From Megasphaera sp. (GTDB lineage Bacteria; Bacillota; Negativicutes; Veillonellales; Megasphaeraceae), in NCBI GenBank assembly GCA_022486585.1, contig JAKVKI010000003.1:1-64000 (forward strand): a stretch of DNA of 64,000 nucleotides, read 5' to 3'. Numbering within the stretch: the first letter of the stretch is position 1; each line of letters opens with the position of its first letter. Both the position numbers and the translations under genes were made by a program. This document shows positions 1 through 64,000 of this stretch, piece after piece. Below the pieces are notes generated by a model. It had not been told where the DNA came from, searched no databases, and saw only the letters and a list, made by a program, of their open reading frames with translations.

Positions 1-1392
1 GGGCAATTTTTTGATAGAAAGAATGGTAGCATACGACCTCGCGATTTGGCAAAGCATATTTCGGCGTTTGCTAATGCTTCAGGTGGCTTGATTGCAATCG
101 GTGTTGACGATAATGGTACAGTGAGCGGTATTACTGCTGATCAGGAAAACCATTTCAGACAGGCTCCTATCGATTTTCTTCTAACGCCGCCTCCGTATCA
201 AATTGAGGTTGTATCTGTTAACATAGATGGAAAATCGTTGAAGATTATGTTATTCCATATTTCTTCCTATGATTCCGGTATTATCAAGCTCAGGGACGGA
301 AAAGCCTATCAGCGTTATGGTGACTCTTCGCGTGAATTGAATCATGATCAGCTTTTAGCATTGGAGTATTCGCGAGGAATACGTAACTTTGAAGCCAATA
401 TTGTTCCTTATGCTACATTGAATGATTTGGATATGAAAGCTGTAAAGGACTATGCTGAAATAGTGTCGCTAGAATATGGTAACGAATTGGATTTGTTAAA
501 ATCTAGGGCATTAATTATTCCGACGGCTGATAATGAATTTAAAATTACTAACGCTGGAATCATTTTATTCGGGAAGCGGCCTACACAATTTTTGCCGAGT
601 GCAAGAGTAAGATTTCTCCGCTATGAAGGTACAACTGCAGGAGTTGGCACTGATTTTAACCTAGTGAAAGAAGTTACATTGGAGAAGCCACTAGTAAAGA
701 TTGTTGAAGAAGCGAAATCATTGATTTCCGCCCAACTGAGAGAGTTTCAGCGATTAGATAAGTCTGGGAAATTCGTAAAAATTCCGGAATATCCTGCATT
801 TGCTTGGGTAGAAGGCTTAATAAATGCCGTTACACATCGTGATTATTCTATCAGTGGCGATCATATTCGTATTATTATGTTTGATGACCGTATGGAATTT
901 TTTAGTCCCGGTTGTTTGCCCAATATTGTTACCATTGAGAATATTAAGGAAACGAGGTACTCTCGAAACCCCTTAATAGCCAGGGTATTGGCTGACTATG
1001 GGTATGTGCGGGAATTGAATGAAGGTGTTAAGCGCATGTATATAGATATGGAAAATATGTTTTTGGATCCACCGGAATTCAGTGAACCGAACAAAAGCGC
1101 TGTAAAACTCGTGTTGAAAAATAATTATGCTATGCGGTCAGTACGCAGGATGGAATCGATACAGCAAGTAGTGACCACGGATATATGGAATGAGTTGAAT
1201 TCTTTTGAACAAGAAATTGTTATATATATGACTAATATGGGGCAAAGCAGATTGCAAGCATTAGCTTTTATGACTGGAAAATCAGCTAGAACTGTTAGGG
1301 AACATATGAAAAAACTAATTGTCATGGGGATTGTTAAGGAACATGCTGCATCTCCCAATGATCCACATAAGTATTTCACAATTGGGGAGTGA
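1..1392 (+). CDS. AlbA_2 / RecG-C-like ATP-binding regulator (5' truncated)
   Basis: The reading frame is open to the first base of the window, so the start codon lies upstream and at least 463 residues are visible. The visible N-terminal part (about residues 8-40: GQFFDRK, then AFANASGG and IGVDDNG) is the end of an AlbA_2 (Schlafen-type) nucleic-acid-binding domain. Around residues 270-340 the string EGLINAVTHRDYS, the SPGCLPN turn and SRNPLIARVL are typical of the GHKL-like ATPase domain found at the C-terminus of RecG-like transcriptional regulators. The last 80 residues look like a winged helix (RTVREHMKKLIVMGIV). Such proteins often sit within BREX and type I restriction operons; placement just before pglZ fits this. 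The role is probably DNA-binding or regulatory, but that is inference. An internal TTG at 46 would give a product lacking the AlbA_2 start and is not preferred. Confidence 0.85.
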   Translation, partial: GQFFDRKNGSIRPRDLAKHISAFANASGGLIAIGVDDNGTVSGITADQENHFRQAPIDFLLTPPPYQIEVVSVNIDGKSLKIMLFHISSYDSGIIKLRDGKAYQRYGDSSRELNHDQLLALEYSRGIRNFEANIVPYATLNDLDMKAVKDYAEIVSLEYGNELDLLKSRALIIPTADNEFKITNAGIILFGKRPTQFLPSARVRFLRYEGTTAGVGTDFNLVKEVTLEKPLVKIVEEAKSLISAQLREFQRLDKSGKFVKIPEYPAFAWVEGLINAVTHRDYSISGDHIRIIMFDDRMEFFSPGCLPNIVTIENIKETRYSRNPLIARVLADYGYVRELNEGVKRMYIDMENMFLDPPEFSEPNKSAVKLVLKNNYAMRSVRRMESIQQVVTTDIWNELNSFEQEIVIYMTNMGQSRLQALAFMTGKSARTVREHMKKLIVMGIVKEHAASPNDPHKYFTIGE

Positions 1393-1394
1393 TT

Positions 1395-1507
1395 TTTCCT
1401 AGTACTTCCTAGTGCTTCCTAGTGATTTCTAGTGATTTCTAGTGCTTTCTAGTGCTCCTAGTGCTTCCTAGTACTTCCTAGTACTTCCTAGTATTTTCCT
1501 AGTAGTT
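1395..1507. repeat. Short tandem array, eleven CTAG-centred ~10-bp units
   Basis: Directly after the stop codon of the upstream gene come eleven units of consensus TTCCTAGTRC. The CTAG cores begin at 1399, 1409, 1419, 1429, 1439, 1449, 1458, 1468, 1478, 1488 and 1499, so spacing is 10 bp with one 9-bp and one 11-bp step. Unit variants are TTCCTAGTAC, TTCCTAGTGC, TTTCTAGTGA and TTTCTAGTGC. The array is non-coding because TAG recurs in all frames. The period matches one turn of B-DNA, placing every CTAG on about the same helix face. A protein-binding array or a replication-slippage product are both possible. Confidence 0.9.
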
Positions 1508-1796
1508 CTCAGACATGGTAAAACTGGGAGTAAGGAGCGTTACACACAAATTCAAATACTTGTGGATACGATGAAGGGAAGGCTGAAATACAACTGGAGC
1601 CTATCTTTTGTCTATCTTATAAAATATCTTGTGTAGACCAAAGAAATGCAGATAAATTGGGGATTCTGTCTTGTAAATATCTTTTGTTTATCTTTTGCTG
1701 CATAATATAGTGGTACCGCTTATGGATTACAGTCACCTAGATGGATCTATTATTACTGTAAAATGGGAAGTCATCAAACATTGAGGAATGATTATT
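1508..1796. promoter_or_regulatory. AT-rich leader of pglZ with direct repeats
   Basis: No gene is apparent here. Two 17-bp direct repeats, TATCTTTTGTCTATCTT at 1602-1618 and TATCTTTTGTTTATCTT at 1678-1694, differ at one base and lie 76 bp apart; a shorter relative (TATCTTGTGTAGAC) begins at about 1625. They sit 100-200 bp before pglZ and could be operator sites for the locus or part of a promoter region. A TATAAT-like string (CATAATATAG) follows the second copy at about 1701. The function is inference from position only. Confidence 0.45.
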
Positions 1797-4316
1797 ATGA
1801 TAGAGATGGATTTAAAACAAATTACGGACAGATTGAATACAGTATTTACCGGCGAGGCTCGCAAGCTTGTGTTTTGGTATGATGATAAGGCGGAGTTTGT
1901 TGAGGATATTGATAGTTTGAAATTAGAAAATGCCAAGGTATTGAAAATGGAAGAGAATACTCAATTTCAAACGAAGTATTTCTTGGAACGGCAGGATAAG
2001 GTGGGAAATTACCTTGTTTATGCACCGTTTCCCAAACCAGATGTGCGAATGAATCATTTAGAGGATATGTTGCTCTATTCTATATCATTTCATGCAGATT
2101 TGGCGTCGCTTATTGTGGCCGATTTGCATATTAAAGAGCGGTATAAACCGTTGATTGAAAAATACATCAAGTTTTTTAAGAATAAGGAACGGATGCAGCG
2201 TTTTTATGATTTGGAAATTGAGACATACAATGATGAGACTATTGTTGTTGGCCTGATGAGTGCTTTATGCCGGACACGAACCTGTTCTTTCGATGAAGTG
2301 TTGCGTGTGCTTTTGACGGAAGGAAATTTACAGGATAATCCGTATGTGGAAGAATTCAAGAAGTACGAGTTGATTGCGGAATTTTGGAAATTCTGCGAAC
2401 AGCAATTTGGTTATACTGACGACAAGCCGACCTTAGAAAAGTTGATTGTTACCATGTTTGTGACATATGCGGGAAAATATATTCAAGGCGAGTTGCCAAG
2501 GAGTTGGCAATCTTTTGTTTCTTATAAGTCCGGTAACAGCATCGCATTTCTGGACAGCTTAATGAATAATTACCATTATCGAGACCGCTATGATGTGTTA
2601 TCGGAACGGGTGGCCGTGGGCTTACACGCAACGGAGACTTTTGATGAGTACGCGCCGGAAGCTTTGCTGGAATGTGATTCCTTTAAAGAAATCGACCGAC
2701 GTATTTTGGCTTGGCTGATAAAACGCCTTTTGGCTGAAGACACAGGTGCGACATTATCAGGGGATTCCATACAGGAAATCTGTGCAAGGCGCCAGAAAAT
2801 GCATTTTGGTCCAATTTTTGCCCAGCAATATGAGCTGTTGGACAGTGCGTATACATTGATTATGGCAGCCCATTATACTTGCCCGAATGATTTTGCAGCT
2901 ATTATCAAGCAGTATACCGAACGGGACTATCGGTTGGACCAGACGTATCGCCATTTTTATTATTGTTATGATGCATTGGCGTCAAGCACTGCCTATGAAC
3001 CTTTGCGGGACTTGGTGGAAAATATATATACTCATGAGTATTTGGAAAAACAGATGCCGCAATGGAATGCCGGGTTGCTTATGAGCGATGTAGCGGCAAT
3101 GCTGCCTTTGCAGCGGAATTTCTATAGCCATTATGTACAGCCCGTTAAGGAACGGGTTGTGGTCATTATTTCTGATGCCATGCGGTATGAAGTAGGGCAG
3201 GAATTGTTTAAGACATTGCAGGATGACCCCAAATGCACAGCAAAAATTGAGACGATGCTTAGTACCGTGCCATCTTATACACAATTAGGTATGGCGGCCT
3301 TGCTGCCACATCGAACGCTGGCTTTGACTAAGGAAGGCAAAGAATTGGCCGATGATGTGTATTGTAATGACTTGTCTTCGCGGCAAAAGGTATTGCAGAC
3401 TTATGAACCGGCGAGTTGCTGCGTTCGCTTTGATGACATTAAGAATATGAAAAAAGTATCTTTGCGCGAAGTGTTCACAGGAAAGCAGGTCGTCTATGTC
3501 TATCACGATCAAATTGATGTACGCGGTGAGCATGTTGAAGACGAGGTGTTTGTAGCTTGCCGTGAAGCCGTGATGGAAATCGCTTCCTTCATTCGTCGGG
3601 TAGCGGCTAATGCCAATACACTTCGTTTTATCGTTACGGCAGATCATGGCTTTATTTATAAGCGCAAACCTGTTTCGGAAAGTGGCAAAATTGGTGGTGT
3701 CGCCGATAAGAATAGCATCGTGAAGCGGCGCTATGTAGTCGCTGAGATGCCTGTGCAGGACGATGGTATTTGTCATATCAGGTTAGGCCGTGTTTTGGGA
3801 AATGATGATCAGCGCATTGTTTCATTTCCTTGTAGTACCAGCGTCTTTAAGACGCCGGGGAGTAGTGGTCAGAACTATGTTCATGGAGGCTCGTCGCCAC
3901 AGGAAATGCTCGTACCGGTCCTTAATATTAAGATGGAAAAAGGGCATATGGAAACGAAGATGGTCCAGATTCAGTTGGTTAGTCTTGTACAGAAAATAAC
4001 GAATCTGATTACTACGTTGGAATTTCTTCAATCTGATCCGATTAGTGATGTTGTCAAGGAGACGAAATTCCACCTGTATTTTGTTTCGGAAGATAATGAA
4101 AAGATTTCCAATGAAAATATCTATATTGCGGATAAGCGTGATGCGGATACAAAAAATCGCATCTTCCGCATGAAATTCACATTCAAAAATAAGAAGTATG
4201 ATAAGGATAAGCCGTATTATTTAGTCGCGTATGACGAAAATAATGGATTGGAAGTAATGCGTCATGAAGTTGTCATGGATTTGGCCTTTGCTGATGATTT
4301 CGGCTTTGATTTATAA
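1797..4316 (+). CDS. pglZ: PglZ, BREX type 1 phosphatase-fold protein
   Basis: This 839-residue protein is the PglZ component of a BREX phage-exclusion system. The alkaline-phosphatase-superfamily core is recognisable from ISDAMRYEVG at about residues 457-468 and from the metal-binding-type string TADHGFIYKR at about 613-623; the preceding 450 residues are the family's helical N-terminal part. PglZ is needed for BREX restriction and for host methylation together with PglX and BrxB/BrxC; its exact reaction is not settled in the literature known to me. The start at 1797 is chosen because GAGG at 1783-1786 lies 10 bases before it, whereas ATG 1788 almost touches that site. brxL follows after 23 bp, so the two are co-transcribed. 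Confidence 0.93.
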   Translation: MIEMDLKQITDRLNTVFTGEARKLVFWYDDKAEFVEDIDSLKLENAKVLKMEENTQFQTKYFLERQDKVGNYLVYAPFPKPDVRMNHLEDMLLYSISFHADLASLIVADLHIKERYKPLIEKYIKFFKNKERMQRFYDLEIETYNDETIVVGLMSALCRTRTCSFDEVLRVLLTEGNLQDNPYVEEFKKYELIAEFWKFCEQQFGYTDDKPTLEKLIVTMFVTYAGKYIQGELPRSWQSFVSYKSGNSIAFLDSLMNNYHYRDRYDVLSERVAVGLHATETFDEYAPEALLECDSFKEIDRRILAWLIKRLLAEDTGATLSGDSIQEICARRQKMHFGPIFAQQYELLDSAYTLIMAAHYTCPNDFAAIIKQYTERDYRLDQTYRHFYYCYDALASSTAYEPLRDLVENIYTHEYLEKQMPQWNAGLLMSDVAAMLPLQRNFYSHYVQPVKERVVVIISDAMRYEVGQELFKTLQDDPKCTAKIETMLSTVPSYTQLGMAALLPHRTLALTKEGKELADDVYCNDLSSRQKVLQTYEPASCCVRFDDIKNMKKVSLREVFTGKQVVYVYHDQIDVRGEHVEDEVFVACREAVMEIASFIRRVAANANTLRFIVTADHGFIYKRKPVSESGKIGGVADKNSIVKRRYVVAEMPVQDDGICHIRLGRVLGNDDQRIVSFPCSTSVFKTPGSSGQNYVHGGSSPQEMLVPVLNIKMEKGHMETKMVQIQLVSLVQKITNLITTLEFLQSDPISDVVKETKFHLYFVSEDNEKISNENIYIADKRDADTKNRIFRMKFTFKNKKYDKDKPYYLVAYDENNGLEVMRHEVVMDLAFADDFGFDL

Positions 4317-4339
4317 TAAATATGATGGGAGTGTATACG

Positions 4340-6397
4340 ATGATTGATGCAGCCCAAGATGATTTGGAACTGATGCACCAAAAGCTACGGGATCATTTTG
4401 CGGGAAAAATTGTCCGCAAAGATTTGACGAAAAAGATAAAAGAAGGAGCCAATGTCCCTGTTTATGTACTCGAATATTTGTTGGGGATGTATTGTTCTTC
4501 TCAAGATGAGAGCGAAATCGAAGAAGGCGTGGAAAACGTCAAGAAAATTCTTGCTGATAATTTTGTGCGGCCTGATGAAGCTCAAAAGATCTTGTCTGTG
4601 TTGCGTCAACGTGGTAGTTTTACGGTCATCGATAAACTTACAGTAAGCCTAAATATTAAAGAAGATAGATATGAAGCAGAATTTTCTAATTTAGGATTGA
4701 AAGCGATTCCTATTGGCGAAGAATATCCGACGCAGTATGATCGTCTTCTTTGCGGGGGCATTTGGTGCATTGTCCAATTGACGTATGAATATGTTGAGGA
4801 AGAAAAGAAAAATGGAACTCCTATTATGGTTCGCAAGTTGAATCCGATTCAGATGCCGCATGTCGATATTGATGAGTTAAAGGAAGGGCGGAAAGCCTTT
4901 ACGAAGGATGAATGGATCGATTTGATGCTTCGTTCTACCGGGATGGAACCTACTACGCTGGAATATCGTGTTAAATGGTTGTTGTTGGCGCGTATGCTGC
5001 CATTAGTAGAAAATAATTTCAATCTTTGTGAGTTAGGTCCTAGAAGCACGGGTAAATCCCATTTATATAAAGAAATTTCCCCTAATTCCATCCTTGTGTC
5101 TGGTGGTCAGACTACGGTTGCTAATTTATTCTATAACATGGGACGAAAAACTGTAGGACTAGTAGGACTATGGGATTGTGTGGCTTTTGATGAAGTTGCT
5201 GGTATTCATTTCAAGGATAATGATGGCATCCAAATCATGAAAGACTACATGGCGTCCGGGTCATTTGCCAGAGGTAAGGAAGAAAAAGCAGCCTCAGCTT
5301 CCATGGTGTTTGTAGGTAATATTAATCAGAGTGTGGATGTGCTGCTGAAAACGTCCAGTTTATTTGATCCATTTCCACCAGAAATGGGGACCGACACAGC
5401 ATTTTTGGATCGTATCCATTGCTATATTCCTGGTTGGGAAATACCAAAATTCCGGCCAGAACATTTTACGAATGATTTTGGCTTTATTACAGATTATTTG
5501 TCTGAATTCATGCGTGAACTCCGGAAGGAACAATATGGTGATGCTCTGGATAAATATTACCATTTGGGTAAAAACCTGAATCAGCGTGATACAATAGCTG
5601 TTCGTAAGATGGTCGGCGGTTTCATCAAATTAGTTTATCCTGATGGAAATTATACGCAGGAGAATTTGGAAGAAATTTTGAAATTGTCGCTGGAAATGCG
5701 CCGCCGTGTCAAAGAACAGTTGAAAAAATTGGGTGGAATGGAATTTTACGATGTCAATTTCTCATACATTGATAATGAATCTTTCGAAGAAAAATATGTA
5801 TCCGTACCTGAACAAGGCGGTGGCAAGCTTATTCCTGAAGGTATGTGCAATCCGGGACAGGTATATACGGTATCTCATGGGAAGTCGGGTATGATTGGTG
5901 CTTTTCGATTAGAATCTCAAATGTTGCCAGGAAGTGGGAAATTAGAAAGAACAGGGTTAGGATCTGATCGAGAATCACGCGAAGCTTCTAATACAGCTTT
6001 TAATTTTCTCAAAGCTAATGGAAAAAGTATTAGCAGCTCTATTAGTACGACGATGAAAGATTACATCATTAATTATCAAGATTTACAAGGAATCGGCATG
6101 ACGAATAAGCTAGCATTACCAACGCTGATTGCTATTTGTTCTATTGCCCTAGGTAAGCCAACTGTCAGCAGTTTGGCTGTATTAGGAGAAATCAGTATTA
6201 GTGGAACGATGATGAAAGTGGAGGAACTGGCTAATACGTTACAAGTATGCTTAGATAGTGGAGCGAAAAAAGTATTGTTGCCGATAACTTCGACAGTCGA
6301 TTTAGGCTCAGTGCCAGCAGAATTAATTGGAAACTTTAATTTGATTTTCTACAGTAGTGCAGAAGATGCTGTGTTTAAGGCATTGGGAGTTGAATAA
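4340..6397 (+). CDS. brxL: BrxL, Lon-like AAA+ protein of BREX type 1
   Basis: This 685-residue protein matches BrxL, the AAA+ effector of BREX type 1. The N-terminal DNA-binding part begins at once (HFAGKIVRKDLTKKIK, then VPVYVLEYLLGMYC). Walker A reads GPRSTGKSH at about residue 233, Walker B AFDEVAG at about 281, and a sensor-like VFVGNIN at about 323. The C-terminal 120 residues have a Lon-protease-like fold signature (LGEISISGTMMKVEEL, AKKVLLP), but the Lon GPSAG nucleophile motif is not seen in its expected place, which reads GMTNKLALP. The start at 4340 has GGGAG 8 bases upstream; the in-frame ATGs at 4322 and 4325 precede that site. It is the last intact gene of the defence locus. Confidence 0.93.
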   Translation: MIDAAQDDLELMHQKLRDHFAGKIVRKDLTKKIKEGANVPVYVLEYLLGMYCSSQDESEIEEGVENVKKILADNFVRPDEAQKILSVLRQRGSFTVIDKLTVSLNIKEDRYEAEFSNLGLKAIPIGEEYPTQYDRLLCGGIWCIVQLTYEYVEEEKKNGTPIMVRKLNPIQMPHVDIDELKEGRKAFTKDEWIDLMLRSTGMEPTTLEYRVKWLLLARMLPLVENNFNLCELGPRSTGKSHLYKEISPNSILVSGGQTTVANLFYNMGRKTVGLVGLWDCVAFDEVAGIHFKDNDGIQIMKDYMASGSFARGKEEKAASASMVFVGNINQSVDVLLKTSSLFDPFPPEMGTDTAFLDRIHCYIPGWEIPKFRPEHFTNDFGFITDYLSEFMRELRKEQYGDALDKYYHLGKNLNQRDTIAVRKMVGGFIKLVYPDGNYTQENLEEILKLSLEMRRRVKEQLKKLGGMEFYDVNFSYIDNESFEEKYVSVPEQGGGKLIPEGMCNPGQVYTVSHGKSGMIGAFRLESQMLPGSGKLERTGLGSDRESREASNTAFNFLKANGKSISSSISTTMKDYIINYQDLQGIGMTNKLALPTLIAICSIALGKPTVSSLAVLGEISISGTMMKVEELANTLQVCLDSGAKKVLLPITSTVDLGSVPAELIGNFNLIFYSSAEDAVFKALGVE

Positions 6398-6447
6398 TAC
6401 TAACCAGACAGATGAATGATAAGAAATCTTAACATAAGGAGAAGGTT

Positions 6448-6823
6448 ATGAGAACTAAGCGTTGGGTTGATTTCTAAAAGGGGCATCTAGTGTTATTTTT
6501 ATTGGACGAAGAAAGAAAAATTCTAAAAGGCATAGAGGTAAAAGAAACGAAAAAAAGTAATTTTAACGCCAAAGAAATCAAACAGTACCCCCCTAAAAAA
6601 AAATGGATAAACACGGTGTAGTAGAGATTAAAGATGAAATTATTATTTCAAGAATGGATAGACAGGGAGATATAGTACCAACGGAAAAAAATATGTTATG
6701 CAGGAAAAGGGAAATACGTATGGCCATAAAAAATTAACTCCTGTGGCTGCTATATGTATTGGAAAAAAGCTTGGCGAAAAAATCACTATTGATGGTAATA
6801 CTTGGATAATTAAAAAATCATAA
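6448..6823 (+). pseudogene. Decayed small gene(s) downstream of brxL
   Basis: A strong ribosome-binding site (AAGGAG, 6436-6441) precedes ATG 6448, but the frame stops after nine codons (MRTKRWVDF). Protein-like sequence continues in shifted frames: an acidic/lysine-rich stretch at about 6490-6605, then MDKHGVVEIKDEIIISRMD from 6604, and finally YGHKKLTPVAAICIGKKLG ending in WIIKKS with TAA at 6821-6823. Adding one base in each of three homopolymers (TTT near 6472, the A tract ending near 6603, the A tract near 6689) connects the pieces. Either this is a pseudogene accumulating single-base losses or the homopolymers carry sequencing errors. I do not recognise the family. Confidence 0.35.
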
Positions 6824-7066
6824 AGCAGATAGTTACTTAATTGAAGCAACAGACAGATAAATAGGTATCCCACAGTAAGGATGGCTGGGTCTATTGTGTG
6901 AACCTCCGTATGCTGTTGAATAGATGACATCATACGGAGACAATTACCCCATTGTGTTGGGCGTTTAGATGACGTTGGTGTTTTTTATCCGCATAATTTG
7001 TAATGAAATCGTTTATGATGCAAGAGAAGAAGAATATGGGTAGCAAATCAATCGTATCCATACATA
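6824..7066. other. Gene-free spacer with an inverted repeat
   Basis: No open frame with translation signals is visible. A perfect 9-bp inverted repeat, CTCCGTATG at 6904-6912 and CATACGGAG at 6931-6939, encloses 18 bases. It could fold in RNA but has no U-tract. Together with the decayed frame on its left, this stretch looks like the worn end of an inserted segment that abuts the tRNA-Lys gene. Confidence 0.4.
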
Positions 7067-7101
7067 TAAAAAAATAACCATGCGGCATAAACCGCATGGT
7101 T
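7067..7101 (-). terminator. Terminator of tRNA-Lys
   Basis: On the minus strand the arms AACCATGCGG and CCGCATGGTT (10 bp, plus-strand positions 7076-7085 and 7092-7101) enclose 6 bases and are followed by ATTTTTTT. It lies just past the 3' end of the tRNA gene. Confidence 0.85.
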
Positions 7102-7114
7102 ATCAGTGCTTTTA

Positions 7115-7190
7115 TGGTGGACCATCAGGGGTTCGAACCCTGGACACCCTGATTAAGAGTCAGGTGCTCTACCAGCTGAGCTAATGGTCC
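7115..7190 (-). tRNA. tRNA-Lys (anticodon CTT)
   Basis: Read on the minus strand, the acceptor GGACCAT pairs with ATGGTCC. The D arm is GCTC AGCTGGTAGA GAGC, the anticodon arm CCTGA-CTCTTAA-TCAGG gives CTT, and the T arm carries GTTCGAACC. The discriminator is A and CCA is encoded, for 76 nt. The gene has its own promoter and terminator. Its 3' end points toward the BREX block, the orientation expected if a mobile segment had integrated at the tRNA 3' end. Confidence 0.96.
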
Positions 7191-7221
7191 ATATAGTGTA
7201 TTTTTCTTGAGCACATTGTCT

Positions 7222-7250
7222 ATAATACACTATTTTAAAAAAAAATGCAA
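7222..7250 (-). promoter_or_regulatory. Promoter of tRNA-Lys
   Basis: On the minus strand TTGCAT (plus 7245-7250), a 17-bp spacer and TATTAT (plus 7222-7227) form a good sigma-70-type promoter about 32 bp before the mature tRNA 5' end. Confidence 0.75.
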
Positions 7251-7324
7251 GTCATTTTTTCAGGTAAATTTAATGTTATACTGACCGTCCATGGACCTAG
7301 TGCTGGTGGTCTTTATCTCCCGTA

Positions 7325-7447
7325 TTATTGAAATAGTTTGATAATGATAGTAAAGAAGATAAGGACAAGTGCGATGCGCAGGGAATAGAATATGATGCGA
7401 TGATGTTTGAACCAGGCGTATATTTCATTATAATCGTCAGGTAGCAT
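7325..7447 (-). CDS. Small single-span membrane protein (40 aa)
   Basis: A 40-codon frame starts at ATG 7447 with an ideal ribosome-binding site: TAGGAGG ends 8 bases before the start. The product begins MLPDDYNEIYAWFKHHR, then has one hydrophobic segment of about 19 residues (about 18-36, IIFYSLRIALVLIFFTII) and a short cytoplasm-like tail KLFQ. The charge pattern suggests one transmembrane helix. I do not recognise a family. It lies between tRNA-Lys and the PHP-domain phosphatase, only 35 bp downstream of the latter and on the same strand, so it may be co-transcribed with it. Confidence 0.65.
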   Translation of the reverse strand: MLPDDYNEIYAWFKHHRIIFYSLRIALVLIFFTIIIKLFQ

Positions 7448-7482
7448 GAGAAAAGCCTCCTAAAGCAATACTAGAAAATATA

Positions 7483-8271
7483 TTATAGTGTTTGGCGAAC
7501 AGGCACCATATGGTCAAAGGTGTAAAAATAATGAAAGCCGATTTGCCGCAATGTAGTTTTTACTTCTTGGAAATGGTCTTCTAACCGGGTGGTTTCGTGG
7601 GCATCGGAACCGATCGTAAGGAGTTCTCCGCCCAGGTCATAGTATTTTTGGATGATTTTTCGGGACGGTGTCAGGTCTGGCAGGTTATATTTAAAGGACG
7701 AAGTGTTGATTTCGATGCCTTTGCCATCGGCAATGACCTGTTTGAGGACTTTTTCGATGGCGTCCATGACCTTGTCATCGTCATAGCAGCCATAAGGGTC
7801 ATCGCGTTTGATTGCGTCTAAATGACCTAGAACGGAATAGTTATGGTAATGAGTCATGACATTGTAAATGGCCTCATAGTATTGATGGTTGATTTCATCT
7901 TGGGTCTTGCCGCGCTGGAAGTCTTGGAGCCAGAATTCTTTGCCGTCGATTTGGTGACAGCTCAGGATAATAAAATCGAAAGGGTGAGCTGCAAATTCTG
8001 TGATGTAATTTGGAATCGTTTCGATTTGCATACCAAATTCAGCACCGCATTTGATGGTAATGGCCTGACCATATTTTTGCTGCATTTCTAAAACTTTTGG
8101 GTAGTATATAGTACTGTTGCAGACAGCTTCTGGCCGTGGCAAACCATAGTCAAAGTGTTCAGTAAAACATATTTCATTCAGTCCTTGAGAGATGGCTTGT
8201 TTTACCATATCTTCCATGGGACATTCAGAATCTTCGCTAAAACTAGTATGTATATGATAATCTGCACGCAT
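7483..8271 (-). CDS. PHP-domain histidinol-phosphatase (HisK type)
   Basis: This 262-residue protein has the PHP metal-dependent phosphoesterase fold. The N-terminal motif DYHIHTSFSEDSE (residues 4-16), FTEHFD near 41-46, ILSCHQIDG near 100 and GSDAHE near 215 supply the expected metal-binding His, Asp and Glu residues. The length and motif order fit the HisJ/HisK family, which removes phosphate from L-histidinol phosphate in histidine synthesis, though related PHP enzymes use other substrates. The start at 8271 has AAGGAGG about 8 bases upstream; a longer frame extends further upstream but runs through the promoter and lacks family similarity. No other his biosynthesis gene is adjacent. Confidence 0.85.
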   Translation of the reverse strand: MRADYHIHTSFSEDSECPMEDMVKQAISQGLNEICFTEHFDYGLPRPEAVCNSTIYYPKVLEMQQKYGQAITIKCGAEFGMQIETIPNYITEFAAHPFDFIILSCHQIDGKEFWLQDFQRGKTQDEINHQYYEAIYNVMTHYHNYSVLGHLDAIKRDDPYGCYDDDKVMDAIEKVLKQVIADGKGIEINTSSFKYNLPDLTPSRKIIQKYYDLGGELLTIGSDAHETTRLEDHFQEVKTTLRQIGFHYFYTFDHMVPVRQTL

Positions 8272-8304
8272 ATCAGTGTCCTCCTTAGAAACAAATATAT
8301 ATAT

Positions 8305-8333
8305 ATCATACGATGAAATGATGGAAATGCCAA
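8305..8333 (-). promoter_or_regulatory. Promoter of the PHP phosphatase gene
   Basis: On the minus strand TTGGCA (plus 8328-8333), a 17-bp spacer and TATGAT (plus 8305-8310) lie about 34 bp before the start codon. Confidence 0.7.
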
Positions 8334-8342
8334 TGGCAGAAA

Positions 8343-8387
8343 GTAAAAAAACGAGTGAGGAACAATTTCCTCGACTCGTTTTTTTAC
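8343..8387. terminator. Bidirectional terminator-like hairpin between divergent genes
   Basis: A stem of about 19 bp with one bulge (GTAAAAAAACGAGTGAGGAA against TTCCTCGACTCG plus seven T and AC) has a 3-nt loop. It carries an A run on the left and a T run on the right, so it could terminate in both directions. It is unusual because both flanking genes point away from it. Confidence 0.7.
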
Positions 8388-8488
8388 ATGATCCATACAA
8401 AATATCGATCATCTTATTACGCAGATACCATAGAGTATAGACAGGCTTACAGTTATCAATAAATTAGACAAATGGAGATGTTGTACTC

Positions 8489-10057
8489 ATGAAATTAGGT
8501 TATGCTCACAAAAACAAGAAAGCTGTCGCTGCTTGTGCTGCTGTTGTTTTCTGTATGGCTACGGCTGGTGCATTTGCGGCTACGGAGCATTGGAACGATG
8601 CGTCGCTGACACCACAGGCGACGACGAGGACGGCTGTTTCTGGTGATACGGATTGGCAGCAATGGAAAGACAACTGGAATACGGTCAAGACGGATTATGA
8701 ACAAGTGTCTATTGCACCAGGGGCGGATGCGTCGCGTCTAAATTTTGCCTGGTACTCTAAAGACAAGACCAATAAAGCGGAAGTGCGCATGTCTATGAAT
8801 AAAGATATGAGTAATGCCAAGACCTTTACGGGAATCTGTCAGGAAGGGCAGTCCATTGATGGTGTGCAATATTATTCCAATAAGGTAGAGACAAAAGGGT
8901 TGAAGCAAAAGGCGACATATTATTATCAGGTCCAGGTGAATGGACAATGGAAGGAGGCCCAGAAAGTCAAAATAGGTAATCCGGATGATTTTACGTTCAT
9001 GTATGTAGGGGACCCGCAAATCGGTGCGTCAGCCAAGCAGACGCCTTCAGACAGTGCGGTGAAGCAAGATGGGGATATGGCAGCCCGCAATGATTCGTAT
9101 AATTGGAACAAGACCTTGAACAGTGCGTTGGCACAGCATCCGGAAATCAATTTCCTCGTATCACCTGGTGATCAGATCAACGAACCGGCGTCTGATCTCA
9201 GTGCTGGTAAGTTACAGTTGCAGGAATATCAATATGCCGGATATTTGGGGGCAGCAGCGTTGCGCAGTCTCCCTGAAGCGGCAGCTATTGGCAATCATGA
9301 TAGTATGACTAAAGGCTATTCGTTCCATTTCAATGCGCCGAATGAATTTACTGAAGAAACCAATCCGACTAAGGCTGGTCATGGGTATTATTACACATAT
9401 GGCAATGCGTTATTCATCGTTATTAATGGCAATAACTACAATGCTGCTGACCATGATGCATTGATCAAAAAAGCAGTCAAAGCCCATCCGGATACGCCAT
9501 GGCGTATTGTCGTCATGCATCAGGATATTTATGGGTCCGGATTGGATCATTCCGATTCAGATGGCATTATCCAGCGTACACAGCTCACGCCGATCTTTGA
9601 TGCCAATAAGATCGACGTCGTATTGCAGGGACATGACCATACGTATTCCCGGACGTACCAATTGAGTGGTGATGGCAAACAACATGCTGATTTCCCTGAA
9701 TATAAAATAGCAGGTCAGGAAGGGCAGCACCATACGCTGTTAGATCAGGCATTGAAGAAGGATGGGGCTTTTAAAGCCTATTTTGAATCACAAAACCGGT
9801 GCTACACCATTGCCGATATGGAGCAAGGCGTCCTTCGTGATCCAAAGGGTGTCTTCTATTTGACGTCTAACTCAGCGACAGGTTCCAAATTCTACAATTT
9901 GATCCCGCAGCAACAGGATTATATAGCGGCTCGTAATCAGACCTGGCGGCCGACCTATTCGGTCATCCGTATTACGGATCATCGTTTTACCGTCAATACG
10001 TATGATGTTGAAACGGGCTCACCAATCGATACATCGTACAGCATTGAAAAGAGTTAA
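8489..10057 (+). CDS. Exported calcineurin-like (purple acid type) phosphatase
   Basis: A 522-residue secreted metallophosphoesterase. The N-terminus (KNKK, then a hydrophobic core ending AGAFAA) is a classical signal peptide of about 31 residues. Residues about 65-165 match the fibronectin-like N-terminal domain of purple acid phosphatases. The metallophosphatase domain follows with GDPQIG (about 173), SPGDQIN (about 227), GNHDS (about 268), VMHQDIYG (about 346) and GHDHTYSR (about 381), supplying the metal ligands. It probably hydrolyses phosphomonoesters in the envelope; the substrate cannot be told from sequence. GGAG lies about 12 bases before ATG 8489. The YibE/F gene follows after 9 bp, suggesting an operon. 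Confidence 0.88.
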   Translation: MKLGYAHKNKKAVAACAAVVFCMATAGAFAATEHWNDASLTPQATTRTAVSGDTDWQQWKDNWNTVKTDYEQVSIAPGADASRLNFAWYSKDKTNKAEVRMSMNKDMSNAKTFTGICQEGQSIDGVQYYSNKVETKGLKQKATYYYQVQVNGQWKEAQKVKIGNPDDFTFMYVGDPQIGASAKQTPSDSAVKQDGDMAARNDSYNWNKTLNSALAQHPEINFLVSPGDQINEPASDLSAGKLQLQEYQYAGYLGAAALRSLPEAAAIGNHDSMTKGYSFHFNAPNEFTEETNPTKAGHGYYYTYGNALFIVINGNNYNAADHDALIKKAVKAHPDTPWRIVVMHQDIYGSGLDHSDSDGIIQRTQLTPIFDANKIDVVLQGHDHTYSRTYQLSGDGKQHADFPEYKIAGQEGQHHTLLDQALKKDGAFKAYFESQNRCYTIADMEQGVLRDPKGVFYLTSNSATGSKFYNLIPQQQDYIAARNQTWRPTYSVIRITDHRFTVNTYDVETGSPIDTSYSIEKS

Positions 10058-10066
10058 TCGGGCCTT

Positions 10067-11212
10067 ATGATGCATACAACGTGGTTCCGCCTCTTCCTTA
10101 TTGTCATTGTGTTGGTGGCCGGAGGCTTGTTTCTCCGGTCGTACAACCAAATCGATAAACCGGTATTAGTCCAAACGCAGGGGCGGACCTTTGAAAAAGC
10201 TTGTGTTATCGATATTGTGCAAGATAATTTACAAGAAAATGGCAGCCGCATTGGTGATCAAGTCGTGACGCTGCAAATGGAAAGCGGTGACCACGCAGGG
10301 GAGACGGTGCAGGCCAATTGTCCGAATGGTCTTCTTTTTGGCACGGTTTGTCAGACCGGCATGCAGGTAATCGTCATTTCAAGTACAGCAGGCCAATTAG
10401 GGATCCACACGGTCTATAATATTGACAGGTCATGGCCCATTTATGCGTATATTGCTGCATTCCTTCTTTTATTGAGCCTTATTGGCGGTAAAAAAGGGGT
10501 TAAGTCTGCTGTCGCGCTGGTGTTTACGTTCATTTGTTTCGTCTTCTTGTTTTTCCCTATGATCATGCGGGGGATGGCCCCTGTATTAGCCTCTGTCATT
10601 ACGGCAGCTATCGTGTTGGCAGCTACGATGTATCTCATCAATGGCTGGACGAAGAAAGGGCGAACGGCATTTTTAGCAACCCTGGGCGGTATCCTTATAG
10701 CCGCATTAGCCGCTGTTATTTTCAGCCATATGACGAAGTTGACTGGCTATAATGTGGGAAATATTGAAAGTCTTATTTTTGTTGCACAAAATACGCCTAT
10801 TGATGTAGGGCAGGTCTTGTTTGCCGGCATATTATTTGCCAGCTTGGGTGCAATCATGGATATTGCGATGGACGTTACGTCTGCCTGTGCCGAAATAGAA
10901 GCACATGATCCAGCTATTTCCAGGAAAAAATTATTCAAAGCCGGCATGAACGTCGGCCGTGATGTAATGGGGACGATGGCAACGACGCTGATCCTGGCTT
11001 TTTTTGGCGGGTCCTTAGGGACGTGGGTGCTTGATTATGCGTATGATCTTCCTTATTTGCAACTTCTTAGTTCCAATTCTATCGGCATCGAGATCATGAA
11101 AGGATTTTCAGCCAGTTTTGGTGTCATTCTGACGGTCCCTATGGCTGCAGCCCTTAGTGCATGCAGAAAAATGTCAACGGCAGAAATACAGAAAAAGGAT
11201 ACGAAACTATAG
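10067..11212 (+). CDS. YibE/F family membrane protein
   Basis: A 381-residue integral membrane protein of the YibE/YibF family. One helix near residues 6-22 anchors a roughly 100-residue extracytoplasmic domain, followed by about seven hydrophobic segments from residue 125 onward. The conserved stretch FAGILFASLGAIMDIAMDVTS (about residues 254-274) and the repeated small-residue helices are typical. Function in the family is not established; export or envelope roles have been suggested. No strong ribosome-binding site is seen before ATG 10067; the gene starts 9 bp after the phosphatase stop, so translation may be coupled. A terminator follows at 11241. Confidence 0.85.
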   Translation: MMHTTWFRLFLIVIVLVAGGLFLRSYNQIDKPVLVQTQGRTFEKACVIDIVQDNLQENGSRIGDQVVTLQMESGDHAGETVQANCPNGLLFGTVCQTGMQVIVISSTAGQLGIHTVYNIDRSWPIYAYIAAFLLLLSLIGGKKGVKSAVALVFTFICFVFLFFPMIMRGMAPVLASVITAAIVLAATMYLINGWTKKGRTAFLATLGGILIAALAAVIFSHMTKLTGYNVGNIESLIFVAQNTPIDVGQVLFAGILFASLGAIMDIAMDVTSACAEIEAHDPAISRKKLFKAGMNVGRDVMGTMATTLILAFFGGSLGTWVLDYAYDLPYLQLLSSNSIGIEIMKGFSASFGVILTVPMAAALSACRKMSTAEIQKKDTKL

Positions 11213-11240
11213 TTTCATAGGTGTGTCATTGCACACGAAG

Positions 11241-11264
11241 AGTCTCCGGTGGCGGGGGCTTTTT
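11241..11264 (+). terminator. Terminator after the YibE/F gene
   Basis: AGTCTCCG and CGGGGGCT (8 bp with two G-T pairs, loop GTGG) are followed by five T. Confidence 0.75.
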
Positions 11265-11274
11265 GTGTTTTATA

Positions 11275-11303
11275 TGTACACTGGCCTTGATTTACGTTAT
11301 AAT
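11275..11303 (+). promoter_or_regulatory. Promoter of queD-queE
   Basis: TGTACA (11275-11280), a 17-bp spacer and TATAAT (11298-11303) lie 51 bp before queD. No preQ1 riboswitch is evident in the short leader. Confidence 0.6.
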
Positions 11304-11353
11304 AGAACAGTTATTATGAGAGTCCAGTGTTAGCAGCGTAGAAGGGGATACAC

Positions 11354-11683
11354 ATGTATACAGTAACAAAACGATTGGAAATATCAGCTAGTCATTATTT
11401 GACCTTAGACTATGAAAGTAAATGCCGGAATTTACATGGTCATAATTGGATCATTTATATTACGTGTCAAAGCCGGGAGTTAGATCATAATGGCATGGTC
11501 ATTGACTTTAAGTATATTTCAACAAAAGTAAAAAACAAACTGGATCATCAAAACTTGAATGATGTATTGGATTTTAATCCGACAGCTGAAAATATCGCAA
11601 AATGGATATGTGATACGATTCCTAAGTGTGTTAAAGTACAAGTGCAGGAAAGTGAAGGAAACGTGGCTATATATGAAAAATAA
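11354..11683 (+). CDS. queD: QueD, 6-carboxytetrahydropterin synthase
   Basis: A 109-residue protein of the PTPS/QueD family, which makes 6-carboxy-5,6,7,8-tetrahydropterin from dihydroneopterin triphosphate for 7-deazaguanine (queuosine) synthesis. The zinc-binding LHGHNW (about residues 29-34), VIDF (about 53), DHQNLN (about 67), PTAENIA (about 79) and the QESEGN end motif (about 98) are all present. Length is close to short QueD forms. It overlaps queE by 11 bp, so the two are translationally coupled. queC and queF are not in the window. GAAGGGG lies about 7 bases before the ATG. Confidence 0.93.
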   Translation: MYTVTKRLEISASHYLTLDYESKCRNLHGHNWIIYITCQSRELDHNGMVIDFKYISTKVKNKLDHQNLNDVLDFNPTAENIAKWICDTIPKCVKVQVQESEGNVAIYEK

Positions 11684-12305
11684 ACTCAACGTGAATGAAA
11701 TCTTCGATAGTATCGATGGTGAAGGCAAGCGAACAGGGGAACTGGCGACGTTTATCCGCCTGACAGGGTGTAATTTGCGATGTGCGTATTGTGACACGAC
11801 GTATGCGTTTCATGAAGGGCACGAAATGTCTGTACACGATATTGCAGAAAAAGTCACATATCAACGGGTCACCGTGACTGGCGGGGAACCACTATGCCAG
11901 GATATCCATGGGTTGCTCCAAACATTAGAGGGGCACGATATTAATATAGAAACGAATGGAAGCATCGATATTACTCCGTATATGAAATACGACCATGTGT
12001 TTTTTACCATTGATTATAAATGCAGCAGCAGCGGCATGTCCCAGGCCATGTTGAAGGAAAACTTTACCAGACTGCGTCAGCGGGATGTATTGAAATTTGT
12101 CGTAGGCAGTACGGCGGATCTGCAAGAAGCGAAACACCTGACGGAGAAACTGCAGCCTCATTGTGCTATCTATGTGAGCCCTGTTTTTGGAGCGATAAGA
12201 CCAGCACAAATCGTTGATTTCATGAAAGAATATGCTATGATAAATTGGAAGATACAAGTGCAGCTGCACAAGGTCATATGGGACCCTGAGGCCCGTGGTG
12301 TATGA
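11673..12305 (+). CDS. queE: QueE, 7-carboxy-7-deazaguanine synthase
   Basis: A 210-residue radical SAM enzyme that converts 6-carboxytetrahydropterin to 7-carboxy-7-deazaguanine, the step after QueD. The N-terminal substrate-binding EIFDSIDGEG and the cluster motif CNLRCAYCDT (about residues 33-42) are clear, and TGGEPL at about 70 is the SAM-binding GGE motif. The IETNGS string is also typical. The start at 11673 lies inside queD; a longer frame starting at 11559 is not supported because it would run through queD. Its end lies 23 bp before the promoter of tRNA-Val. Confidence 0.92.
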   Translation: MKNKLNVNEIFDSIDGEGKRTGELATFIRLTGCNLRCAYCDTTYAFHEGHEMSVHDIAEKVTYQRVTVTGGEPLCQDIHGLLQTLEGHDINIETNGSIDITPYMKYDHVFFTIDYKCSSSGMSQAMLKENFTRLRQRDVLKFVVGSTADLQEAKHLTEKLQPHCAIYVSPVFGAIRPAQIVDFMKEYAMINWKIQVQLHKVIWDPEARGV

Positions 12306-12328
12306 TGTAAAAGTCGCCATGAAAATTC

Positions 12329-12357
12329 TTGACAATTCTATCTGATTCAGTTATACT
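12329..12357 (+). promoter_or_regulatory. Promoter of tRNA-Val
   Basis: TTGACA (12329-12334), a 17-bp spacer and TATACT (12352-12357) form a near-consensus promoter 13 bp before the tRNA. Confidence 0.85.
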
Positions 12358-12370
12358 AAGGAAGTCGCAT

Positions 12371-12447
12371 GGGGGTATAGCTCAGTTGGTTAGAGCGTCA
12401 CGTTGACATCGTGAAGGTCAGTGGTTCGAATCCACTTATTCCCACCA
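12371..12447 (+). tRNA. tRNA-Val (anticodon GAC)
   Basis: The acceptor GGGGGTA pairs with TATTCCC (two G-U pairs). The D arm GCTC...GAGC, anticodon arm TCACG-TTGACAT-CGTGA and T arm AGTGG-TTCGAAT-CCACT are complete, discriminator A and encoded CCA, 77 nt. GAC in the anticodon position assigns valine. Confidence 0.95.
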
Positions 12448-12489
12448 TCAAGCGGAATGTAGCTGGATCTATGCATTTGCTACATCCTT

Positions 12490-12525
12490 GAACCTTACTA
12501 TTACCGTAGTAGGGTTCTTTTTTTT
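12490..12525 (+). terminator. Terminator of tRNA-Val
   Basis: GAACCTTACTA and TAGTAGGGTTC (11 bp, one G-T pair) with a 6-nt loop are followed by about ten T. Confidence 0.85.
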
Positions 12526-12656
12526 ATGTCATTAATGCGGATATGAATCGATTGAAACGATACAGACAGGAGCAATGATCGCCTGCCAGTGGAACGGCTT
12601 CTTCTTTTTTACTATATGAGTAAATGACATATTCATAGCGGTTGAATATATTCTGA

Positions 12657-12685
12657 TTGACTTCTATTTATAATCATTGTACAAT
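12657..12685 (+). promoter_or_regulatory. Promoter of the 27-residue membrane peptide
   Basis: TTGACT (12657-12662), a 17-bp spacer and TACAAT (12680-12685) lie 24 bp before the small start codon. AAAGGA at 12695-12700 serves as ribosome-binding site. Confidence 0.65.
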
Positions 12686-12709
12686 TAAATTAACAAAGGA
12701 AGTGGTCCT

Positions 12710-12793
12710 ATGTCACAAGTATTAGACATCGTTATCGCGGCTCTTGTTACGTTTACTATTTATATGCTGTATATCAAATTTATCCAACATTAA
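12710..12793 (+). CDS. 27-residue hydrophobic peptide
   Basis: A very short frame (MSQVLDIVIAALVTF... ending KFIQH) consists almost entirely of one membrane-spanning helix with polar ends. It has its own near-consensus promoter, a ribosome-binding site (AAAGGAAG, spacing about 8) and a strong downstream terminator, so it forms a self-contained transcription unit of about 180 nt. The architecture resembles small hydrophobic membrane peptides, including type I toxins, but no antitoxin RNA is evident and the function is unknown. It could also be a chance frame inside a small RNA. Confidence 0.5.
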   Translation: MSQVLDIVIAALVTFTIYMLYIKFIQH

Positions 12794-12820
12794 AATTTGG
12801 TAGTGGGTCTAGATTAGTAG

Positions 12821-12870
12821 AAACGCACTCGGATCAAAGTGGCCAAAATTTTGATACGGTGCGTTTTTTT
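12821..12870 (+). terminator. Long hairpin terminator
   Basis: AAACGCAC (12821-12828) pairs with GTGCGTTT (12859-12866); an inner ATCAAA/TTTTGAT pairing extends the structure. Eight T follow the base of the stem. Confidence 0.75.
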
Positions 12871-12931
12871 TGTGACATATAGGGACAATCTTTATAGAAC
12901 GGCATGATATATCAATATAGGAGGCTTTTTG

Positions 12932-13753
12932 ATGACAAAACAGCTTCAGGAATTATGCCGACAGGTACGGCGGGATACGGTGCAGGCTATATATTTTGCC
13001 GGCTCCGGCCATCCGGGCAGTTCCTTGTCAGCAGTAGAAATTTTAGTGACTCTCTATTTTAAGGGAGTCCTTCGCATTTTTCCGGAAGAGCCGGACTGTC
13101 CTGAGCGGGATCGGTTTATCTTATCTAAAGGGCATGCAGCTCCGGCATATTACAGTGTATTGGCTCACAGGGGGTATTTCCCTGTGGAACGGCTATGGAC
13201 TTTACGTAAATTAGGTAGTTCGTTGCAGGGTCATCCTAATATGGAAAAATTGCCTTGTCTTGATTGTGCTGTTGGTTCATTGGGACAAGGCCTTTCTGTT
13301 GCTAATGGTATGGCCTTTGCTTTTCAATATCGCCATCAGCCGCAACGGGTGTATTGTCTCATTGGCGATGGGGAACAACAAGAAGGTCAGGTCTGGGAAG
13401 CAGCCATGTTTGCAGCACAACATCAGTTGGATAATTTATGTTTAACTGTAGATTGTAATGGCATGCAGCTTGTCGATTCTATTTGTGGCATTAAAGATTT
13501 GCGACCGTTAGGTGATAAGTGGCGGAGCTTTGGCTGGCATGTCCTGGAAATAGATGGACATGATATAGAGGCCCTTTATCAGGCCTTTCAAGACGCCGCT
13601 GCCTATAAGGGGAAGCCGACTGTCATATTGGCTCATACCGTTAAGGGAAAGGGCGTTTCTTATATGGAAAACCAGGCTGAATGGCATGGTACTGCGCCAA
13701 ATGAAGAACAGTATAAAAGAGCAATGCAAGAATTATCGCAGGAGGTGCTATAA
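12932..13753 (+). CDS. Transketolase, N-terminal subunit
   Basis: A 273-residue half-transketolase carrying the thiamine-diphosphate-binding domain. GHPGSSLSA (about residues 27-35), SKGHAAPAYY (about 68-77) and the ThDP motif GDGEQQEG running to about residue 155 are present, and the protein ends where the pyrimidine domain of full-length transketolase would begin. It acts with the adjacent C-terminal subunit to move two-carbon ketol units in the pentose phosphate pathway. The start at 12932 has AGGAGG 7 bases upstream. The stop codon overlaps the next start (TAATG), so the subunits are translationally coupled. Confidence 0.93.
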   Translation: MTKQLQELCRQVRRDTVQAIYFAGSGHPGSSLSAVEILVTLYFKGVLRIFPEEPDCPERDRFILSKGHAAPAYYSVLAHRGYFPVERLWTLRKLGSSLQGHPNMEKLPCLDCAVGSLGQGLSVANGMAFAFQYRHQPQRVYCLIGDGEQQEGQVWEAAMFAAQHQLDNLCLTVDCNGMQLVDSICGIKDLRPLGDKWRSFGWHVLEIDGHDIEALYQAFQDAAAYKGKPTVILAHTVKGKGVSYMENQAEWHGTAPNEEQYKRAMQELSQEVL

Positions 13754-14691
13754 TGGAACGAGTGCCGATGCGTGATGGCTATGGAAAAGCCTTGTTGGAA
13801 CTTTGCCGCCGACATGATGAAGTGATAGTAGTCGATGCCGATGTGGCTAAATCGACACGAACTGAATGGGTCCGTGAACAATATCCGCATCATTATGTGA
13901 ATATTGGTATTTCTGAACAGGATTTGGTCGGGACGGCTGCCGGCATGTCCTTAGCCGGATTAGTGCCATATATTTCTACGTATGGTGTATTTTTAGCAGG
14001 CCGGGCCTGGGGGCAGATACGTAATACGGTCTGCTATAATATGTTGAATGTAAAATTAGGCGGCGCCCATGCAGGGATTTCCGTAGGTCCTGACGGGGCG
14101 ACGCATCAGGCGTTAGAGGATGTAGCACTGATGCGTTGCATCCCTAATATGATGGTTATTGTGCCTTGTGATTATTTAGAGACCTATAAGGCGACGCTGG
14201 CTGTATATGATATCCATGGGCCGACGTATGTCCGTTTCGGCCGTAATCCGGCACCAGTCGTGACTAAAGAGGATACGCCGTTTGATTTGTTTAAGGCGCC
14301 TATTCTTCGGGAGGGCACAGATGTATCTATCTTTGCCAACGGCCTCATGGTGCAGGAAGCCTTGGAAGCGGCGCATTTGTTAGAAGCCGAAGGGATTTCG
14401 GCACAAGTAGTCAATGTCCATACAGTCAAACCGCTGGATGCGGAAACACTCATCGCTTGTGCCGCAAAGACGGGGGCTGTCGTAGTCTGTGAAGAGCATC
14501 AATGCATAGGCGGTCTGGGCGGTGCTGTTTGTGAACTTTTGTGTCAGCAGTGCTGTGTCCCTGTAGAGCTGGTAGGGATTCAAGATCGTTTTGGTGAATC
14601 TGGCTGGCCGGAAGAATTGTTAAAAGCATACGGCTTGAGCAGTTGTGATATCGTAACTGCAGCGATGAAAGCCATTGCCAGAAAAAAATAA
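13753..14691 (+). CDS. Transketolase, C-terminal subunit
   Basis: A 312-residue protein containing the pyrimidine-binding (Transket_pyr, about residues 3-170) and C-terminal (about 185-305) transketolase domains. GISEQDLVGTAAGMSLAG (about 55-72) carries the catalytic Glu that activates ThDP, and RFGRNPAP is near 160. The C-terminal domain shows the usual AVVCEEHQCIGGLGGAVCE run. It needs the upstream N-terminal subunit for activity. Split transketolase of this type is common in Firmicutes and archaea. The stop codon lies inside a long terminator hairpin shared with the convergent gene. Confidence 0.93.
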   Translation: MERVPMRDGYGKALLELCRRHDEVIVVDADVAKSTRTEWVREQYPHHYVNIGISEQDLVGTAAGMSLAGLVPYISTYGVFLAGRAWGQIRNTVCYNMLNVKLGGAHAGISVGPDGATHQALEDVALMRCIPNMMVIVPCDYLETYKATLAVYDIHGPTYVRFGRNPAPVVTKEDTPFDLFKAPILREGTDVSIFANGLMVQEALEAAHLLEAEGISAQVVNVHTVKPLDAETLIACAAKTGAVVVCEEHQCIGGLGGAVCELLCQQCCVPVELVGIQDRFGESGWPEELLKAYGLSSCDIVTAAMKAIARKK

Positions 14692-14740
14692 GAAAAGGAA
14701 GTAAGGGGAATCGTTTCCTTTACTTCCTTTTCTTATTTTT
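14684..14740. terminator. Shared bidirectional terminator of convergent genes
   Basis: Left arm AAAAATAAGAAAAGGAAGTA.. (14685-14707) pairs with the right arm (14717-14740) over about 23 bp with one bulge. The plus-strand gene's TAA (14689-14691) lies in the left arm and the minus-strand gene's stop (14733-14735) in the right arm. A and T runs at the two ends allow termination both ways. Confidence 0.85.
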
Positions 14741-15632
14741 CTGTATGCGATAAGGTCAGGATAATACGACTAGGGACTTGAGCAGCGAAAATGCCTATGG
14801 ACATGAGGATGCAGCCAATCAATTCACGCAGACTCAATACTTCGCCTAGCAGTAAAAAGGCAGCTAGTGCACTGAATATCATTTCAAAACTACATAAGAG
14901 AGAGGCCTCAGTCGGCGGGACTTTCTTTTGTGCCAAGACTTGCAGTGTAAATCCGGCACCGCTGGAGAGGATACCGCAATACAGGACCGGAATGGCCGAG
15001 GCGACGATAATGGCCCAGCTCAGGGGTTCACCGGTAATGCCCATGGCAATGAAATTCAAGGCACCGCAGATCAAAAATTGTCCAATCGATAAGGATATGC
15101 CCGAGAAATACGGAGCAAACCGGCCTATGAGCAAAATGTGAATGGACCAAAAGATCGCACCGATCAGTTCCAATATGTCACCGAAGTTGATAGGCTGGCC
15201 GTCGCTATGGAATGCAAATAAATAAAGTCCCACAATAGCGATGAAACAACCGGCAATGTGGGATAATCGTAAGGGATTCCGTAGAAATAGTCCTAAAAAT
15301 GGAACGATGACGATATATAGGGCTGTAATGAAGCCAGCTTTACTGGCAGTCGTATAGATCATGCCGATCTGCTGGAAAGCGGCGCCTGTGAATAACACGC
15401 TGCCTAATATGATACAGGCAATCGGTAAGGTGATATGCGGCAGTTTGTCGTAAACACGAGAACGGCTGCCTCGGCTCAGCCAGATGGCAATAGGGGCGAT
15501 GACGATAGCGCCGAGCCAGAACCGCAGGCCGTTGAAGGCAAAAGGCCCCATCGTATCAGTGCTGATCCGCTGAGCGACGAAGGCACAGCCCCAGCAAAGA
15601 GCTGCTGTTAGCAGCATGAGTCTGTATTTCAT
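14733..15632 (-). CDS. EamA/DMT-family transporter
   Basis: A 299-residue membrane protein with ten predicted hydrophobic segments arranged as two EamA repeats (about residues 3-135 and 145-285). The repeat signatures AALCWGCAFVAQR near the start and EVLSLRELIGCILM near the end are typical of drug/metabolite exporters of the inner membrane. The substrate is unknown. GAGG lies 10 bases before the start. The XRE-cupin regulator gene ends 27 bp upstream on the same strand, so the pair probably forms an operon in which the regulator senses the exporter's substrate. Confidence 0.88.
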   Translation of the reverse strand: MKYRLMLLTAALCWGCAFVAQRISTDTMGPFAFNGLRFWLGAIVIAPIAIWLSRGSRSRVYDKLPHITLPIACIILGSVLFTGAAFQQIGMIYTTASKAGFITALYIVIVPFLGLFLRNPLRLSHIAGCFIAIVGLYLFAFHSDGQPINFGDILELIGAIFWSIHILLIGRFAPYFSGISLSIGQFLICGALNFIAMGITGEPLSWAIIVASAIPVLYCGILSSGAGFTLQVLAQKKVPPTEASLLCSFEMIFSALAAFLLLGEVLSLRELIGCILMSIGIFAAQVPSRIILTLSHTEK

Positions 15633-15659
15633 AGTATAGATGACCTCAAATCAAAAAAA

Positions 15660-16229
15660 TTAGTATTTCATAATGTTTTGGAAGACTACAGGTTCCTTCG
15701 TATAGTTAGCATATGCATGAGGTACGTTGGAATGGAAATTGATTTTTGCCGGTGCTGTGAGGATGAATTGCTGGTTTCCTACAGTAAGGGTCAGCGAACC
15801 TTCTGTTACTACGACGTATTCTTCTACTGATTTACGATGCGGATCGGAGCGATGAACCGCACCGGCTTGAAGAATGATGTAGAAATATTCAAAACCGCTG
15901 ACAGGATTAAAGGGAAACAAATTGTATAAAATCATTTTATCATCTTCGTCATAGACCGGCTTTAAGTCCTGAAGGATGTTAACGGCAGTGTATTGTTGTA
16001 CCGGTTCATTGAATAAGGTAGATAAGGAAATTTGTAAGCCCTTAGCTATTTTCCATAGAACAGAAATCGTCGGGTTCGATGCGCCCCGTTCGATTTGGCC
16101 GAGCATGGCCTTGCTGACGCCAGTAGCATCTGATACGTTCTCTAAGGTCAAATTGCGTTCAAAACGAATCCGTTTTAACATTTTGCCAATGTCTTTTACC
16201 GGATCGTGCACAGATATATCTTGAGTCAT
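15660..16229 (-). CDS. XRE-type regulator with C-terminal cupin
   Basis: A 189-residue two-domain regulator. Residues about 13-67 form an HTH_3 helix-turn-helix (NVSDATGVSKAMLGQIERG, then PTISVLWKIAKGL). Residues about 115-185 form a cupin_2 barrel (VHRSDPHRKSVEEYVVVTEG with metal-ligand-like His and Glu). Proteins of this design regulate small-molecule catabolism or export genes. The start has AGAGGAG 6-7 bases upstream. It is first in a two-gene unit with the EamA exporter. Confidence 0.88.
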   Translation of the reverse strand: MTQDISVHDPVKDIGKMLKRIRFERNLTLENVSDATGVSKAMLGQIERGASNPTISVLWKIAKGLQISLSTLFNEPVQQYTAVNILQDLKPVYDEDDKMILYNLFPFNPVSGFEYFYIILQAGAVHRSDPHRKSVEEYVVVTEGSLTLTVGNQQFILTAPAKINFHSNVPHAYANYTKEPVVFQNIMKY

Positions 16230-16653
16230 AGTTGCTCCTCTTTATAGTATATAAATGATTAAGAAAGGCTAGTGAATCCAATGTACACTAAAAAAGTACC
16301 TCCGTCAAGGTACAGTCTGCGTATGAAACAGGAAAAATGTAAAAAAAATATAAATCAAGATTAAAAATGAAAAATAATCATAAATAGTATTAATATTAAG
16401 AATATAAAGCGAATAATTTAGCGGGAAATGGTTTTAAAAAAAGAATCTTAAACATTTAATTCTTTTATTCTATACCAGGGAGAAAGAATAACATTTACTA
16501 TAAATGGGAATAGAAAACACATATTTTCAAATCGATGCAAATGTGGTATATTGTAATTGTAATTAATGCACACTCTCTAAAAGGAGCTTGCGAGAGTGGC
16601 ACGGACTATTTTATTGATATGAGTGATTATTTTTATTAAGGTGGGTGTTTTGT
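16230..16653. promoter_or_regulatory. AT-rich divergent intergenic region
   Basis: This 424-bp gap between the regulator and aminotransferase genes must hold both promoters. A TATATT box (about 16550) is a plausible -10 for the aminotransferase. A 7-bp stem CACTCTC (16571-16577) / GAGAGTG (16592-16598) exposes AAAAGGAG in its loop. That Shine-Dalgarno-like site is followed 9-10 bases later by GTG 16596 and a frame of eight codons (MARTILLI) ending at 16622. Whether this mini-frame is translated is unknown. No known riboswitch is recognised. Confidence 0.35.
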
Positions 16654-17826
16654 ATGGATTGGGATAGTAAAATTGCTTCGAATGTAAAACAAATCAAACC
16701 GTCGGGTATTCGTAAATTCTTTGATATTGCAGCGCAGGTCAAAGGCGTGTTGTCCTTGAGTATCGGGGAACCGGATTTTGCAGCACCGGACAAAGTTTTG
16801 GATGCCATGAAGAAGAGTCTCGACGATAAAGAAACAAGCTATACGGCTAACTCCGGTATGCTTGAATTGCGCGAAGAAATTGCTAAATACTTTAAAAAAC
16901 ATTATAAAGTAGATTATGATCCCAACGATGAAATCCTCGTAACAGTCGGCGTATCTGAAGGCTTAGCGATGTCCTTGCTGGCATTGACTGAACCGGGTGA
17001 TGAAGTCGTCATTCCGGATCCGGCGTATGTTGCCTATCCGGCAGCTGTTGAATTAGCGGGCGGCAAGGCTGTTCCTATTCCAACGTATCCGAAAGATGAT
17101 TTCAAAGTTACAGTAGAAGCACTGGAAAAAGTTGTTACACCGAAGACGAAAGCGCTGGTACTGGGATATCCGAATAACCCGACAGGCACGATGATGACAG
17201 CTGAAGAATTGATGCCTATCGCTAAATTTGTCAAAGAACATGATCTTATCGTACTGACTGATGAAATTTATTGCGAATTAGTTTACAATGGCGTTAAATT
17301 CACATCGTTTGCAGCATTGCCTGATATGCGTGAACGGACTATCGTATTCAATGGTTTCTCCAAAGCTTGGGCTATGACGGGCATGCGTCTTGGCTATATT
17401 TGCGCACCGCGTGAAGCCTTGGCTCCGATTCTGAAACTTCATCAATACGCAATCATGTGTGCTAATACACAGGCTCAGTTCGGTGGCATTACAGCTCTTA
17501 AAGACTGCGATGCTGAAGTCGAATCCATGCGCCAGGAATATGACCGCCGCCGCAAAGTCATCTATAAAGGTCTCTGCGACATGGGGCTCCCTGTATTTGA
17601 ACCGCGTGGCGCCTTCTATATTTTCCCGGATATTCGTTGCACTGGTCTTACTTCTGCAGAATTCTGCGAAAAACTTGTTCAAGAAGAAAAAGTTGCCGTC
17701 GTACCAGGCACTGCTTTTGGCGACAGCGGCGAAGGCTTCGTTCGTATTTCTTATGCAGCCAGCATGGAAACGATCCAGGAAGCTATCAAACGGATGTCGA
17801 AATTCGTTGATAAATATCGTAAATAA
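16654..17826 (+). CDS. Class I aminotransferase (aspartate/aromatic type)
   Basis: A 390-residue PLP enzyme of fold type I, subfamily I-gamma-like. SIGEPDF (about residue 31), YPNNPTG (about 170), TDEIYCELVY (about 205) and the PLP-lysine motif FSKAWAMTGMRLGY (about 233-246) are clear; Arg in FVRISYA (about 364) binds the substrate carboxylate. It probably transaminates aspartate, alanine or aromatic amino acids; the exact substrate cannot be read from sequence. The start at 16654 has AAGGTGGG about 8 bases upstream; the in-frame GTG at 16645 overlaps that site. A hairpin follows the gene. Confidence 0.9.
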   Translation: MDWDSKIASNVKQIKPSGIRKFFDIAAQVKGVLSLSIGEPDFAAPDKVLDAMKKSLDDKETSYTANSGMLELREEIAKYFKKHYKVDYDPNDEILVTVGVSEGLAMSLLALTEPGDEVVIPDPAYVAYPAAVELAGGKAVPIPTYPKDDFKVTVEALEKVVTPKTKALVLGYPNNPTGTMMTAEELMPIAKFVKEHDLIVLTDEIYCELVYNGVKFTSFAALPDMRERTIVFNGFSKAWAMTGMRLGYICAPREALAPILKLHQYAIMCANTQAQFGGITALKDCDAEVESMRQEYDRRRKVIYKGLCDMGLPVFEPRGAFYIFPDIRCTGLTSAEFCEKLVQEEKVAVVPGTAFGDSGEGFVRISYAASMETIQEAIKRMSKFVDKYRK

Positions 17827-17861
17827 CACAGCTAACACATACCTCTACCCTTCATAAATAA

Positions 17862-17907
17862 CACGAAGAACCCTTGCAGCGCTGCTACGTTGCAAGGGTT
17901 CTTTGTG
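17862..17907. terminator. Hairpin between convergent genes
   Basis: A 17-bp stem (CACGAAGAACCCTTGCA against TGCAAGGGTTCTTTGTG, one mismatch) with a 12-nt loop lies between two convergent stop codons. The T run is short, so termination efficiency is uncertain. Confidence 0.65.
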
Positions 17908-17921
17908 CATTACAGGTCGTT

Positions 17922-18416
17922 TTAGTCTGTAATCTTGTCAGCACCGAATTGATTGGCTCCGGCAGGGCCTTTTTTGTAACATAAATAAATCAGCAGGAAA
18001 ATGTACAGAACAGGGACGGTCAGGCAGAAAAAATTGATCCATATGAAATATCCCCGCCTGCCCAGGTCGTGCCAGCGACGGATATTGATGGACAGGAACA
18101 GCCACACCGTAGGTATGACGAGTACAATAGCCAAAGATAAATAATTGAAACTATTGGGCGAGTTCGGTTCGGCAATTCCGCCTAAATAGAATAGCCAAGC
18201 AATAAATACACAATAAATGATAGCCAGGACATTGTATTCGATGTAAGCTTTTCGATTCAATCTGCCGTGGAACGTGAAATATTTTTCCTTCCATTTGCTC
18301 ATGGAACCAACATTTTCATTTTCCGATCCTGTCCGTTTGACAGTGCTCTCATTGTGCGATTCTTGTGAATCTGTCTGTCCGTTCATTTTTTTTCGTTTGT
18401 TTTTTCTTGACATCAT
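17922..18416 (-). CDS. DUF805 membrane protein
   Basis: A 164-residue protein. After a charged, low-complexity N-terminus of about 40 residues comes the DUF805 signature FTFHGRLNRKAY, then three to four hydrophobic segments, RRWHDLGRRGYF, and the closing KKGPAGANQFG. The family is widespread in bacterial inner membranes (YhaH-like) and has no established role. AAGGAG lies 5-8 bases before the paired ATG codons at 18416 and 18413. Confidence 0.88.
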   Translation of the reverse strand: MMSRKNKRKKMNGQTDSQESHNESTVKRTGSENENVGSMSKWKEKYFTFHGRLNRKAYIEYNVLAIIYCVFIAWLFYLGGIAEPNSPNSFNYLSLAIVLVIPTVWLFLSINIRRWHDLGRRGYFIWINFFCLTVPVLYIFLLIYLCYKKGPAGANQFGADKITD

Positions 18417-18583
18417 ACCAGCTCCTTATGGCTATTAGTATACGGAAAATTATGAAAGATGGCAATAGACAGGACGGTAAATTTCCATTGCCTACAGTCT
18501 CCTTATTGTGGTAAACTATAGTGTAAAACTATAAATCAATTATATGGTACTATACTATACGCAATAAACGGAGAGAATATACA

Positions 18584-19912
18584 ATGGATGCACTTGGAAA
18601 TCGGTTCTATTTTATACAAACCTATGGATGCCAAATGAACGAGAGCGATAGCGAACGGTATGCCGGACAGTTGGAAGAATTGGGATATCATATGACGGAC
18701 GATAAGGATATTGCCGATGTAATCTTGCTTAATACATGCTGTGTCCGTGAGACGGCTGAAGGGAAGACTCTCGGCAAGATTGGCGAACTGAAGCATTTGA
18801 AGGCACATAACCCGGAGCTGATCATTGCTGTTACAGGCTGTATGGCACAAGAATGGCAGGATAAATTGTTCGACAGAGCGCCGCATATTGATCTGGTCAT
18901 TGGTACGCACAATATCCATCGCTTAGTCGAGCTTATTAAAGAACGGCAGCGTCATTCAGATCATTATATGGCGGCTGATATGACCTTGCCAGCTTTTCAT
19001 GAGTTGCCGGCTAAACGGTTCCAAAAATTCTTTGCCTGGGTCCCTATTATGAACGGATGTAATAAATTTTGTACATATTGTATCGTGCCTTACGTGCGGG
19101 GCCGTGAAGTGAGCCGTCCTATTGCAGATATTGTCAATGAGATCAAAGGTATTGCGGCTGAAGGATACAAGGAGATCACGCTGCTGGGGCAAAATGTCAA
19201 TTCGTACGGCCTCGACTTGAAGAACGGCACTGATTTCTCTACGTTGTTGCATGCTGTAGACGACATAGAGGGTATTGAACGGGTACGGTATATGACCAGT
19301 CATCCAAAGGATATGAACGTTGCCGTTATCGATGCCATTGCAGATTGTCATCATGTAGTCAACCATATGCATCTGCCGATCCAAAGCGGGTCTGATGAGT
19401 TGCTGCGGAAAATGAACCGTGGTTATACGGTAGAACACTATATGGAACTCGTTGCGTATGCCAGAAAGCGGATTCCTGATTTGGTGCTGACGACGGATAT
19501 GATCGTTGGATTTCCTGGTGAAACAGAAGAAATGTTCCAGGATACACTGGAGCTGTTGAAACGGGTCCAATATGATATGGCCTATACTTTCATTTATTCA
19601 CCCCGTACGGGAACGCCGGCAGCGACGATGCCAGACCAGATCCCGCAGGACGAAAAGAGCCATCGCTTGCAGCGGCTCATGGAGGTACAGAATGTCTATA
19701 GTTTAGCCAAGAATCAGGCTATGGAAAACCATACGTATGATGTCATTGTTGAAGGGCCGACGAAAAACAATAAAGATCATTGGTTCGGCAGGACGACAGG
19801 AAATAAAATGATTATATGGGAAAATGATGGTACCGTGCAGATCGGTGACACCGTTCCCGTTGTAATGGATAAAGGACAGACGTGGGTGCTGAAAGGGCAT
19901 TTAGTCCACTAA
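18584..19912 (+). CDS. miaB: MiaB, tRNA-2-methylthio-N6-isopentenyladenosine synthase
   Basis: A 442-residue radical SAM methylthiotransferase that adds the 2-methylthio group to i6A37 of tRNAs. The N-terminal UPF0004 domain has YGCQMNESDSE (about residues 10-20) and further cluster cysteines at NTCCVRE (about 49) and TGCMAQE (about 85). The radical SAM motif is CNKFCTYC (about 158-165), and a TRAM domain closes the protein. The substrate-forming enzyme miaA lies 5 kb downstream in the same gene series. GGAGAG lies about 9 bases before ATG 18584. mutS follows after 11 bp. Confidence 0.95.
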   Translation: MDALGNRFYFIQTYGCQMNESDSERYAGQLEELGYHMTDDKDIADVILLNTCCVRETAEGKTLGKIGELKHLKAHNPELIIAVTGCMAQEWQDKLFDRAPHIDLVIGTHNIHRLVELIKERQRHSDHYMAADMTLPAFHELPAKRFQKFFAWVPIMNGCNKFCTYCIVPYVRGREVSRPIADIVNEIKGIAAEGYKEITLLGQNVNSYGLDLKNGTDFSTLLHAVDDIEGIERVRYMTSHPKDMNVAVIDAIADCHHVVNHMHLPIQSGSDELLRKMNRGYTVEHYMELVAYARKRIPDLVLTTDMIVGFPGETEEMFQDTLELLKRVQYDMAYTFIYSPRTGTPAATMPDQIPQDEKSHRLQRLMEVQNVYSLAKNQAMENHTYDVIVEGPTKNNKDHWFGRTTGNKMIIWENDGTVQIGDTVPVVMDKGQTWVLKGHLVH

Positions 19913-19923
19913 GGAGGTATATA

Positions 19924-22524
19924 TTGGTCGATACAGTCAAGCAGACTCCCATGATGCGGCAGTATTTGGAAGTCAAAGAGAAATGTCCTGATAAAATACT
20001 GTTTTTCCGGCTAGGCGATTTTTATGAAATGTTTTTTGACGATGCGCTGACAGCATCGCGGGAACTGGATTTGACGTTGACTGGCCGGGCTGGTGGCAAT
20101 AAAGAAAAAGTTCCTATGTGCGGCGTACCTTTTCACTCTGCTGATACCTATATTGAACGACTGGTTCAAAAAGGCTTTAAAGTAGCCATTTGCGAACAAA
20201 TGGAAGATCCCAAGCTGGCAAAAGGCTTGGTGAAACGAAAAATCATCAAGGTCATTACGCCTGGGACAATTACGCTAGAACATGCTGTAGCCTCGAAAAA
20301 GAACAACTATATTGGTTGTCTGACTGAAAGCAGTGATCTAATCTCTATTGCACTGATGGATGTGACGACAGGAGAATGCTTATGGTCTGTATGTGCTGCG
20401 TCTGCAATGGAAGACAGTCTGTTTGACATCTTGTCAGTATATCAGCCTAGTGAACTTATTTATGCCAATATGGGCAAAACGATGGAGTCCGTGCTGGCGT
20501 ACTTGCACAGTCACATGTCGCAATGCACGATCACTCCATTTGAAATGAAAGAGGAAGAAGATTACAGCGAAAAGGCGGCTGGATATTTCCCGGAAAAGGA
20601 TTTTGCTGCAGCCGGGACAGCAGGGACTTGCATCGGCATACTGTTGACGTATGTAGCCGATGTGATGCAGTCTCATATAAGCCATATAAATTCGTTGCAG
20701 CGTATCGATAATGACCGCAGTCTCATTATCGATGCGGCTAGTTTGCAGCATTTGGAAGTGACGCAGAATGTCCGTGACGGTGGCCGCAAAGGAACACTGC
20801 TGGATATCCTCGATAAGACCAATACGGCCATGGGCGGCAGGCTATTGCGTAAATGGCTGGAAGCGCCGCTGCTCCGCATTCCCGATATCATCCTGCGGCA
20901 GGATGCTGTACAGGATATATTGGATCATGAAATCTTGCGGCAGGATCTGGCCGATGCATTGGATCGGATCTACGATTTTGAACGGATTTTGACACGTATT
21001 GAAACAGGGACTGTGAGCCCTAAAGATTTAGTGGCCCTGCGGGAATCGTTGCGTGTTATTCCGCAACTCAAGCATATTTTATCCCAGACGTCGGCAGAAC
21101 TGCTGCAACGTCTTTATACACGGCTCCAAACGCATGATGAAGTCTATGACATGTTATGCCGGGCAATTAAAGAGGAGCCGGGAGTCGTCATCCGCAATGG
21201 CGGTGTCATTCGCGACGGATTTTCAAAGGAACTCGATGATATCCGGGCTATTGCGGTCAACAGCCATGCCTATTTGCAGGAAATGGAAGAAAAGGAAAAA
21301 GAAAAGACCGGCATTAAGATGAAGATCGGGTATACAAAAGTATTTGGTTACTATTTTGAGATTTCCCATTCGAATACGAAACCAGTTCCAGATTATTACG
21401 TTCGTAAACAGACCCTGGTCAATGCCGAACGATACATTACGCCGGAGTTAAAGGAATTTGAAGTGAACGTATTGACCTCACAGGAACGAGTCCTGGCGTT
21501 GGAGTATGAACTCTTTGGCAAGATTCGTCAGTATATCCAAGGCTATATTCCGGCTATGCAGGAAACAGCTCGTGCTGTAGCCCGTATCGACTGCTTGTAC
21601 AGTCTGGCTTGTGCTGCTCACGACAATCATTATGTGCGGCCTGACTTGAATCGGGAGAATGCGATTACCATTAAAGACGGCCGTCATCCCATTATCGAAA
21701 AGTATTTGAAAGACGAGCTGTTTGTGCCTAATGATACGACACTGAACCATACAGATCATGAAGTGCTGGTCATTACGGGACCTAATATGGCGGGCAAGTC
21801 GACGTATATGCGGCAAGTCGCTGTGCTGGTCCTGATGACGCAGGCAGGTTCCTTTATCCCGGCACGGTCTGCATCTATTTGTCCTGTTGACCGGATCTTC
21901 ACGCGGATCGGTGCCAGCGATGATATACTGACCGGCCAGAGCACGTTCATGGTAGAAATGAAGGAAGTTTCCTATATTTTGAAACATGCTACGGCACGGA
22001 GCCTCCTCGTTCTGGATGAAATCGGCCGCGGTACCAGTACCTTCGACGGCATGTCCATTGCCAGGGCGGTCATCGAATACTGCCTTGGCCATATTCATGC
22101 GCTGACCTTATTTGCTACGCACTACCATGAACTGATTGCTATGGCAGCAGATTCGGATAAGATCAAGAATTACACCGTTGCCGTGAAGGAACGGGGGAAA
22201 AGCATTAAATTTTTACGCCGCATTGTTCCCGGCGGTGCTGATAAGAGTTATGGCCTTCATGTGGCCCGTCTGGCTGGTCTTCCTGAAAGTGTCTTGAAGC
22301 GGGCAGACGTTATCCTGGCTGAGTTAGAGTCACAGGGAACGCCTGTTGTAACAGCGCCTGATGCCGTATCAAAAGGAGACGTCCCAAGTTCGGATAGTTT
22401 ATTTACCAGTCCTGTCGTGGACACATTGTTGTCTGTCGATGTGACGAGTATGACACCGATTGAGGCTATTTCCTTTTTGTATCGCTTGCAGAAAGAAGCA
22501 AAGGAAGGGAGCGGGATGTCATGA
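19924..22524 (+). CDS. mutS: MutS, DNA mismatch recognition ATPase
   Basis: An 866-residue mismatch-repair protein. The mismatch-reading FRLGDFYEMF is at about residue 27-36, with the stacking Phe and its Glu partner. The ATPase domain has Walker A GPNMAGKST (about 619), Walker B LLVLDEIGRGTST (about 696) and ATHYHEL. The C-terminal helix that mediates dimer-to-tetramer contacts is also present. The start is taken as TTG 19924 because AAGGAGG (19912-19918) lies 5 bases upstream; the open frame extends back into miaB, but no start there has a ribosome-binding site. mutL overlaps by 4 bp (ATGA). Confidence 0.95.
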   Translation: MVDTVKQTPMMRQYLEVKEKCPDKILFFRLGDFYEMFFDDALTASRELDLTLTGRAGGNKEKVPMCGVPFHSADTYIERLVQKGFKVAICEQMEDPKLAKGLVKRKIIKVITPGTITLEHAVASKKNNYIGCLTESSDLISIALMDVTTGECLWSVCAASAMEDSLFDILSVYQPSELIYANMGKTMESVLAYLHSHMSQCTITPFEMKEEEDYSEKAAGYFPEKDFAAAGTAGTCIGILLTYVADVMQSHISHINSLQRIDNDRSLIIDAASLQHLEVTQNVRDGGRKGTLLDILDKTNTAMGGRLLRKWLEAPLLRIPDIILRQDAVQDILDHEILRQDLADALDRIYDFERILTRIETGTVSPKDLVALRESLRVIPQLKHILSQTSAELLQRLYTRLQTHDEVYDMLCRAIKEEPGVVIRNGGVIRDGFSKELDDIRAIAVNSHAYLQEMEEKEKEKTGIKMKIGYTKVFGYYFEISHSNTKPVPDYYVRKQTLVNAERYITPELKEFEVNVLTSQERVLALEYELFGKIRQYIQGYIPAMQETARAVARIDCLYSLACAAHDNHYVRPDLNRENAITIKDGRHPIIEKYLKDELFVPNDTTLNHTDHEVLVITGPNMAGKSTYMRQVAVLVLMTQAGSFIPARSASICPVDRIFTRIGASDDILTGQSTFMVEMKEVSYILKHATARSLLVLDEIGRGTSTFDGMSIARAVIEYCLGHIHALTLFATHYHELIAMAADSDKIKNYTVAVKERGKSIKFLRRIVPGGADKSYGLHVARLAGLPESVLKRADVILAELESQGTPVVTAPDAVSKGDVPSSDSLFTSPVVDTLLSVDVTSMTPIEAISFLYRLQKEAKEGSGMS

Positions 22525-24431
22525 GTTCGATCATTAATATATTGGATGAACGGACACGCAATAAAATCGCTGCCGGTGAAGTAGTAGAACGGCCGGCGTC
22601 TTGTGTCAAAGAATTAGTGGAAAATGCGATCGATGCCAGTGCGACGGCTATTGAAGTCGAAATTGCAGATGGTGGCCAGACGTATATGCGGGTCACCGAT
22701 AATGGTTGCGGTATGAATGCCGAAGATGCCCATAAATGCATTATCCGGCATGCTACCAGCAAAATTTCGTCAGTAGAAGATATTTTTGCTATTAGTTCAC
22801 TCGGATTCCGTGGTGAAGCTGTTCCCAGTATTGCTGCCGTATCTCATATGCAGATCACGACGCGGCAGAGCGAGGATGATTTTGCAACGCATATCATCTT
22901 AGATGGCGGCACCATTATAAGCGAAGACCAGGCTGGTGCACCAGCAGGGACGACGATGGAAGTCAGTGATTTGTTTTATAATACACCGGCTCGCCGGAAA
23001 TTCCTCAAGAGTGAACGGACAGAAAGCTCTAAGATCAGTGAAATGATCACCAAATTGGCACTGGCTCATCCGGCTATTGAATTTACGTTTACTAATAACG
23101 GTCGTACGACCCTTCATACGGGAGGAACAGGAGACCTGAAAGATACGATTGCGAATATTTATGGGGCGCATATTGCCAAAGAAATTTTTCCTGTTTCGTA
23201 TGATGCTGACGGCATTACTGTTGAAGGGTATGTAGGAAAACCTTCTGTGTTGAAGAGTTCCCGGGCCTGGCAGACCTGTATTGTTAATTTCCGCATGGTC
23301 CATAATCCGGTCATGTTCAAAGCTGTTGAAAACGCATATCATGCGATGCTGCCTAAATCGGGCTATCCATTTGCTATGATTCATCTCCATGTGGATCCGG
23401 CCTCTATTGATGTGAATGTCCATCCGGCCAAGACGGAAATCAAATTTGCCGATGAACAGGCTGTATACCGTGCGATTTACCATAGTATCGTTACAGCATT
23501 GGTAGATCAGGAAAAGCCGGAACAAATTGCGACGAATGTAGAGCTGCAGCCGGCACAAGTCCATAAGATCGAACGACAGGAACAGCAACTGGAATTGCAG
23601 AGCCCGGTCCGGCCGCAGCCAGCAGAAGAGACACACTTTGATTTTTCAGAAGGTCCGGACAAAGAGACGCGGCAGCCTGAACGGGGGGCGTTCAAGCCGG
23701 CTGTGCCGCATGATACGGCATCGGCTATTAATGAATCGCCTCATCCGACTTATTCACCAGTGCAGATGGAACACTTCCATAACGCATTAGAGCAGCCGTC
23801 GCCATCCCGGCAGGCAGAGGCGCCTGCCGTTCCGCAGGAAACCATTACGTTTGAAGGGGACGATGATGTATTTATTCCTCTCGGTGAAGTAGCGGACTGC
23901 TTCATCATTGCCAAGAAAGGGCAGGATCTGTATATTGTAGACCAACATGCGGCGCATGAACGGATCCGGTATGATCGTTTTTGCAAACGAGTCGAGGCCA
24001 TGCCAAGTCAGCAGCTATTGACGGCAGAATTTGTCGAAATGGATGAACAGGATATGACGCTCTTATTAGAGCAAAAAGCTGTTTTTGACGATTTGGGATA
24101 TGCCTATTCTGAAGCGGGCCCGAAGACGTTGCGCGTTGAAGAAGTACCAGCAGATCTGCAGACTGGGGATATTGCTGATTCGCTTCGTGATATTTGCCAG
24201 GCTATGCATGAACAGGACCATGTCGATAAAGCGACGTTGCGTCACCGGTCGTTAGCGTATTTGTCGTGTCACGGTGCCGTCAAAGCCGGTGATACCCTTA
24301 ATATACGTCAGATGAAGCAACTTTTGGAAGAGCTGTTCCATACAGAAAAGCCCTTTGTATGCCCTCATGGCAGGCCGATCATTGTGCGGTTCACACCTGA
24401 TGAATTGGCTAAACTGTTCAAACGGACATGA
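22521..24431 (+). CDS. mutL: MutL, mismatch repair GHKL ATPase/endonuclease
   Basis: A 636-residue protein. The GHKL ATPase motifs are complete: KIAAGEVVERPASCVKELVENAIDA-type motif I region (about 15-42), DNGCGM (about 60) and GFRGEA (about 95). A Gln/Pro-rich linker spans about residues 345-440. The C-terminal domain has the endonuclease-type motif DQHAAHE followed by RIRYD, where most nicking MutL proteins have Glu in the last position, plus SCHGAVKAG and CPHGRP. It is therefore probably of the self-nicking class, as expected for bacteria without MutH. It starts within the mutS stop (ATGA) and its own stop overlaps the next gene in the same way. Confidence 0.95.
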   Translation: MSSIINILDERTRNKIAAGEVVERPASCVKELVENAIDASATAIEVEIADGGQTYMRVTDNGCGMNAEDAHKCIIRHATSKISSVEDIFAISSLGFRGEAVPSIAAVSHMQITTRQSEDDFATHIILDGGTIISEDQAGAPAGTTMEVSDLFYNTPARRKFLKSERTESSKISEMITKLALAHPAIEFTFTNNGRTTLHTGGTGDLKDTIANIYGAHIAKEIFPVSYDADGITVEGYVGKPSVLKSSRAWQTCIVNFRMVHNPVMFKAVENAYHAMLPKSGYPFAMIHLHVDPASIDVNVHPAKTEIKFADEQAVYRAIYHSIVTALVDQEKPEQIATNVELQPAQVHKIERQEQQLELQSPVRPQPAEETHFDFSEGPDKETRQPERGAFKPAVPHDTASAINESPHPTYSPVQMEHFHNALEQPSPSRQAEAPAVPQETITFEGDDDVFIPLGEVADCFIIAKKGQDLYIVDQHAAHERIRYDRFCKRVEAMPSQQLLTAEFVEMDEQDMTLLLEQKAVFDDLGYAYSEAGPKTLRVEEVPADLQTGDIADSLRDICQAMHEQDHVDKATLRHRSLAYLSCHGAVKAGDTLNIRQMKQLLEELFHTEKPFVCPHGRPIIVRFTPDELAKLFKRT

Positions 24432-25219
24432 GCCGGAATACGATATATGTCGTGCCTTCGCTGAAAGCTAAAGCGGCGTTGTTGGCTGAAGCGACGGCGT
24501 GGAGCCAAGCTATGGGTTTCATTCCAGTTGCACGGAGAGGACGCACGACAGAACAGATCCGTGCCGATTACGGTGATGATTTTCTTATTTATACATCACG
24601 AGGACCGCAAATCGTCCGCCGCGAAGGTACTTATTTTTTTAGCTTGAATATGGCGGAGTTACGGATTCAGCATATCCGTCATGGTGTAACGGATCATTTT
24701 ATAGAAGCGCTGGGCGCCTCTGGAGCAGTACGTTTGCTGGATTGCACCTGCGGGTTTGGTGCTGATGCCATTGTGGCATCGTTTGCGTTACCGCAGGGCT
24801 CGACAGTCCAGGCGATGGAAATAGCACCGCTTATGGCAGCCGTTACTTCCTGGGGGTTCAGCCATTTTGTCCATGATCATCAGGATGTGACAGCGGCGTT
24901 GCGGCGCATTTCCTTGCGTTGCAGTGATTATCGTTCGTATTTGCAGGATGCAAACAGCAGCGCCTATGATATCCTCTACTTTGATCCTATGTTTACACGG
25001 CCAGTGGAAACAAGCTGTCAGTTCCAGCCTGTACGGGAGCTCTTGGATCATGGTCATTTGACAGCGAAGAATATCGAAGCGGCGAGGGCTAAAGCGAGAA
25101 AACGGGTGGTCATTAAAGGCCGTGATTTCAGGGAGCTTGTCAAAGCTTTTCCAGAAACCCGATTATATGGCGGCAAATACAGCCGTATTGGCTATGCTGT
25201 ATTGGAGTGTGATACATAG
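24428..25219 (+). CDS. RsmJ-like class I SAM methyltransferase
   Basis: A 263-residue protein that resembles the RsmJ/DUF548 family, which methylates G1516 of 16S rRNA in E. coli. After an N-terminal domain of about 90 residues the SAM-binding motif LDCTCGFGADA lies at about 101-111 and the acidic motif MEIAP at about 131. The catalytic-region string YFDPMFTRP is at about 185, close to the DPMFP of RsmJ. The placement between mutL and miaA (ATGA overlap with mutL) and near rsmA is consistent with an RNA-modification role. Assignment as RsmJ itself is probable but not certain, as overall identity looks low. Confidence 0.7.
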   Translation: MSRNTIYVVPSLKAKAALLAEATAWSQAMGFIPVARRGRTTEQIRADYGDDFLIYTSRGPQIVRREGTYFFSLNMAELRIQHIRHGVTDHFIEALGASGAVRLLDCTCGFGADAIVASFALPQGSTVQAMEIAPLMAAVTSWGFSHFVHDHQDVTAALRRISLRCSDYRSYLQDANSSAYDILYFDPMFTRPVETSCQFQPVRELLDHGHLTAKNIEAARAKARKRVVIKGRDFRELVKAFPETRLYGGKYSRIGYAVLECDT

Positions 25220-25220
25220 A

Positions 25221-26162
25221 ATGGAACCTTTGATTGCCATTGTCGGACCGACGGCAGTCGGTAAGACCGATTTGAGTTTTGCCATAGCCGATGCCTTTGG
25301 GAGTGACATCATTTCCGGGGATGCGTATCAGATCTATCGGCATATGGATATTGGTACAGCTAAACCGTCTGTGCATGAATTGGCACAGTACCGGCATTAT
25401 CTTATAGATGTGGCCAACCCGGGAGATCCCTGGTCGGCAGCGATGTTTTGTCAGCACGCAGCAGCAGTGATTCAGACGATTACAGCGGCTGGCAGGATGC
25501 CGCTTCTCGTTGGCGGCACCGGCCTGTATATACAGGCCTTGTTAGAAGGCTATGATTTCAGCGGATCTCCTATGGGTGAAAATGAAAAGGAACAAGCTTG
25601 CCGCCGTATTGCGCGTTCTACAGAAGAAGAACTACAGACGTATATCCGCAGCCATACCGATTGGGAGCCGGCAGACTGGCATGAGCTGTTTGCCAATTCG
25701 CACCGGTTGAATCGTCTTATTGCAGCTATTGAGGCAGGCGACGGGGCGGCCTTCGTTCGTTCTGGCAAATCAGGCAGCCTGGTTTATCATGCCTATGTCA
25801 TTGGACTGTCACTGCCACGGCCAGTTTTGTATGAACGCATTGAAAAACGCATAGATGCCATGATAGCTGCCGGATGGATAGAAGAAGTGCAGCGGATCTT
25901 GGCCGAAGGGGCGCCGCCGGACTGCCAGGCCATGAAAGCCATTGGCTATGAAGAATTGGCAGCGTATATACAGGGAACGATGACCTTGGCCGATGCTGTT
26001 GAACGGATCAAGATCCGTACGCGTCGTTTTGCCAAACGGCAGCTGACCTGGTTTAAGCGGATGCCGTATGTTCATTGGTATGAAAAAGAGACCTATGCTG
26101 ATGAAAAAGAATTAGCAGCGGCAGTCATTGCCGATGTGCAGGAGTATATGGCTCGTGTTTGA
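25221..26162 (+). CDS. miaA: MiaA, tRNA dimethylallyltransferase
   Basis: A 313-residue enzyme that transfers the dimethylallyl group to A37 of tRNAs reading UNN codons, making the substrate for MiaB. The P-loop GPTAVGKTDLS is at residues 8-18, SGDAYQIYRHMDIGTAKP at about 33-50 and LVGGTGLYIQALL at about 96-108. The RRFAKRQLTWF run is near residue 270. It starts 1 bp after the upstream stop; a longer frame exists but begins inside the preceding gene. Only a weak GGAG 13 bases upstream is seen, so translation is probably coupled. Confidence 0.94.
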   Translation: MEPLIAIVGPTAVGKTDLSFAIADAFGSDIISGDAYQIYRHMDIGTAKPSVHELAQYRHYLIDVANPGDPWSAAMFCQHAAAVIQTITAAGRMPLLVGGTGLYIQALLEGYDFSGSPMGENEKEQACRRIARSTEEELQTYIRSHTDWEPADWHELFANSHRLNRLIAAIEAGDGAAFVRSGKSGSLVYHAYVIGLSLPRPVLYERIEKRIDAMIAAGWIEEVQRILAEGAPPDCQAMKAIGYEELAAYIQGTMTLADAVERIKIRTRRFAKRQLTWFKRMPYVHWYEKETYADEKELAAAVIADVQEYMARV

Positions 26163-26213
26163 AGATTAACATAATGGGCCTGCTATATTTTTATGATGAA
26201 AGGATCTGGAAAT

Positions 26214-27470
26214 TTGGCTATTGATTTAGAAACCATGCGGAAAGAAGCCTTGGATGCTTGCCGCAATCAGTTTGAACGCATTGATACGATTTGTCTCCAT
26301 AATATGGAAAAAGTACTGAAAGCCTATAAGGACGCACAAATTTCATCGTACCAGTTTGCTGGTACGTCCGGATATGGCTATAGTGATATGGGCCGGGAAA
26401 AACTCGATGAAGTCTTTGCTGCCGTATTCAAAGCTGAAAAGGCGTTAGTACGGCCTCATTTCGTCTCTGGCACGCATGCGCTGGCAACTGTGCTCTGTGC
26501 TCTGCTCCAGCAGGGCGACAGGATGATGTCCCTCGTCGGGGCACCGTACGATACGATGCAGAGTGTCATTGGCTATACCCATGATACGCCCCATTCTTTG
26601 AAATCAAAGGGTGTTTTATATGATGAAGTACCCTTAAAAAATAACACCTATGATGTAGAGGGTATTGCTGCAGCCGTTGCTGAAAAACAGCCGAAACTCG
26701 TTCTGATCCAGCGTTCCCGCGGGTACAGTACCCGGTCGTCTCTTAAAATCTCCGATATTCGTACGATCATTGCTGCAGTCAAACAGGCTAGTCCGGAAAC
26801 GATTTGTTTTGTAGATAATTGTTATGGTGAGTTCGCTGCTGAAGAAGAACCGATCGAAGCAGGGGCAGATATCATTGCCGGTTCGCTTATTAAAAACCCG
26901 GGCGGCGGCATTGCACCGACGGGCGGGTATATTGCCGGCAAGGCAGCCCTTGTTGATGCCGCGGCTGACTATTTGACAGCACCGGGACTGGGAAATGAAT
27001 TAGGGTCCTATGCAGCGGGGTATCGTCTGTTTTTCCAGGGCTTTTTCATGGCACCGCATGTGACGGCACAGGCTATTAAGGGAGCTGTCTTTGCTGCGGC
27101 TGTTTTCTCCAACATGGGATTTACGGTATCACCGTTGCCAGATGAACCGCGCTATGATCTGATCCAGACCATCTATTTGGAAAATGAAAAAAACATGTGT
27201 CTCTTTTGTCAGGGAATCCAGTCTTTCTCACCTGTCGATGCACATGTAACGCCTATTCCGGATGCTATGCCGGGCTATGCCGACAAGATCATTATGGCTG
27301 CCGGAGATTTCGTTCAAGGGTCGTCTATTGAATTGTCTGCTGACGGGCCGATTCGTGAACCGTACATGATCTATCTGCAAGGCGGCATCGTATTTGAACA
27401 TAATGTATTGGCAGTGCTCAGTGCTGCCAACTATATTGCTGATCATCAGCAGGGAGAACGCCATGATTAA
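26214..27470 (+). CDS. PLP-dependent C-S lyase-like (aluminium-resistance family)
   Basis: About 418 residues of the methionine gamma-lyase/aluminium-resistance protein family (YnbB type). QFAGTSGYGYSDMGRE (about 44-59) and FVSGTHA (about 81) shape the active site, FVDNCYGEF (about 196) binds the cofactor, and the probable PLP lysine is in GSLIKNPGGGIAPTGGY (about 222-238). The reaction is unproven; family members sit next to tRNA and DNA maintenance genes in many Firmicutes, often by miaA. The TTG start at 26214 has AAAGGA 9 bases upstream; ATG 26193 lies before that site and has none of its own. Its end overlaps rnmV by 8 bp. Confidence 0.85.
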   Translation: MAIDLETMRKEALDACRNQFERIDTICLHNMEKVLKAYKDAQISSYQFAGTSGYGYSDMGREKLDEVFAAVFKAEKALVRPHFVSGTHALATVLCALLQQGDRMMSLVGAPYDTMQSVIGYTHDTPHSLKSKGVLYDEVPLKNNTYDVEGIAAAVAEKQPKLVLIQRSRGYSTRSSLKISDIRTIIAAVKQASPETICFVDNCYGEFAAEEEPIEAGADIIAGSLIKNPGGGIAPTGGYIAGKAALVDAAADYLTAPGLGNELGSYAAGYRLFFQGFFMAPHVTAQAIKGAVFAAAVFSNMGFTVSPLPDEPRYDLIQTIYLENEKNMCLFCQGIQSFSPVDAHVTPIPDAMPGYADKIIMAAGDFVQGSSIELSADGPIREPYMIYLQGGIVFEHNVLAVLSAANYIADHQQGERHD

Positions 27471-28023
27471 AGAAGTCCTCATTGTTGAAGGGCGCTCTGA
27501 TGTAGCTCGTATCCGAGCCAGCCATATTGATGTCGATATGATTACGACAGATGGGTTCAATTTACGGCCGGCTACACTAGAACAGATTCGTTGTGCCTAT
27601 GAAAAGAGGGGCATTATTATTTTGACAGATCCTGATGGAGCAGGTGAACGAATCCGCACGTATTTGTCAGAACGATTTCCCAAGGCAAAACATGCCTTTA
27701 TTCCCCGCAAAGATGCCATAGCTAATAATGATCTGGGTGTGGAACAAGCGTCTGCTGAAGCCATCCGGGCAGCCTTGTCTAAAACGCGGTGCGCTGTTTA
27801 TGAACCGCAGGAAACATTTACCATGCAGGATATGCTGGCAGCCAGATTGAACGGTGCTGCTGATGCAGCTGATCGTCGGGCTGCAGCCGGTGCTGTGCTG
27901 GGTATTGGCTATGGGAATGCTAAACAGTTTCTAAAACGGCTCAATCATTATGGTGTGACCCGCCAGGAATGGGAACGGGCGATTGCTGAACTAGATGAGG
28001 TGAATGATAGTGAAAGAAGTTGA
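27463..28023 (+). CDS. rnmV: RnmV, ribonuclease M5
   Basis: A 186-residue TOPRIM nuclease that makes the final cuts in 5S rRNA. The TOPRIM glutamate is in LIVEGRSD (about residues 6-13) and the acidic pair in ILTDPDGAGERIR (about 54-66). The C-terminal domain (DUF4093, about 100-180) includes GIGYGNAKQFLKRLN. The start at 27463 has AGGGAG about 7 bases upstream and lies inside the preceding gene. It overlaps rsmA, the common rnmV-rsmA pairing of Firmicutes. Confidence 0.93.
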   Translation: MIKEVLIVEGRSDVARIRASHIDVDMITTDGFNLRPATLEQIRCAYEKRGIIILTDPDGAGERIRTYLSERFPKAKHAFIPRKDAIANNDLGVEQASAEAIRAALSKTRCAVYEPQETFTMQDMLAARLNGAADAADRRAAAGAVLGIGYGNAKQFLKRLNHYGVTRQEWERAIAELDEVNDSERS

Positions 28024-28867
28024 TTTATCCAATGCAGAAGTAGTCCATTATATCGTCAAGCGGTTTGGATTACGCATGAATAAAAAGTTAGGCCAAAATT
28101 TTCTCATACGACGCGATGTAGTCGATGATATTGCCGATGCCGCTGATTTGACAGAAGGTAAACCAGTGCTGGAAATCGGGCCAGGTATCGGTACACTGAC
28201 GCAGGCCCTGGCAGAAACAGGGGCCGCTGTTACGGCTGTCGAATTGGATGATAAATTATTGCCTGTCTTAGATAAAACATTAGAGCATTATGATAATGTC
28301 CGTGTTATTCATGGCGATATCATGCGTATTGACATTGAAGAAACGATGCATCATCAGCCGTTTACGGTTTGTGCTAATCTGCCTTACTATATTACGACAC
28401 CGATCATCATGAAATTGTTAGAACAGCGATTGCCTATTGAAAAGATCGTCGTCATGGTACAGAAAGAAGTGGCGGAACGGATGGTATCTGGCCCGGGGAG
28501 TAAGATCTATGGCGCGTTATCCGTATCGGTGCAGTATTATACGGAGCCTCATATGCTTTTTGAAATATCTCCCAAGGCGTTCATGCCGGCGCCAGAAGTC
28601 ACATCGGCTGTCGTAGCCATGGATGTGCGCAAACAGCCGCCGGTTCAGGTCTTGGAAGAAAAACGCTTTTTCCAGGTCGTCAAAGCAGCTTTTGGACAAC
28701 GTCGCAAGACCTTTGCAAACACGCTGAAATCGGCAGGCCTGACTAAAGAACAAGTATCTCATATACTCGAGGTTGCTGCTATAGATGGCAAGCGCCGCGG
28801 TGAAACGTTCTCGCTTGACGAATTTGCCAGGGTGGCAGATGCGTGGACGAATATCGTAAAGCTGTAA
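28004..28867 (+). CDS. rsmA: RsmA (KsgA), 16S rRNA dimethyladenosine transferase
   Basis: A 287-residue methyltransferase that dimethylates A1518 and A1519 in helix 45 of 16S rRNA. KKLGQNFL (about residues 27-34), the SAM motif VLEIGPGIGTLT (about 54-65), and the catalytic ANLPYYITTP (about 124-133) are present, as is GQRRKT near 230. GAGG at 27996-27999 suits GTG 28010 better than ATG 28004, so the true start may be two codons later. It closes the gene series that began at miaB and is followed by a strong terminator. Confidence 0.95.
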   Translation: MIVKEVDLSNAEVVHYIVKRFGLRMNKKLGQNFLIRRDVVDDIADAADLTEGKPVLEIGPGIGTLTQALAETGAAVTAVELDDKLLPVLDKTLEHYDNVRVIHGDIMRIDIEETMHHQPFTVCANLPYYITTPIIMKLLEQRLPIEKIVVMVQKEVAERMVSGPGSKIYGALSVSVQYYTEPHMLFEISPKAFMPAPEVTSAVVAMDVRKQPPVQVLEEKRFFQVVKAAFGQRRKTFANTLKSAGLTKEQVSHILEVAAIDGKRRGETFSLDEFARVADAWTNIVKL

Positions 28868-28892
28868 CCCGTTGTATATACTGACGCAGACA

Positions 28893-28937
28893 TAAAAAAA
28901 TCCCCTGCATTCCGATTGCGGATGCAGGGGATCTTTT
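28893..28937. terminator. Bidirectional terminator between rsmA and clpB
   Basis: ATCCCCTGCAT (28900-28910) pairs perfectly with ATGCAGGGGAT (28922-28932), loop 11 nt. Seven A precede it and four T follow it, serving both convergent genes. Confidence 0.88.
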
Positions 28938-28941
28938 GTAG

Positions 28942-31536
28942 TCAGTCGACTACTTCAGCTTCCTTATAGGGGGTGAATGTGAATTGATGGCCATCATAAT
29001 CGATGGAGACCGTATCACCTTCACGGATGTTGCCGGCAATGATGTCGCGGCTCAAGGCTGTTTCGACTGTATGAGTAATGAGACGGCGCAGCGGACGGGC
29101 ACCGAATTGCGGGTCAAAGCCTTGATCGGCCAGGGCTTGCAAAGCAGCGTCTGTGCATTCCAAATGAATCTTGACTTGCCGTTCCAGACGGTTGTTGAGA
29201 CGGGTCAGGAGAATAGAAGCAATGTTCTTTACTTGTTCCTTCTGAAGGGCCTTAAATACGACGATATCGTCGACACGGTTCAGGAATTCCGGACGGAAGT
29301 ATTGTTTCAACAGTTCGCGGACTTTCTTGTTGGCTTCTTCAAAGTTTTGGGCTTCTAAGATTTCGTGGGAGCCTAAGTTACTGGTCATGATGATGATAGT
29401 GTTCTTGAAGTTGACTACACGGCCTTTGCCGTCAGTGAGTCTGCCGTCATCAAGGATTTGCAGCAACACGTTGAAAATATCGGGGTGGGCTTTTTCGATT
29501 TCATCGAGGAGAATGACGCTGTATGGATGGCGCCGTACGGCTTCTGTAAGCTGACCACCTTCGTCATAGCCGACATATCCCGGAGGCGCCCCAATGAGAC
29601 GGGATACAGTATGCTTTTCCATATATTCGCTCATATCGATACGGATGATATTGCGTTCGTCATCAAAGAGGGCTTCAGCCAATGTTTTGGCAAGTTCTGT
29701 TTTGCCGACGCCAGTCGGTCCCAGGAAGATGAAGGAACCAATCGGGCGGTTCGGGTCTTTAATACCAGCGCGGGCACGGATGATAGCATCGCTTACGACA
29801 CGGACTGCTTCGTCCTGGCCGACGACACGTTCATGGAGCGTATCATCGAGATGGAGCAGCTTTTCGCGTTCGCCAGTCATCATCTTCGTGACCGGAATGC
29901 CGGTCCAGCGACTGACGACCTGGGCAATGTCTTCTTCGCCTACTTCTTCTTTTAAGAGCTGTGAATCTTTGTGTTCGGCAATGAAGCTTTCCTGGTCGGC
30001 CATTTGTTTCTGTAATTCTGGTAACTTACCATATTTCAGTTCGGAGGCCTTTGTCAGATCATAGTCCCGTTCGGCTCGTTCCATTTCACTTTTGACAGTA
30101 TCCATTTCTTTCTTTATGGCTTGTGTCCGCAGGATCATGTTCTTTTCTTTATCCCATTGGTCTTTGAGGACTGTTTCTTTTTCTTTTAATTCATTTTTTT
30201 GTTCAGTAATCTTAGCGAGCCGTTCTTTTGAAGCGTCATCTGTTTCTTTGTTTAATGATTGTTCTTCGATTTCCAGTTGCATGATTTTATGACGGATTTC
30301 ATCGATAGGCTGAGGCATGGATTCGATTTCTGTACGCAATTTGGCAGCAGCTTCATCGACCAGGTCGATAGCTTTATCCGGCAAGAACCGGTCGGAAATG
30401 TAACGGTCCGACAATACGGCTGCAGCGACCAGCGCTTTATCACGAATGCGGACACCATGATGGACTTCATAACGTTCTTTTAAGCCACGAAGGATGGTGA
30501 TCGTATCTTCTACAGAAGGCTGGTTGACCATGACCGGTTGAAAACGGCGTTCCAAAGCGGCATCTTTTTCAATATATTTCTGATATTCGTTTAACGTCGT
30601 AGCACCGATACAGCGCAGTTCGCCACGTGCCAGCATTGGTTTTAAGATGTTACCGGCATCCATGGAACCTTCTGATGCGCCAGCACCGACGACGGTATGG
30701 ATTTCATCGATGAATAAAAGAATCTGACCGTCCGATTTAGCGATTTCGTTTAATACGGATTTAAGTCGTTCTTCAAATTCACCGCGATATTTTGCCCCGG
30801 CAATCAGGGAACCCATGTCGAGGGAATACAGGGTTTTGTTTTTCAAAGATTCCGGTACGTCACCACTGACGATACGACGGGCCAGCCCTTCGACGATAGC
30901 GGTCTTGCCGACACCAGGTTCACCGATGAGGACCGGATTGTTTTTCGTACGGCGAGACAGGATTTCAATGGTACGACGGATTTCGTCATCACGGCCGATG
31001 ACTGGATCGAGCTTGCCCTGACGGGCAGCAACGGTCAGGTCGCGACCATACTTTTCCAAGGCTTTGTAGTTTCCTTCAGGGTTATCGCTGTTGACGCTGC
31101 CTTTGCGGTTGGTCTTGATAGTAGACATGATTTTGTCTTTTGTAAGGCCGAATTCACGGCATAAGTCAGCTACATTACTATCACTTTCTTCAACGATACC
31201 GAGGAGCAAGTGTTCTGTGCTGATGTAATCATCATGCATAGCATCGGCAATATTCTGTGCTTTGCCGATGATACGGACCATTTCCGTAGCCATTGTGAGC
31301 TGGCTTTGGCCTTGAACGGAAGGAATCTTTTTCAGTAATTGTTCCAGCCGGGCTTGCAGCATGGGCAAATCGGTATGGCATTCTGTGAAGATGGTAGAGA
31401 GCAAGCCTTCTGGTTCTTTTACCAACCCCATGAGTAAATGGACAGAGGTGATTTCTTGATTGTAGTGCAGTGCAGCGATTTGCTGGGCTGATTGAAATGC
31501 ATCAATGACCTTTTGTGTGTATTTTTCGTTTCCCAT
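28942..31536 (-). CDS. clpB: ClpB disaggregase
   Basis: An 864-residue Hsp100 disaggregase. Two Clp_N repeats cover residues about 1-145. AAA-1 has Walker [10 protein letters not shown] (about 205) and Walker B LFIDEIH; a coiled-coil middle domain spans about 405-525; AAA-2 has GPTGVGKTE (about 603). No ClpP-binding IGF loop is seen, and the middle domain is long, which separates it from ClpC in the same window. With DnaK it rescues aggregated proteins. The start at 31536 has AAGGAGG 7 bases upstream. Its promoter overlaps an AGTCAAA repeat also found before ctsR, implying CtsR control. Confidence 0.95.
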
Positions 31537-31607
31537 AATAAAACCTCCTTGCATTATAGGTATTCATTTCTATATGGATCAGGAGCTGTTGTCTAAGCTC
31601 AATTATC

Positions 31608-31635
31608 ATTATACAGGTAAAAGTCAAAAAGTCAA
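31608..31635 (-). promoter_or_regulatory. clpB promoter with CtsR-like operator
   Basis: On the minus strand TTGACT (plus 31630-31635), a 16-bp spacer and TATAAT (plus 31608-31613) form the promoter. On the plus strand the same bases read AAAAGTCAAAAAGTCAATAG, two AGTCAAA-type heptads separated by one base, covering the -35 region. The CtsR operator known from Bacillus is two RGTCAAA heptads with three bases between, so the half-sites match but the spacing differs. Confidence 0.7.
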
Positions 31636-31653
31636 TAGAACAAAAGAGAAAAT

Positions 31654-31697
31654 AAAAAAATAACAGCCAGACCGAGAAAATCGGTCGTGCTGTTATA
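31654..31697 (-). terminator. Terminator of gltS
   Basis: On the minus strand ATAACAGC...GACCGA pairs with TCGGTC...GCTGTTAT (with a small internal mismatch) and is followed by seven T. Confidence 0.8.
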
Positions 31698-31715
31698 GAA
31701 GGCCGGCATTGCAGG

Positions 31716-32975
31716 CTATAAAATATTAAGTAAGAACGTGACTGTAAATCCGTTAATAACGTCTACGATGAGGGCGCCTACGAGTGGAATGACGAAGAAG
31801 GCTGTCGGAGCCGGACCAAATCGTTCAGCCATAGCGGTCATATTGGCAATCGCGTTAGGCGTGGCACCAAGACCAAATCCACAAGTACCAGCGCTCATGA
31901 CGGCAGCTTCATAATCGCGGCCCATGACACGGAAGGTCACGAAATACGCGAAGATAGCAATGAAGATGACTTGTGCGGCTAACATGACGACAAGCGGTAC
32001 AGCCAGGTCGACGAGCTGCCAAAGCTTCAGACTCATAAGGGCACAGCTCAGAAAAATATTCAGGCTAATAGTTCCTAAGGCTTCTGATTCATGCTGATAG
32101 ACTTGGAAAGCATGGGTGAAGTCGGCAATATTGCGGATGGCCGCAGCGACGAACATGGCACCGATGTAACCAGGGAGGATAAGGCCGATACTATTGAAAA
32201 AAGCACTTACTAAGGTGCCCAGCCCCATGGCCAGGAAAATATGGGCCAACGCGTTCATGAATCGCTGGTTATTGATCGTTTGGCCGTGTTCCATTTCCAT
32301 TTTGATCAATTCTTGGGCTTTTTCCTTATTGGAAGCGGCTTCAGATAATTTTTCGTGTTCAGGAATCAAGGCTGCCGGATCCAAACGTTCTGTTAGGGCA
32401 GCACTATGGAGGTCGTATTTCCGCACGAGCATTTGACCGATCGGACCGCCGATGAGGGAACCGGCTACGAGCCCGAAAGTAGCAGCTGCGAAGGCGATGG
32501 TCGTGCCGCTGCTCAGACCTAAACTTTCTAATACAGGACCGAAGGAACCTGCTGTACCGTGGCCACCGACCATAGGTACTGAGCCCGTCGCCAGTCCCAT
32601 AAGGTCATTGAGGCCAAAAAACTTGGCCAGACTGATACCGATGGCGTCTTGAAATAAAATAAGGATCGTAACCAGGATGGCCATGCGGGCGACGAGGATA
32701 CCGCCGCGTTTGATGAGGCTCAGGCTGGCTGTGTAGCCGACACTGGTAAAGAATATCATCATACAGATGTTCTGCATGATCGTGTCCTGCTCATATTTCC
32801 AAAGGCCCTGCGTATACAGGACACAGTTTACGATAGCGAACAATATTCCTCCAATTACTGGTGCTGGAATACAGTATTTTCGCAGGCAGCTGATTTTCAA
32901 CCGCAAGCCAACGCCGATATAATATACGATAACAGCGGCGGCCAGGGTCTGATAAATATTTAGGTTTATGGCCAT
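31716..32975 (-). CDS. gltS: GltS, sodium/glutamate symporter
   Basis: A 419-residue inner-membrane carrier of the ESS family that takes up glutamate with sodium. About ten to twelve hydrophobic segments form two inverted repeats, each with a glycine-rich pore-loop: GSVPMVGGHGTAGSFGP (about residues 135-151) and TCGFGLGATPNAIANM (about 363-378). A charged cytoplasmic loop lies near residues 205-235. The start at 32975 has GGGAGAG 6 bases upstream. A minus-strand promoter lies at 33040-33068. Confidence 0.93.
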   Translation of the reverse strand: MAINLNIYQTLAAAVIVYYIGVGLRLKISCLRKYCIPAPVIGGILFAIVNCVLYTQGLWKYEQDTIMQNICMMIFFTSVGYTASLSLIKRGGILVARMAILVTILILFQDAIGISLAKFFGLNDLMGLATGSVPMVGGHGTAGSFGPVLESLGLSSGTTIAFAAATFGLVAGSLIGGPIGQMLVRKYDLHSAALTERLDPAALIPEHEKLSEAASNKEKAQELIKMEMEHGQTINNQRFMNALAHIFLAMGLGTLVSAFFNSIGLILPGYIGAMFVAAAIRNIADFTHAFQVYQHESEALGTISLNIFLSCALMSLKLWQLVDLAVPLVVMLAAQVIFIAIFAYFVTFRVMGRDYEAAVMSAGTCGFGLGATPNAIANMTAMAERFGPAPTAFFVIPLVGALIVDVINGFTVTFLLNIL

Positions 32976-33039
32976 GTAACACTCTCCCTTTACAATTTTG
33001 CTTGAACTATGACCTTTTAAAGTATTAAAGATGTAATAT

Positions 33040-33068
33040 ATCATAGCAAACTTTTACAGGATTTACAA
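33040..33068 (-). promoter_or_regulatory. Promoter of gltS
   Basis: On the minus strand TTGTAA (plus 33063-33068), a 17-bp spacer and TATGAT (plus 33040-33045), with a TGC just before the -10, lie about 65 bp before the start codon. Confidence 0.6.
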
Positions 33069-33157
33069 GATTTACAATCAACTTATAGTTACATTATATA
33101 TTTCTATAGTTACTAGGTGACAATTTTAAAATATGTATCATATATGTGAGAATGACT

Positions 33158-34357
33158 TTATATGACGATTGGCGATTGATAGTAATCTTGTTGTCCTAAA
33201 CGGGAAGAGGGAGCGTACCGGCATAGATATTGCAAATCCGTAGCGGCCAGGTCATACGACAGCATGTTTTTAGCTCTTTCAGGCAAGGTCTGCAGCGATG
33301 GCCGGATTTTCGTTATGACAGGGAGACGCTTTTTGGCTGATTTGATAATGGCGGCACCGTGCTGGTTCAAGGCTAGTATACGTGCATAGGCGGGCCCCGT
33401 TGCGTAGGCAGCATCCATATCAGTCTGCCGTACTGACAAAGCGGTATAGGCGCCCATGCGGCACAGGCGACGGTAGGAATACCGCCGTGTCTTTATGGCT
33501 TTTAGTGCTTCCGGCCAAGAAGGAGCTTGCCGTAATATGCGGTACCAGCGGTTTTCCAGACCTTCAGCGAAGGCGGCATAGCTTTGCAGGTCTTGTAGTG
33601 CAGCCCGGCGATTAGCGTAGAGGATGAAGTCGCCGTAACGGTTATAATCGGTATAGATACCCTTGGTCAGTATTTGTTCCCAGTCACGGGCAACCGTTGC
33701 AGGCAGGACCTGGCTGAAGGAGGTAAGCGGTGTCCCTGCGACAATGGCTTGGCGGATAGCAGAGGCACTGGCGACGGCAGTTGTTATGGTAGTATCATTA
33801 TGCGTATCGTGACGGGGAATGGGAAGAAACGTCATGGAGGATCCAGCCTGTTCTATGGCTTTGACATATTCCATAGCCAATAAAGCGTTCGGTGTCGTGA
33901 GAAGCTGTGCCAGTGGTGCCGGGACAGAATGACACAAGGCCTCTGTTAGATGCTGCCCGCTGGTTTTGCCGTTGTGCTGATGATATGGCTGTGAAATGGA
34001 TGACGCAAGGCGGGCTAAGGTATGGAATTCTTCGGCGGATCCTTTCTCGACGCCGCAGGACAGGTGAGTACAGCCTAAGTTGGAGGCTAACCGGACTGCA
34101 CCGGCGGCGAATTGTTCGGCGCTGGATATGGCGTAGAGCAAGGGCAGTTCGATGACGCAGTCAGCACCGTTCTGTATGGCCCAGGCAGCACGGGTCCACT
34201 TATCGACGATGGCCGGTTCGCCACGTTGGACAAAAGCACCGCTCATGATGATGACGATTGCTGTATCGGGTCCCAGCTGGTGCCGTACTTGTTGCAACAT
34301 ATAGCGATGTCCGTTGTGGAATGGATTGTATTCAGCAGTTATGGCAACGATATTCAT
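33158..34357 (-). CDS. tmcAL: TmcAL, tRNA-Met cytidine acetate ligase
   Basis: A 399-residue nucleotidyltransferase-fold enzyme (formerly DUF795/YlbM) that uses ATP and acetate to acetylate the wobble C34 of elongator tRNA-Met. The N-terminal AEYNPFHNGH motif (residues 7-16) is the HIGH-like nucleotide-binding site, and MSGAFVQRGEPAIVDKW (about 43-59) is highly conserved. The start at 34357 has AAAGGA 5-6 bases upstream. It stands alone on the minus strand between gltS and a lipoprotein gene. Confidence 0.92.
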   Translation of the reverse strand: MNIVAITAEYNPFHNGHRYMLQQVRHQLGPDTAIVIIMSGAFVQRGEPAIVDKWTRAAWAIQNGADCVIELPLLYAISSAEQFAAGAVRLASNLGCTHLSCGVEKGSAEEFHTLARLASSISQPYHQHNGKTSGQHLTEALCHSVPAPLAQLLTTPNALLAMEYVKAIEQAGSSMTFLPIPRHDTHNDTTITTAVASASAIRQAIVAGTPLTSFSQVLPATVARDWEQILTKGIYTDYNRYGDFILYANRRAALQDLQSYAAFAEGLENRWYRILRQAPSWPEALKAIKTRRYSYRRLCRMGAYTALSVRQTDMDAAYATGPAYARILALNQHGAAIIKSAKKRLPVITKIRPSLQTLPERAKNMLSYDLAATDLQYLCRYAPSSRLGQQDYYQSPIVI

Positions 34358-34538
34358 ACGGATCCTTTCTTGGGTTTTCATAGTAGATATAGTATATAGT
34401 ATTACTATATAATATAATCAAAAAAATGTGAATATAGAATAGCAGAAATTGTCACGGGAGTACTGTATTTTCTCTTTTTATCAAAAGGGTAATATGGTAT
34501 AATAACAATAGTCTGTAGAAAGCATGATAGGTGATCGT

Positions 34539-35078
34539 ATGAAGCGAATGAAAGTATTAGCAGTAGCTGCGTTTACGGCAGCATCAATGTTGTTATCCGG
34601 TTGTGGCAGTAATCCCACGATGATGGAAGAATACAGTTTCGGTTATGTGCAGTTGAAAGCTGGTAATTCGGAAGTCTATATGATGAGTCCCTTTGATTTG
34701 GGGCATATGAATCGCCAAAACGGTGAGGGTATGATGTATGCCAACAATGATAAGCATTTATATGTCATTGCTGTGCCGGAGCCGGCTAGTGAAGGAACGC
34801 CGCAACAAAAGGCGGAAAAAGCGATTGAAATGCTGAAACAGACCTCGGACGTTTCGAATCTGCAAACGAAGGTGACCAGCACGACAGTTAGCGGCAGGGA
34901 AGCGGTGGAAGTCGATAGTACGTATGATGAACCGCTCAACGGGCAACGATCCAATTTAACTGTACGAGGTCTCTTCTTTGAAGATAACGGCCAGGTATGG
35001 TATGTCATGTATATGTACCGCAGCAGCGATGCGATGGGCAAAGATGTGACAGACCACGTATTTGGTCAACTCAAATAA
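34539..35078 (+). CDS. Putative lipoprotein of unknown function
   Basis: A 179-residue exported protein. The N-terminus is basic (MKRMK), followed by a hydrophobic stretch and the lipobox LLSGCG, with Cys at about residue 22. The mature part has no recognised domain; a central helix-rich segment (about 85-110, AEKAIEMLKQTSDVSN) and the ending MYRSSDAMGKDVTDHVFGQL suggest a small globular fold. A TATAAT box at about 34497 is a likely -10. ATG 34539 is preferred over ATG 34524, since AGGTG lies between them. ackA begins 28 bp downstream, so co-transcription is possible. Confidence 0.75.
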   Translation: MKRMKVLAVAAFTAASMLLSGCGSNPTMMEEYSFGYVQLKAGNSEVYMMSPFDLGHMNRQNGEGMMYANNDKHLYVIAVPEPASEGTPQQKAEKAIEMLKQTSDVSNLQTKVTSTTVSGREAVEVDSTYDEPLNGQRSNLTVRGLFFEDNGQVWYVMYMYRSSDAMGKDVTDHVFGQLK

Positions 35079-35106
35079 TTTCAGATAATGAAAGAAGGTA
35101 AATTGC

Positions 35107-36300
35107 ATGATCATATTGGTAGTAAACTGCGGCAGCTCGTCTTTGAAGTACCAATTAATCAACATGGACAATGAAGAAGTTATGGCAAAAGGGTTAGTAG
35201 AAAAAATCGGTTTGGCCGATTCTCAGCTGACTCACAAATGGAGTGGCCAAAAAAAGGTAATCCAGCAGGCTATTCCTGATCATCATGTCGCTGTTAAGCT
35301 CGTTTTGGATATCCTGACGGATCCTCAGTGTGGTGTCATTAAATCAATGGATGCGATTGATGCTGTAGGACATCGTGTTGTCCATGGCGGCGAAGCATTC
35401 TCTAAATCGACACTTATTACGGATGAAGTCATGCAGGCATTGGAAAAATGTTCCGCCTATGCACCACTTCATAATCCGCCTAATATCGTTGGCATCAATG
35501 CTTGCAAGGCTATTATGCCTAACGTTCCTCAGGTCGCTGTTTTTGATACGGCATTCCATCAGACTATGCCGGCTAAGGCCTTCATGTATGGCCTGCCATA
35601 TGAATTGTATCAAAAAGACGGTATTCGCCGCTATGGTTTCCACGGTACGAGCCATCGCTATGTAGCTGGTGAAGTGGCAAAAGTCATGGGCGTGCCTGTT
35701 GAAAAACTGCGTATCATCAATTGCCATCTCGGCAACGGTTCTTCTCTCTGCGCTATTAAATATGGCAAGAGCGTAGATACGACCATGGGCTTTACACCGC
35801 TGGCAGGGGTACTGATGGGTACGCGCTGCGGTGATATTGACCCGGCTATCGTAACCACTATCATGGAAAAACGGCATTTATCTACAAAAGATATGGATAA
35901 ACTGGTCAATAAAGAATCCGGCGTTCTTGGTATTTCCGGCGTTTCCAGTGACTTCCGTGATCTTGGCGATGCGGCTGCTAAAGGAAATAAACGGGCTCAG
36001 CTGGCATTGGATATGTTCCATTACCAGGTTCGTAAAGAAATCGGTGCCTTCGCAGCGGCTATGGGTGGCGTTGACGTCATTACCTTTACGGCCGGCGTTG
36101 GCGAAAATGGTATCGAAGATCGTGCTGCTATTTGCCAGGGCTTGGAATTCCTCGGTGCTAAATTAGATCCTGAAAGAAATAATGTCCGTGGCAAAGATGC
36201 TCTCATCAGCACCGATGATTCTACCGTCAAGATTTATGTCATTCCGACGAACGAAGAAATCATGATTGCCCGCGACACGAAGGACATCGTTTCCAAATAA
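35107..36300 (+). CDS. ackA: AckA, acetate kinase
   Basis: A 397-residue kinase interconverting acetyl phosphate plus ADP with acetate plus [13 protein letters not shown] (residues 7-16), DTAFHQTMP (about 147), [12 protein letters not shown] (about 178) and [11 protein letters not shown] (about 207), plus TAGVGENG near 325, are the family's nucleotide, catalytic and ASKHA-fold motifs. GAAGGTAA lies about 7 bases upstream. It will yield ATP from the acetyl-CoA made by the pyruvate:ferredoxin oxidoreductase 2.5 kb downstream; phosphotransacetylase is not in the window. Confidence 0.96.
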
Positions 36301-36320
36301 GCAAGCTTTTAGGAGTGAGA

Positions 36321-37007
36321 ATGGTGAAATTATTATATTGGGATATTGATGGTACGCTGTTGAATACAGGCAGGGCCGGTTTATATGCCATTGAAGAAGT
36401 GTTCCACTCCATGCAGGGAGACAACGTTGCCGTACCTCGCATTGCAGCCGGAGGCCGGACTGATAATTATATTTGTCAGCAGCTTTTGTTGAAAGCGACG
36501 GGAATCATGCCGACAGATGAAGAAGTCACCCGGTTTTGCCGCGGCTATGAGAAAAATCTCCTTAAATGGCTTACCCTTAAAAAAGAAGAAGGCGCTGTTT
36601 TTCCACCAGTAAAACAGATTCTGCCTTTCTTTGCTGAACAGAAGGGATTCCGGCAGCTCCTCCTGACAGGGAACAGTGTGTACGGTGCAAAAGCGAAACT
36701 CGATTTCTTCCACTTATCTCAATATTTTGATTTTGATCATTCCGGGTTTGCATGCAATTATTATTATCGTAATGATTTAGCACGCCATGCCTATGATATA
36801 GCTCATGAGACTTGGGGCAGTACCATTGATGACATATATGTCATCGGTGACACGCCGTATGATATCGAATGTGGTAAAGTCATTGGCGCCAAGACGATTT
36901 CTGTGGCAACAGGGCATTATAGTTATGATGACCTGACCCGGTGCCAGCCTTGGAAACAGTTGCGTGAGTTGCCAGCTCCGCAGGAATTGTTGGAACTGCT
37001 GGTGTGA
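36321..37007 (+). CDS. HAD-superfamily phosphatase (phosphoglycolate phosphatase-like)
   Basis: A 228-residue HAD hydrolase. Motif I is WDIDGTLLNTG at residues 7-17, a helical cap spans about 20-95, motif II is LLTGNS (about 116), and the acidic motif IV is VIGDTPYDIECG (about 176-187). The arrangement fits the phosphoglycolate/beta-phosphoglucomutase branch, but the substrate is not predictable. AGGAG (36311-36315) lies 5 bases before ATG 36321; GTG 36324 is an alternative. It follows ackA by 20 bp and is closed by a strong terminator. Confidence 0.85.
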   Translation: MVKLLYWDIDGTLLNTGRAGLYAIEEVFHSMQGDNVAVPRIAAGGRTDNYICQQLLLKATGIMPTDEEVTRFCRGYEKNLLKWLTLKKEEGAVFPPVKQILPFFAEQKGFRQLLLTGNSVYGAKAKLDFFHLSQYFDFDHSGFACNYYYRNDLARHAYDIAHETWGSTIDDIYVIGDTPYDIECGKVIGAKTISVATGHYSYDDLTRCQPWKQLRELPAPQELLELLV

Positions 37008-37021
37008 TCATGAGGATGAAC

Positions 37022-37053
37022 AAAAAAAGAAGCCCTTAAGGGCTTCTTTTTTT
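37022..37053. terminator. Bidirectional terminator between convergent genes
   Basis: AGAAGCCCTT and AAGGGCTTCT form a perfect 10-bp self-complementary stem flanked by seven A and seven T. Confidence 0.88.
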
Positions 37054-37387
37054 ATGGGTTCAATTTCCATGTGTTCTCTAAGACACGGAAGTTAAGATCA
37101 TTCCATTTTTTCTGGATATCGGAAATAATAAGACGAGCCGTATACATGTCATGATTTTGCTTGTCATAGGCTTGTTCTGTCTGGGCAATACGAGTTTCCT
37201 GTATATGAACTTGCTCCGATAAGGAAGAAATTTGGTATTGAAGAGCCAGGATCCAAAGAAATTGTGCAACGACGACTATGATCAATATAAAAAGTACGGG
37301 GCTGCGTTTTCTTTCTGCCTTCAACCAAATCAAGAGAGGTGAAATCAGTTGTTCTTTCCAACGCAAGGCAGCACTACCCTTTCTCAT
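37052..37387 (-). CDS. Small membrane protein with coiled-coil tail
   Basis: A 111-residue protein. A basic N-terminus of about 28 residues (with KAERKRSP) precedes one transmembrane segment (about 31-51, VLFILIIVVVAQFLWILAL), and then a helical region from about 52 to 90 with heptad-like spacing (QISSLSEQVHIQETRI). This FtsL/DivIC-like outline is common, but no family motif is seen. It starts 10 bp after the LysR gene on the same strand without a clear ribosome-binding site; the frame remains open upstream into the LysR gene, so the start is uncertain. Function unknown. Confidence 0.6.
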   Translation of the reverse strand: MRKGSAALRWKEQLISPLLIWLKAERKRSPVLFILIIVVVAQFLWILALQYQISSLSEQVHIQETRIAQTEQAYDKQNHDMYTARLIISDIQKKWNDLNFRVLENTWKLNP

Positions 37388-37397
37388 CGATACGGTC

Positions 37398-38309
37398 TTA
37401 CAGGTTGGAAATAACGCGGGCTTTGTTGCGAACGAAGTCCAACCATAACTGAGCAGCATGGGACAGGTAATGACCGCGTTTCCAAATGACATACAGGACA
37501 TGCATGATTTCCGGTTCTACAAGAGGCCGGACGACGACAGATTCAGAAACCCGTGGCGAATTTTCTTTGTTTGGGCACAAGCGGCTTGGTAACAGGGCGA
37601 CACCTAAATTGGCAACGACGGTCTGTACCATGAGATCACGCTGACTTGTTTCAAAGACAATCTTCGGCTGGAAGCCGATTTTCTTGCAATCTTGAATGAT
37701 TTCGTCATGGAGATTGAAATCATCACGATAGAGGACAAGAGATTCATTAGCTAATTTTTTCAAGGGTATTGTCTTTTCTTTGCTCAAGATATTATCGCGG
37801 TGGATGATGACATTCATCGGATCTTGTGTCAGGAAGAAAGATTCAAAATCTTTTTCTTTTGGCTGTGTGCAGACAATGCCTAAATCGATAAGGCCTTCTT
37901 GGACACTGATTTCGACTTTTTTGGAGCCATGTTCATAAAGATCCAGCTCAATTTGCGGGTATTCCTGCTTAAAGGCACCCAAGAGGCTGGCGAAAACCGG
38001 CGCGCCTGTAATGGGGGGCAGGCCAATGAGAACGGTACCTTGTTCCAATTTGAACTCATTCTCGAAGTCTGTCTTCAAATGTTCAAACATAAAGACGACT
38101 CGTTTGGCATGAGAGAGGAATATTGTACCTGCATCGGTGAGCTCTACAGCTTTGGCATTACGCATAAAAAGTACGACTCCCAATTCTTCTTCCAGCGCTT
38201 TGATGGTTCTGCTGATTGCCGATTGGGAAATGTGAAGAGTCCGCGCAGCCTTGCTAAATGACTTCTTATCGGCTACTTCTACAAAATATTTCAGATGATG
38301 AAAATCCAT
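37398..38309 (-). CDS. LysR-family transcriptional regulator
   Basis: A 303-residue LysR regulator. The winged helix-turn-helix covers residues about 1-60 (FVEVADKKSFSKAARTLHISQSAISRTIKALEEELG), and the effector domain about 90-295 resembles CysB/CynR-type substrate-binding folds. AGGAGG lies 7-8 bases before ATG 38309. It is transcribed away from the pyruvate:ferredoxin oxidoreductase gene across a 460-bp gap that carries two palindromes, so por is a candidate target; the effector is unknown. Confidence 0.92.
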   Translation of the reverse strand: MDFHHLKYFVEVADKKSFSKAARTLHISQSAISRTIKALEEELGVVLFMRNAKAVELTDAGTIFLSHAKRVVFMFEHLKTDFENEFKLEQGTVLIGLPPITGAPVFASLLGAFKQEYPQIELDLYEHGSKKVEISVQEGLIDLGIVCTQPKEKDFESFFLTQDPMNVIIHRDNILSKEKTIPLKKLANESLVLYRDDFNLHDEIIQDCKKIGFQPKIVFETSQRDLMVQTVVANLGVALLPSRLCPNKENSPRVSESVVVRPLVEPEIMHVLYVIWKRGHYLSHAAQLWLDFVRNKARVISNL

Positions 38310-38473
38310 GACGACACCTCCTATATAATAGCACCTAATGGGTATATGTTTACAAAATGGCACAAACCAATGTTTAAAATGATATCACATCCCTATTGAA
38401 TTTAAAGCGTCTAAGGCATATAATTACATTGTAAGCAAAAGTTACAAAGTCGTTCGGATGTGATGGTCAGAAA

Positions 38474-38569
38474 ATGAAAAAAGGAGTGTTTATTTTGCAA
38501 ATCAGTAATACTACTATTATAGTATTACAAATTTGGAATAATAGCAATACCTTTTTTGAATGTTCCTGA
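38474..38569 (+). other. Possible short leader frame upstream of por
   Basis: A 31-codon frame from ATG 38474 includes TTG 38495, which has GGAG (38483-38486) 8 bases upstream. The encoded peptide is rich in Ile, Asn and Thr and shows no similarity I know. The frame runs through the first palindrome (38505-38528). It may be a leader peptide, a remnant, or chance; no strong claim is made. Confidence 0.25.
38505..38528. promoter_or_regulatory. Palindrome A upstream of por
   Basis: GTAATACTA and TAGTATTAC are perfect 9-bp arms with a 6-base centre. The TAATAC/GTATTA half-sites are shared with palindrome B at 38712-38736. It is probably an operator for a dimeric regulator. Confidence 0.6.
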
Positions 38570-38711
38570 ACCTTCCTGTTTTAGATTCGTAATTTTTCAC
38601 GAAATGGGACGTGTATGCATTAAGAGAAAGGGCAGCCTATAATTTGAGATGGGTTGTTTTTTCTGCATGGGTGTATATGAGAAACAGGGAATGCTTTTTA
38701 ACTTTAGTCTA

Positions 38712-38736
38712 TTAATACAGAAATTATCTGTATTAA
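38712..38736. promoter_or_regulatory. Palindrome B just upstream of por
   Basis: TTAATACAGA and TCTGTATTAA are perfect 10-bp arms with a 5-base centre (AATTA), ending 33 bp before the por start codon. It could be an operator acting on por transcription; it has no U-tract, so it is not a terminator. Confidence 0.65.
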
Positions 38737-38769
38737 AGGTCAATATTTTCAAAGGAGCGTGTTTAATCT

Positions 38770-41700
38770 ATGAGCAAATTTAAAACCATGGATGGCAACG
38801 AAGCTGCTGGCTGGGTATCCTATGCATTTACTGAAGTTGCCGCAATTTATCCGATTACGCCGTCTTCCCCAATGGCAGAACATGTCGACGAATGGGCTGC
38901 CGCAGGCATGAAAAACCTCTATGGCAGTACTGTCAAAGTCGTTGAAATGCAGTCCGAAGCTGGCGCAGCTGGTGCATTCCACGGTTCGTTACAAGCTGGT
39001 GCTATGACAACAACGTACACAGCTTCTCAGGGCTTCCTGTTGATGATCCCTAACATGTATAAAGTTGCCGGCGAACTCCTTCCGGGCGTTATTCATGTAG
39101 CTGCTCGTGCTTTAACTAACCATGCACTGAACATTTTCGGCGATCATCAGGACGTTATGTCTGCTCGTGCTACAGGCTGCTGTCTTTTAGCTGAATCCAA
39201 CGTTCAGGAAGTAATGGATATTGCTGGCGTTGCTCACTTGGCTGCAATCAAAGGTTCTTTGCCGTTCATTAACTTCTTCGATGGCTTCCGTACGTCCCAC
39301 GAAATCCAAAAAGTTGAAGTTATGGACTTCGACAACTTCCGCAAATTGATCGACTGGGATGCTGTCAATGCATTCCGTAAACGTGCCCTCAATCCGGATA
39401 ACCCGCAGATCCGCGGTACTGCCGAAAACCCGGACGTTTACTTCCAGCACACAGAAGCTGCTAACAAATACTACGAAGCTATGCCTGATATCGTAGCTGA
39501 TTACATGGACAAAATTTCTGAAATCACGGGCCGTACGTACAAACCTTTCAACTATTATGGTGCTCCTGATGCAGAATATGTTATTATCTCCATGGGCTCT
39601 TTGTCTGACGTAGCTAAACAGGCTGTTAAATTCTTGACCAGCCAGGGTGAAAAAGTTGGTTTGATCAACGTTCATCTCTATCGTCCGTTCTCCAACAAAT
39701 ATCTCAAAGCTGTTCTTCCTAAGACAGTTAAGAAGATTGCTGTTCTTGATCGTACAAAAGAACCGGGCTCCCTTGGCGAACCGCTTTATCTTGATATTTC
39801 TGCATTCACGAAAGAAGAAGGCCTTAATATCGATGTTATCGGCGGCCGTACTGGCATGGGCTCCAAAGACGTTCTTCCGGAAGATATCCTTTCCGTATTT
39901 ACAGAACTCAAAAAAGAACATCCTCTCAATGGCTTCACATTGGCTATTACCGATGATATTACCAACTTGTCTCTGCCGCGCGCACCGAAAATGCCGCTTG
40001 ATACAACTGGTCTTACATCCTGCAAATTCTGGGGCTTCGGTTCTGATGGTACTGTTGGCGCTAACAAATCCGCTATCAAAATCATCGGTGACCATACCGA
40101 TATGTATGCACAAGCATACTTCGCTTATGACTCCAAGAAATCTGGCGGCGTAACCATTTCCCATTTACGTTTTGGTACACAGCCGATTGATATGCCGTAC
40201 CTCATTGACGAAGCAAACTACATCGCTTGTCATCGTCAGTCCTATGTAAAACGTTTCGACTTGCTCCGCGGTATTAAAGATGGCGGTACATTCATGTTGA
40301 ACTGCACATGGACCGATGAAGAATTAAATACAGAATTACCGGCTCGTATCAAACGTGCTATTGCTAAACATCATGTTAAATTCTACACTTTGAACGGTGA
40401 TGCTATTGGTCAGAAACTCGGCCTCGGCACTCGTATCAACATGGTTATGCAGTCTGCGTTCTTCGCACTTGCTAAGATCATTCCTGTAGAAGATGCTGTT
40501 AAGTACTTGAAAGATTCTATCATCAAGAACTACGGCAAGAAAGGCCAGAAAGTCATCGACATGAACAATGGCGCTGTTGACGCTGGCATTCACGAATTCC
40601 ATGAAGTCAGCTATCCGGCTTCTTGGGCTGATGCAGTTGATGAAGTCGTTGCAGGCCGTCCGGCTCCGAAATACTTCACCGATGTTGCAAAACCGATGTT
40701 GGAACAGGTTGGCGATGACCTTCCGGTATCCGCATTTGTTGGCCGCGAAGATGGCACTATGCCTTCTGGCACAGCTAAATTTGAAAAAGCAGGCCCGGCT
40801 CTTCATGTTCCGGCTTGGGATGCTGAAAAATGTATCGGTTGTATGCAGTGTTCCTTCGTTTGCCCGCACGCTGCTATCCGTCCGGTATTGACAACTAAAG
40901 AAGAAACTGCAGCTGCTCCGGCAGGCTACAAGATCGCTCCTAAAGCTAAATCCGGCAAAGAATTCGACGTTGCTATCATCGTCGACCAGCTCGACTGCCT
41001 CGAATGCGGTAGCTGCGTAAACTGCTGCCCGGTTCAGGCTTTGGCTATGGTTCCGAACACAGACGAAGAACGTGCTAAGATGGACTTCTGGTACTATGGT
41101 ACTGAAAAAGTCGCTCCGAAAGCTAACCCGCAGAAGAAGACGACTGTCATCGGTTCTCAGTTCGAAACTCCGCTCCTCGAATTCTCCGGCGCATGCGCAG
41201 GCTGCGGCGAAACACCGTATGTCAAATTGGCTACACAGTTGTTCGGCGATCGCATGATGATTGCTAATGCTACTGGCTGTTCCTCCATTTGGGGCGCATC
41301 TGCACCTGTTTCTCCGTACACCAAGAACGCAGCTGGTCATGGTCCTTCTTGGGCTAACAGCTTGTTCGAAGATGCTGCTGAATTTGGTCTCGGCATGTTC
41401 ATGGGCGTTGACAAAGTACGTAAAGACATGGCTGCACGTGTTGACGAAGCAAAAGCTGTTGCATCTCCTGAACTCCAGGCAGCACTCAGCGATTGGGTTG
41501 CTAACATGTATGATGGCGAAGGCTCTCGTGAACGGGCTGACAAATTGACAGCTGCTCTTGAAAAAGAAGCTGCTGGCAAACCAGTTCTTGAAGACTTCCT
41601 CGATAAGAAACAATTCTTTGTTAAACGTTCTCAGTGGATCATCGGTGGTGACGGCTGGTCTTATGATATCGGTTACGGCGGTGTTGACCACGTTCTCGCT

Positions 41701-42285
41701 CAGGACCAGGATGTCAATATCCTCGTTGTAGATACTGAAGTATACTCCAATACAGGCGGTCAGTCCTCTAAAGCTACTCCGTCCGCTGCTATTGCACAGT
41801 TCGCTGCTGCAGGCAAACGTACGAAGAAGAAAGATCTTGGCATGATGGCTATCTCCTATGGCTATGTATATGTAGCTCAGGTTGCTATGGGCGCTGATAA
41901 GAACCAGCTCCTCAAAGCTCTCTCTGAAGCTGAAGGTTATCATGGTCCGTCCTTGGTTATCTGCTATGCACCTTGCATCAACCACGGTATCCGTAAAGGT
42001 ATGGGCAAGAGCCAGATGGAAGAAAAACTCGCTGTTGAATGCGGTTATTGGGATCTGTATCGTTACAATCCTGAACTCAAAGCAGCTGGTAAGAATCCGT
42101 TCAGCCTTGACTCTAAAGAACCGGATTACGGCAAATTCCAGGAATTCTTACAGGGCGAAGTTCGTTATGCTTCCCTTAAGAAAGGCTTCCCGGAAGATGC
42201 AGACGCACTCTATGCTAAGACAGAATCTGATGCTAAGACTCGTCGCGAATCCTATGTACGTTTCCAGAAAGGCTTTGAAGACTAA
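38770..42285 (+). CDS. nifJ: Pyruvate:ferredoxin (flavodoxin) oxidoreductase
   Basis: A 1171-residue single-chain enzyme that oxidises pyruvate to acetyl-CoA and CO2 and reduces ferredoxin. Domain I contains YPITPSSPMAE (about residue 26-36); domain III contains GSDGTVGANKSAIKII near 425. The two [4Fe-4S] motifs CIGCMQCSFVCP (about 694-705) and CLECGSCVNCCP (about 750-761) form the ferredoxin-like domain. The ThDP domain has CAGCGETPY (about 812), ATGCSS (about 836) and GGDGWSYDIGYGG (about 959). Length matches the family. Codon use is strongly biased compared with neighbours, as expected for a highly expressed central enzyme. AAAGGAG lies about 12 bases before the ATG, and a strong terminator follows. 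Confidence 0.97.
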   Translation: MSKFKTMDGNEAAGWVSYAFTEVAAIYPITPSSPMAEHVDEWAAAGMKNLYGSTVKVVEMQSEAGAAGAFHGSLQAGAMTTTYTASQGFLLMIPNMYKVAGELLPGVIHVAARALTNHALNIFGDHQDVMSARATGCCLLAESNVQEVMDIAGVAHLAAIKGSLPFINFFDGFRTSHEIQKVEVMDFDNFRKLIDWDAVNAFRKRALNPDNPQIRGTAENPDVYFQHTEAANKYYEAMPDIVADYMDKISEITGRTYKPFNYYGAPDAEYVIISMGSLSDVAKQAVKFLTSQGEKVGLINVHLYRPFSNKYLKAVLPKTVKKIAVLDRTKEPGSLGEPLYLDISAFTKEEGLNIDVIGGRTGMGSKDVLPEDILSVFTELKKEHPLNGFTLAITDDITNLSLPRAPKMPLDTTGLTSCKFWGFGSDGTVGANKSAIKIIGDHTDMYAQAYFAYDSKKSGGVTISHLRFGTQPIDMPYLIDEANYIACHRQSYVKRFDLLRGIKDGGTFMLNCTWTDEELNTELPARIKRAIAKHHVKFYTLNGDAIGQKLGLGTRINMVMQSAFFALAKIIPVEDAVKYLKDSIIKNYGKKGQKVIDMNNGAVDAGIHEFHEVSYPASWADAVDEVVAGRPAPKYFTDVAKPMLEQVGDDLPVSAFVGREDGTMPSGTAKFEKAGPALHVPAWDAEKCIGCMQCSFVCPHAAIRPVLTTKEETAAAPAGYKIAPKAKSGKEFDVAIIVDQLDCLECGSCVNCCPVQALAMVPNTDEERAKMDFWYYGTEKVAPKANPQKKTTVIGSQFETPLLEFSGACAGCGETPYVKLATQLFGDRMMIANATGCSSIWGASAPVSPYTKNAAGHGPSWANSLFEDAAEFGLGMFMGVDKVRKDMAARVDEAKAVASPELQAALSDWVANMYDGEGSRERADKLTAALEKEAAGKPVLEDFLDKKQFFVKRSQWIIGGDGWSYDIGYGGVDHVLAQDQDVNILVVDTEVYSNTGGQSSKATPSAAIAQFAAAGKRTKKKDLGMMAISYGYVYVAQVAMGADKNQLLKALSEAEGYHGPSLVICYAPCINHGIRKGMGKSQMEEKLAVECGYWDLYRYNPELKAAGKNPFSLDSKEPDYGKFQEFLQGEVRYASLKKGFPEDADALYAKTESDAKTRRESYVRFQKGFED

Positions 42286-42320
42286 TTCGTTAGTTGCATA
42301 ATTAAGCGTATCTGAATATA

Positions 42321-42355
42321 AAACTACTGCATCGTATGATGCAGTAGTTTTTTTT
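42321..42355 (+). terminator. Terminator of por
   Basis: AAACTACTGCAT pairs perfectly with ATGCAGTAGTTT (12 bp, 6-nt loop), followed by further T residues. Confidence 0.88.
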
Positions 42356-42452
42356 AGCTATTTCGAAAAATTCCTTTATTTTGAGAATAGAACGTGGTAG
42401 AATAAGAGTTGATAATTGATAGTGATTATTCGTGAGAATGTGGCGTGATTTT

Positions 42453-44432
42453 ATGGAAAAACGTTGGCGCCTTATACCATCCCAAGAGGGATGTATAAAG
42501 GATCTGATAAAACAATTACATATATCGTCTGTGCTGGCGCAGGTATTAGTCAATAGAGGCATTACAGAGCCAGATGAAGCGAAACTCTTTCTCGATGACA
42601 GCTGCAGCCAAGGCTATGATCCTTTTATGATGAAAGGCATGGACAAGGCTGTAGAACGCATACAACAGGCCATAAAAAAACAAGAACGCATTGTCATTTA
42701 TGGTGATTATGACGTCGATGGTATTACTTCGACATCCTTGGTTTGCAGTGTGTTGCATGATTTAGATGCATCAGCAGGGTTTTACATACCAGAGCGGCAA
42801 AGTGAAGGGTACGGACTGAACAGAGAAGCTTTACAGCAGTTGCAGGATGAGCATACAGATGTTGTCATTACCGTTGATTGCGGCATATCATCGTATGATT
42901 TGGTTAGTGATTTCCAAGGAGCAATGGATATCATCATTACAGATCATCATGAAGTTCCTTCACAAATACCAGCTTGTTGTGCAGTCTTAGATCCTAAACA
43001 GAAGGGATGTACCTATCCATATAAGAATTTGGCTGGTGTTGGCGTAGCGTATAAACTTTGTCAGGCCTTGTGGCAGACCTTGCGTCAGGAAACAATGCCA
43101 GGATATACAGAGCTTGCTGCGCTTGGGACGATTGCTGATTTAGTACCACTGACAGATGAAAATCGCATTATCGTTCAAGCTGGGTTGCGGTGCATGAAAA
43201 AAGGTCATCACGTAGGGGTGCAGGCTTTATTAGAGGCCTCTTCGTTAGCTGGAGAAACGATCAGTGCCGGACGGATTGCTTTTACGGCAGCACCGCGGCT
43301 CAATGCAGCCGGCCGGATCAGTCATGCCGCTAAGGGTGTACAATTGTTGCTGGAACAGGATATAGCGAAGGCACGCGTACTGGCTGCTGAATTGAGTGAA
43401 CTTAATGCACAGCGCCAGGAAATCGAACATACCATTGCCGAACAGGCTGTAACACAAATAGAACAGCAAGGCCGAAGTCAGGACAGTGTCCTCGTGGCAT
43501 TCGGACAGGACTGGCATGCTGGTGTCATCGGTATTGCCGCGTCACGTCTCGTAGAAACGTATTATCGGCCGTCTTTGGTCATTGGCATCCATGATGGCAT
43601 TGGCAAGGGGTCGTGTCGCAGTATTGCTGGTTTCAATATGTATGAAGCCTTGCAATCAGCCGATGATCTGCTGATCCAATATGGCGGTCATCCGATGGCT
43701 GCAGGATTTTCTATTGAACCAGCGCATATTGAAGCTTTTCGGCAGCGCCTGCAGGCTTATGCAGCGGCGCACATGACAGCTGAGGACTATATCCCGTTAG
43801 TTCCTATTGATATGCAGGTAGAGCCCAGGGATATTTCGTTGGAGCTGATTACTGAACTTGCGAAATTAGAACCATATGGTATGGGAAACAGCCGTCCTGT
43901 TTTTACAGTCAGTCATGCTGTCATTGAGGAAATTCGGCCTATTGGTAAAGAGAAACAGCATTTACGTTTAGTTGTAACGACAACAGACAATACGCGTCTC
44001 CAAGGTGTTGGCTGGTCTATGGCGGATCGTTGTGATGAATTGATCGAAGGCGATACCGTTGATATAGCCTTCCAATTGGAACGTAATGATTTTAATGGCA
44101 TTTCATCACCCCAGCTTATTATCCAGGATATCCACAGTCCGCAGCTGCCTATTGTGTTGAGCAGAGAGATGATGATACATGTATATATGACGATGAAGAA
44201 ATTTATTTCTCATGGGGAAATGGCACTATGGCAGGTGCGCAAACACATCGCTGCTACGGAAGGCGACCGTTGTGAAATCCATACTATGTATGCAGCTATA
44301 CAGGTCCTGAAGGAAATCGGCGTCATTGCCGTTTGCCAAAGTGCGGCAGGACCGGCCTATTATTTCCCGCATATATCGGGAAAAATGAACCTGGATACGT
44401 CTCCGACGTATAACCGCTACCGTAAGTCCTGA
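42453..44432 (+). CDS. recJ: RecJ, single-strand-specific 5'-3' exonuclease
   Basis: A 659-residue DHH-family nuclease used in recombination and mismatch repair. The DHH catalytic motifs are GDYDVDG (about residue 84), VDCGIS (about 141) and ITDHHE (about 165); DHHA1 shows GGHPMAAGFS (about 411), and an OB-fold-like domain follows (about 450-560). The start at 42453 (MEKRWRLIP) matches usual RecJ beginnings; ATG 42438 and GTG 42432 are in frame upstream, and none has a good ribosome-binding site. rel follows after 12 bp. Confidence 0.93.
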   Translation: MEKRWRLIPSQEGCIKDLIKQLHISSVLAQVLVNRGITEPDEAKLFLDDSCSQGYDPFMMKGMDKAVERIQQAIKKQERIVIYGDYDVDGITSTSLVCSVLHDLDASAGFYIPERQSEGYGLNREALQQLQDEHTDVVITVDCGISSYDLVSDFQGAMDIIITDHHEVPSQIPACCAVLDPKQKGCTYPYKNLAGVGVAYKLCQALWQTLRQETMPGYTELAALGTIADLVPLTDENRIIVQAGLRCMKKGHHVGVQALLEASSLAGETISAGRIAFTAAPRLNAAGRISHAAKGVQLLLEQDIAKARVLAAELSELNAQRQEIEHTIAEQAVTQIEQQGRSQDSVLVAFGQDWHAGVIGIAASRLVETYYRPSLVIGIHDGIGKGSCRSIAGFNMYEALQSADDLLIQYGGHPMAAGFSIEPAHIEAFRQRLQAYAAAHMTAEDYIPLVPIDMQVEPRDISLELITELAKLEPYGMGNSRPVFTVSHAVIEEIRPIGKEKQHLRLVVTTTDNTRLQGVGWSMADRCDELIEGDTVDIAFQLERNDFNGISSPQLIIQDIHSPQLPIVLSREMMIHVYMTMKKFISHGEMALWQVRKHIAATEGDRCEIHTMYAAIQVLKEIGVIAVCQSAAGPAYYFPHISGKMNLDTSPTYNRYRKS

Positions 44433-44444
44433 GGGGGAATTAAT

Positions 44445-46643
44445 ATGGAATTTAAAGACAAAAATCAAGAGTTCCAGCAACTATTGGATACCATACATAG
44501 TTATCAGCCAGATGCCTCTTGTGATGATGTGAAAAAAGCATATCATTTGGCTGACGAAGCACATAAAGAACAGCATCGTGTCAGCGGCGAGCCCTATATC
44601 CTTCATCCGCTGGCTGTAGCACAGATCTTGGCAGAAATGAAAATAGATACGACGACGATTACGGCATCTATTTTGCATGATGTCGTCGAAGACACGGAGT
44701 ATTCGCTGGAGGACATCAAAAAATTATTTGGCAAGGAAGTCGCGTTCCTCGTCGATGGTGTCACTAAATTGAGCCGTCTTGATTATCGTACAAAAGAAGA
44801 CCAGCAGCTGAACAGTATGCGGAAAATGTTCCTGGCTATGGCCAAAGATGTCCGCGTCGTGGTCATCAAACTGGCAGACAGACTGCACAATATGAGAACC
44901 TTGCGGTATATGCGCAGCGATAAACAGAAGCGCATCGCCCAGGAAACATTGGAAATATTTGCGCCGCTGGCACACCGCCTGGGTATTTTTAATATCAAGT
45001 GGGAGTTAGAGGATCTGTCTTTTCGTTATTTGGAACCGGACAAGTATTATGACTTAGTCGACCAAATGAAGCAAAAACGGCATGTGCGCGAAGAAATCGT
45101 CAATGAAGCCATTGAAATTTTACGGAAGTCCCTGACAGAATCGCATATTAAATTTGAAATCAACGGCAGACCTAAACATTTCTATAGCATTTATAAAAAA
45201 ATGAAAAAGGATAACCGCGATCTGAGTCAGGTATATGACTTGTATGCCATTCGTATTATCGTTGATACGGTCAAAGATTGTTATGGCGTACTGGGTATTG
45301 TCCACAGTTTATGGAAGCCGTTGCCGTATCGTTTCAAAGATTATATCGCTATGCCGAAGCCTAATAATTATCAATCTCTGCATACCACCGTCATTGGTAC
45401 GAGAGGGCAGCCTGTCGAAATCCAGATCCGGACCTGGGAAATGCACCGTGTCGCAGAATACGGTGTTGCAGCGCATTGGCGGTATAAAGAAGGACATGCC
45501 AATGCCGGCAAAAATGAATTTGATGAAAAAATGGGCTGGCTCCGTAATCTGTTGGAATGGCAGGATACGAGTAATCCTAAGGAATTCGTGAATGCGTTGA
45601 AATTAGATGCTTTTTCTGATGAAGTATTTGTTTTTACGCCGCGCGGAGATGTCATTGATTTGCCGCAAGGGGCTATTCCTATCGATTTTGCGTATCGTAT
45701 CCATACGGATGTAGGGCACCGGTGTGTCGGAGCCAAAGTAAACGGAAAAATCGTGCCGCTTGACTATGCATTGAAGAACGGTGATATCGTCGAAGTAATT
45801 ACCTCGAAGGTCGGTAAGCCCAGTCTGGACTGGCTGAAAATAGTAGGCAGTTCCGAAAGTCGTTCTAAAATCCGCAGTTGGTTTAAAAAAGAAAACAGAG
45901 AAGATAATATCCTAAAGGGCATGGAAGCATTAGAACGAGAATGCAAACGGCTGGGGCATGACTGGAAAGAGCTCAATAAGGCAGGCCGGCTGGCTAAAGT
46001 AGCGAAACAGATGAATGCTGGTTCTGAAGAAGATCTGGCGGCAGCTGTAGGGTATGGCGGGTTTGCTGTCAATACTGTTCTGATCAAACTCATGGAACTC
46101 CATAAAAAGGATATACAGAAGCAAGAAGAAAAGAATAATCTGGCTGCTGTAGAAAAGTTGAAACCCAAACGGCCTGTTCCTAAAAATGGCACGGGAATCT
46201 TGGTCAAGGGAGAACCGGGCTTGTTAGTTCGTTTGGCCAAATGTTGCAGTCCCGTACCAGGTGATCCTATTATCGGCTTCATTACTCGCGGCCGTGGTGT
46301 GTCTGTTCATCGTGCTGATTGTCCTAATATCAGCAATAGTCAGAATGATGTAGACCGGCTCATCGATGTTGAATGGGATTATGGCGGCAAGGAAAGCTTT
46401 GAAGTCAATATGGAAATCGTAGCCTATGACCGCACGGGTATTATGGCAGAAATCATGGCCTCGTTGGCAGAAATGAAAATAGATATTCTCAGTATGAATG
46501 CCAAAGTCAGTGATACGAAGACCGTTACGATCCATATGGGTGTTAGTATCAAAGATTTAGCTCAATTTGAATTTGTGGCTACGAAAATCCGTCGTTTGAA
46601 AGACGTGTATACTGTAGCCCGTTATACAGGAGGACAGCAATGA
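44445..46643 (+). CDS. rel: Rel, bifunctional (p)ppGpp synthetase/hydrolase
   Basis: A 732-residue RelA/SpoT homologue. The HD hydrolase domain (about residues 30-185) has HPLAVAQIL and the catalytic ILHDVVEDT, so hydrolysis is expected. The synthetase domain (about 235-350) has [10 protein letters not shown] and [17 protein letters not shown] (about 390-450, [15 protein letters not shown]), a zinc-finger-like CC motif ([10 protein letters not shown], about 600) and a C-terminal ACT domain (about 655-730) complete it. GAGGGG lies 8 bases upstream. The dtd start overlaps its stop by 4 bp, the common rel-dtd pair. Confidence 0.96.
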
Positions 46644-47089
46644 GAGCGGTAGTTCAGCGCACTGCCTATTCGACCGTTTCTTCCGAAGGCGTTGAAACGG
46701 GAAAAGCAGGACAAGGATTGACGGTCCTGCTAGGTGTAGCACCAGATGATGCCGAAGGCGATGTAACATACATGGCTGATAAATGTGTGAATTTACGTAT
46801 TTTTGAAGATGAGCAAGGCAAATTGAACCGGTCCCTCCTTGATATAGGCGGGGATATGCTGGTTGTTTCCCAATTCACCTTGTATGGTGATGCCCGACGC
46901 GGCCGGCGGCCCAGCTTCACTGGCGCTGCGCCACCAGAATTGGCAGAGAAACTGTACGGAGAATTTGTTGCAGCTGTACAAGAAAAAGGCATTACCGTAG
47001 GAACCGGAAAATTCCGTACTCATATGGTAGTGACATTGGCTAACGACGGACCGGTAACGATTCTCTTAGACAGCAGAAAAACATTTTAG
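46640..47089 (+). CDS. dtd: Dtd, D-aminoacyl-tRNA deacylase
   Basis: A 149-residue enzyme that frees D-amino acids from mischarged t[10 protein letters not shown] at the start, [18 protein letters not shown] (about residues 76-93, including the SQF motif) and NDGPVT near the end (the cross-subunit GP motif) are diagnostic. It overlaps the rel stop codon (ATGA). An MBL-fold gene follows after 12 bp. Confidence 0.95.
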
Positions 47090-47101
47090 GAGGGTATCCC
47101 T

Positions 47102-47737
47102 ATGAGTATGAAGTATTTAACTATGGCATTAGGACCTATTTCAACAAATTGCTATATCGTTTATGATGCGGAGAGCCTTGATGCAATGGTCATTGATCCG
47201 GCGTGGGACTTTAAACGGATCGAAGCGGCACTGACAGAACATCAATTAAAGCTGCGCCTTATTTATTTGACGCATGGACATGCTGATCATATCGGGGCCT
47301 TGCAGGAACTGCGCAATTATTATGACATACCGGTGTATATTGGTGCCGGCGATGTCGATTTGATTTCTAATTCCAAGAATAATTTGTCCCTGTTTATGGG
47401 GAAAAATATTGAATGCACGTCACCGGATCATATCGTTCACGAAGGGGATGATATCAAGCTGGGGAGTCTGACCTTTACAGTATTAGAAACACCGGGACAT
47501 ACACCGGGTGGTACCAGCCTGTATGGGCAAGGCGTCGTTTTCTCCGGTGATACGTTATTCCGGTATTCTGTCGGCCGTACTGACTTGTATGGCGGTTCGA
47601 CGCAGCAACTGGTAGATAGTATTAATCAAAAATTAATGAAACTGCCTGATGATACAATCGTCCTTACAGGGCATGGCCCGGCTACGCGTATTGGAGATGA
47701 ACGGAATACGAATCCCTATCTGGATGGAGGTTGGTAA
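47102..47737 (+). CDS. MBL-fold metallo-hydrolase (glyoxalase II-like)
   Basis: A 211-residue metallo-beta-lactamase-fold protein. The metal motif THGHADHIG is at about residues 58-66, with ETPGHTPGG near 136 and SGDTLF near 154, and the closing histidine is in LTGHGPATRIG (about 191). It resembles hydroxyacylglutathione hydrolase-like proteins (YqgX type) that commonly follow dtd in Firmicutes; the substrate is not known. AGGAGGG lies 6-7 bases upstream. Confidence 0.9.
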   Translation: MSMKYLTMALGPISTNCYIVYDAESLDAMVIDPAWDFKRIEAALTEHQLKLRLIYLTHGHADHIGALQELRNYYDIPVYIGAGDVDLISNSKNNLSLFMGKNIECTSPDHIVHEGDDIKLGSLTFTVLETPGHTPGGTSLYGQGVVFSGDTLFRYSVGRTDLYGGSTQQLVDSINQKLMKLPDDTIVLTGHGPATRIGDERNTNPYLDGGW

Positions 47738-47739
47738 CC

Positions 47740-48825
47740 ATGTCCGTCTATAAAGAATCCCAGTTTTGGCTGCGCATCGTTGTGGCAGTCTTTGCTGCTG
47801 GTCTCTTTCTGTCGGTTCATGCTGTGTACTGGCCTGTTATTATTTCGTTGATTTTGACGTTCATCCTTATTCCTGTACGGGATGGCGCCATGAAATTATT
47901 CACCAGGCTGACGCATCGTCACTTGCCGGTGGATATAGCTATTTTGATTTCGTTCGTTGTTTTCGTCATTGTCATGGGCGGATTGACGAATGTTATCTTA
48001 AAGCCTCTCGTCGTACAGGTGAATTTATTGGCAGCGAATTTTAATAACCTTGTTGACCAGACAGCATCCATTGCTGTTCAATTGGAAAATGAGCAGACGC
48101 AATTCTATATTCCCGATCAGGTCAAGAGCGTCATCAACGATACATTCACAAAAATTGGCAACTATGGTGTAGACGGCATATCGAATCTTGTTAAATCTGT
48201 TTTTGCTATTGCCGGAACCGTAGTCGAGTTTTTTGTCGTACCTATTATTACGTTTTATTTTATGAAGGACGGGAAAAAAATGGTACAGTCCTTCGTCAGC
48301 ATCTATCCTGGTGTCTATCAAATCCAGCTGACAGGACTGTTCCGTGAAATCCAGGAAGTCCTGAGCCGCTATATTCGGGGACAGCTCCTGATGAGTTGCA
48401 TCATTGCGACATTGACCTTTTTCGGCATGTGGGCTCTTGGCGTCCCGTATCCCATGGTTATCGGTCTTCTGGCAGCCATTACGGAATGGATACCGATCGT
48501 TGGGCCAATCGTTGGAGCCGTACCGGCCATTTTGCTCGGTGCGACTGTAGATCTGGCGTTGGCTGTGAAAGTGCTGATTTTCTATATTGTCATTCAGCAG
48601 GTCGACAGTCATCTCATTATGCCTCAGGTCATGGGAGCTATTATTAGTCTCCATCCAGTCGTCATCGTCCTAGCTCTCTTAGTGAGCGGAACGCTTTTCG
48701 GCATTGCCGGCATGATTCTGACCGTACCGGCTACGGCAGTATTACAAATCCTGTGCAAGCATTTATGGTTCTATAATTCGTATAAAGAAAAGGCGTTGAA
48801 TACAAATGGAAACAACTACAACTGA
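47740..48825 (+). CDS. AI-2E family transporter (PerM-like)
   Basis: A 361-residue membrane protein. The N-terminal two-helix pair (about residues 10-50) and third helix (about 65-90) precede a soluble helical region (about 95-145), then four to five helices. The conserved LLAAITEWIPIVGPIVGAVPA (about 245-265) and the family's C-terminal hydrophobic helices are present. Family members export small molecules or ions; a role for quorum signals cannot be assumed. GGAGG (47726-47730) sets the start at 47740. The fur-like gene starts inside its last codons. Confidence 0.88.
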   Translation: MSVYKESQFWLRIVVAVFAAGLFLSVHAVYWPVIISLILTFILIPVRDGAMKLFTRLTHRHLPVDIAILISFVVFVIVMGGLTNVILKPLVVQVNLLAANFNNLVDQTASIAVQLENEQTQFYIPDQVKSVINDTFTKIGNYGVDGISNLVKSVFAIAGTVVEFFVVPIITFYFMKDGKKMVQSFVSIYPGVYQIQLTGLFREIQEVLSRYIRGQLLMSCIIATLTFFGMWALGVPYPMVIGLLAAITEWIPIVGPIVGAVPAILLGATVDLALAVKVLIFYIVIQQVDSHLIMPQVMGAIISLHPVVIVLALLVSGTLFGIAGMILTVPATAVLQILCKHLWFYNSYKEKALNTNGNNYN

Positions 48826-49351
48826 TCCTAGCGTAAGAGAAACCAATAGAGAAGAAGTTATGAATCTCATGATGAAACGTATGAAAGATAAGATCAAAGA
48901 TAAGAAATATAAGATGACCTCGCAGCGGCAAGTTATTTTGCGGGCGTTTGTCGATAGCAATATCCGTCACATGAGTGCTGAAGAAGTATTTGAACGAGTT
49001 AAAAAAGTAGCTCCTGATATTGGTCTGGCTACGGTATATCGTACACTCGATTTGTTCACGACCATGGATCTGTTAAAAAAACTGGACTTTGATGATGGTT
49101 GCAGCCGTTATGAATTGAACGATCATGAAGATGAAGGCCATTTCCATCATCATCTTATTTGCCTGGGCTGTGGGAAAGTATGGGAATGCAAAGACGATTT
49201 ATTGGAAACACTGGAATCGATCTTGCAGAAGCGCCTTCATTTTGAAACGGTGGACCACCAGCTAAAAGTCTATGGATACTGTGAAGAATGCCAGAAAAAA
49301 CGGGCTGCTGAAGCAGCTGCTGAAAAGGCTCGGCATGAAAACGAAGAGTAG
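48806..49351 (+). CDS. Fur-family metalloregulator
   Basis: A 181-residue regulator. The winged helix is at about residues 35-100 (MTSQRQVILRAF, IGLATVYRTLDLF). The metal-binding region has GHFHHHLICLGCGKVWEC (about 112-129), and a second CxxC lies in YCEECQ (about 155). A long N-terminal extension of about 30 residues and an Ala/Glu-rich tail are unusual. Whether it senses iron, zinc or peroxide cannot be told from sequence. It starts 20 bp inside the preceding gene, and hemZ starts 17 bp inside it, so translation is coupled. Confidence 0.9.
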   Translation: METTTTDPSVRETNREEVMNLMMKRMKDKIKDKKYKMTSQRQVILRAFVDSNIRHMSAEEVFERVKKVAPDIGLATVYRTLDLFTTMDLLKKLDFDDGCSRYELNDHEDEGHFHHHLICLGCGKVWECKDDLLETLESILQKRLHFETVDHQLKVYGYCEECQKKRAAEAAAEKARHENEE

Positions 49352-50798
49352 ACAAGATTTTGCTTATACCTATAGCGGTCCAGCGGCGTACCATTCCTGG
49401 GTAGGGCAGATCATGGCAACGCTGGGATATACTGGCGGACATGAAGATCGCCAGGTCGGCGCTGTTGTCCGTATGGCTATGAGGGAAGGGCATCTGTCGA
49501 TTTCCTGTGATTTTGAACAGTGGCATTCTGAAGCGACGCTTTTGCGGGCTGATGCAGTGCGCAATGATGTCAAGGACTGCCTTATTCATTGGCATAGCAG
49601 AGCGTATGGGGTGCCACTCAGCCAATGGGGCACCCTTATCGGTGTCAGACCGACAAAACTGGTGCACCATCTGTTTGATCAAGGTATGGATAGTGCCGGA
49701 GCGGCAGCGTACTTGTGCCGTATGTACCAGGTGCAGGCGGAAACGGCAGAGCGACTCGTTCACATGGCAGAAATACAGCGACCGTATGTGCGGCCTCATG
49801 CCCATACGGTCGCATTGTATATTGGCATACCGTTTTGTCCCAGCCACTGTTTGTACTGTTCTTTTCCGTCTCGTCTCGTTGGTGTGGAGACTGGGGAGAA
49901 CCTGCATCGGTTTGCTGAAGCACTGGTGACCGATATAGGTAATATCCACGAGTTATGTCGTCAGTACGGGCTTACAGTGAGTACTATATATGTCGGCGGA
50001 GGTACGCCGACGTGTTTGCCTACAGATGTGCTGGAACGTATCCTCAAGGCGATACAGGTGTTTCTGCCAGCGACAGAGTACACCGTCGAGGCCGGCCGTC
50101 CGGATACGGTGACGCCGGCCATACTGCAGCTGTTGCGTCAGTATGGTGTAGACCGTATCAGCGTTAATCCGCAGACGATGCAGCAACGCATCCTCAATGC
50201 CCTGGGCCGGCGGCATCGGGTTGATGATATTTACCGGATGTACAATCAGACAAAACAAATCGGTTTTCCCGTTGTCAACATGGATTTTATTGCCGGTCTT
50301 CCTGGTCAAACCATAGAAGATATGCAGGAAAATATGAAAATAGTTTGCCAACTGGCCCCGGAAAATGTTACAATTCATACGTTAGCATTAAAAAAAGGGG
50401 CTCCTTTATTTCATCATCCGTTGCGGCGCGAAATTCCGTCGGAACAGGTGACGGCGCAGATGCTCCATGTATGCCGTCACGTTTTGGTGAAGCAGGGGTA
50501 TATCCCGTATTATTTGTACCGGCAGAAATACATGGCGGCTACCTTTGCTAATGTAGGGTACGCGTTGCCAGGTACGCTTGGTGTATATAATATTGAAATG
50601 ATGGAAGAGAGACAAACCGTATTGGCTGCCGGTCCCGGCGGTGCTACGAAGTTCCTCTTGCCTGACCATCACAGCCTGAGCAAGCTCTATATGCCCAAAG
50701 AAATAGATAGATACGTACAGGCGCTGCCTCAAAATATGGCGCGGCGTCACCATTTGTGCGCTAACATATATGGAGGAGAGGATTTGGAATGGCAATAA
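49335..50798 (+). CDS. hemZ: HemZ-like coproporphyrinogen dehydrogenase
   Basis: A 487-residue radical SAM protein of the HemN/HemZ class. A roughly 150-residue N-terminal domain (LIGVRPTKLVHHLFDQG) distinguishes HemZ from HemN. The cluster motif CPSHCLYCSFPS is at about residue 173, and YVGGGTPTCL at about 220 is the SAM-binding glycine region. It may act in oxygen-independent haem synthesis, but HemZ-type proteins have uncertain substrates. The start MKTKSR at 49335 is preferred over an upstream GTG/ATG-type start inside fur; AAAGG lies 6 bases before it. It follows a Fur regulator and overlaps hisS by 10 bp. Confidence 0.85.
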   Translation: MKTKSRQDFAYTYSGPAAYHSWVGQIMATLGYTGGHEDRQVGAVVRMAMREGHLSISCDFEQWHSEATLLRADAVRNDVKDCLIHWHSRAYGVPLSQWGTLIGVRPTKLVHHLFDQGMDSAGAAAYLCRMYQVQAETAERLVHMAEIQRPYVRPHAHTVALYIGIPFCPSHCLYCSFPSRLVGVETGENLHRFAEALVTDIGNIHELCRQYGLTVSTIYVGGGTPTCLPTDVLERILKAIQVFLPATEYTVEAGRPDTVTPAILQLLRQYGVDRISVNPQTMQQRILNALGRRHRVDDIYRMYNQTKQIGFPVVNMDFIAGLPGQTIEDMQENMKIVCQLAPENVTIHTLALKKGAPLFHHPLRREIPSEQVTAQMLHVCRHVLVKQGYIPYYLYRQKYMAATFANVGYALPGTLGVYNIEMMEERQTVLAAGPGGATKFLLPDHHSLSKLYMPKEIDRYVQALPQNMARRHHLCANIYGGEDLEWQ

Positions 50799-52054
50799 CG
50801 GCACCGAGAGGTACACAAGATTTTTTGCCGGAACAAACGGCAGAATGGCAGATGTTAGAAGCAAAGATCCGTCATATCTGTTCATTGTATGGTTTTGGCG
50901 AAATTCGTACCCCTATGTTTGAAAGCACGGAATTATTTTTACGGGGCATCGGTGAAACGACCGATGTCGTTACTAAAGAAATGTATACGTTTAATGACCG
51001 TGGCGGCCGCAGCATGACGTTGCGTCCGGAAAATACGGCTTCTGTCGTGCGGGCTTTTTTGGAACATAAATTGTATGGTGAACAAAAAGTCCATAAATTC
51101 TATTATATGGGGCCCATGTTCCGTCATGACAGACCGCAGGCCGGTCGGTACCGTCAGTTCAACCAATTCGGTATTGAAGAAATAGGCTCTAAGGATCCTG
51201 CCGTTGATGCTGAAATCATTGCAATGGCATTTCAGCTCTTTCACGAACTGGGCTTGAACGACTTAGTGCTCCATATCAATTCTGTAGGCTGTCCGAAATG
51301 TCGTCCTGTATATCGGCAGAAGCTGCTTGATTTTTTTGCTGATAAAAAGGACCAGCTCTGTGAAGACTGCCAGACCCGTTTGGAAAAGAACCCGTTGCGT
51401 GTATTAGACTGCAAAGAAGACGGCGAAAAAATGATGGCTCTAGGCGTTCCGCAGATTACGGACAATCTTTGTGATGATTGTAAGGAACACTTTGCCAAAG
51501 TGCAAGAATACTTGACTAAAGTCGGTATTTCCTATGAATTGGATCCGCGTCTTGTACGGGGACTTGATTATTATACGAATACGGCCTTTGAAATCATGTA
51601 TGCTCCTTTAGGTGCACAGAGCACCGTTTGTGGTGGTGGCCGTTACGACGGTCTCATTGAAGAAGTAGGTGGCCCGTCTACACCGGGAATGGGCTTTGCC
51701 ATCGGCATGGAACGACTTTTGCTGACCTTGAAGGAACAGCAGCTCCTGCCGCCGCCGCCAAAGAATCAGCCGTTGTTCATCGTCGCTCTTGGCGATGCGG
51801 CGAAAATGAAAGCCTTTGAACTGCAGCAACAGCTTCGTGCTCATGATGTGTATGCCGAAATCGACCTCATGGGTCGCAGCATGAAAGGCCAAATGAAGTC
51901 AGCTAATAAGCTTGAAGCTGATTATACCGTCATCATTGGCGATGATGAATTGGCCAAGGGCCAGGTCCAAGTACGTAATATGGCCACTAAAGAACAAGTC
52001 AGCGTTCCCCTTGATGGGATTGTTGCATATATGGAAACAAAGAAGAAGGGATGA
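50789..52054 (+). CDS. hisS: HisS, histidyl-tRNA synthetase
   Basis: A 421-residue class II synthetase. APRGTQDFLP (residues 5-14), TLRPENTASVVRAF (motif 2 lead, about 77-90), MFRHDRPQAGRYRQFNQFG (about 111-129), the histidine-specific LVRGLDYYTNTAFE (about 255-268) and GMGFAIGMERLLL (motif 3, about 299-311) are complete; the anticodon-binding domain is at 325-415. GGAGGAGAGG lies about 9 bases upstream. It starts inside hemZ and is followed by aspS, the usual hisS-aspS pair. No T-box leader is seen. Confidence 0.96.
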   Translation: MAITAPRGTQDFLPEQTAEWQMLEAKIRHICSLYGFGEIRTPMFESTELFLRGIGETTDVVTKEMYTFNDRGGRSMTLRPENTASVVRAFLEHKLYGEQKVHKFYYMGPMFRHDRPQAGRYRQFNQFGIEEIGSKDPAVDAEIIAMAFQLFHELGLNDLVLHINSVGCPKCRPVYRQKLLDFFADKKDQLCEDCQTRLEKNPLRVLDCKEDGEKMMALGVPQITDNLCDDCKEHFAKVQEYLTKVGISYELDPRLVRGLDYYTNTAFEIMYAPLGAQSTVCGGGRYDGLIEEVGGPSTPGMGFAIGMERLLLTLKEQQLLPPPPKNQPLFIVALGDAAKMKAFELQQQLRAHDVYAEIDLMGRSMKGQMKSANKLEADYTVIIGDDELAKGQVQVRNMATKEQVSVPLDGIVAYMETKKKG

Positions 52055-52061
52055 TTTACTT

Positions 52062-53855
52062 ATGGATACAATGGAAGGGTTACACCGCTCGCAGTACTGC
52101 GCTGAAGTCGCTGAAGCGGAAACTGGCAAAGAAGTCGTTTTATGCGGCTGGGTCGAACGACGTCGTGACCATGGTGGATTGATTTTCATTGATCTCCGTG
52201 ACCGCACCGGTATCGTACAGGTTGTTGCATCACCGGATTATGAACAAGAAGCTTTTACGAAAGCAGAACAGGTCCGCACAGAATACGTGCTGGCTATACG
52301 GGGCGTTGTCCGTCTTCGTGATAAAGATACGATCAATCCGAAGATGAAGACCGGTACGATCGAAATCCGTTGCGAAGAAATGCGTATTCTCAACTCGTCC
52401 AAGACGCCGCCGTTCTACATTGAAGATAATGTAGATGTCGATGAAAAAATTCGTCTTAAATACCGCTACCTCGATCTGCGCCGGCCGGAAATGCAGAATA
52501 ACCTCATTATGCGCCATAAAGTAAAACATGCCATGCGTACATTCCTCAACGAACACGGGTTCATTGATATTGAAACGCCGGAATTGTGCAAGAGCACGCC
52601 TGAAGGCGCTCGTGACTATCTCGTACCGAGTCGTGTCAACGATGGTAAATTTTATGCACTTCCCCAATCACCGCAGTTGTTTAAACAGCTTCTCATGATA
52701 TCCGGTATGGACCGGTATTATCAGATCGCCCGCTGCTTCCGTGATGAAGACTTGCGTGCAGACCGTCAGCCTGAATTCACACAGCTGGATATGGAAATGT
52801 CCTTTATGAACCAAGACGATATCTTGGAACTGACAGAACAGATGGTACGGTATATTTTCAAGGATACCCTGGGCCATGACGTGGTCTTGCCGATTCATCG
52901 GATGACTTGGGACTATGCAATGGAAAACTATGGTTCTGATAAACCGGATCTCCGTTTTGATATGAAATTCACCGATATTACGGATCTCGTCCGTAATACG
53001 CAGTTCAAGGTATTCAAGAACGTTATCGATAACGGCGGCCAGGTGAAAGCTATCAATGTTAAGGGCTATGCCGGCATTCCCCGTCGTGAATTAGATGGCC
53101 TCGTTGAATACGTATCCCATTATGGTGCTAAAGGTCTGGCATGGATTTGCTTCATGGAAGACGGCACGCTCAAATCGCAGGTCAAGAAATTCCTTGGTGA
53201 AGATACGCTGGCAGCGATTGGACAGAAATGTGCCAGCGAAAAAGGCGATTTAGTGCTCATGATTGCTGATAAGCCTGCTGTTGTTGCGGCTTCGCTTGGT
53301 GAACTTCGTAAAGAAATGGCTCGTCGGACGAACCTGATCAATGAAGATGAATTTGCGTTTACGTGGGTCGTTGATTTCCCCATGTTCGAATATAGTGAAG
53401 AAGAAAAACGTTTCGTTGCTATGCATCATCCGTTCACAGCACCTCGTGACGAAGATCTCGATAAGTTGGAAACCGATCCGGCACATGTCTATGCCAAGGC
53501 CTATGACTTGGTCCTTAATGGTGTTGAATTAGGCGGCGGCTCCTTGCGTATTTATCAGCCAGATATTCAACAGCGCGTTTTCAAAGCTATCGGGCTGACA
53601 CCGGAAGAAGCAAATCAGAAATTCGGCTTCCTGCTCCGTGCCTTTGAATATGGTGCACCGCCCCATGGCGGCCTGGCATTTGGTTTGGATCGTATGATTA
53701 TGCTGATGTTGAAGCGTAAATCTATTCGTGATGTCATCGCTTTCCCGAAGACACAGAATGCGATCGATCCAATGAGTGAAGCACCGTCTCCGGTTACGAA
53801 GAAGCAGCTCCACGAATTGCACATCCAGGTTGAAGAAAACCTCGTGTCGAAATAA
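52062..53855 (+). CDS. aspS: AspS, aspartyl-tRNA synthetase
   Basis: A 597-residue bacterial-type aspartyl-tRNA synthetase. The OB-fold anticodon domain is at about 1-105 (GWVERRRDHGGLIFIDLRDR), motif 2 region FRDEDLRADRQPEFTQLDME near 225-244, a GAD-type insertion domain at about 300-415, and motif 3 GGLAFGLDRMIMLML near 540. The start at 52062 (MDTMEGLHRS) lies 7 bp after hisS; a longer frame runs back into hisS and is rejected. AAGGG lies about 12 bases upstream, weak. A terminator follows at 53870. Confidence 0.96.
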   Translation: MDTMEGLHRSQYCAEVAEAETGKEVVLCGWVERRRDHGGLIFIDLRDRTGIVQVVASPDYEQEAFTKAEQVRTEYVLAIRGVVRLRDKDTINPKMKTGTIEIRCEEMRILNSSKTPPFYIEDNVDVDEKIRLKYRYLDLRRPEMQNNLIMRHKVKHAMRTFLNEHGFIDIETPELCKSTPEGARDYLVPSRVNDGKFYALPQSPQLFKQLLMISGMDRYYQIARCFRDEDLRADRQPEFTQLDMEMSFMNQDDILELTEQMVRYIFKDTLGHDVVLPIHRMTWDYAMENYGSDKPDLRFDMKFTDITDLVRNTQFKVFKNVIDNGGQVKAINVKGYAGIPRRELDGLVEYVSHYGAKGLAWICFMEDGTLKSQVKKFLGEDTLAAIGQKCASEKGDLVLMIADKPAVVAASLGELRKEMARRTNLINEDEFAFTWVVDFPMFEYSEEEKRFVAMHHPFTAPRDEDLDKLETDPAHVYAKAYDLVLNGVELGGGSLRIYQPDIQQRVFKAIGLTPEEANQKFGFLLRAFEYGAPPHGGLAFGLDRMIMLMLKRKSIRDVIAFPKTQNAIDPMSEAPSPVTKKQLHELHIQVEENLVSK

Positions 53856-53869
53856 AGTGCGACCAGAAG

Positions 53870-53906
53870 AAAAGGTATCGGACATTGGTTCCGGTACCTT
53901 TTTGTT
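53870..53906 (+). terminator. Terminator after aspS
   Basis: AAAGGTATCGG pairs with CCGGTACCTTT (one G-T pair, 9-nt loop) followed by TTTTTG and TTTTC. Confidence 0.78.
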
Positions 53907-53925
53907 TTCATAAAAGGAGAACACC

Positions 53926-54729
53926 ATGACCATACACTACATTCTTGCAAATCCATCGGGGAATACGACGGCCTTTGTTTTTGATGCAGTAGCACCGCTG
54001 GATCGCAGTGCGATTGCGGCTCGTTTGTTACAACAGACAGGAGCTGAACAAGTAGGATATTTGAAGCTATGTCCCGGCAAGCCGATAGAGGTCGCCATGA
54101 TGGGCGGCGAATTTTGCGGCAATGCATCCCGCTCTGCTGCAGCCTATGCTCTTATGCAGGACGGTGCCAGCGAAGGAGAGTATCACATTTCTTGTTCTGG
54201 CTGTGATACCCTGTTGCCGGCACACGCGCAAAAACGCGCTGATGGCGGGTATGACGCGTTTATCGAAATGCCGAGGCCTACGGCTATTGATGCTGTCATC
54301 GTCGACGCAGGAGGACAGCCAGCCCGGTTTTACCGGGTGACACTGCCTGGCATCGTTCATTTTATTCATTTCGTAGATACAATCAGTGCCGTTCGCAAGG
54401 ACGTTTTTTGGCAGGCTGTTTATGACTATGCTAAAGACGAATCATACGAAGCCTTTGGGTTAGTGCTTTTTGATCCGAAGCACTTGGCAATGCTTCCGGC
54501 TGTTTACGTTACGGCAACGGATACGCTTTACTGGGAACAGAGCTGTGGATCTGGCTCAGCTGCTGTAGCGGCAGTACTAGGCATTTTAGGTAAACGTAAT
54601 GTATCGTGTACTGTTTCGCAGCCAGGTGGTACCATTACGATTGCAGCAACATATGCAGACTCGACAGTGCAATCCATCTGTATTGGCGGTCCCGTATCTT
54701 TTAATGAAAAGGCAGCAATAGACCTGTAA
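53926..54729 (+). CDS. DapF-fold racemase, CntK (histidine racemase)-like
   Basis: A 267-residue cofactor-independent racemase of the diaminopimelate epimerase fold. The two catalytic cysteines are in GEFCGNASRS (about residue 64) and EQSCGSGSAA (about 207). The motifs PSGNTTAFVF near the start, HISCSGC (about 88), GLVLFDPKHL (about 182) and SQPGGTITI (about 232) resemble, from memory, staphylococcal CntK and related histidine racemases more than DapF (no MCGNGARC or ETLACGSG context). No cntL/cntM-like gene is adjacent. Substrate therefore uncertain: histidine is the best guess. AAAGGAG lies 8 bases upstream. It starts just after the aspS terminator. Confidence 0.75.
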   Translation: MTIHYILANPSGNTTAFVFDAVAPLDRSAIAARLLQQTGAEQVGYLKLCPGKPIEVAMMGGEFCGNASRSAAAYALMQDGASEGEYHISCSGCDTLLPAHAQKRADGGYDAFIEMPRPTAIDAVIVDAGGQPARFYRVTLPGIVHFIHFVDTISAVRKDVFWQAVYDYAKDESYEAFGLVLFDPKHLAMLPAVYVTATDTLYWEQSCGSGSAAVAAVLGILGKRNVSCTVSQPGGTITIAATYADSTVQSICIGGPVSFNEKAAIDL

Positions 54730-54827
54730 GGGCAGCGGTGCTATGTAAACATAGCATACTAAAAGAAGATGGGACCGCTTATATAGCAGGTGTGGTATAC
54801 TATATAAGAAATGAAGGAGGGAATCTT

Positions 54828-55529
54828 GTGAAATTAACGGCTCGATTAGGTGCTGCGGCAGCCCTTGTGCCAGGCAGTACATCTATAGCAGATATTGGGA
54901 CGGATCATGGGTATATTCCAGTCTATTTATGCAGTGAAGGTATATGTTCTCATGCTATTGCTGCAGATATCGTGCCAGGACCGTTGCAGGCAGCAATCTG
55001 CCATGTTCGCGATGCTGGTCTTGCACAGCGTATCGATTGCCGCCTTGGCGACGGACTTACGTGCGTAGCACCGCATGAAGTGGATGGTGCCGTCTTTTGT
55101 GGCATGGGCGGGTCCCTTATGATCAAGATATTACAAGCTTCACCAGCAGTATGGGTATCGCTGCATTTTCTGGTATTGCAGCCACAAAGCGATTCAGGGG
55201 CATTACGGCGCTTCCTTTATGAGTCAGCTTGGCATATTGATGAAGAAACACTGCTTACCGAAGACGGACGCCTGTATGAAATACTGCGTGCTGTGCCAGG
55301 TAAAAGGCAGCTCTTGCCAGATTGGCTGTATGAACTGGGACCGGTCAACTGGCAGCGCCGTGATTCCCTGTTGCAGCGCCGCATTGATTTGTTGATTGGC
55401 CAAAAAAAACATATTGTCCAAGGTATGGCTAAGAGCCGTACAGATACGTCGCAGGCTATACATATATTGGAAAAAGAAATTAGCAGATTGGAGGATATAT
55501 TATGTCAGTTACAGTTGGAGAAATCGTAA
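54828..55529 (+). CDS. trmK: TrmK, tRNA (adenine22-N1)-methyltransferase
   Basis: A 233-residue methyltransferase that makes m1A22 in tRNA. KLTARL at the start, the SAM motif IADIGTDHGYIPVYL (about 22-36), and the catalytic-region GMGGSLMIKIL (about 91-101) with LQPQSDSGALRRFL (about 116) are family hallmarks; a C-terminal coiled coil follows (about 180-230). The GTG start at 54828 has AAGGAGG about 7 bases upstream. An extended -10 TGGTATACT at 54793-54801 may be its promoter. The Nif3-like gene overlaps its end by 28 bp, as usual in Firmicutes. Confidence 0.93.
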   Translation: MKLTARLGAAAALVPGSTSIADIGTDHGYIPVYLCSEGICSHAIAADIVPGPLQAAICHVRDAGLAQRIDCRLGDGLTCVAPHEVDGAVFCGMGGSLMIKILQASPAVWVSLHFLVLQPQSDSGALRRFLYESAWHIDEETLLTEDGRLYEILRAVPGKRQLLPDWLYELGPVNWQRRDSLLQRRIDLLIGQKKHIVQGMAKSRTDTSQAIHILEKEISRLEDILCQLQLEKS

Positions 55530-56332
55530 CGATACTAAAAGATATAGCACCGTTACAACTGAAAGAATCATGGGATAATCCAGGACTTCTTGTAGGAAAT
55601 CCTGATGAACCGGTCACGAAGATCATGGTAACATTGGATGTGATGATGGATAGTGTCGACTATGCCGTTGCCCATGGCGTTGACCTTATCGTAAGTCATC
55701 ATCCGGTTATTTTCAACGGGCTGAAATCCATTCGTACCGATACATATGATGGGGCAATGTTCCAGAAGTTGCTGAGCCATCATATTGCTGTATTCAGTGC
55801 CCATACGAATTTGGATAGTGCCAATGGCGGGGTCAATGATGTGCTGGCACACCAGCTGGGGTTGACGGAGCTATCAGGGCTGGTGCCTGTAGAAGCCTAT
55901 CCGTCCTATGCTATGGGCCGTGTTGGCTCATGGCCAGTACCAGAACGAGCTGGTCAAGTGCTGCAGAAGATCAAAGAATTGCTCCATGTGCCGGTGCTGC
56001 CGTATGCCGGTGATCTCGATACGATGGTTACGAAGGTTGCTGTGCTGGGGGGAGCTGGCGCGTCTTTTATGGATATAGTCAAAGCTTCAGGAGCACAGCT
56101 CTATGTAACAGGCGATGTCAAATACCATGATGCACAGCAGGCCGTGAAATTGGGACTGGTCGTTGCCGACGGCGGTCATTTTGGGACAGAAATCCCTGTC
56201 GTTGCGGATCTGCAGGCTCGTCTTTCTCATACGAGCGAAGCAAAAGGCTGGGATATTCCCGTTATTACGGATCCTACTAGTCGGAATATGTTGGATTATT
56301 TCATAAATGAACCAGAAAGGGAGCAAAAATGA
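55502..56332 (+). CDS. Nif3-like dinuclear metal centre protein
   Basis: A 276-residue protein of the NIF3/YqfO family. DIAPLQLKESWDNPGLLVG (about residues 14-32), VSHHPVIFNGLK (about 64-75), SAHTNLDSANGGVND (about 100-114) and the late DGGHFGTE (about 222) contribute the dimetal ligands. It lacks the PII-like insert of longer forms. Biochemical function is unsettled despite older GTP cyclohydrolase labels. The pairing with trmK is strongly conserved. ATG 55502 has GGAGG 6 bases upstream. thiE overlaps its stop (ATGA). Confidence 0.92.
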   Translation: MSVTVGEIVTILKDIAPLQLKESWDNPGLLVGNPDEPVTKIMVTLDVMMDSVDYAVAHGVDLIVSHHPVIFNGLKSIRTDTYDGAMFQKLLSHHIAVFSAHTNLDSANGGVNDVLAHQLGLTELSGLVPVEAYPSYAMGRVGSWPVPERAGQVLQKIKELLHVPVLPYAGDLDTMVTKVAVLGGAGASFMDIVKASGAQLYVTGDVKYHDAQQAVKLGLVVADGGHFGTEIPVVADLQARLSHTSEAKGWDIPVITDPTSRNMLDYFINEPEREQK

Positions 56333-56979
56333 TGAAAAAAGAAGAACATGTACAACGGTTGTTAGCGGATCCAGTATACGCTATCATGGGCAACGAAGAA
56401 TTGTGCTTAGGACGCAAAAATATCGATGTTGCAAAAGGCTTGATCGATGCTGGCGTAAAAATCATCCAATATCGGGAAAAACACAAGACATGGCGCGAAA
56501 AGTATACAGAAGCTTCAGCAATCGCGGCGCTGTGCCATGAAAAAAATGTGACTTTTATTATGAATGATTCGACTGATTTAGCGGTTGCCTGTGGTGCTGA
56601 CGGTATTCATGTCGGTCAGGATGACGCACCGGCCCAGGTCGTACGCCGCTTAGCTGGTCCTGATGTATTCATTGGCGTATCAGTCAATACTATCGAAGAA
56701 ATGAAGCAAGCTGTTCGTGATGGTGCTGACTATGTCGGTTTGGGACCGATGTTCCCGACACAGTCGAAAAAAGATGCTGATGAAGTTGTTACGCCTCAAG
56801 TCGTGGATTTTGCCTTACATCAGTATACCTTGCCTGTCGTTACCATTGGCGGTATCAGTGCGTCGAATATTCGTGGCCTTTACGATCAGGGCTTCCGTTC
56901 TTTTGCTATGATCAGTGCTATCGTATCACAGCAGGATATGACTGAAGCAGTAGCATCTTTGCGGGCTCTCTTAAGATAA
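56329..56979 (+). CDS. thiE: ThiE, thiamine phosphate synthase
   Basis: A 216-residue TIM-barrel enzyme joining the pyrimidine and thiazole halves of thiamine. IQYREK (about residues 46-51), FIMNDSTDLAVACGADGIHVGQDD (about 76-99, with the Asp ligands), YVGLGPMFPTQSK (about 133-145) and VTIGGIS (about 170) are typical of ThiE rather than the inactive TenI. An N-terminal extension of about 15 residues is present. No TPP riboswitch or other thi gene is nearby. GGGAG lies 9 bases before ATG 56329 (9 before 56332). Confidence 0.9.
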   Translation: MMKKEEHVQRLLADPVYAIMGNEELCLGRKNIDVAKGLIDAGVKIIQYREKHKTWREKYTEASAIAALCHEKNVTFIMNDSTDLAVACGADGIHVGQDDAPAQVVRRLAGPDVFIGVSVNTIEEMKQAVRDGADYVGLGPMFPTQSKKDADEVVTPQVVDFALHQYTLPVVTIGGISASNIRGLYDQGFRSFAMISAIVSQQDMTEAVASLRALLR

Positions 56980-57009
56980 ATAGCAGTATCCCCTCTGAAA
57001 AAATAAAAG

Positions 57010-57038
57010 TTGCTAAATAAATACGAATATGGTATACT
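57010..57038 (+). promoter_or_regulatory. Promoter of the symporter gene
   Basis: TTGCTA (57010-57015), a 17-bp spacer and TATACT (57033-57038). A short hairpin AAGGGCC/GGCTCTT lies in the leader at about 57046-57064. Confidence 0.7.
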
Positions 57039-57108
57039 TTTTCGCAAGGGCCAAAACCGGCTCTTACACAGGGTATTATTCGTATATTTTATTAGGAGGG
57101 GATTCTTC

Positions 57109-58425
57109 ATGTCTAAGGGACAGAATTCCAGCAATGTAGACCACAAGGCACAAGAACTGATTCGGGCCAGCCGCAATCAGGGCAAGGGCCGGCAATTCCT
57201 GGTATGGTTTGCAGCGCTTATCTTGGGCGGCATCTTAGGATGGCTCGGCATTGAACCGCTCAATGAATTGTTTAATTTCATTGCCACTGTTTTTACACGG
57301 CTGTTCCAATTCATCGCTGTACCGACGATTGCCTTGGCGGTTATTACGACGCTGTCAGCGCTCGGTGCGAAGAAAGAAACAAAACGTATTTTTGCGCACG
57401 CCGTGACGTATACGTTGCTGACGACTATTTCTGCAGCAGCGATCGGACTTATCCTTTATTTATGGATCGCGCCGGGCAACCTGCCGGCTGATGTCATCGG
57501 TGCTGGCGCTGGCAATGTACCGCAGAAATTAGGGAACTTATCGTATTATGATCATTTCCTGTCAGTTATTCCCAATAATATACTGAAACCGTTCCTCGAT
57601 GGCAATGTGTTGTCAGTGATGCTCATCGCTGCTTCTGTAGGCTTAGCATTGGCTTTTATGCCTAAATCAGAAAATCGGGATGTCCTATTGAAAGGGCTCT
57701 ATGGATTACAGGAATTGTTGTTTACTCTTATCCGGGCGTTACTGTGGATATTGCCTGTAGGGATCCTGGCTTTTGCCGGACAGTTATCTGCACAAATCGA
57801 AGCTGGCGTCATCGTCGGTGCGCTTGGCAAGTATACACTGGTCGTCTTAGGGGGCAACTGCATTCAGTTCTTCATCGTCTTGCCACTGTTCATGCTGGCT
57901 CGCGGGCTGAATCCGTTGTATGTTTTTCGTAAAATGGCACCGGCTATAGCAGTAGCACTTTTTACTAAAAGCTCTGCTGGTACCTTGCCAGTTACGCTGG
58001 CATCGGCCGAAGAAAATCTGAAAGTCAATCCGGCCGTATCTCGTTTTGTCCTGCCTATCTGCACGACCATCAATATGAACGGCTGTGCTGCATTTATCTT
58101 AGTGACCTCCCTTTTTGTCATGCAGAATGCTGGCATGGACTTATCGATGGGGACCATGATCGCGTGGCTGTTCATCGCTGTTTTGGCAGCTGTCGGCAAC
58201 GCAGGCGTTCCGATGGGCTGCTATTTCCTGACGCTGTCACTGATGTCGTCTATTGGGGCACCTATTGGGCTTATGGGAATAATTTTGCCGATATATACCA
58301 TTATCGATATGATTGAAACGGCTGAAAATGTTTGGTCTGATTCGGCTGTGTGTGCCATGACGGACCATGATTTAAAAGGTACCTTGCCTGATGAAAAAGG
58401 GAGTACCGATGTAACAACAGCATAA
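57109..58425 (+). CDS. Dicarboxylate/amino acid:cation symporter (DAACS)
   Basis: A 438-residue carrier of the SdcS/GltP-like DAACS family. About eight transmembrane segments and two re-entrant loops are expected: the serine-rich loop FTKSSAGTLPVT (about 285-296), the NMNG motif in TINMNGCAAF (about 321-330) that binds sodium, and AVGNAGVPMG (about 364). The substrate may be glutamate, aspartate or serine/threonine. The start at 57109 has AGGAGGGG 7 bases upstream; the frame extends upstream through the promoter and is rejected there. It has its own promoter. Confidence 0.9.
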   Translation: MSKGQNSSNVDHKAQELIRASRNQGKGRQFLVWFAALILGGILGWLGIEPLNELFNFIATVFTRLFQFIAVPTIALAVITTLSALGAKKETKRIFAHAVTYTLLTTISAAAIGLILYLWIAPGNLPADVIGAGAGNVPQKLGNLSYYDHFLSVIPNNILKPFLDGNVLSVMLIAASVGLALAFMPKSENRDVLLKGLYGLQELLFTLIRALLWILPVGILAFAGQLSAQIEAGVIVGALGKYTLVVLGGNCIQFFIVLPLFMLARGLNPLYVFRKMAPAIAVALFTKSSAGTLPVTLASAEENLKVNPAVSRFVLPICTTINMNGCAAFILVTSLFVMQNAGMDLSMGTMIAWLFIAVLAAVGNAGVPMGCYFLTLSLMSSIGAPIGLMGIILPIYTIIDMIETAENVWSDSAVCAMTDHDLKGTLPDEKGSTDVTTA

Positions 58426-58568
58426 TTATTGATACGACGGGACTATTGCATGAAATCTTCTTATTTTATGTGGTAGTCCTTTTGTGTACCCTTTTTTACG
58501 ATATAGTTTCTATAAGGCATTTTCACAGCCCGTATGGTACGGATATACTTGCTTTTTTAACAATCTCC

Positions 58569-58597
58569 TTGCAAAAAGTCAAAAAGACTAATATAAT
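58569..58597 (+). promoter_or_regulatory. ctsR operon promoter with CtsR-like operator
   Basis: TTGCAA (58569-58574), a 17-bp spacer and TATAAT (58592-58597). The spacer holds AGTCAAA-A-AGACTAA (58577-58591), the same one-base-spaced heptad pair seen at clpB. Downstream, GTCAAAAGG and TTTTTGAC (58613-58635) form a further inverted pair of half-sites. Autoregulation by CtsR is inferred. Confidence 0.72.
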
Positions 58598-58694
58598 AAA
58601 GATAAAACTAAAGTCAAAAGGTGTATTTTTGACCTTGTTTATACGATACAGGTACGTGTAAGCATAGACGCTGCCTTTGGCAGCAGGTGATATC

Positions 58695-59153
58695 ATGAGT
58701 GTATTAGCCGATAAAATCGAACAATTCATATTACATAAGTTATTAGAAGAAGAGGAAGAAAACATCATTTTGCGGCGTAATGAACTTGCCGATGAATTAG
58801 ACTGCGCGCCAAGTCAAATCAGTTATGTGTTGAGTACGCGGTTCTCTAATGATAAAGGATACCTCGTCGAATCGCGGCGTGGTTCAGGCGGATTTGTTCG
58901 CATCATAAGACTGACACCGAAAAAACAGGACCGCACACCGGTCTTGTTGCAGGAACGGCTGCCGGCAGTCAGCATTACGATGGAGGACTTAGACGGATTA
59001 CTGTACCGTCTTATTAAGAACCACAGACTTACGAACAATGAAGCTATTTTGATGCATTATACATTCGATGCATTGTATAAAGAAGTAGATTCTGAAGCGA
59101 AGCGCTTAGCTGTTATCAGTCGCATTTTGAAGCATCTCAATCTGCGTGGCTAG
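58695..59153 (+). CDS. ctsR: CtsR, class III heat-shock repressor
   Basis: A 152-residue repressor. The winged helix-turn-helix is at about residues 1-70 (NELADELDCAPSQISYVLSTRF), with the wing SRRGSGGFVRIIRL at about 58-71; the dimerisation domain follows (about 85-150, NEAILMHYTF). In Bacillus the wing carries a run of four glycines that acts as thermosensor; here one is Ser. The start at 58695 has AGGTGA 6 bases upstream. It is first gene of a ctsR-mcsA-mcsB-clpC operon and probably represses its own promoter and clpB. Confidence 0.93.
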   Translation: MSVLADKIEQFILHKLLEEEEENIILRRNELADELDCAPSQISYVLSTRFSNDKGYLVESRRGSGGFVRIIRLTPKKQDRTPVLLQERLPAVSITMEDLDGLLYRLIKNHRLTNNEAILMHYTFDALYKEVDSEAKRLAVISRILKHLNLRG

Positions 59154-59173
59154 GCACAAGGAGAGTGATGACC

Positions 59174-59689
59174 ATGTTGTGTGATATTTGTAAGAAGCGG
59201 GAAGCCGTCGTTCACATTACACAAATTAAAGACGGGCGGCGCACAGAGATCCATCTTTGTGCTGCTTGTGCCAGAAAACAAAATCAGATTTCCGGCTATG
59301 ATGATTTCAACATCGTAGATAATGATTTCTTCCGTAAGATGGCTTATCCTGATTTTCAGGGCCAGTCTGAAGAAGAACCACGTTGCAATAGTTGTGGCAT
59401 GACGTATAGTGAATTCAACAGGACAGGAAAATTCGGTTGTCCTGATTGCTATGAAGCGTTTAAGGAAGAAATAACACCGCTCATGCGGCGTATTCATGGC
59501 CATAGCAAGCATGCAGGGAAGGTGCCTAACCGGGGCAGTGGTGTTTTCCGTACAGTGACGCAAATTAAGCGGCTGCGGCAACATTTACAGAAACTTGTCC
59601 GGGAAGAGCAGTATGAAGAAGCGGCGAAAGTCCGCGATGAAATACGGGCCCTGCAGGCGACGATGCCGTCAGCTGAAAAGGGGGAATAG
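59174..59689 (+). CDS. mcsA: McsA, zinc-finger partner of McsB
   Basis: A 171-residue protein. Two pairs of CxxC zinc motifs lie at CDICKK/CAAC (about residues 3-37) and CNSCG/CPDC (about 74-94), and a C-terminal UVR helix pair (LVREEQYEEAAKVRDEIRAL, about 142-161) matches those in ClpC and UvrB. In Bacillus McsA activates the arginine kinase McsB. AAGGAG (59158-59163) lies 10 bases before ATG 59174; ATG 59168 is an alternative. mcsB follows after 2 bp. Confidence 0.92.
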   Translation: MLCDICKKREAVVHITQIKDGRRTEIHLCAACARKQNQISGYDDFNIVDNDFFRKMAYPDFQGQSEEEPRCNSCGMTYSEFNRTGKFGCPDCYEAFKEEITPLMRRIHGHSKHAGKVPNRGSGVFRTVTQIKRLRQHLQKLVREEQYEEAAKVRDEIRALQATMPSAEKGE

Positions 59690-59691
59690 TC

Positions 59692-60753
59692 ATGGTGGAT
59701 ACGCTATTGACAACGCCACTGAGCCCTTGGCAGGATGGGTCTGGCAACATGGCAGATATCGTGCTTGACAGCCGTGTCCGGTTAGTACGGAATTTGAAGC
59801 AATATGTGTTTCCTTGCAAAGCTTCTGCAGCAGAGCTGGCAGCTGTTGCTGCAGAGGGTAAGAAGATGACAGGACAGCTCAACGCAATAGGGAAGGGCGT
59901 CTATGAATATACCGATTTGATGGAGCTTACGCCATTACAACGGGAATTGCTGGTTGTGAAACATTTTTCTTCGGCTGCCCATATCAGGGAACCGGCCAAC
60001 AGAGGAATCTTGCTTCGAAATGACGGAGCTGTATCGGTTATGGTCAATGAAGATGATCATTTCTGTATTCAAACGGCTGCTGCCGGCCTGGATCTGCAGA
60101 AGGTGTGGCAGGAAGCGGCCCAGGTGGATGATACCATGGAAAGTCATTTAAATTTTGCTTTCCGTGATGATTTTGGCTATCTGACAGCCAGTCCGTCAAT
60201 GACCGGCACCGGTTTGATCACCGGTGTTACGCTCCATTTGCCGGCATTGGTTTTGATGAAACGATTGAACCGTATTGTACAGGGAATCACGAAGTTTGGG
60301 TTTACTATTTGCGGGATGTATGGTGAACGGAACGAATGCATTGGCAATGTATTCCAAGTTACCAACCAAATCACATTAGGCGTATCAGAAGTCGATGTGT
60401 TAGACCAATTGGAAAAAATCGTTACGCAGATCGTTACAGAAGAACGGAATTGCCGCAGTGCGCTCCTGACGCATAGCCGGGATTCATTTACCGATAAATT
60501 TCTTCGTTCGTACGGCATTTTAGCGAATGCCTGGCTCATGGAGGAACGGGAAGCGATTTCGCTGTTGAGCGATTTGCGCATGGCAGCAGATATGAATATC
60601 GCACATGTACGGCCGTTGGCGTACGAAGCCTTGATGACGGCATCAGAAGCAGCCTTTCTCCAGGCGCGGGCCGGCAGGGAACTGAGTGACGACGAACGGC
60701 AGCATCAGCGGGCGCAGGTCTTGCAGGAAGTCCTTGCAGCATATGCGCGCTGA
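59692..60753 (+). CDS. mcsB: McsB-like protein, arginine kinase fold, divergent active site
   Basis: A 353-residue protein of the phosphagen-kinase/McsB family, length and domain order normal. Overall match is clear: [10 protein letters not shown] (about residue 27), VNEDDH (about 117), LHLPALVL (about 181), TNQITLG (about 224). Yet several residues the family uses for ATP and catalysis differ from the B. subtilis sequence as I recall it: HIRIQ reads HFCIQ, TSCPTNVGTGLRASV reads [15 protein letters not shown], and VVRGIYGEG reads TICGMYGER. The changes remove a catalytic-site Cys and three Arg. It may be a pseudokinase adaptor for ClpC. GGGGG lies about 8 bases upstream. Confidence 0.88.
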
Positions 60754-60782
60754 TAGTACCATTTCGACAAGGAAGTGATAGA

Positions 60783-63212
60783 ATGTTTAACCGATTTACA
60801 AACGATGCTAAAAGCGTATTCCGGTATGCGCAGAAGGCAGCTCAACAGTTCCGTCATGATTATGTAGGCACGGAACATGTCTTACTGGCTCTCGTTTTAA
60901 ATACAAATGGCATAGCCGGCATGGTATTAGTCCAATTCGGCCTGACCAAGGAAAATATTACCAGGGCTATTGAAAATGCCGTTGGGCTGGGAGAACGGGA
61001 CAGTAAGCGTCTCCGCCTTACACCACGGACGAAACGGGTGCTGGAATTGGCTGCGGCAGAGGCCAGTACTCGCGGGCAGAATTACATTGGCACAGAACAT
61101 ATATTGGCAGGGATCCTCCAAGAAGGAACGGGGATGGCCATTCAAATCTTGCAGAGCATGGATATTGATCCGGTCACAGTTGCACAGAAACTGGCAGAAG
61201 TCATGAATGATCCTGAAGTGGATGACAGCGATGAAGCCGTGCCTTCCGATACGATTGATCTGTCTGCATTTGGTCGCAATATCAACGATATGGCTAAACA
61301 AGGGAACATCGATCCGGTTATTGGCAGAGATAGAGAAATCAGCCGGGTCATCCAAATTCTCAGTCGTCGTACGAAAAACAATCCTGTACTGATCGGTGCA
61401 CCTGGCGTTGGGAAAACAGCGATTGCTGAAGGACTGGCCCAACGCATCGTCGAAGGGAATGTGCCAGAATCTCTTCGGAATAAGCGGATTTTTTCTCTTG
61501 ATATGGCAAGCCTCGTCGCCGGTACTAAGTATCGCGGTGAATTTGAAGAACGGATCAAGAAAGTCATTGATGCTGTCGAAAAAGATGATACAGTAATCCT
61601 GTTCATTGATGAGCTGCATCAGCTCATTGGTGCCGGTGCTGTAGAAGGTTCCATGGATGCTGCTAATATCCTGAAACCGGCACTGGCTCGCGGTGAATTG
61701 CAATGTATCGGAGCGACGACACTGGATGAATACAAAAAGTATATAGAAAAAGACACGGCACTGGCACGACGTTTCCAACCTGTCCATGTCGGGGAACCGA
61801 CGGAAAAAGATGCCGTTGCTATTCTGTTTGGCTTGCGTGACCGCTACGAGGCTTTTCACAAAGCCCGTATTACAGACGACGCTATTTTAGCAGCAGTGAA
61901 ATTGTCGACGCGATATATTGCTGACCGCTGTTTGCCTGATAAGGCCATTGACGTCATGGATGAAGCAGCTGCCAAGGTGCGGATGGCTGTTACGTCGCCG
62001 TCCCAGGGCATTAAGGATAAAGAACAGGCCTTAGCTGATGTGAAAAAAGAAAAAGAAGCGGCGTTAGCCAGCGAGGAATTTGAAAAATGTGCTTCTCTTC
62101 GTGATGCTGGTAAACGATTGTCTGATGAAATAGAATCGTTGCAAAAACAGCAGAAACAAAATAATGATGAAAAACTGGTAGTAACAGCAGCAGATATTGC
62201 CGATGTCGTTTCTATGTGGACGGGCATACCGGTCCAACAATTAACGGAAACAGAATCGCAACGGCTGCTCCATCTGGAGGATGAACTGCATCGTCGTGTC
62301 ATCAGCCAGGATGATGCTGTTACTGCAGTGGCCAAGGCCGTTCGCCGCGCCCGGGCAGGATTAAAAGATGTGAACCGGCCCATTGGGTCGTTCCTGTTTT
62401 TAGGGCCCAGTGGTGTTGGCAAAACAGAGCTGGCACGTACCTTAGCACGGCAGCTCTTTGGCAGCCAGAATAATATGATACGCATAGATATGAGTGAATT
62501 CATGGAAAAATACAGTGTTTCCCGCCTCGTTGGGGCGCCTCCTGGCTATGTGGGGTATGAAGAAGGCGGTGAATTGACCGATGCTGTACGGGAAAAGCCA
62601 TACAGCGTCATCCTCTTTGATGAAGTAGAAAAAGCCAGCAGTGACTTCTTCAATTTACTTTTGCAGGTCCTTGATGAAGGCCGGCTGACCGATTCTAAAG
62701 GCAGGACTGTCGATTTCCGTAACACCGTTATTATCATGACGAGCAATCTGGGGGCCTCGCATTTAAAACCATCAGCACCAGTTATGGGATTTTCGGCAGG
62801 TGATCCTGCAAAAGCGGATCAGATGGCTGTCTTTACTGAAGCCAAGAAAGAGATCCTGGCTGATGTACGGCGCTTTTTCCGGCCGGAATTCCTGAATCGT
62901 ATTGATGAAATCATTGTTTTTAAACCGCTTGAACAAGCGGATCTGCGTCACATTGTATCCATCATGCTGGACGAATTGAATGGGCGTCTCGGTGAAAAGG
63001 GGATACATATGGATTGGACGACAGAAGCGGATGATATTTTAGTAAAAGAAGGAACTGATTTTGCCTATGGCGCCCGTCCTCTTAAACGGGCCATACAGAA
63101 ACTGGTCGAAGATCCTATTTCAGAAATGCTTTTAGGAGGTCGTCTGACCAAAGGCAAGACCGTTCATGTCCGAAGCGCTGATCATAAAGAACTCGTGTTT
63201 ACGACAGAATAG
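60783..63212 (+). CDS. clpC: ClpC, Hsp100 unfoldase of ClpCP protease
   Basis: An 809-residue AAA+ unfoldase. Two Clp_N repeats span about 1-145 ([26 protein letters not shown]), AAA-1 has GAPGVGKTA (about 210), the short middle domain carries a UVR motif ([15 protein letters not shown], about 435-449), and AAA-2 has GPSGVGKTE (about 544) with [25 protein letters not shown]. In Bacillus, ClpC with ClpP degrades proteins marked by McsB phosphoarginine. GGAAG lies about 9 bases upstream; the gene follows mcsB by 29 bp. Confidence 0.95.
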
Positions 63213-63220
63213 GAGAGGAA

Positions 63221-64000
63221 ATGGCAAAATCGAAAATACGCTATGTATGCTCTAACTGTGGCAGCATATCTAGTCGTTGGTTAGGGCGATGTCCTCAATG
63301 TGGTGAGTGGAATACGATGATAGAAGAGCAGCAGCCTGCCCAAGTACCGCCGGCTGCTGCCCATAGGCAACGCAGCGGTGACGGCTGCAAAGCAGCGTCC
63401 TTGCAGGATATTGCTATGGAAAAAATGACCCGTATTGCAACTGGTATTGGTGAGCTGGACCGGGTCCTTGGCGGCGGTATCGTACCAGGTGCGTTGATTT
63501 TGCTGAGCGGTGATCCTGGTATCGGTAAATCGACCTTGGTTTTGCAGATTGCCGCCGCTGTTTGCGACCAGTCTGGTATAGTGCTATATGGATCAGGCGA
63601 AGAATCAGCTGGACAGATCAAGCTGAGAGCACAGCGGTTGGGCATTGAATCAGCCAGCCTCATCATTCAGGCAGATACGTCTCTCGATGCTGTCCTCGAT
63701 GAAGCACAGCGTCGTAGACCGGCACTTGTTGTGGTCGATTCGATCCAAACCATGTTTTGTAATGATATTGATGGGACACCAGGCAGTCTGGCTCAAATAC
63801 GGGAGAGCACGAGCCGGTTGATGACTTTTGCCAAAACAATGGATATCCCCGTTATCGTCATTGGTCATGTGACCAAAGAAGGGACTATTGCAGGCCCTCG
63901 TATGATGGAACACATGGTAGATGTCGTATTATATTTTGAAGGGGAACGGAATTACCAGTTTCGTGTTTTACGCAGTATCAAAAACCGATTCGGATCGACG
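63221..64000 (+). CDS. radA: RadA, DNA repair ATPase (3' truncated by window end)
   Basis: 260 codons are visible and the frame is open at the window edge. The N-terminal zinc finger CSNCGSISSRWLGRCPQCG is at residues 10-28, Walker A GDPGIGKST at about 97-105, Walker B VVVDSIQT at about 168, and the RadA-specific KNRFG motif is at the very end of the visible part. RadA/Sms is a RecA-like branch-migration helicase. AGGAGAGG ends 2 bases before the ATG with GGAG 5 bases away. It follows clpC by 8 bp, the conserved clpC-radA order. Confidence 0.95.
   Translation, partial: MAKSKIRYVCSNCGSISSRWLGRCPQCGEWNTMIEEQQPAQVPPAAAHRQRSGDGCKAASLQDIAMEKMTRIATGIGELDRVLGGGIVPGALILLSGDPGIGKSTLVLQIAAAVCDQSGIVLYGSGEESAGQIKLRAQRLGIESASLIIQADTSLDAVLDEAQRRRPALVVVDSIQTMFCNDIDGTPGSLAQIRESTSRLMTFAKTMDIPVIVIGHVTKEGTIAGPRMMEHMVDVVLYFEGERNYQFRVLRSIKNRFGST

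Follow-up and report, generated by a model that had tools for sequence, protein, structure and literature searches.

Near the beginning of the 64,000-nucleotide Megasphaera sp. sequence analysed here (the window), eleven CTAG-containing units are lined up at close to helical spacing between a Schlafen-like gene and the BREX genes pglZ and brxL (Table 1), which raises the question of what such an array does and to which of its neighbours it belongs. It is by far the top-scoring tandem repeat of the window, called by TRF at 1396–1492 with a 10-bp unit, 9.8 copies and a score of 131. Our recount reproduced exactly the spacings of the original prediction, with CTAGT cores starting at 1399, 1409, 1419, 1429, 1439, 1449, 1458, 1468, 1478, 1488 and 1499, in steps of 10, 10, 10, 10, 10, 9, 10, 10, 10 and 11 bp; their number thus stands, but the 107 bp within which they were said to lie measures 104 bp. 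CTAGT is constant in 11 of 11 units, and the spacers vary (ACTTC, GCTTC, GATTT, GCTTT, ATTTTC). The reported scarcity of CTAG was borne out as well, the window holding 50 occurrences against 141.6 expected from dinucleotide shuffles (~3-fold rarer), 11 of which fall in the array. A scan of the 1.9 Mb of the same genome revealed no second array of this kind.

All cores had been predicted to face the same side of the helix, which holds for neighbouring cores, these being in phase, but not for the ends of the array, since a mean step of 10.0 bp at 10.5 bp per turn leaves the first and last cores about half a turn apart. The array does lie between the AlbA_2 gene and pglZ, as described, but not midway: it begins 6 bp past the stop codon (1390–1392) of the Schlafen-like gene, which it abuts, and ends ~290 bp ahead of pglZ. 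At 1200–1900, neither sigma-70 promoters nor terminators scored above chance.

Table 1 Features of the window, arrays found behind close relatives of its Schlafen-like gene, and settings of gene-array pairs. Coordinates are window positions; relatives are listed by locus number.
Feature	Locus	Coordinates	Strand	Basis or details
Schlafen-like gene: SLFN_AlbA_2 (PF04326), HATPase_c_4 (PF13749), C-terminal winged helix (~residues 376–461)	Window	1..1392	+	Pfam, AlphaFold2, Foldseek
Phased array, 11 units of TTYCTAGTRNTT	Window	1395..1507	+	Cores at 1399–1502
Second, different phased set, TATCTT(TTG)	Window	1602..1694	+	Sites at 1602, 1613, 1625 and 1678, 1689
pglZ (BREX-1 phosphatase PglZ type A)	Window	1797..4316	+	TIGR02687, 556 bits (cut-off 270); PF08665
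brxL	Window	4322..6397	+	TIGR02653, 1048 bits (cut-off 628); PF13337, PF20442
Array of CGAGTAG	L129/L194			Every 11 bp
Array of CTAGTAG	L212			
Array of TAAGTAG	L214			
Array of CTAGTAA	L218, Fusobacterium			
Array of TTTATTGTAG	L219, Streptococcus respiraculi			~15 times
Array of ACAGTAG	L220, S. dysgalactiae			~20 times
Array of TTTATAGCAG	L273			
Array of GTTAGGTT	L160/L185			Every 10 bp
Array of GCGAGGTT	L184, L189, L190, L192, L199			Pairs 21 bp apart
Array of GTAAGGTT	L187, L164			Pairs
Array of AGCTTGACG	L204, L272			Pairs
Array of AGCTTGAAACG	L195			Pairs
Array of TTTGCGAAGT	L197, L198			Every 9 bp
Array of CGAGTA	L269–L271, L274			Pairs
Gene-array pair in BREX	Window; L184; L192			L184 read as brxC-pglX-gene-array-pglZ
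Gene-array pair between hsdS and large hsdR-like gene	L187			
Gene-array pair ahead of hsdS	L218			By translation
Gene-array pair ahead of integrase, phage-like plasmid	L219			

The contig begins inside the Schlafen-like gene, the 5' part of which (the N-terminus of the protein) is missing, and Schlafen profile alignments to this incomplete protein begin past the catalytic glutamates. The remainder matches PF04326 and PF13749 with E-values of 2.5e-16 and 5.3e-21 and scores of 60.7 and 74.8 bits against cut-offs of 25.3 and 26, assigning the protein to the SLFN_AlbA_2/HATPase_c_4 (COG2865-like) proteins. An AlphaFold2 model (mean pLDDT 83) was matched by Foldseek to 3lmm, Schlafen N-domains, MarR/AspA-type winged helices and archaeal HTH proteins; the model, these matches and HTH-regulator profile hits at the C-terminus agree on a C-terminal winged helix. 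Both PglZ and BrxL exceed the curated cut-offs of TIGR02687 and TIGR02653, pointing to a type 1 BREX locus, with the pglZ start at 1797 picked from its distance to GAGG and 1788 as the alternative. Same-genus loci carry two large upstream genes that we read by eye as brxC and pglX.

The original prediction placed the array within BREX, and our comparisons do not support tying it to BREX itself. PglZ relatives (43–68% identical) in four genomes of the same taxonomic order (G006, G013, G015, G022) show no CTAG array ahead of pglZ, same-genus BREX loci without the Schlafen-like gene included; three of the four have no Schlafen-like gene at this position, and the AlbA_2 gene in G015 is another, distantly related one, so that the array is not a feature of BREX regardless of the accessory gene. 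Close relatives of the Schlafen-like gene, moreover, occur in BREX, type I restriction, prophage, plasmid and unrelated loci, and the gene that follows the array varies (pglZ, hsdR, hsdS, an integrase, a transporter) and is sometimes convergent. As the array is found outside BREX and is missing from BREX loci without the gene, it belongs to the protein subfamily rather than to BREX. The second phased set of the window (Table 1), a repeat of TATCTTTTG ahead of pglZ, behaves differently: its TATCTT motif recurs as TATCTTTTGA in 11-bp steps, in clusters ~90 bp apart, ahead of pglZ in the BREX loci G013 and G006, both without a Schlafen-like gene there. One reading is that the Schlafen-like gene and its CTAG array were inserted ahead of an older array of another regulator.

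We gathered close relatives (~39–50% identical) from whole genomes, viral contigs and plasmids, and nearly all of them carry short phased repeats just 3' of the stop codon, each with its own core (Table 1). CTAG, on which the original prediction centred, is therefore neither a conserved signal nor the point of the array, as relatives carry CGAG, ACAG, GCGAGG and others in its place. The arrays follow one of two architectures, either dense 10- or 11-bp steps or 20–22 bp pairs recurring every 77–120 bp, with step series such as 21, 89, 21; 21, 86, 21; 21, 99, 21, 99, 21; 22, 55 repeated six times; 69, 20 repeated three times; and 10 or 11 repeated up to ~20 times. Judged from these spacings, both architectures would place the sites roughly along one side of the DNA. 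The cores point in the direction of the gene in nearly all arrays, with inverted copies also present in one clade, and motif copies mostly cluster 3' of the gene in the 18 loci scanned, with stray single copies in L187, L188, L189, L194 and L198. Unit number differs between relatives, with five sites in L270 and L274 against seven in near-identical L271, and two in L216/L275 against ~20 in 76%-identical L220. A proposed copy-number-variable switch for pglZ-brxL is thus partly supported, in its variable copy number and not in switched expression. Some gene copies are broken: the truncated copy of L199 keeps two of the four sites of its relative L190, and the split or frame-shifted copies of L200 (G013) and L171/L198 (G321) include one without an array (L200) and one with an array (L198).

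To quantify the association, we counted matching 9-mers (one mismatch allowed) at lags of 10, 11, 20, 21 or 22 in the 450 bp past each stop codon, and required at least five matching windows because 35% of controls have a single match at such lags. Phased repeats were detected behind 24 of the 32 close relatives, as against 7 of the 82 distant AlbA_2 genes and 11 of the 238 other genes in these loci; at the off-phase lags of 12–16, none of the 32 close relatives gave a hit. The identity boundary that separates close from distant relatives was drawn once the first loci had been viewed, and members of a clade are not independent. The difference between close relatives and other genes corresponds to a Fisher p of 2.4e-19, computed without correction for relatedness. 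The window array is itself self-linked in this sense, with phased repeats directly 3' of the stop codon. Most of the eight misses are accounted for by 9-bp spacing (L188, L216, L197, weakly L196), 22-bp pairs inside a 77-bp macro-repeat (L191), a contig end after two sites (L204), and split (L200) or partial (L224) genes. A shuffle test (60 shuffles, 300 bp) had low power for the sparse 21+89 type and showed few repeats upstream of the genes, in regions that may overlap coding sequence.

Cores are unrelated between clades, indicating that the arrays are not one inherited sequence, and the core class follows the protein tree. With 31 proteins on the tree, four changes of core class, assigned by eye, are enough, where each of 500 label shuffles needs at least 11; for the spacing class the figures are four and at least eight. 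The window protein itself has a long, weakly placed branch. The predicted recognition helix varies with the core, KSDNT occurring with GCGAGGTT in five of five genes, RSSGT with GTAAGGTT in both genes, RSVPT with CGAGTA pairs in all four genes and KS[PL]QY with AGCTTGACG, in a sample too small to tell a match of helix and core apart from shared descent.

Away from the close relatives, the downstream array is absent from most distant members. Repeats within the gene itself, in the linker before the winged helix, occur in 17 of 82 distant members, compared with 3 of 82 when a stretch from mid-gene is taken, often with a 12- or 21-bp period; for most of them the cause may equally well lie in the protein, for instance in a flexible linker. 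In one such gene (L289; 5100–5520 oriented, G006:C42), CTGACCAAA is repeated within the linker that precedes the winged helix and again past the stop codon, in steps of 12, 18 and 9. In a Methanosarcina locus (L023/L225), a GAGCTAG array with steps of 10 and 20 bp stands behind an AlbA_2 gene that is 27.5% identical. Searching viral contigs with the single protein gave no match, and with an alignment six. Mycobacterium phage Squirty gp31 ('RecG-like DNA helicase') and Gordonia phage gp38 (L222, L223) are 32–37% identical relatives encoded near an integrase; no clear array lies behind the gene in these phages.

A genome pattern scan for four CTAG at 10 bp matched mainly arrays of rumen Bacteroidales; among its matches, the Methanosarcina locus was the exception in having an AlbA_2 gene beside the array. 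In rumen Prevotella and other Bacteroidales (L007–L123), these are dispersed 10-bp CTAG arrays with a CCTAGG core, variable spacers and up to 25 copies, several per genome. None of 78 lies inside an ORF and 7 of 73 lie between divergent genes, indicating that they are mostly located behind genes; tblastn found no AlbA_2 gene beside them. The window array is not an intergenic array of this type, its own genome having one, beside the AlbA_2 gene.

The best explanation of these data, to which we assign a probability of roughly 0.64, is that the array is a self-linked, multi-site double-stranded DNA target of the Schlafen-like protein, in a complex that would control flanking transcription. That the array is a target of the protein encoded directly upstream is well, though indirectly, supported by its near-constant presence behind genes of this subfamily, by its helical geometry, and by the change of the core along the protein tree together with the predicted recognition helix. 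The proposal of an operator of the adjacent DNA-binding protein, or a cooperative platform, is thus supported and is the reading we prefer, since relatives in many settings are followed by arrays that share this geometry but not the sequence; for the accompanying suggestion of a target or decoy for DNA-modifying enzymes we found no support. In such a complex the winged helix would read the core, and several molecules would assemble side by side on one DNA face. The nucleoprotein complex behind the gene may then control transcription into, or starting in, the next interval (here pglZ-brxL), in which case the level of the protein would feed back on its own locus, and the putative nuclease-like and ATPase-like domains could make the complex responsive to infection. 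A simple promoter operator misfits some loci, since the array lies behind the gene and not at a promoter, and the next gene is varied and sometimes convergent.

This position and variety of next genes leave room for a different use of the same binding sites, in which the array would not control transcription but store an inactive, DNA-bound Schlafen nuclease that is freed to attack RNA when host DNA is lost or taken over in an infection. In BREX loci, proteins of the Schlafen-HATPase-wHTH type are considered RNase effectors (PMC12839542), and an operator needs neither up to ~20 copies, nor a position always behind the gene, nor varied neighbours. Against this, nuclease activity is not known for this subfamily and two to five sites are enough in many loci, and we regard a stored effector as unlikely. 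Its fuller form is similarly doubtful: a Schlafen-type nuclease subfamily held in check by DNA, with a private phased array storing an inactive filament that phage-induced loss or takeover of the array would release, and with core and winged helix co-evolving into an orthogonal cassette that passes between BREX, restriction and prophage loci. The protein could also load on the array and spread over neighbouring DNA, silencing or segregating the element as ParR, TubR and AspA do. The centromeres parC/ParR, tubC/TubR and that of pNOB8 AspA consist of ~10–12 bp direct repeats beside the gene of the binding protein, which assembles on them side by side. Here too, short direct repeats lie beside the gene of an HTH protein with a spacing that recalls such iteron-type centromeres, and the winged helix matches AspA weakly, among many other folds (4rs8, 5k5q; E 0.004–0.013). 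Centromeric or silencing nucleation is nonetheless improbable, as the loci are mostly chromosomal defence loci with lineage-specific cores and extra 20–22 bp pairs, and no partition NTPase was identified among the three genes around the window array (Schlafen-like, pglZ, brxL), upstream of which the contig ends, or noticed by eye beside the relatives' genes.

Action at the RNA level, with the array serving as a 3' UTR repeat that the protein's own Schlafen domain binds or cuts, would agree with the activity of Schlafen domains on RNA and with the near-uniform direction of the cores. Folding, compared in a set that left out L129 and L167, is better than in shuffles for the window (z −2.8), L219 (−5.9) and L220 (−7.3), but not for L159 (−0.3), L160 (−1.1) or L273 (+2.0). 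The arrays share no common fold and their 10/11 and 20–22 bp spacing is a need of DNA, not RNA, which together with the inverted copies of one clade makes an RNA element very unlikely. A related candidate was the type III toxin-antitoxin arrangement, in which toxI, ~36-nt repeats upstream of the toxin gene toxN, acts as folded RNA. Both cases join a gene for an RNase-fold protein to a tandem repeat, but the 10-bp unit and lack of a consistent RNA fold do not fit this arrangement, the present arrays having 10–22 bp spacing and a downstream position. Slippage could have produced a neutral minisatellite, as the perfect repeats of L219 and L220 and the differing unit numbers might suggest, but it would scarcely place the same geometry with unrelated sequences behind the same gene (75% versus 5% of control genes) or keep cores while spacers diverge, and simple slippage cannot yield spaced pairs of the 21+89 kind; we consider it highly improbable. 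We give as little credence to a site for an unrelated host factor or for BREX proteins, or to an intrinsically bent element: 10-bp CTAG arrays are indeed common in rumen Bacteroidales without this gene, but here the core differs between lineages and tracks the protein tree, the array is found outside BREX and missing from BREX loci without the gene, and the lack of a base composition common to the cores argues against a bend.

Neither regulators with repeated operators nor iteron centromeres are new kinds of system. Within BREX, the WYL repressor BrxR recognizes one imperfect palindrome of 25 bp, located in the promoter ahead of its operon (PMC9122589). The present case likewise pairs a winged-helix regulator in a BREX locus with a nearby DNA site, here predicted from sequence, but with many short direct repeats behind the gene instead of a single palindrome. 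At least 1017 taxa have Schlafen-type winged-helix proteins in BREX and related loci, and their Schlafen-HATPase-wHTH members in BREX have been treated as backup RNase effectors (PMC12839542). The window protein resembles them in domain architecture and in its place in BREX and other defence loci; the text of that study mentions no non-coding element or operator and uses 'repeats' twice, of proteins, and the arrays add a DNA-binding side. In the literature searched, short of the bacterial Schlafen preprint 10.1101/2025.07.24.666596, we found no description of private, differently spelled phased arrays across a defence-linked subfamily, nor, in the literature searched, of what the DNA-binding half of Schlafen-type winged-helix proteins reads.

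If the arrays are indeed targets of the proteins encoded upstream, the binding site of such a protein could be found by reading the DNA behind its gene, giving testable DNA sites for widespread and poorly understood phage-defence proteins. Dozens of protein-site pairs of different specificity would then be at hand, forming a natural series of orthogonal DNA-binding modules, and the regulation or activation of a defence component would become directly testable.
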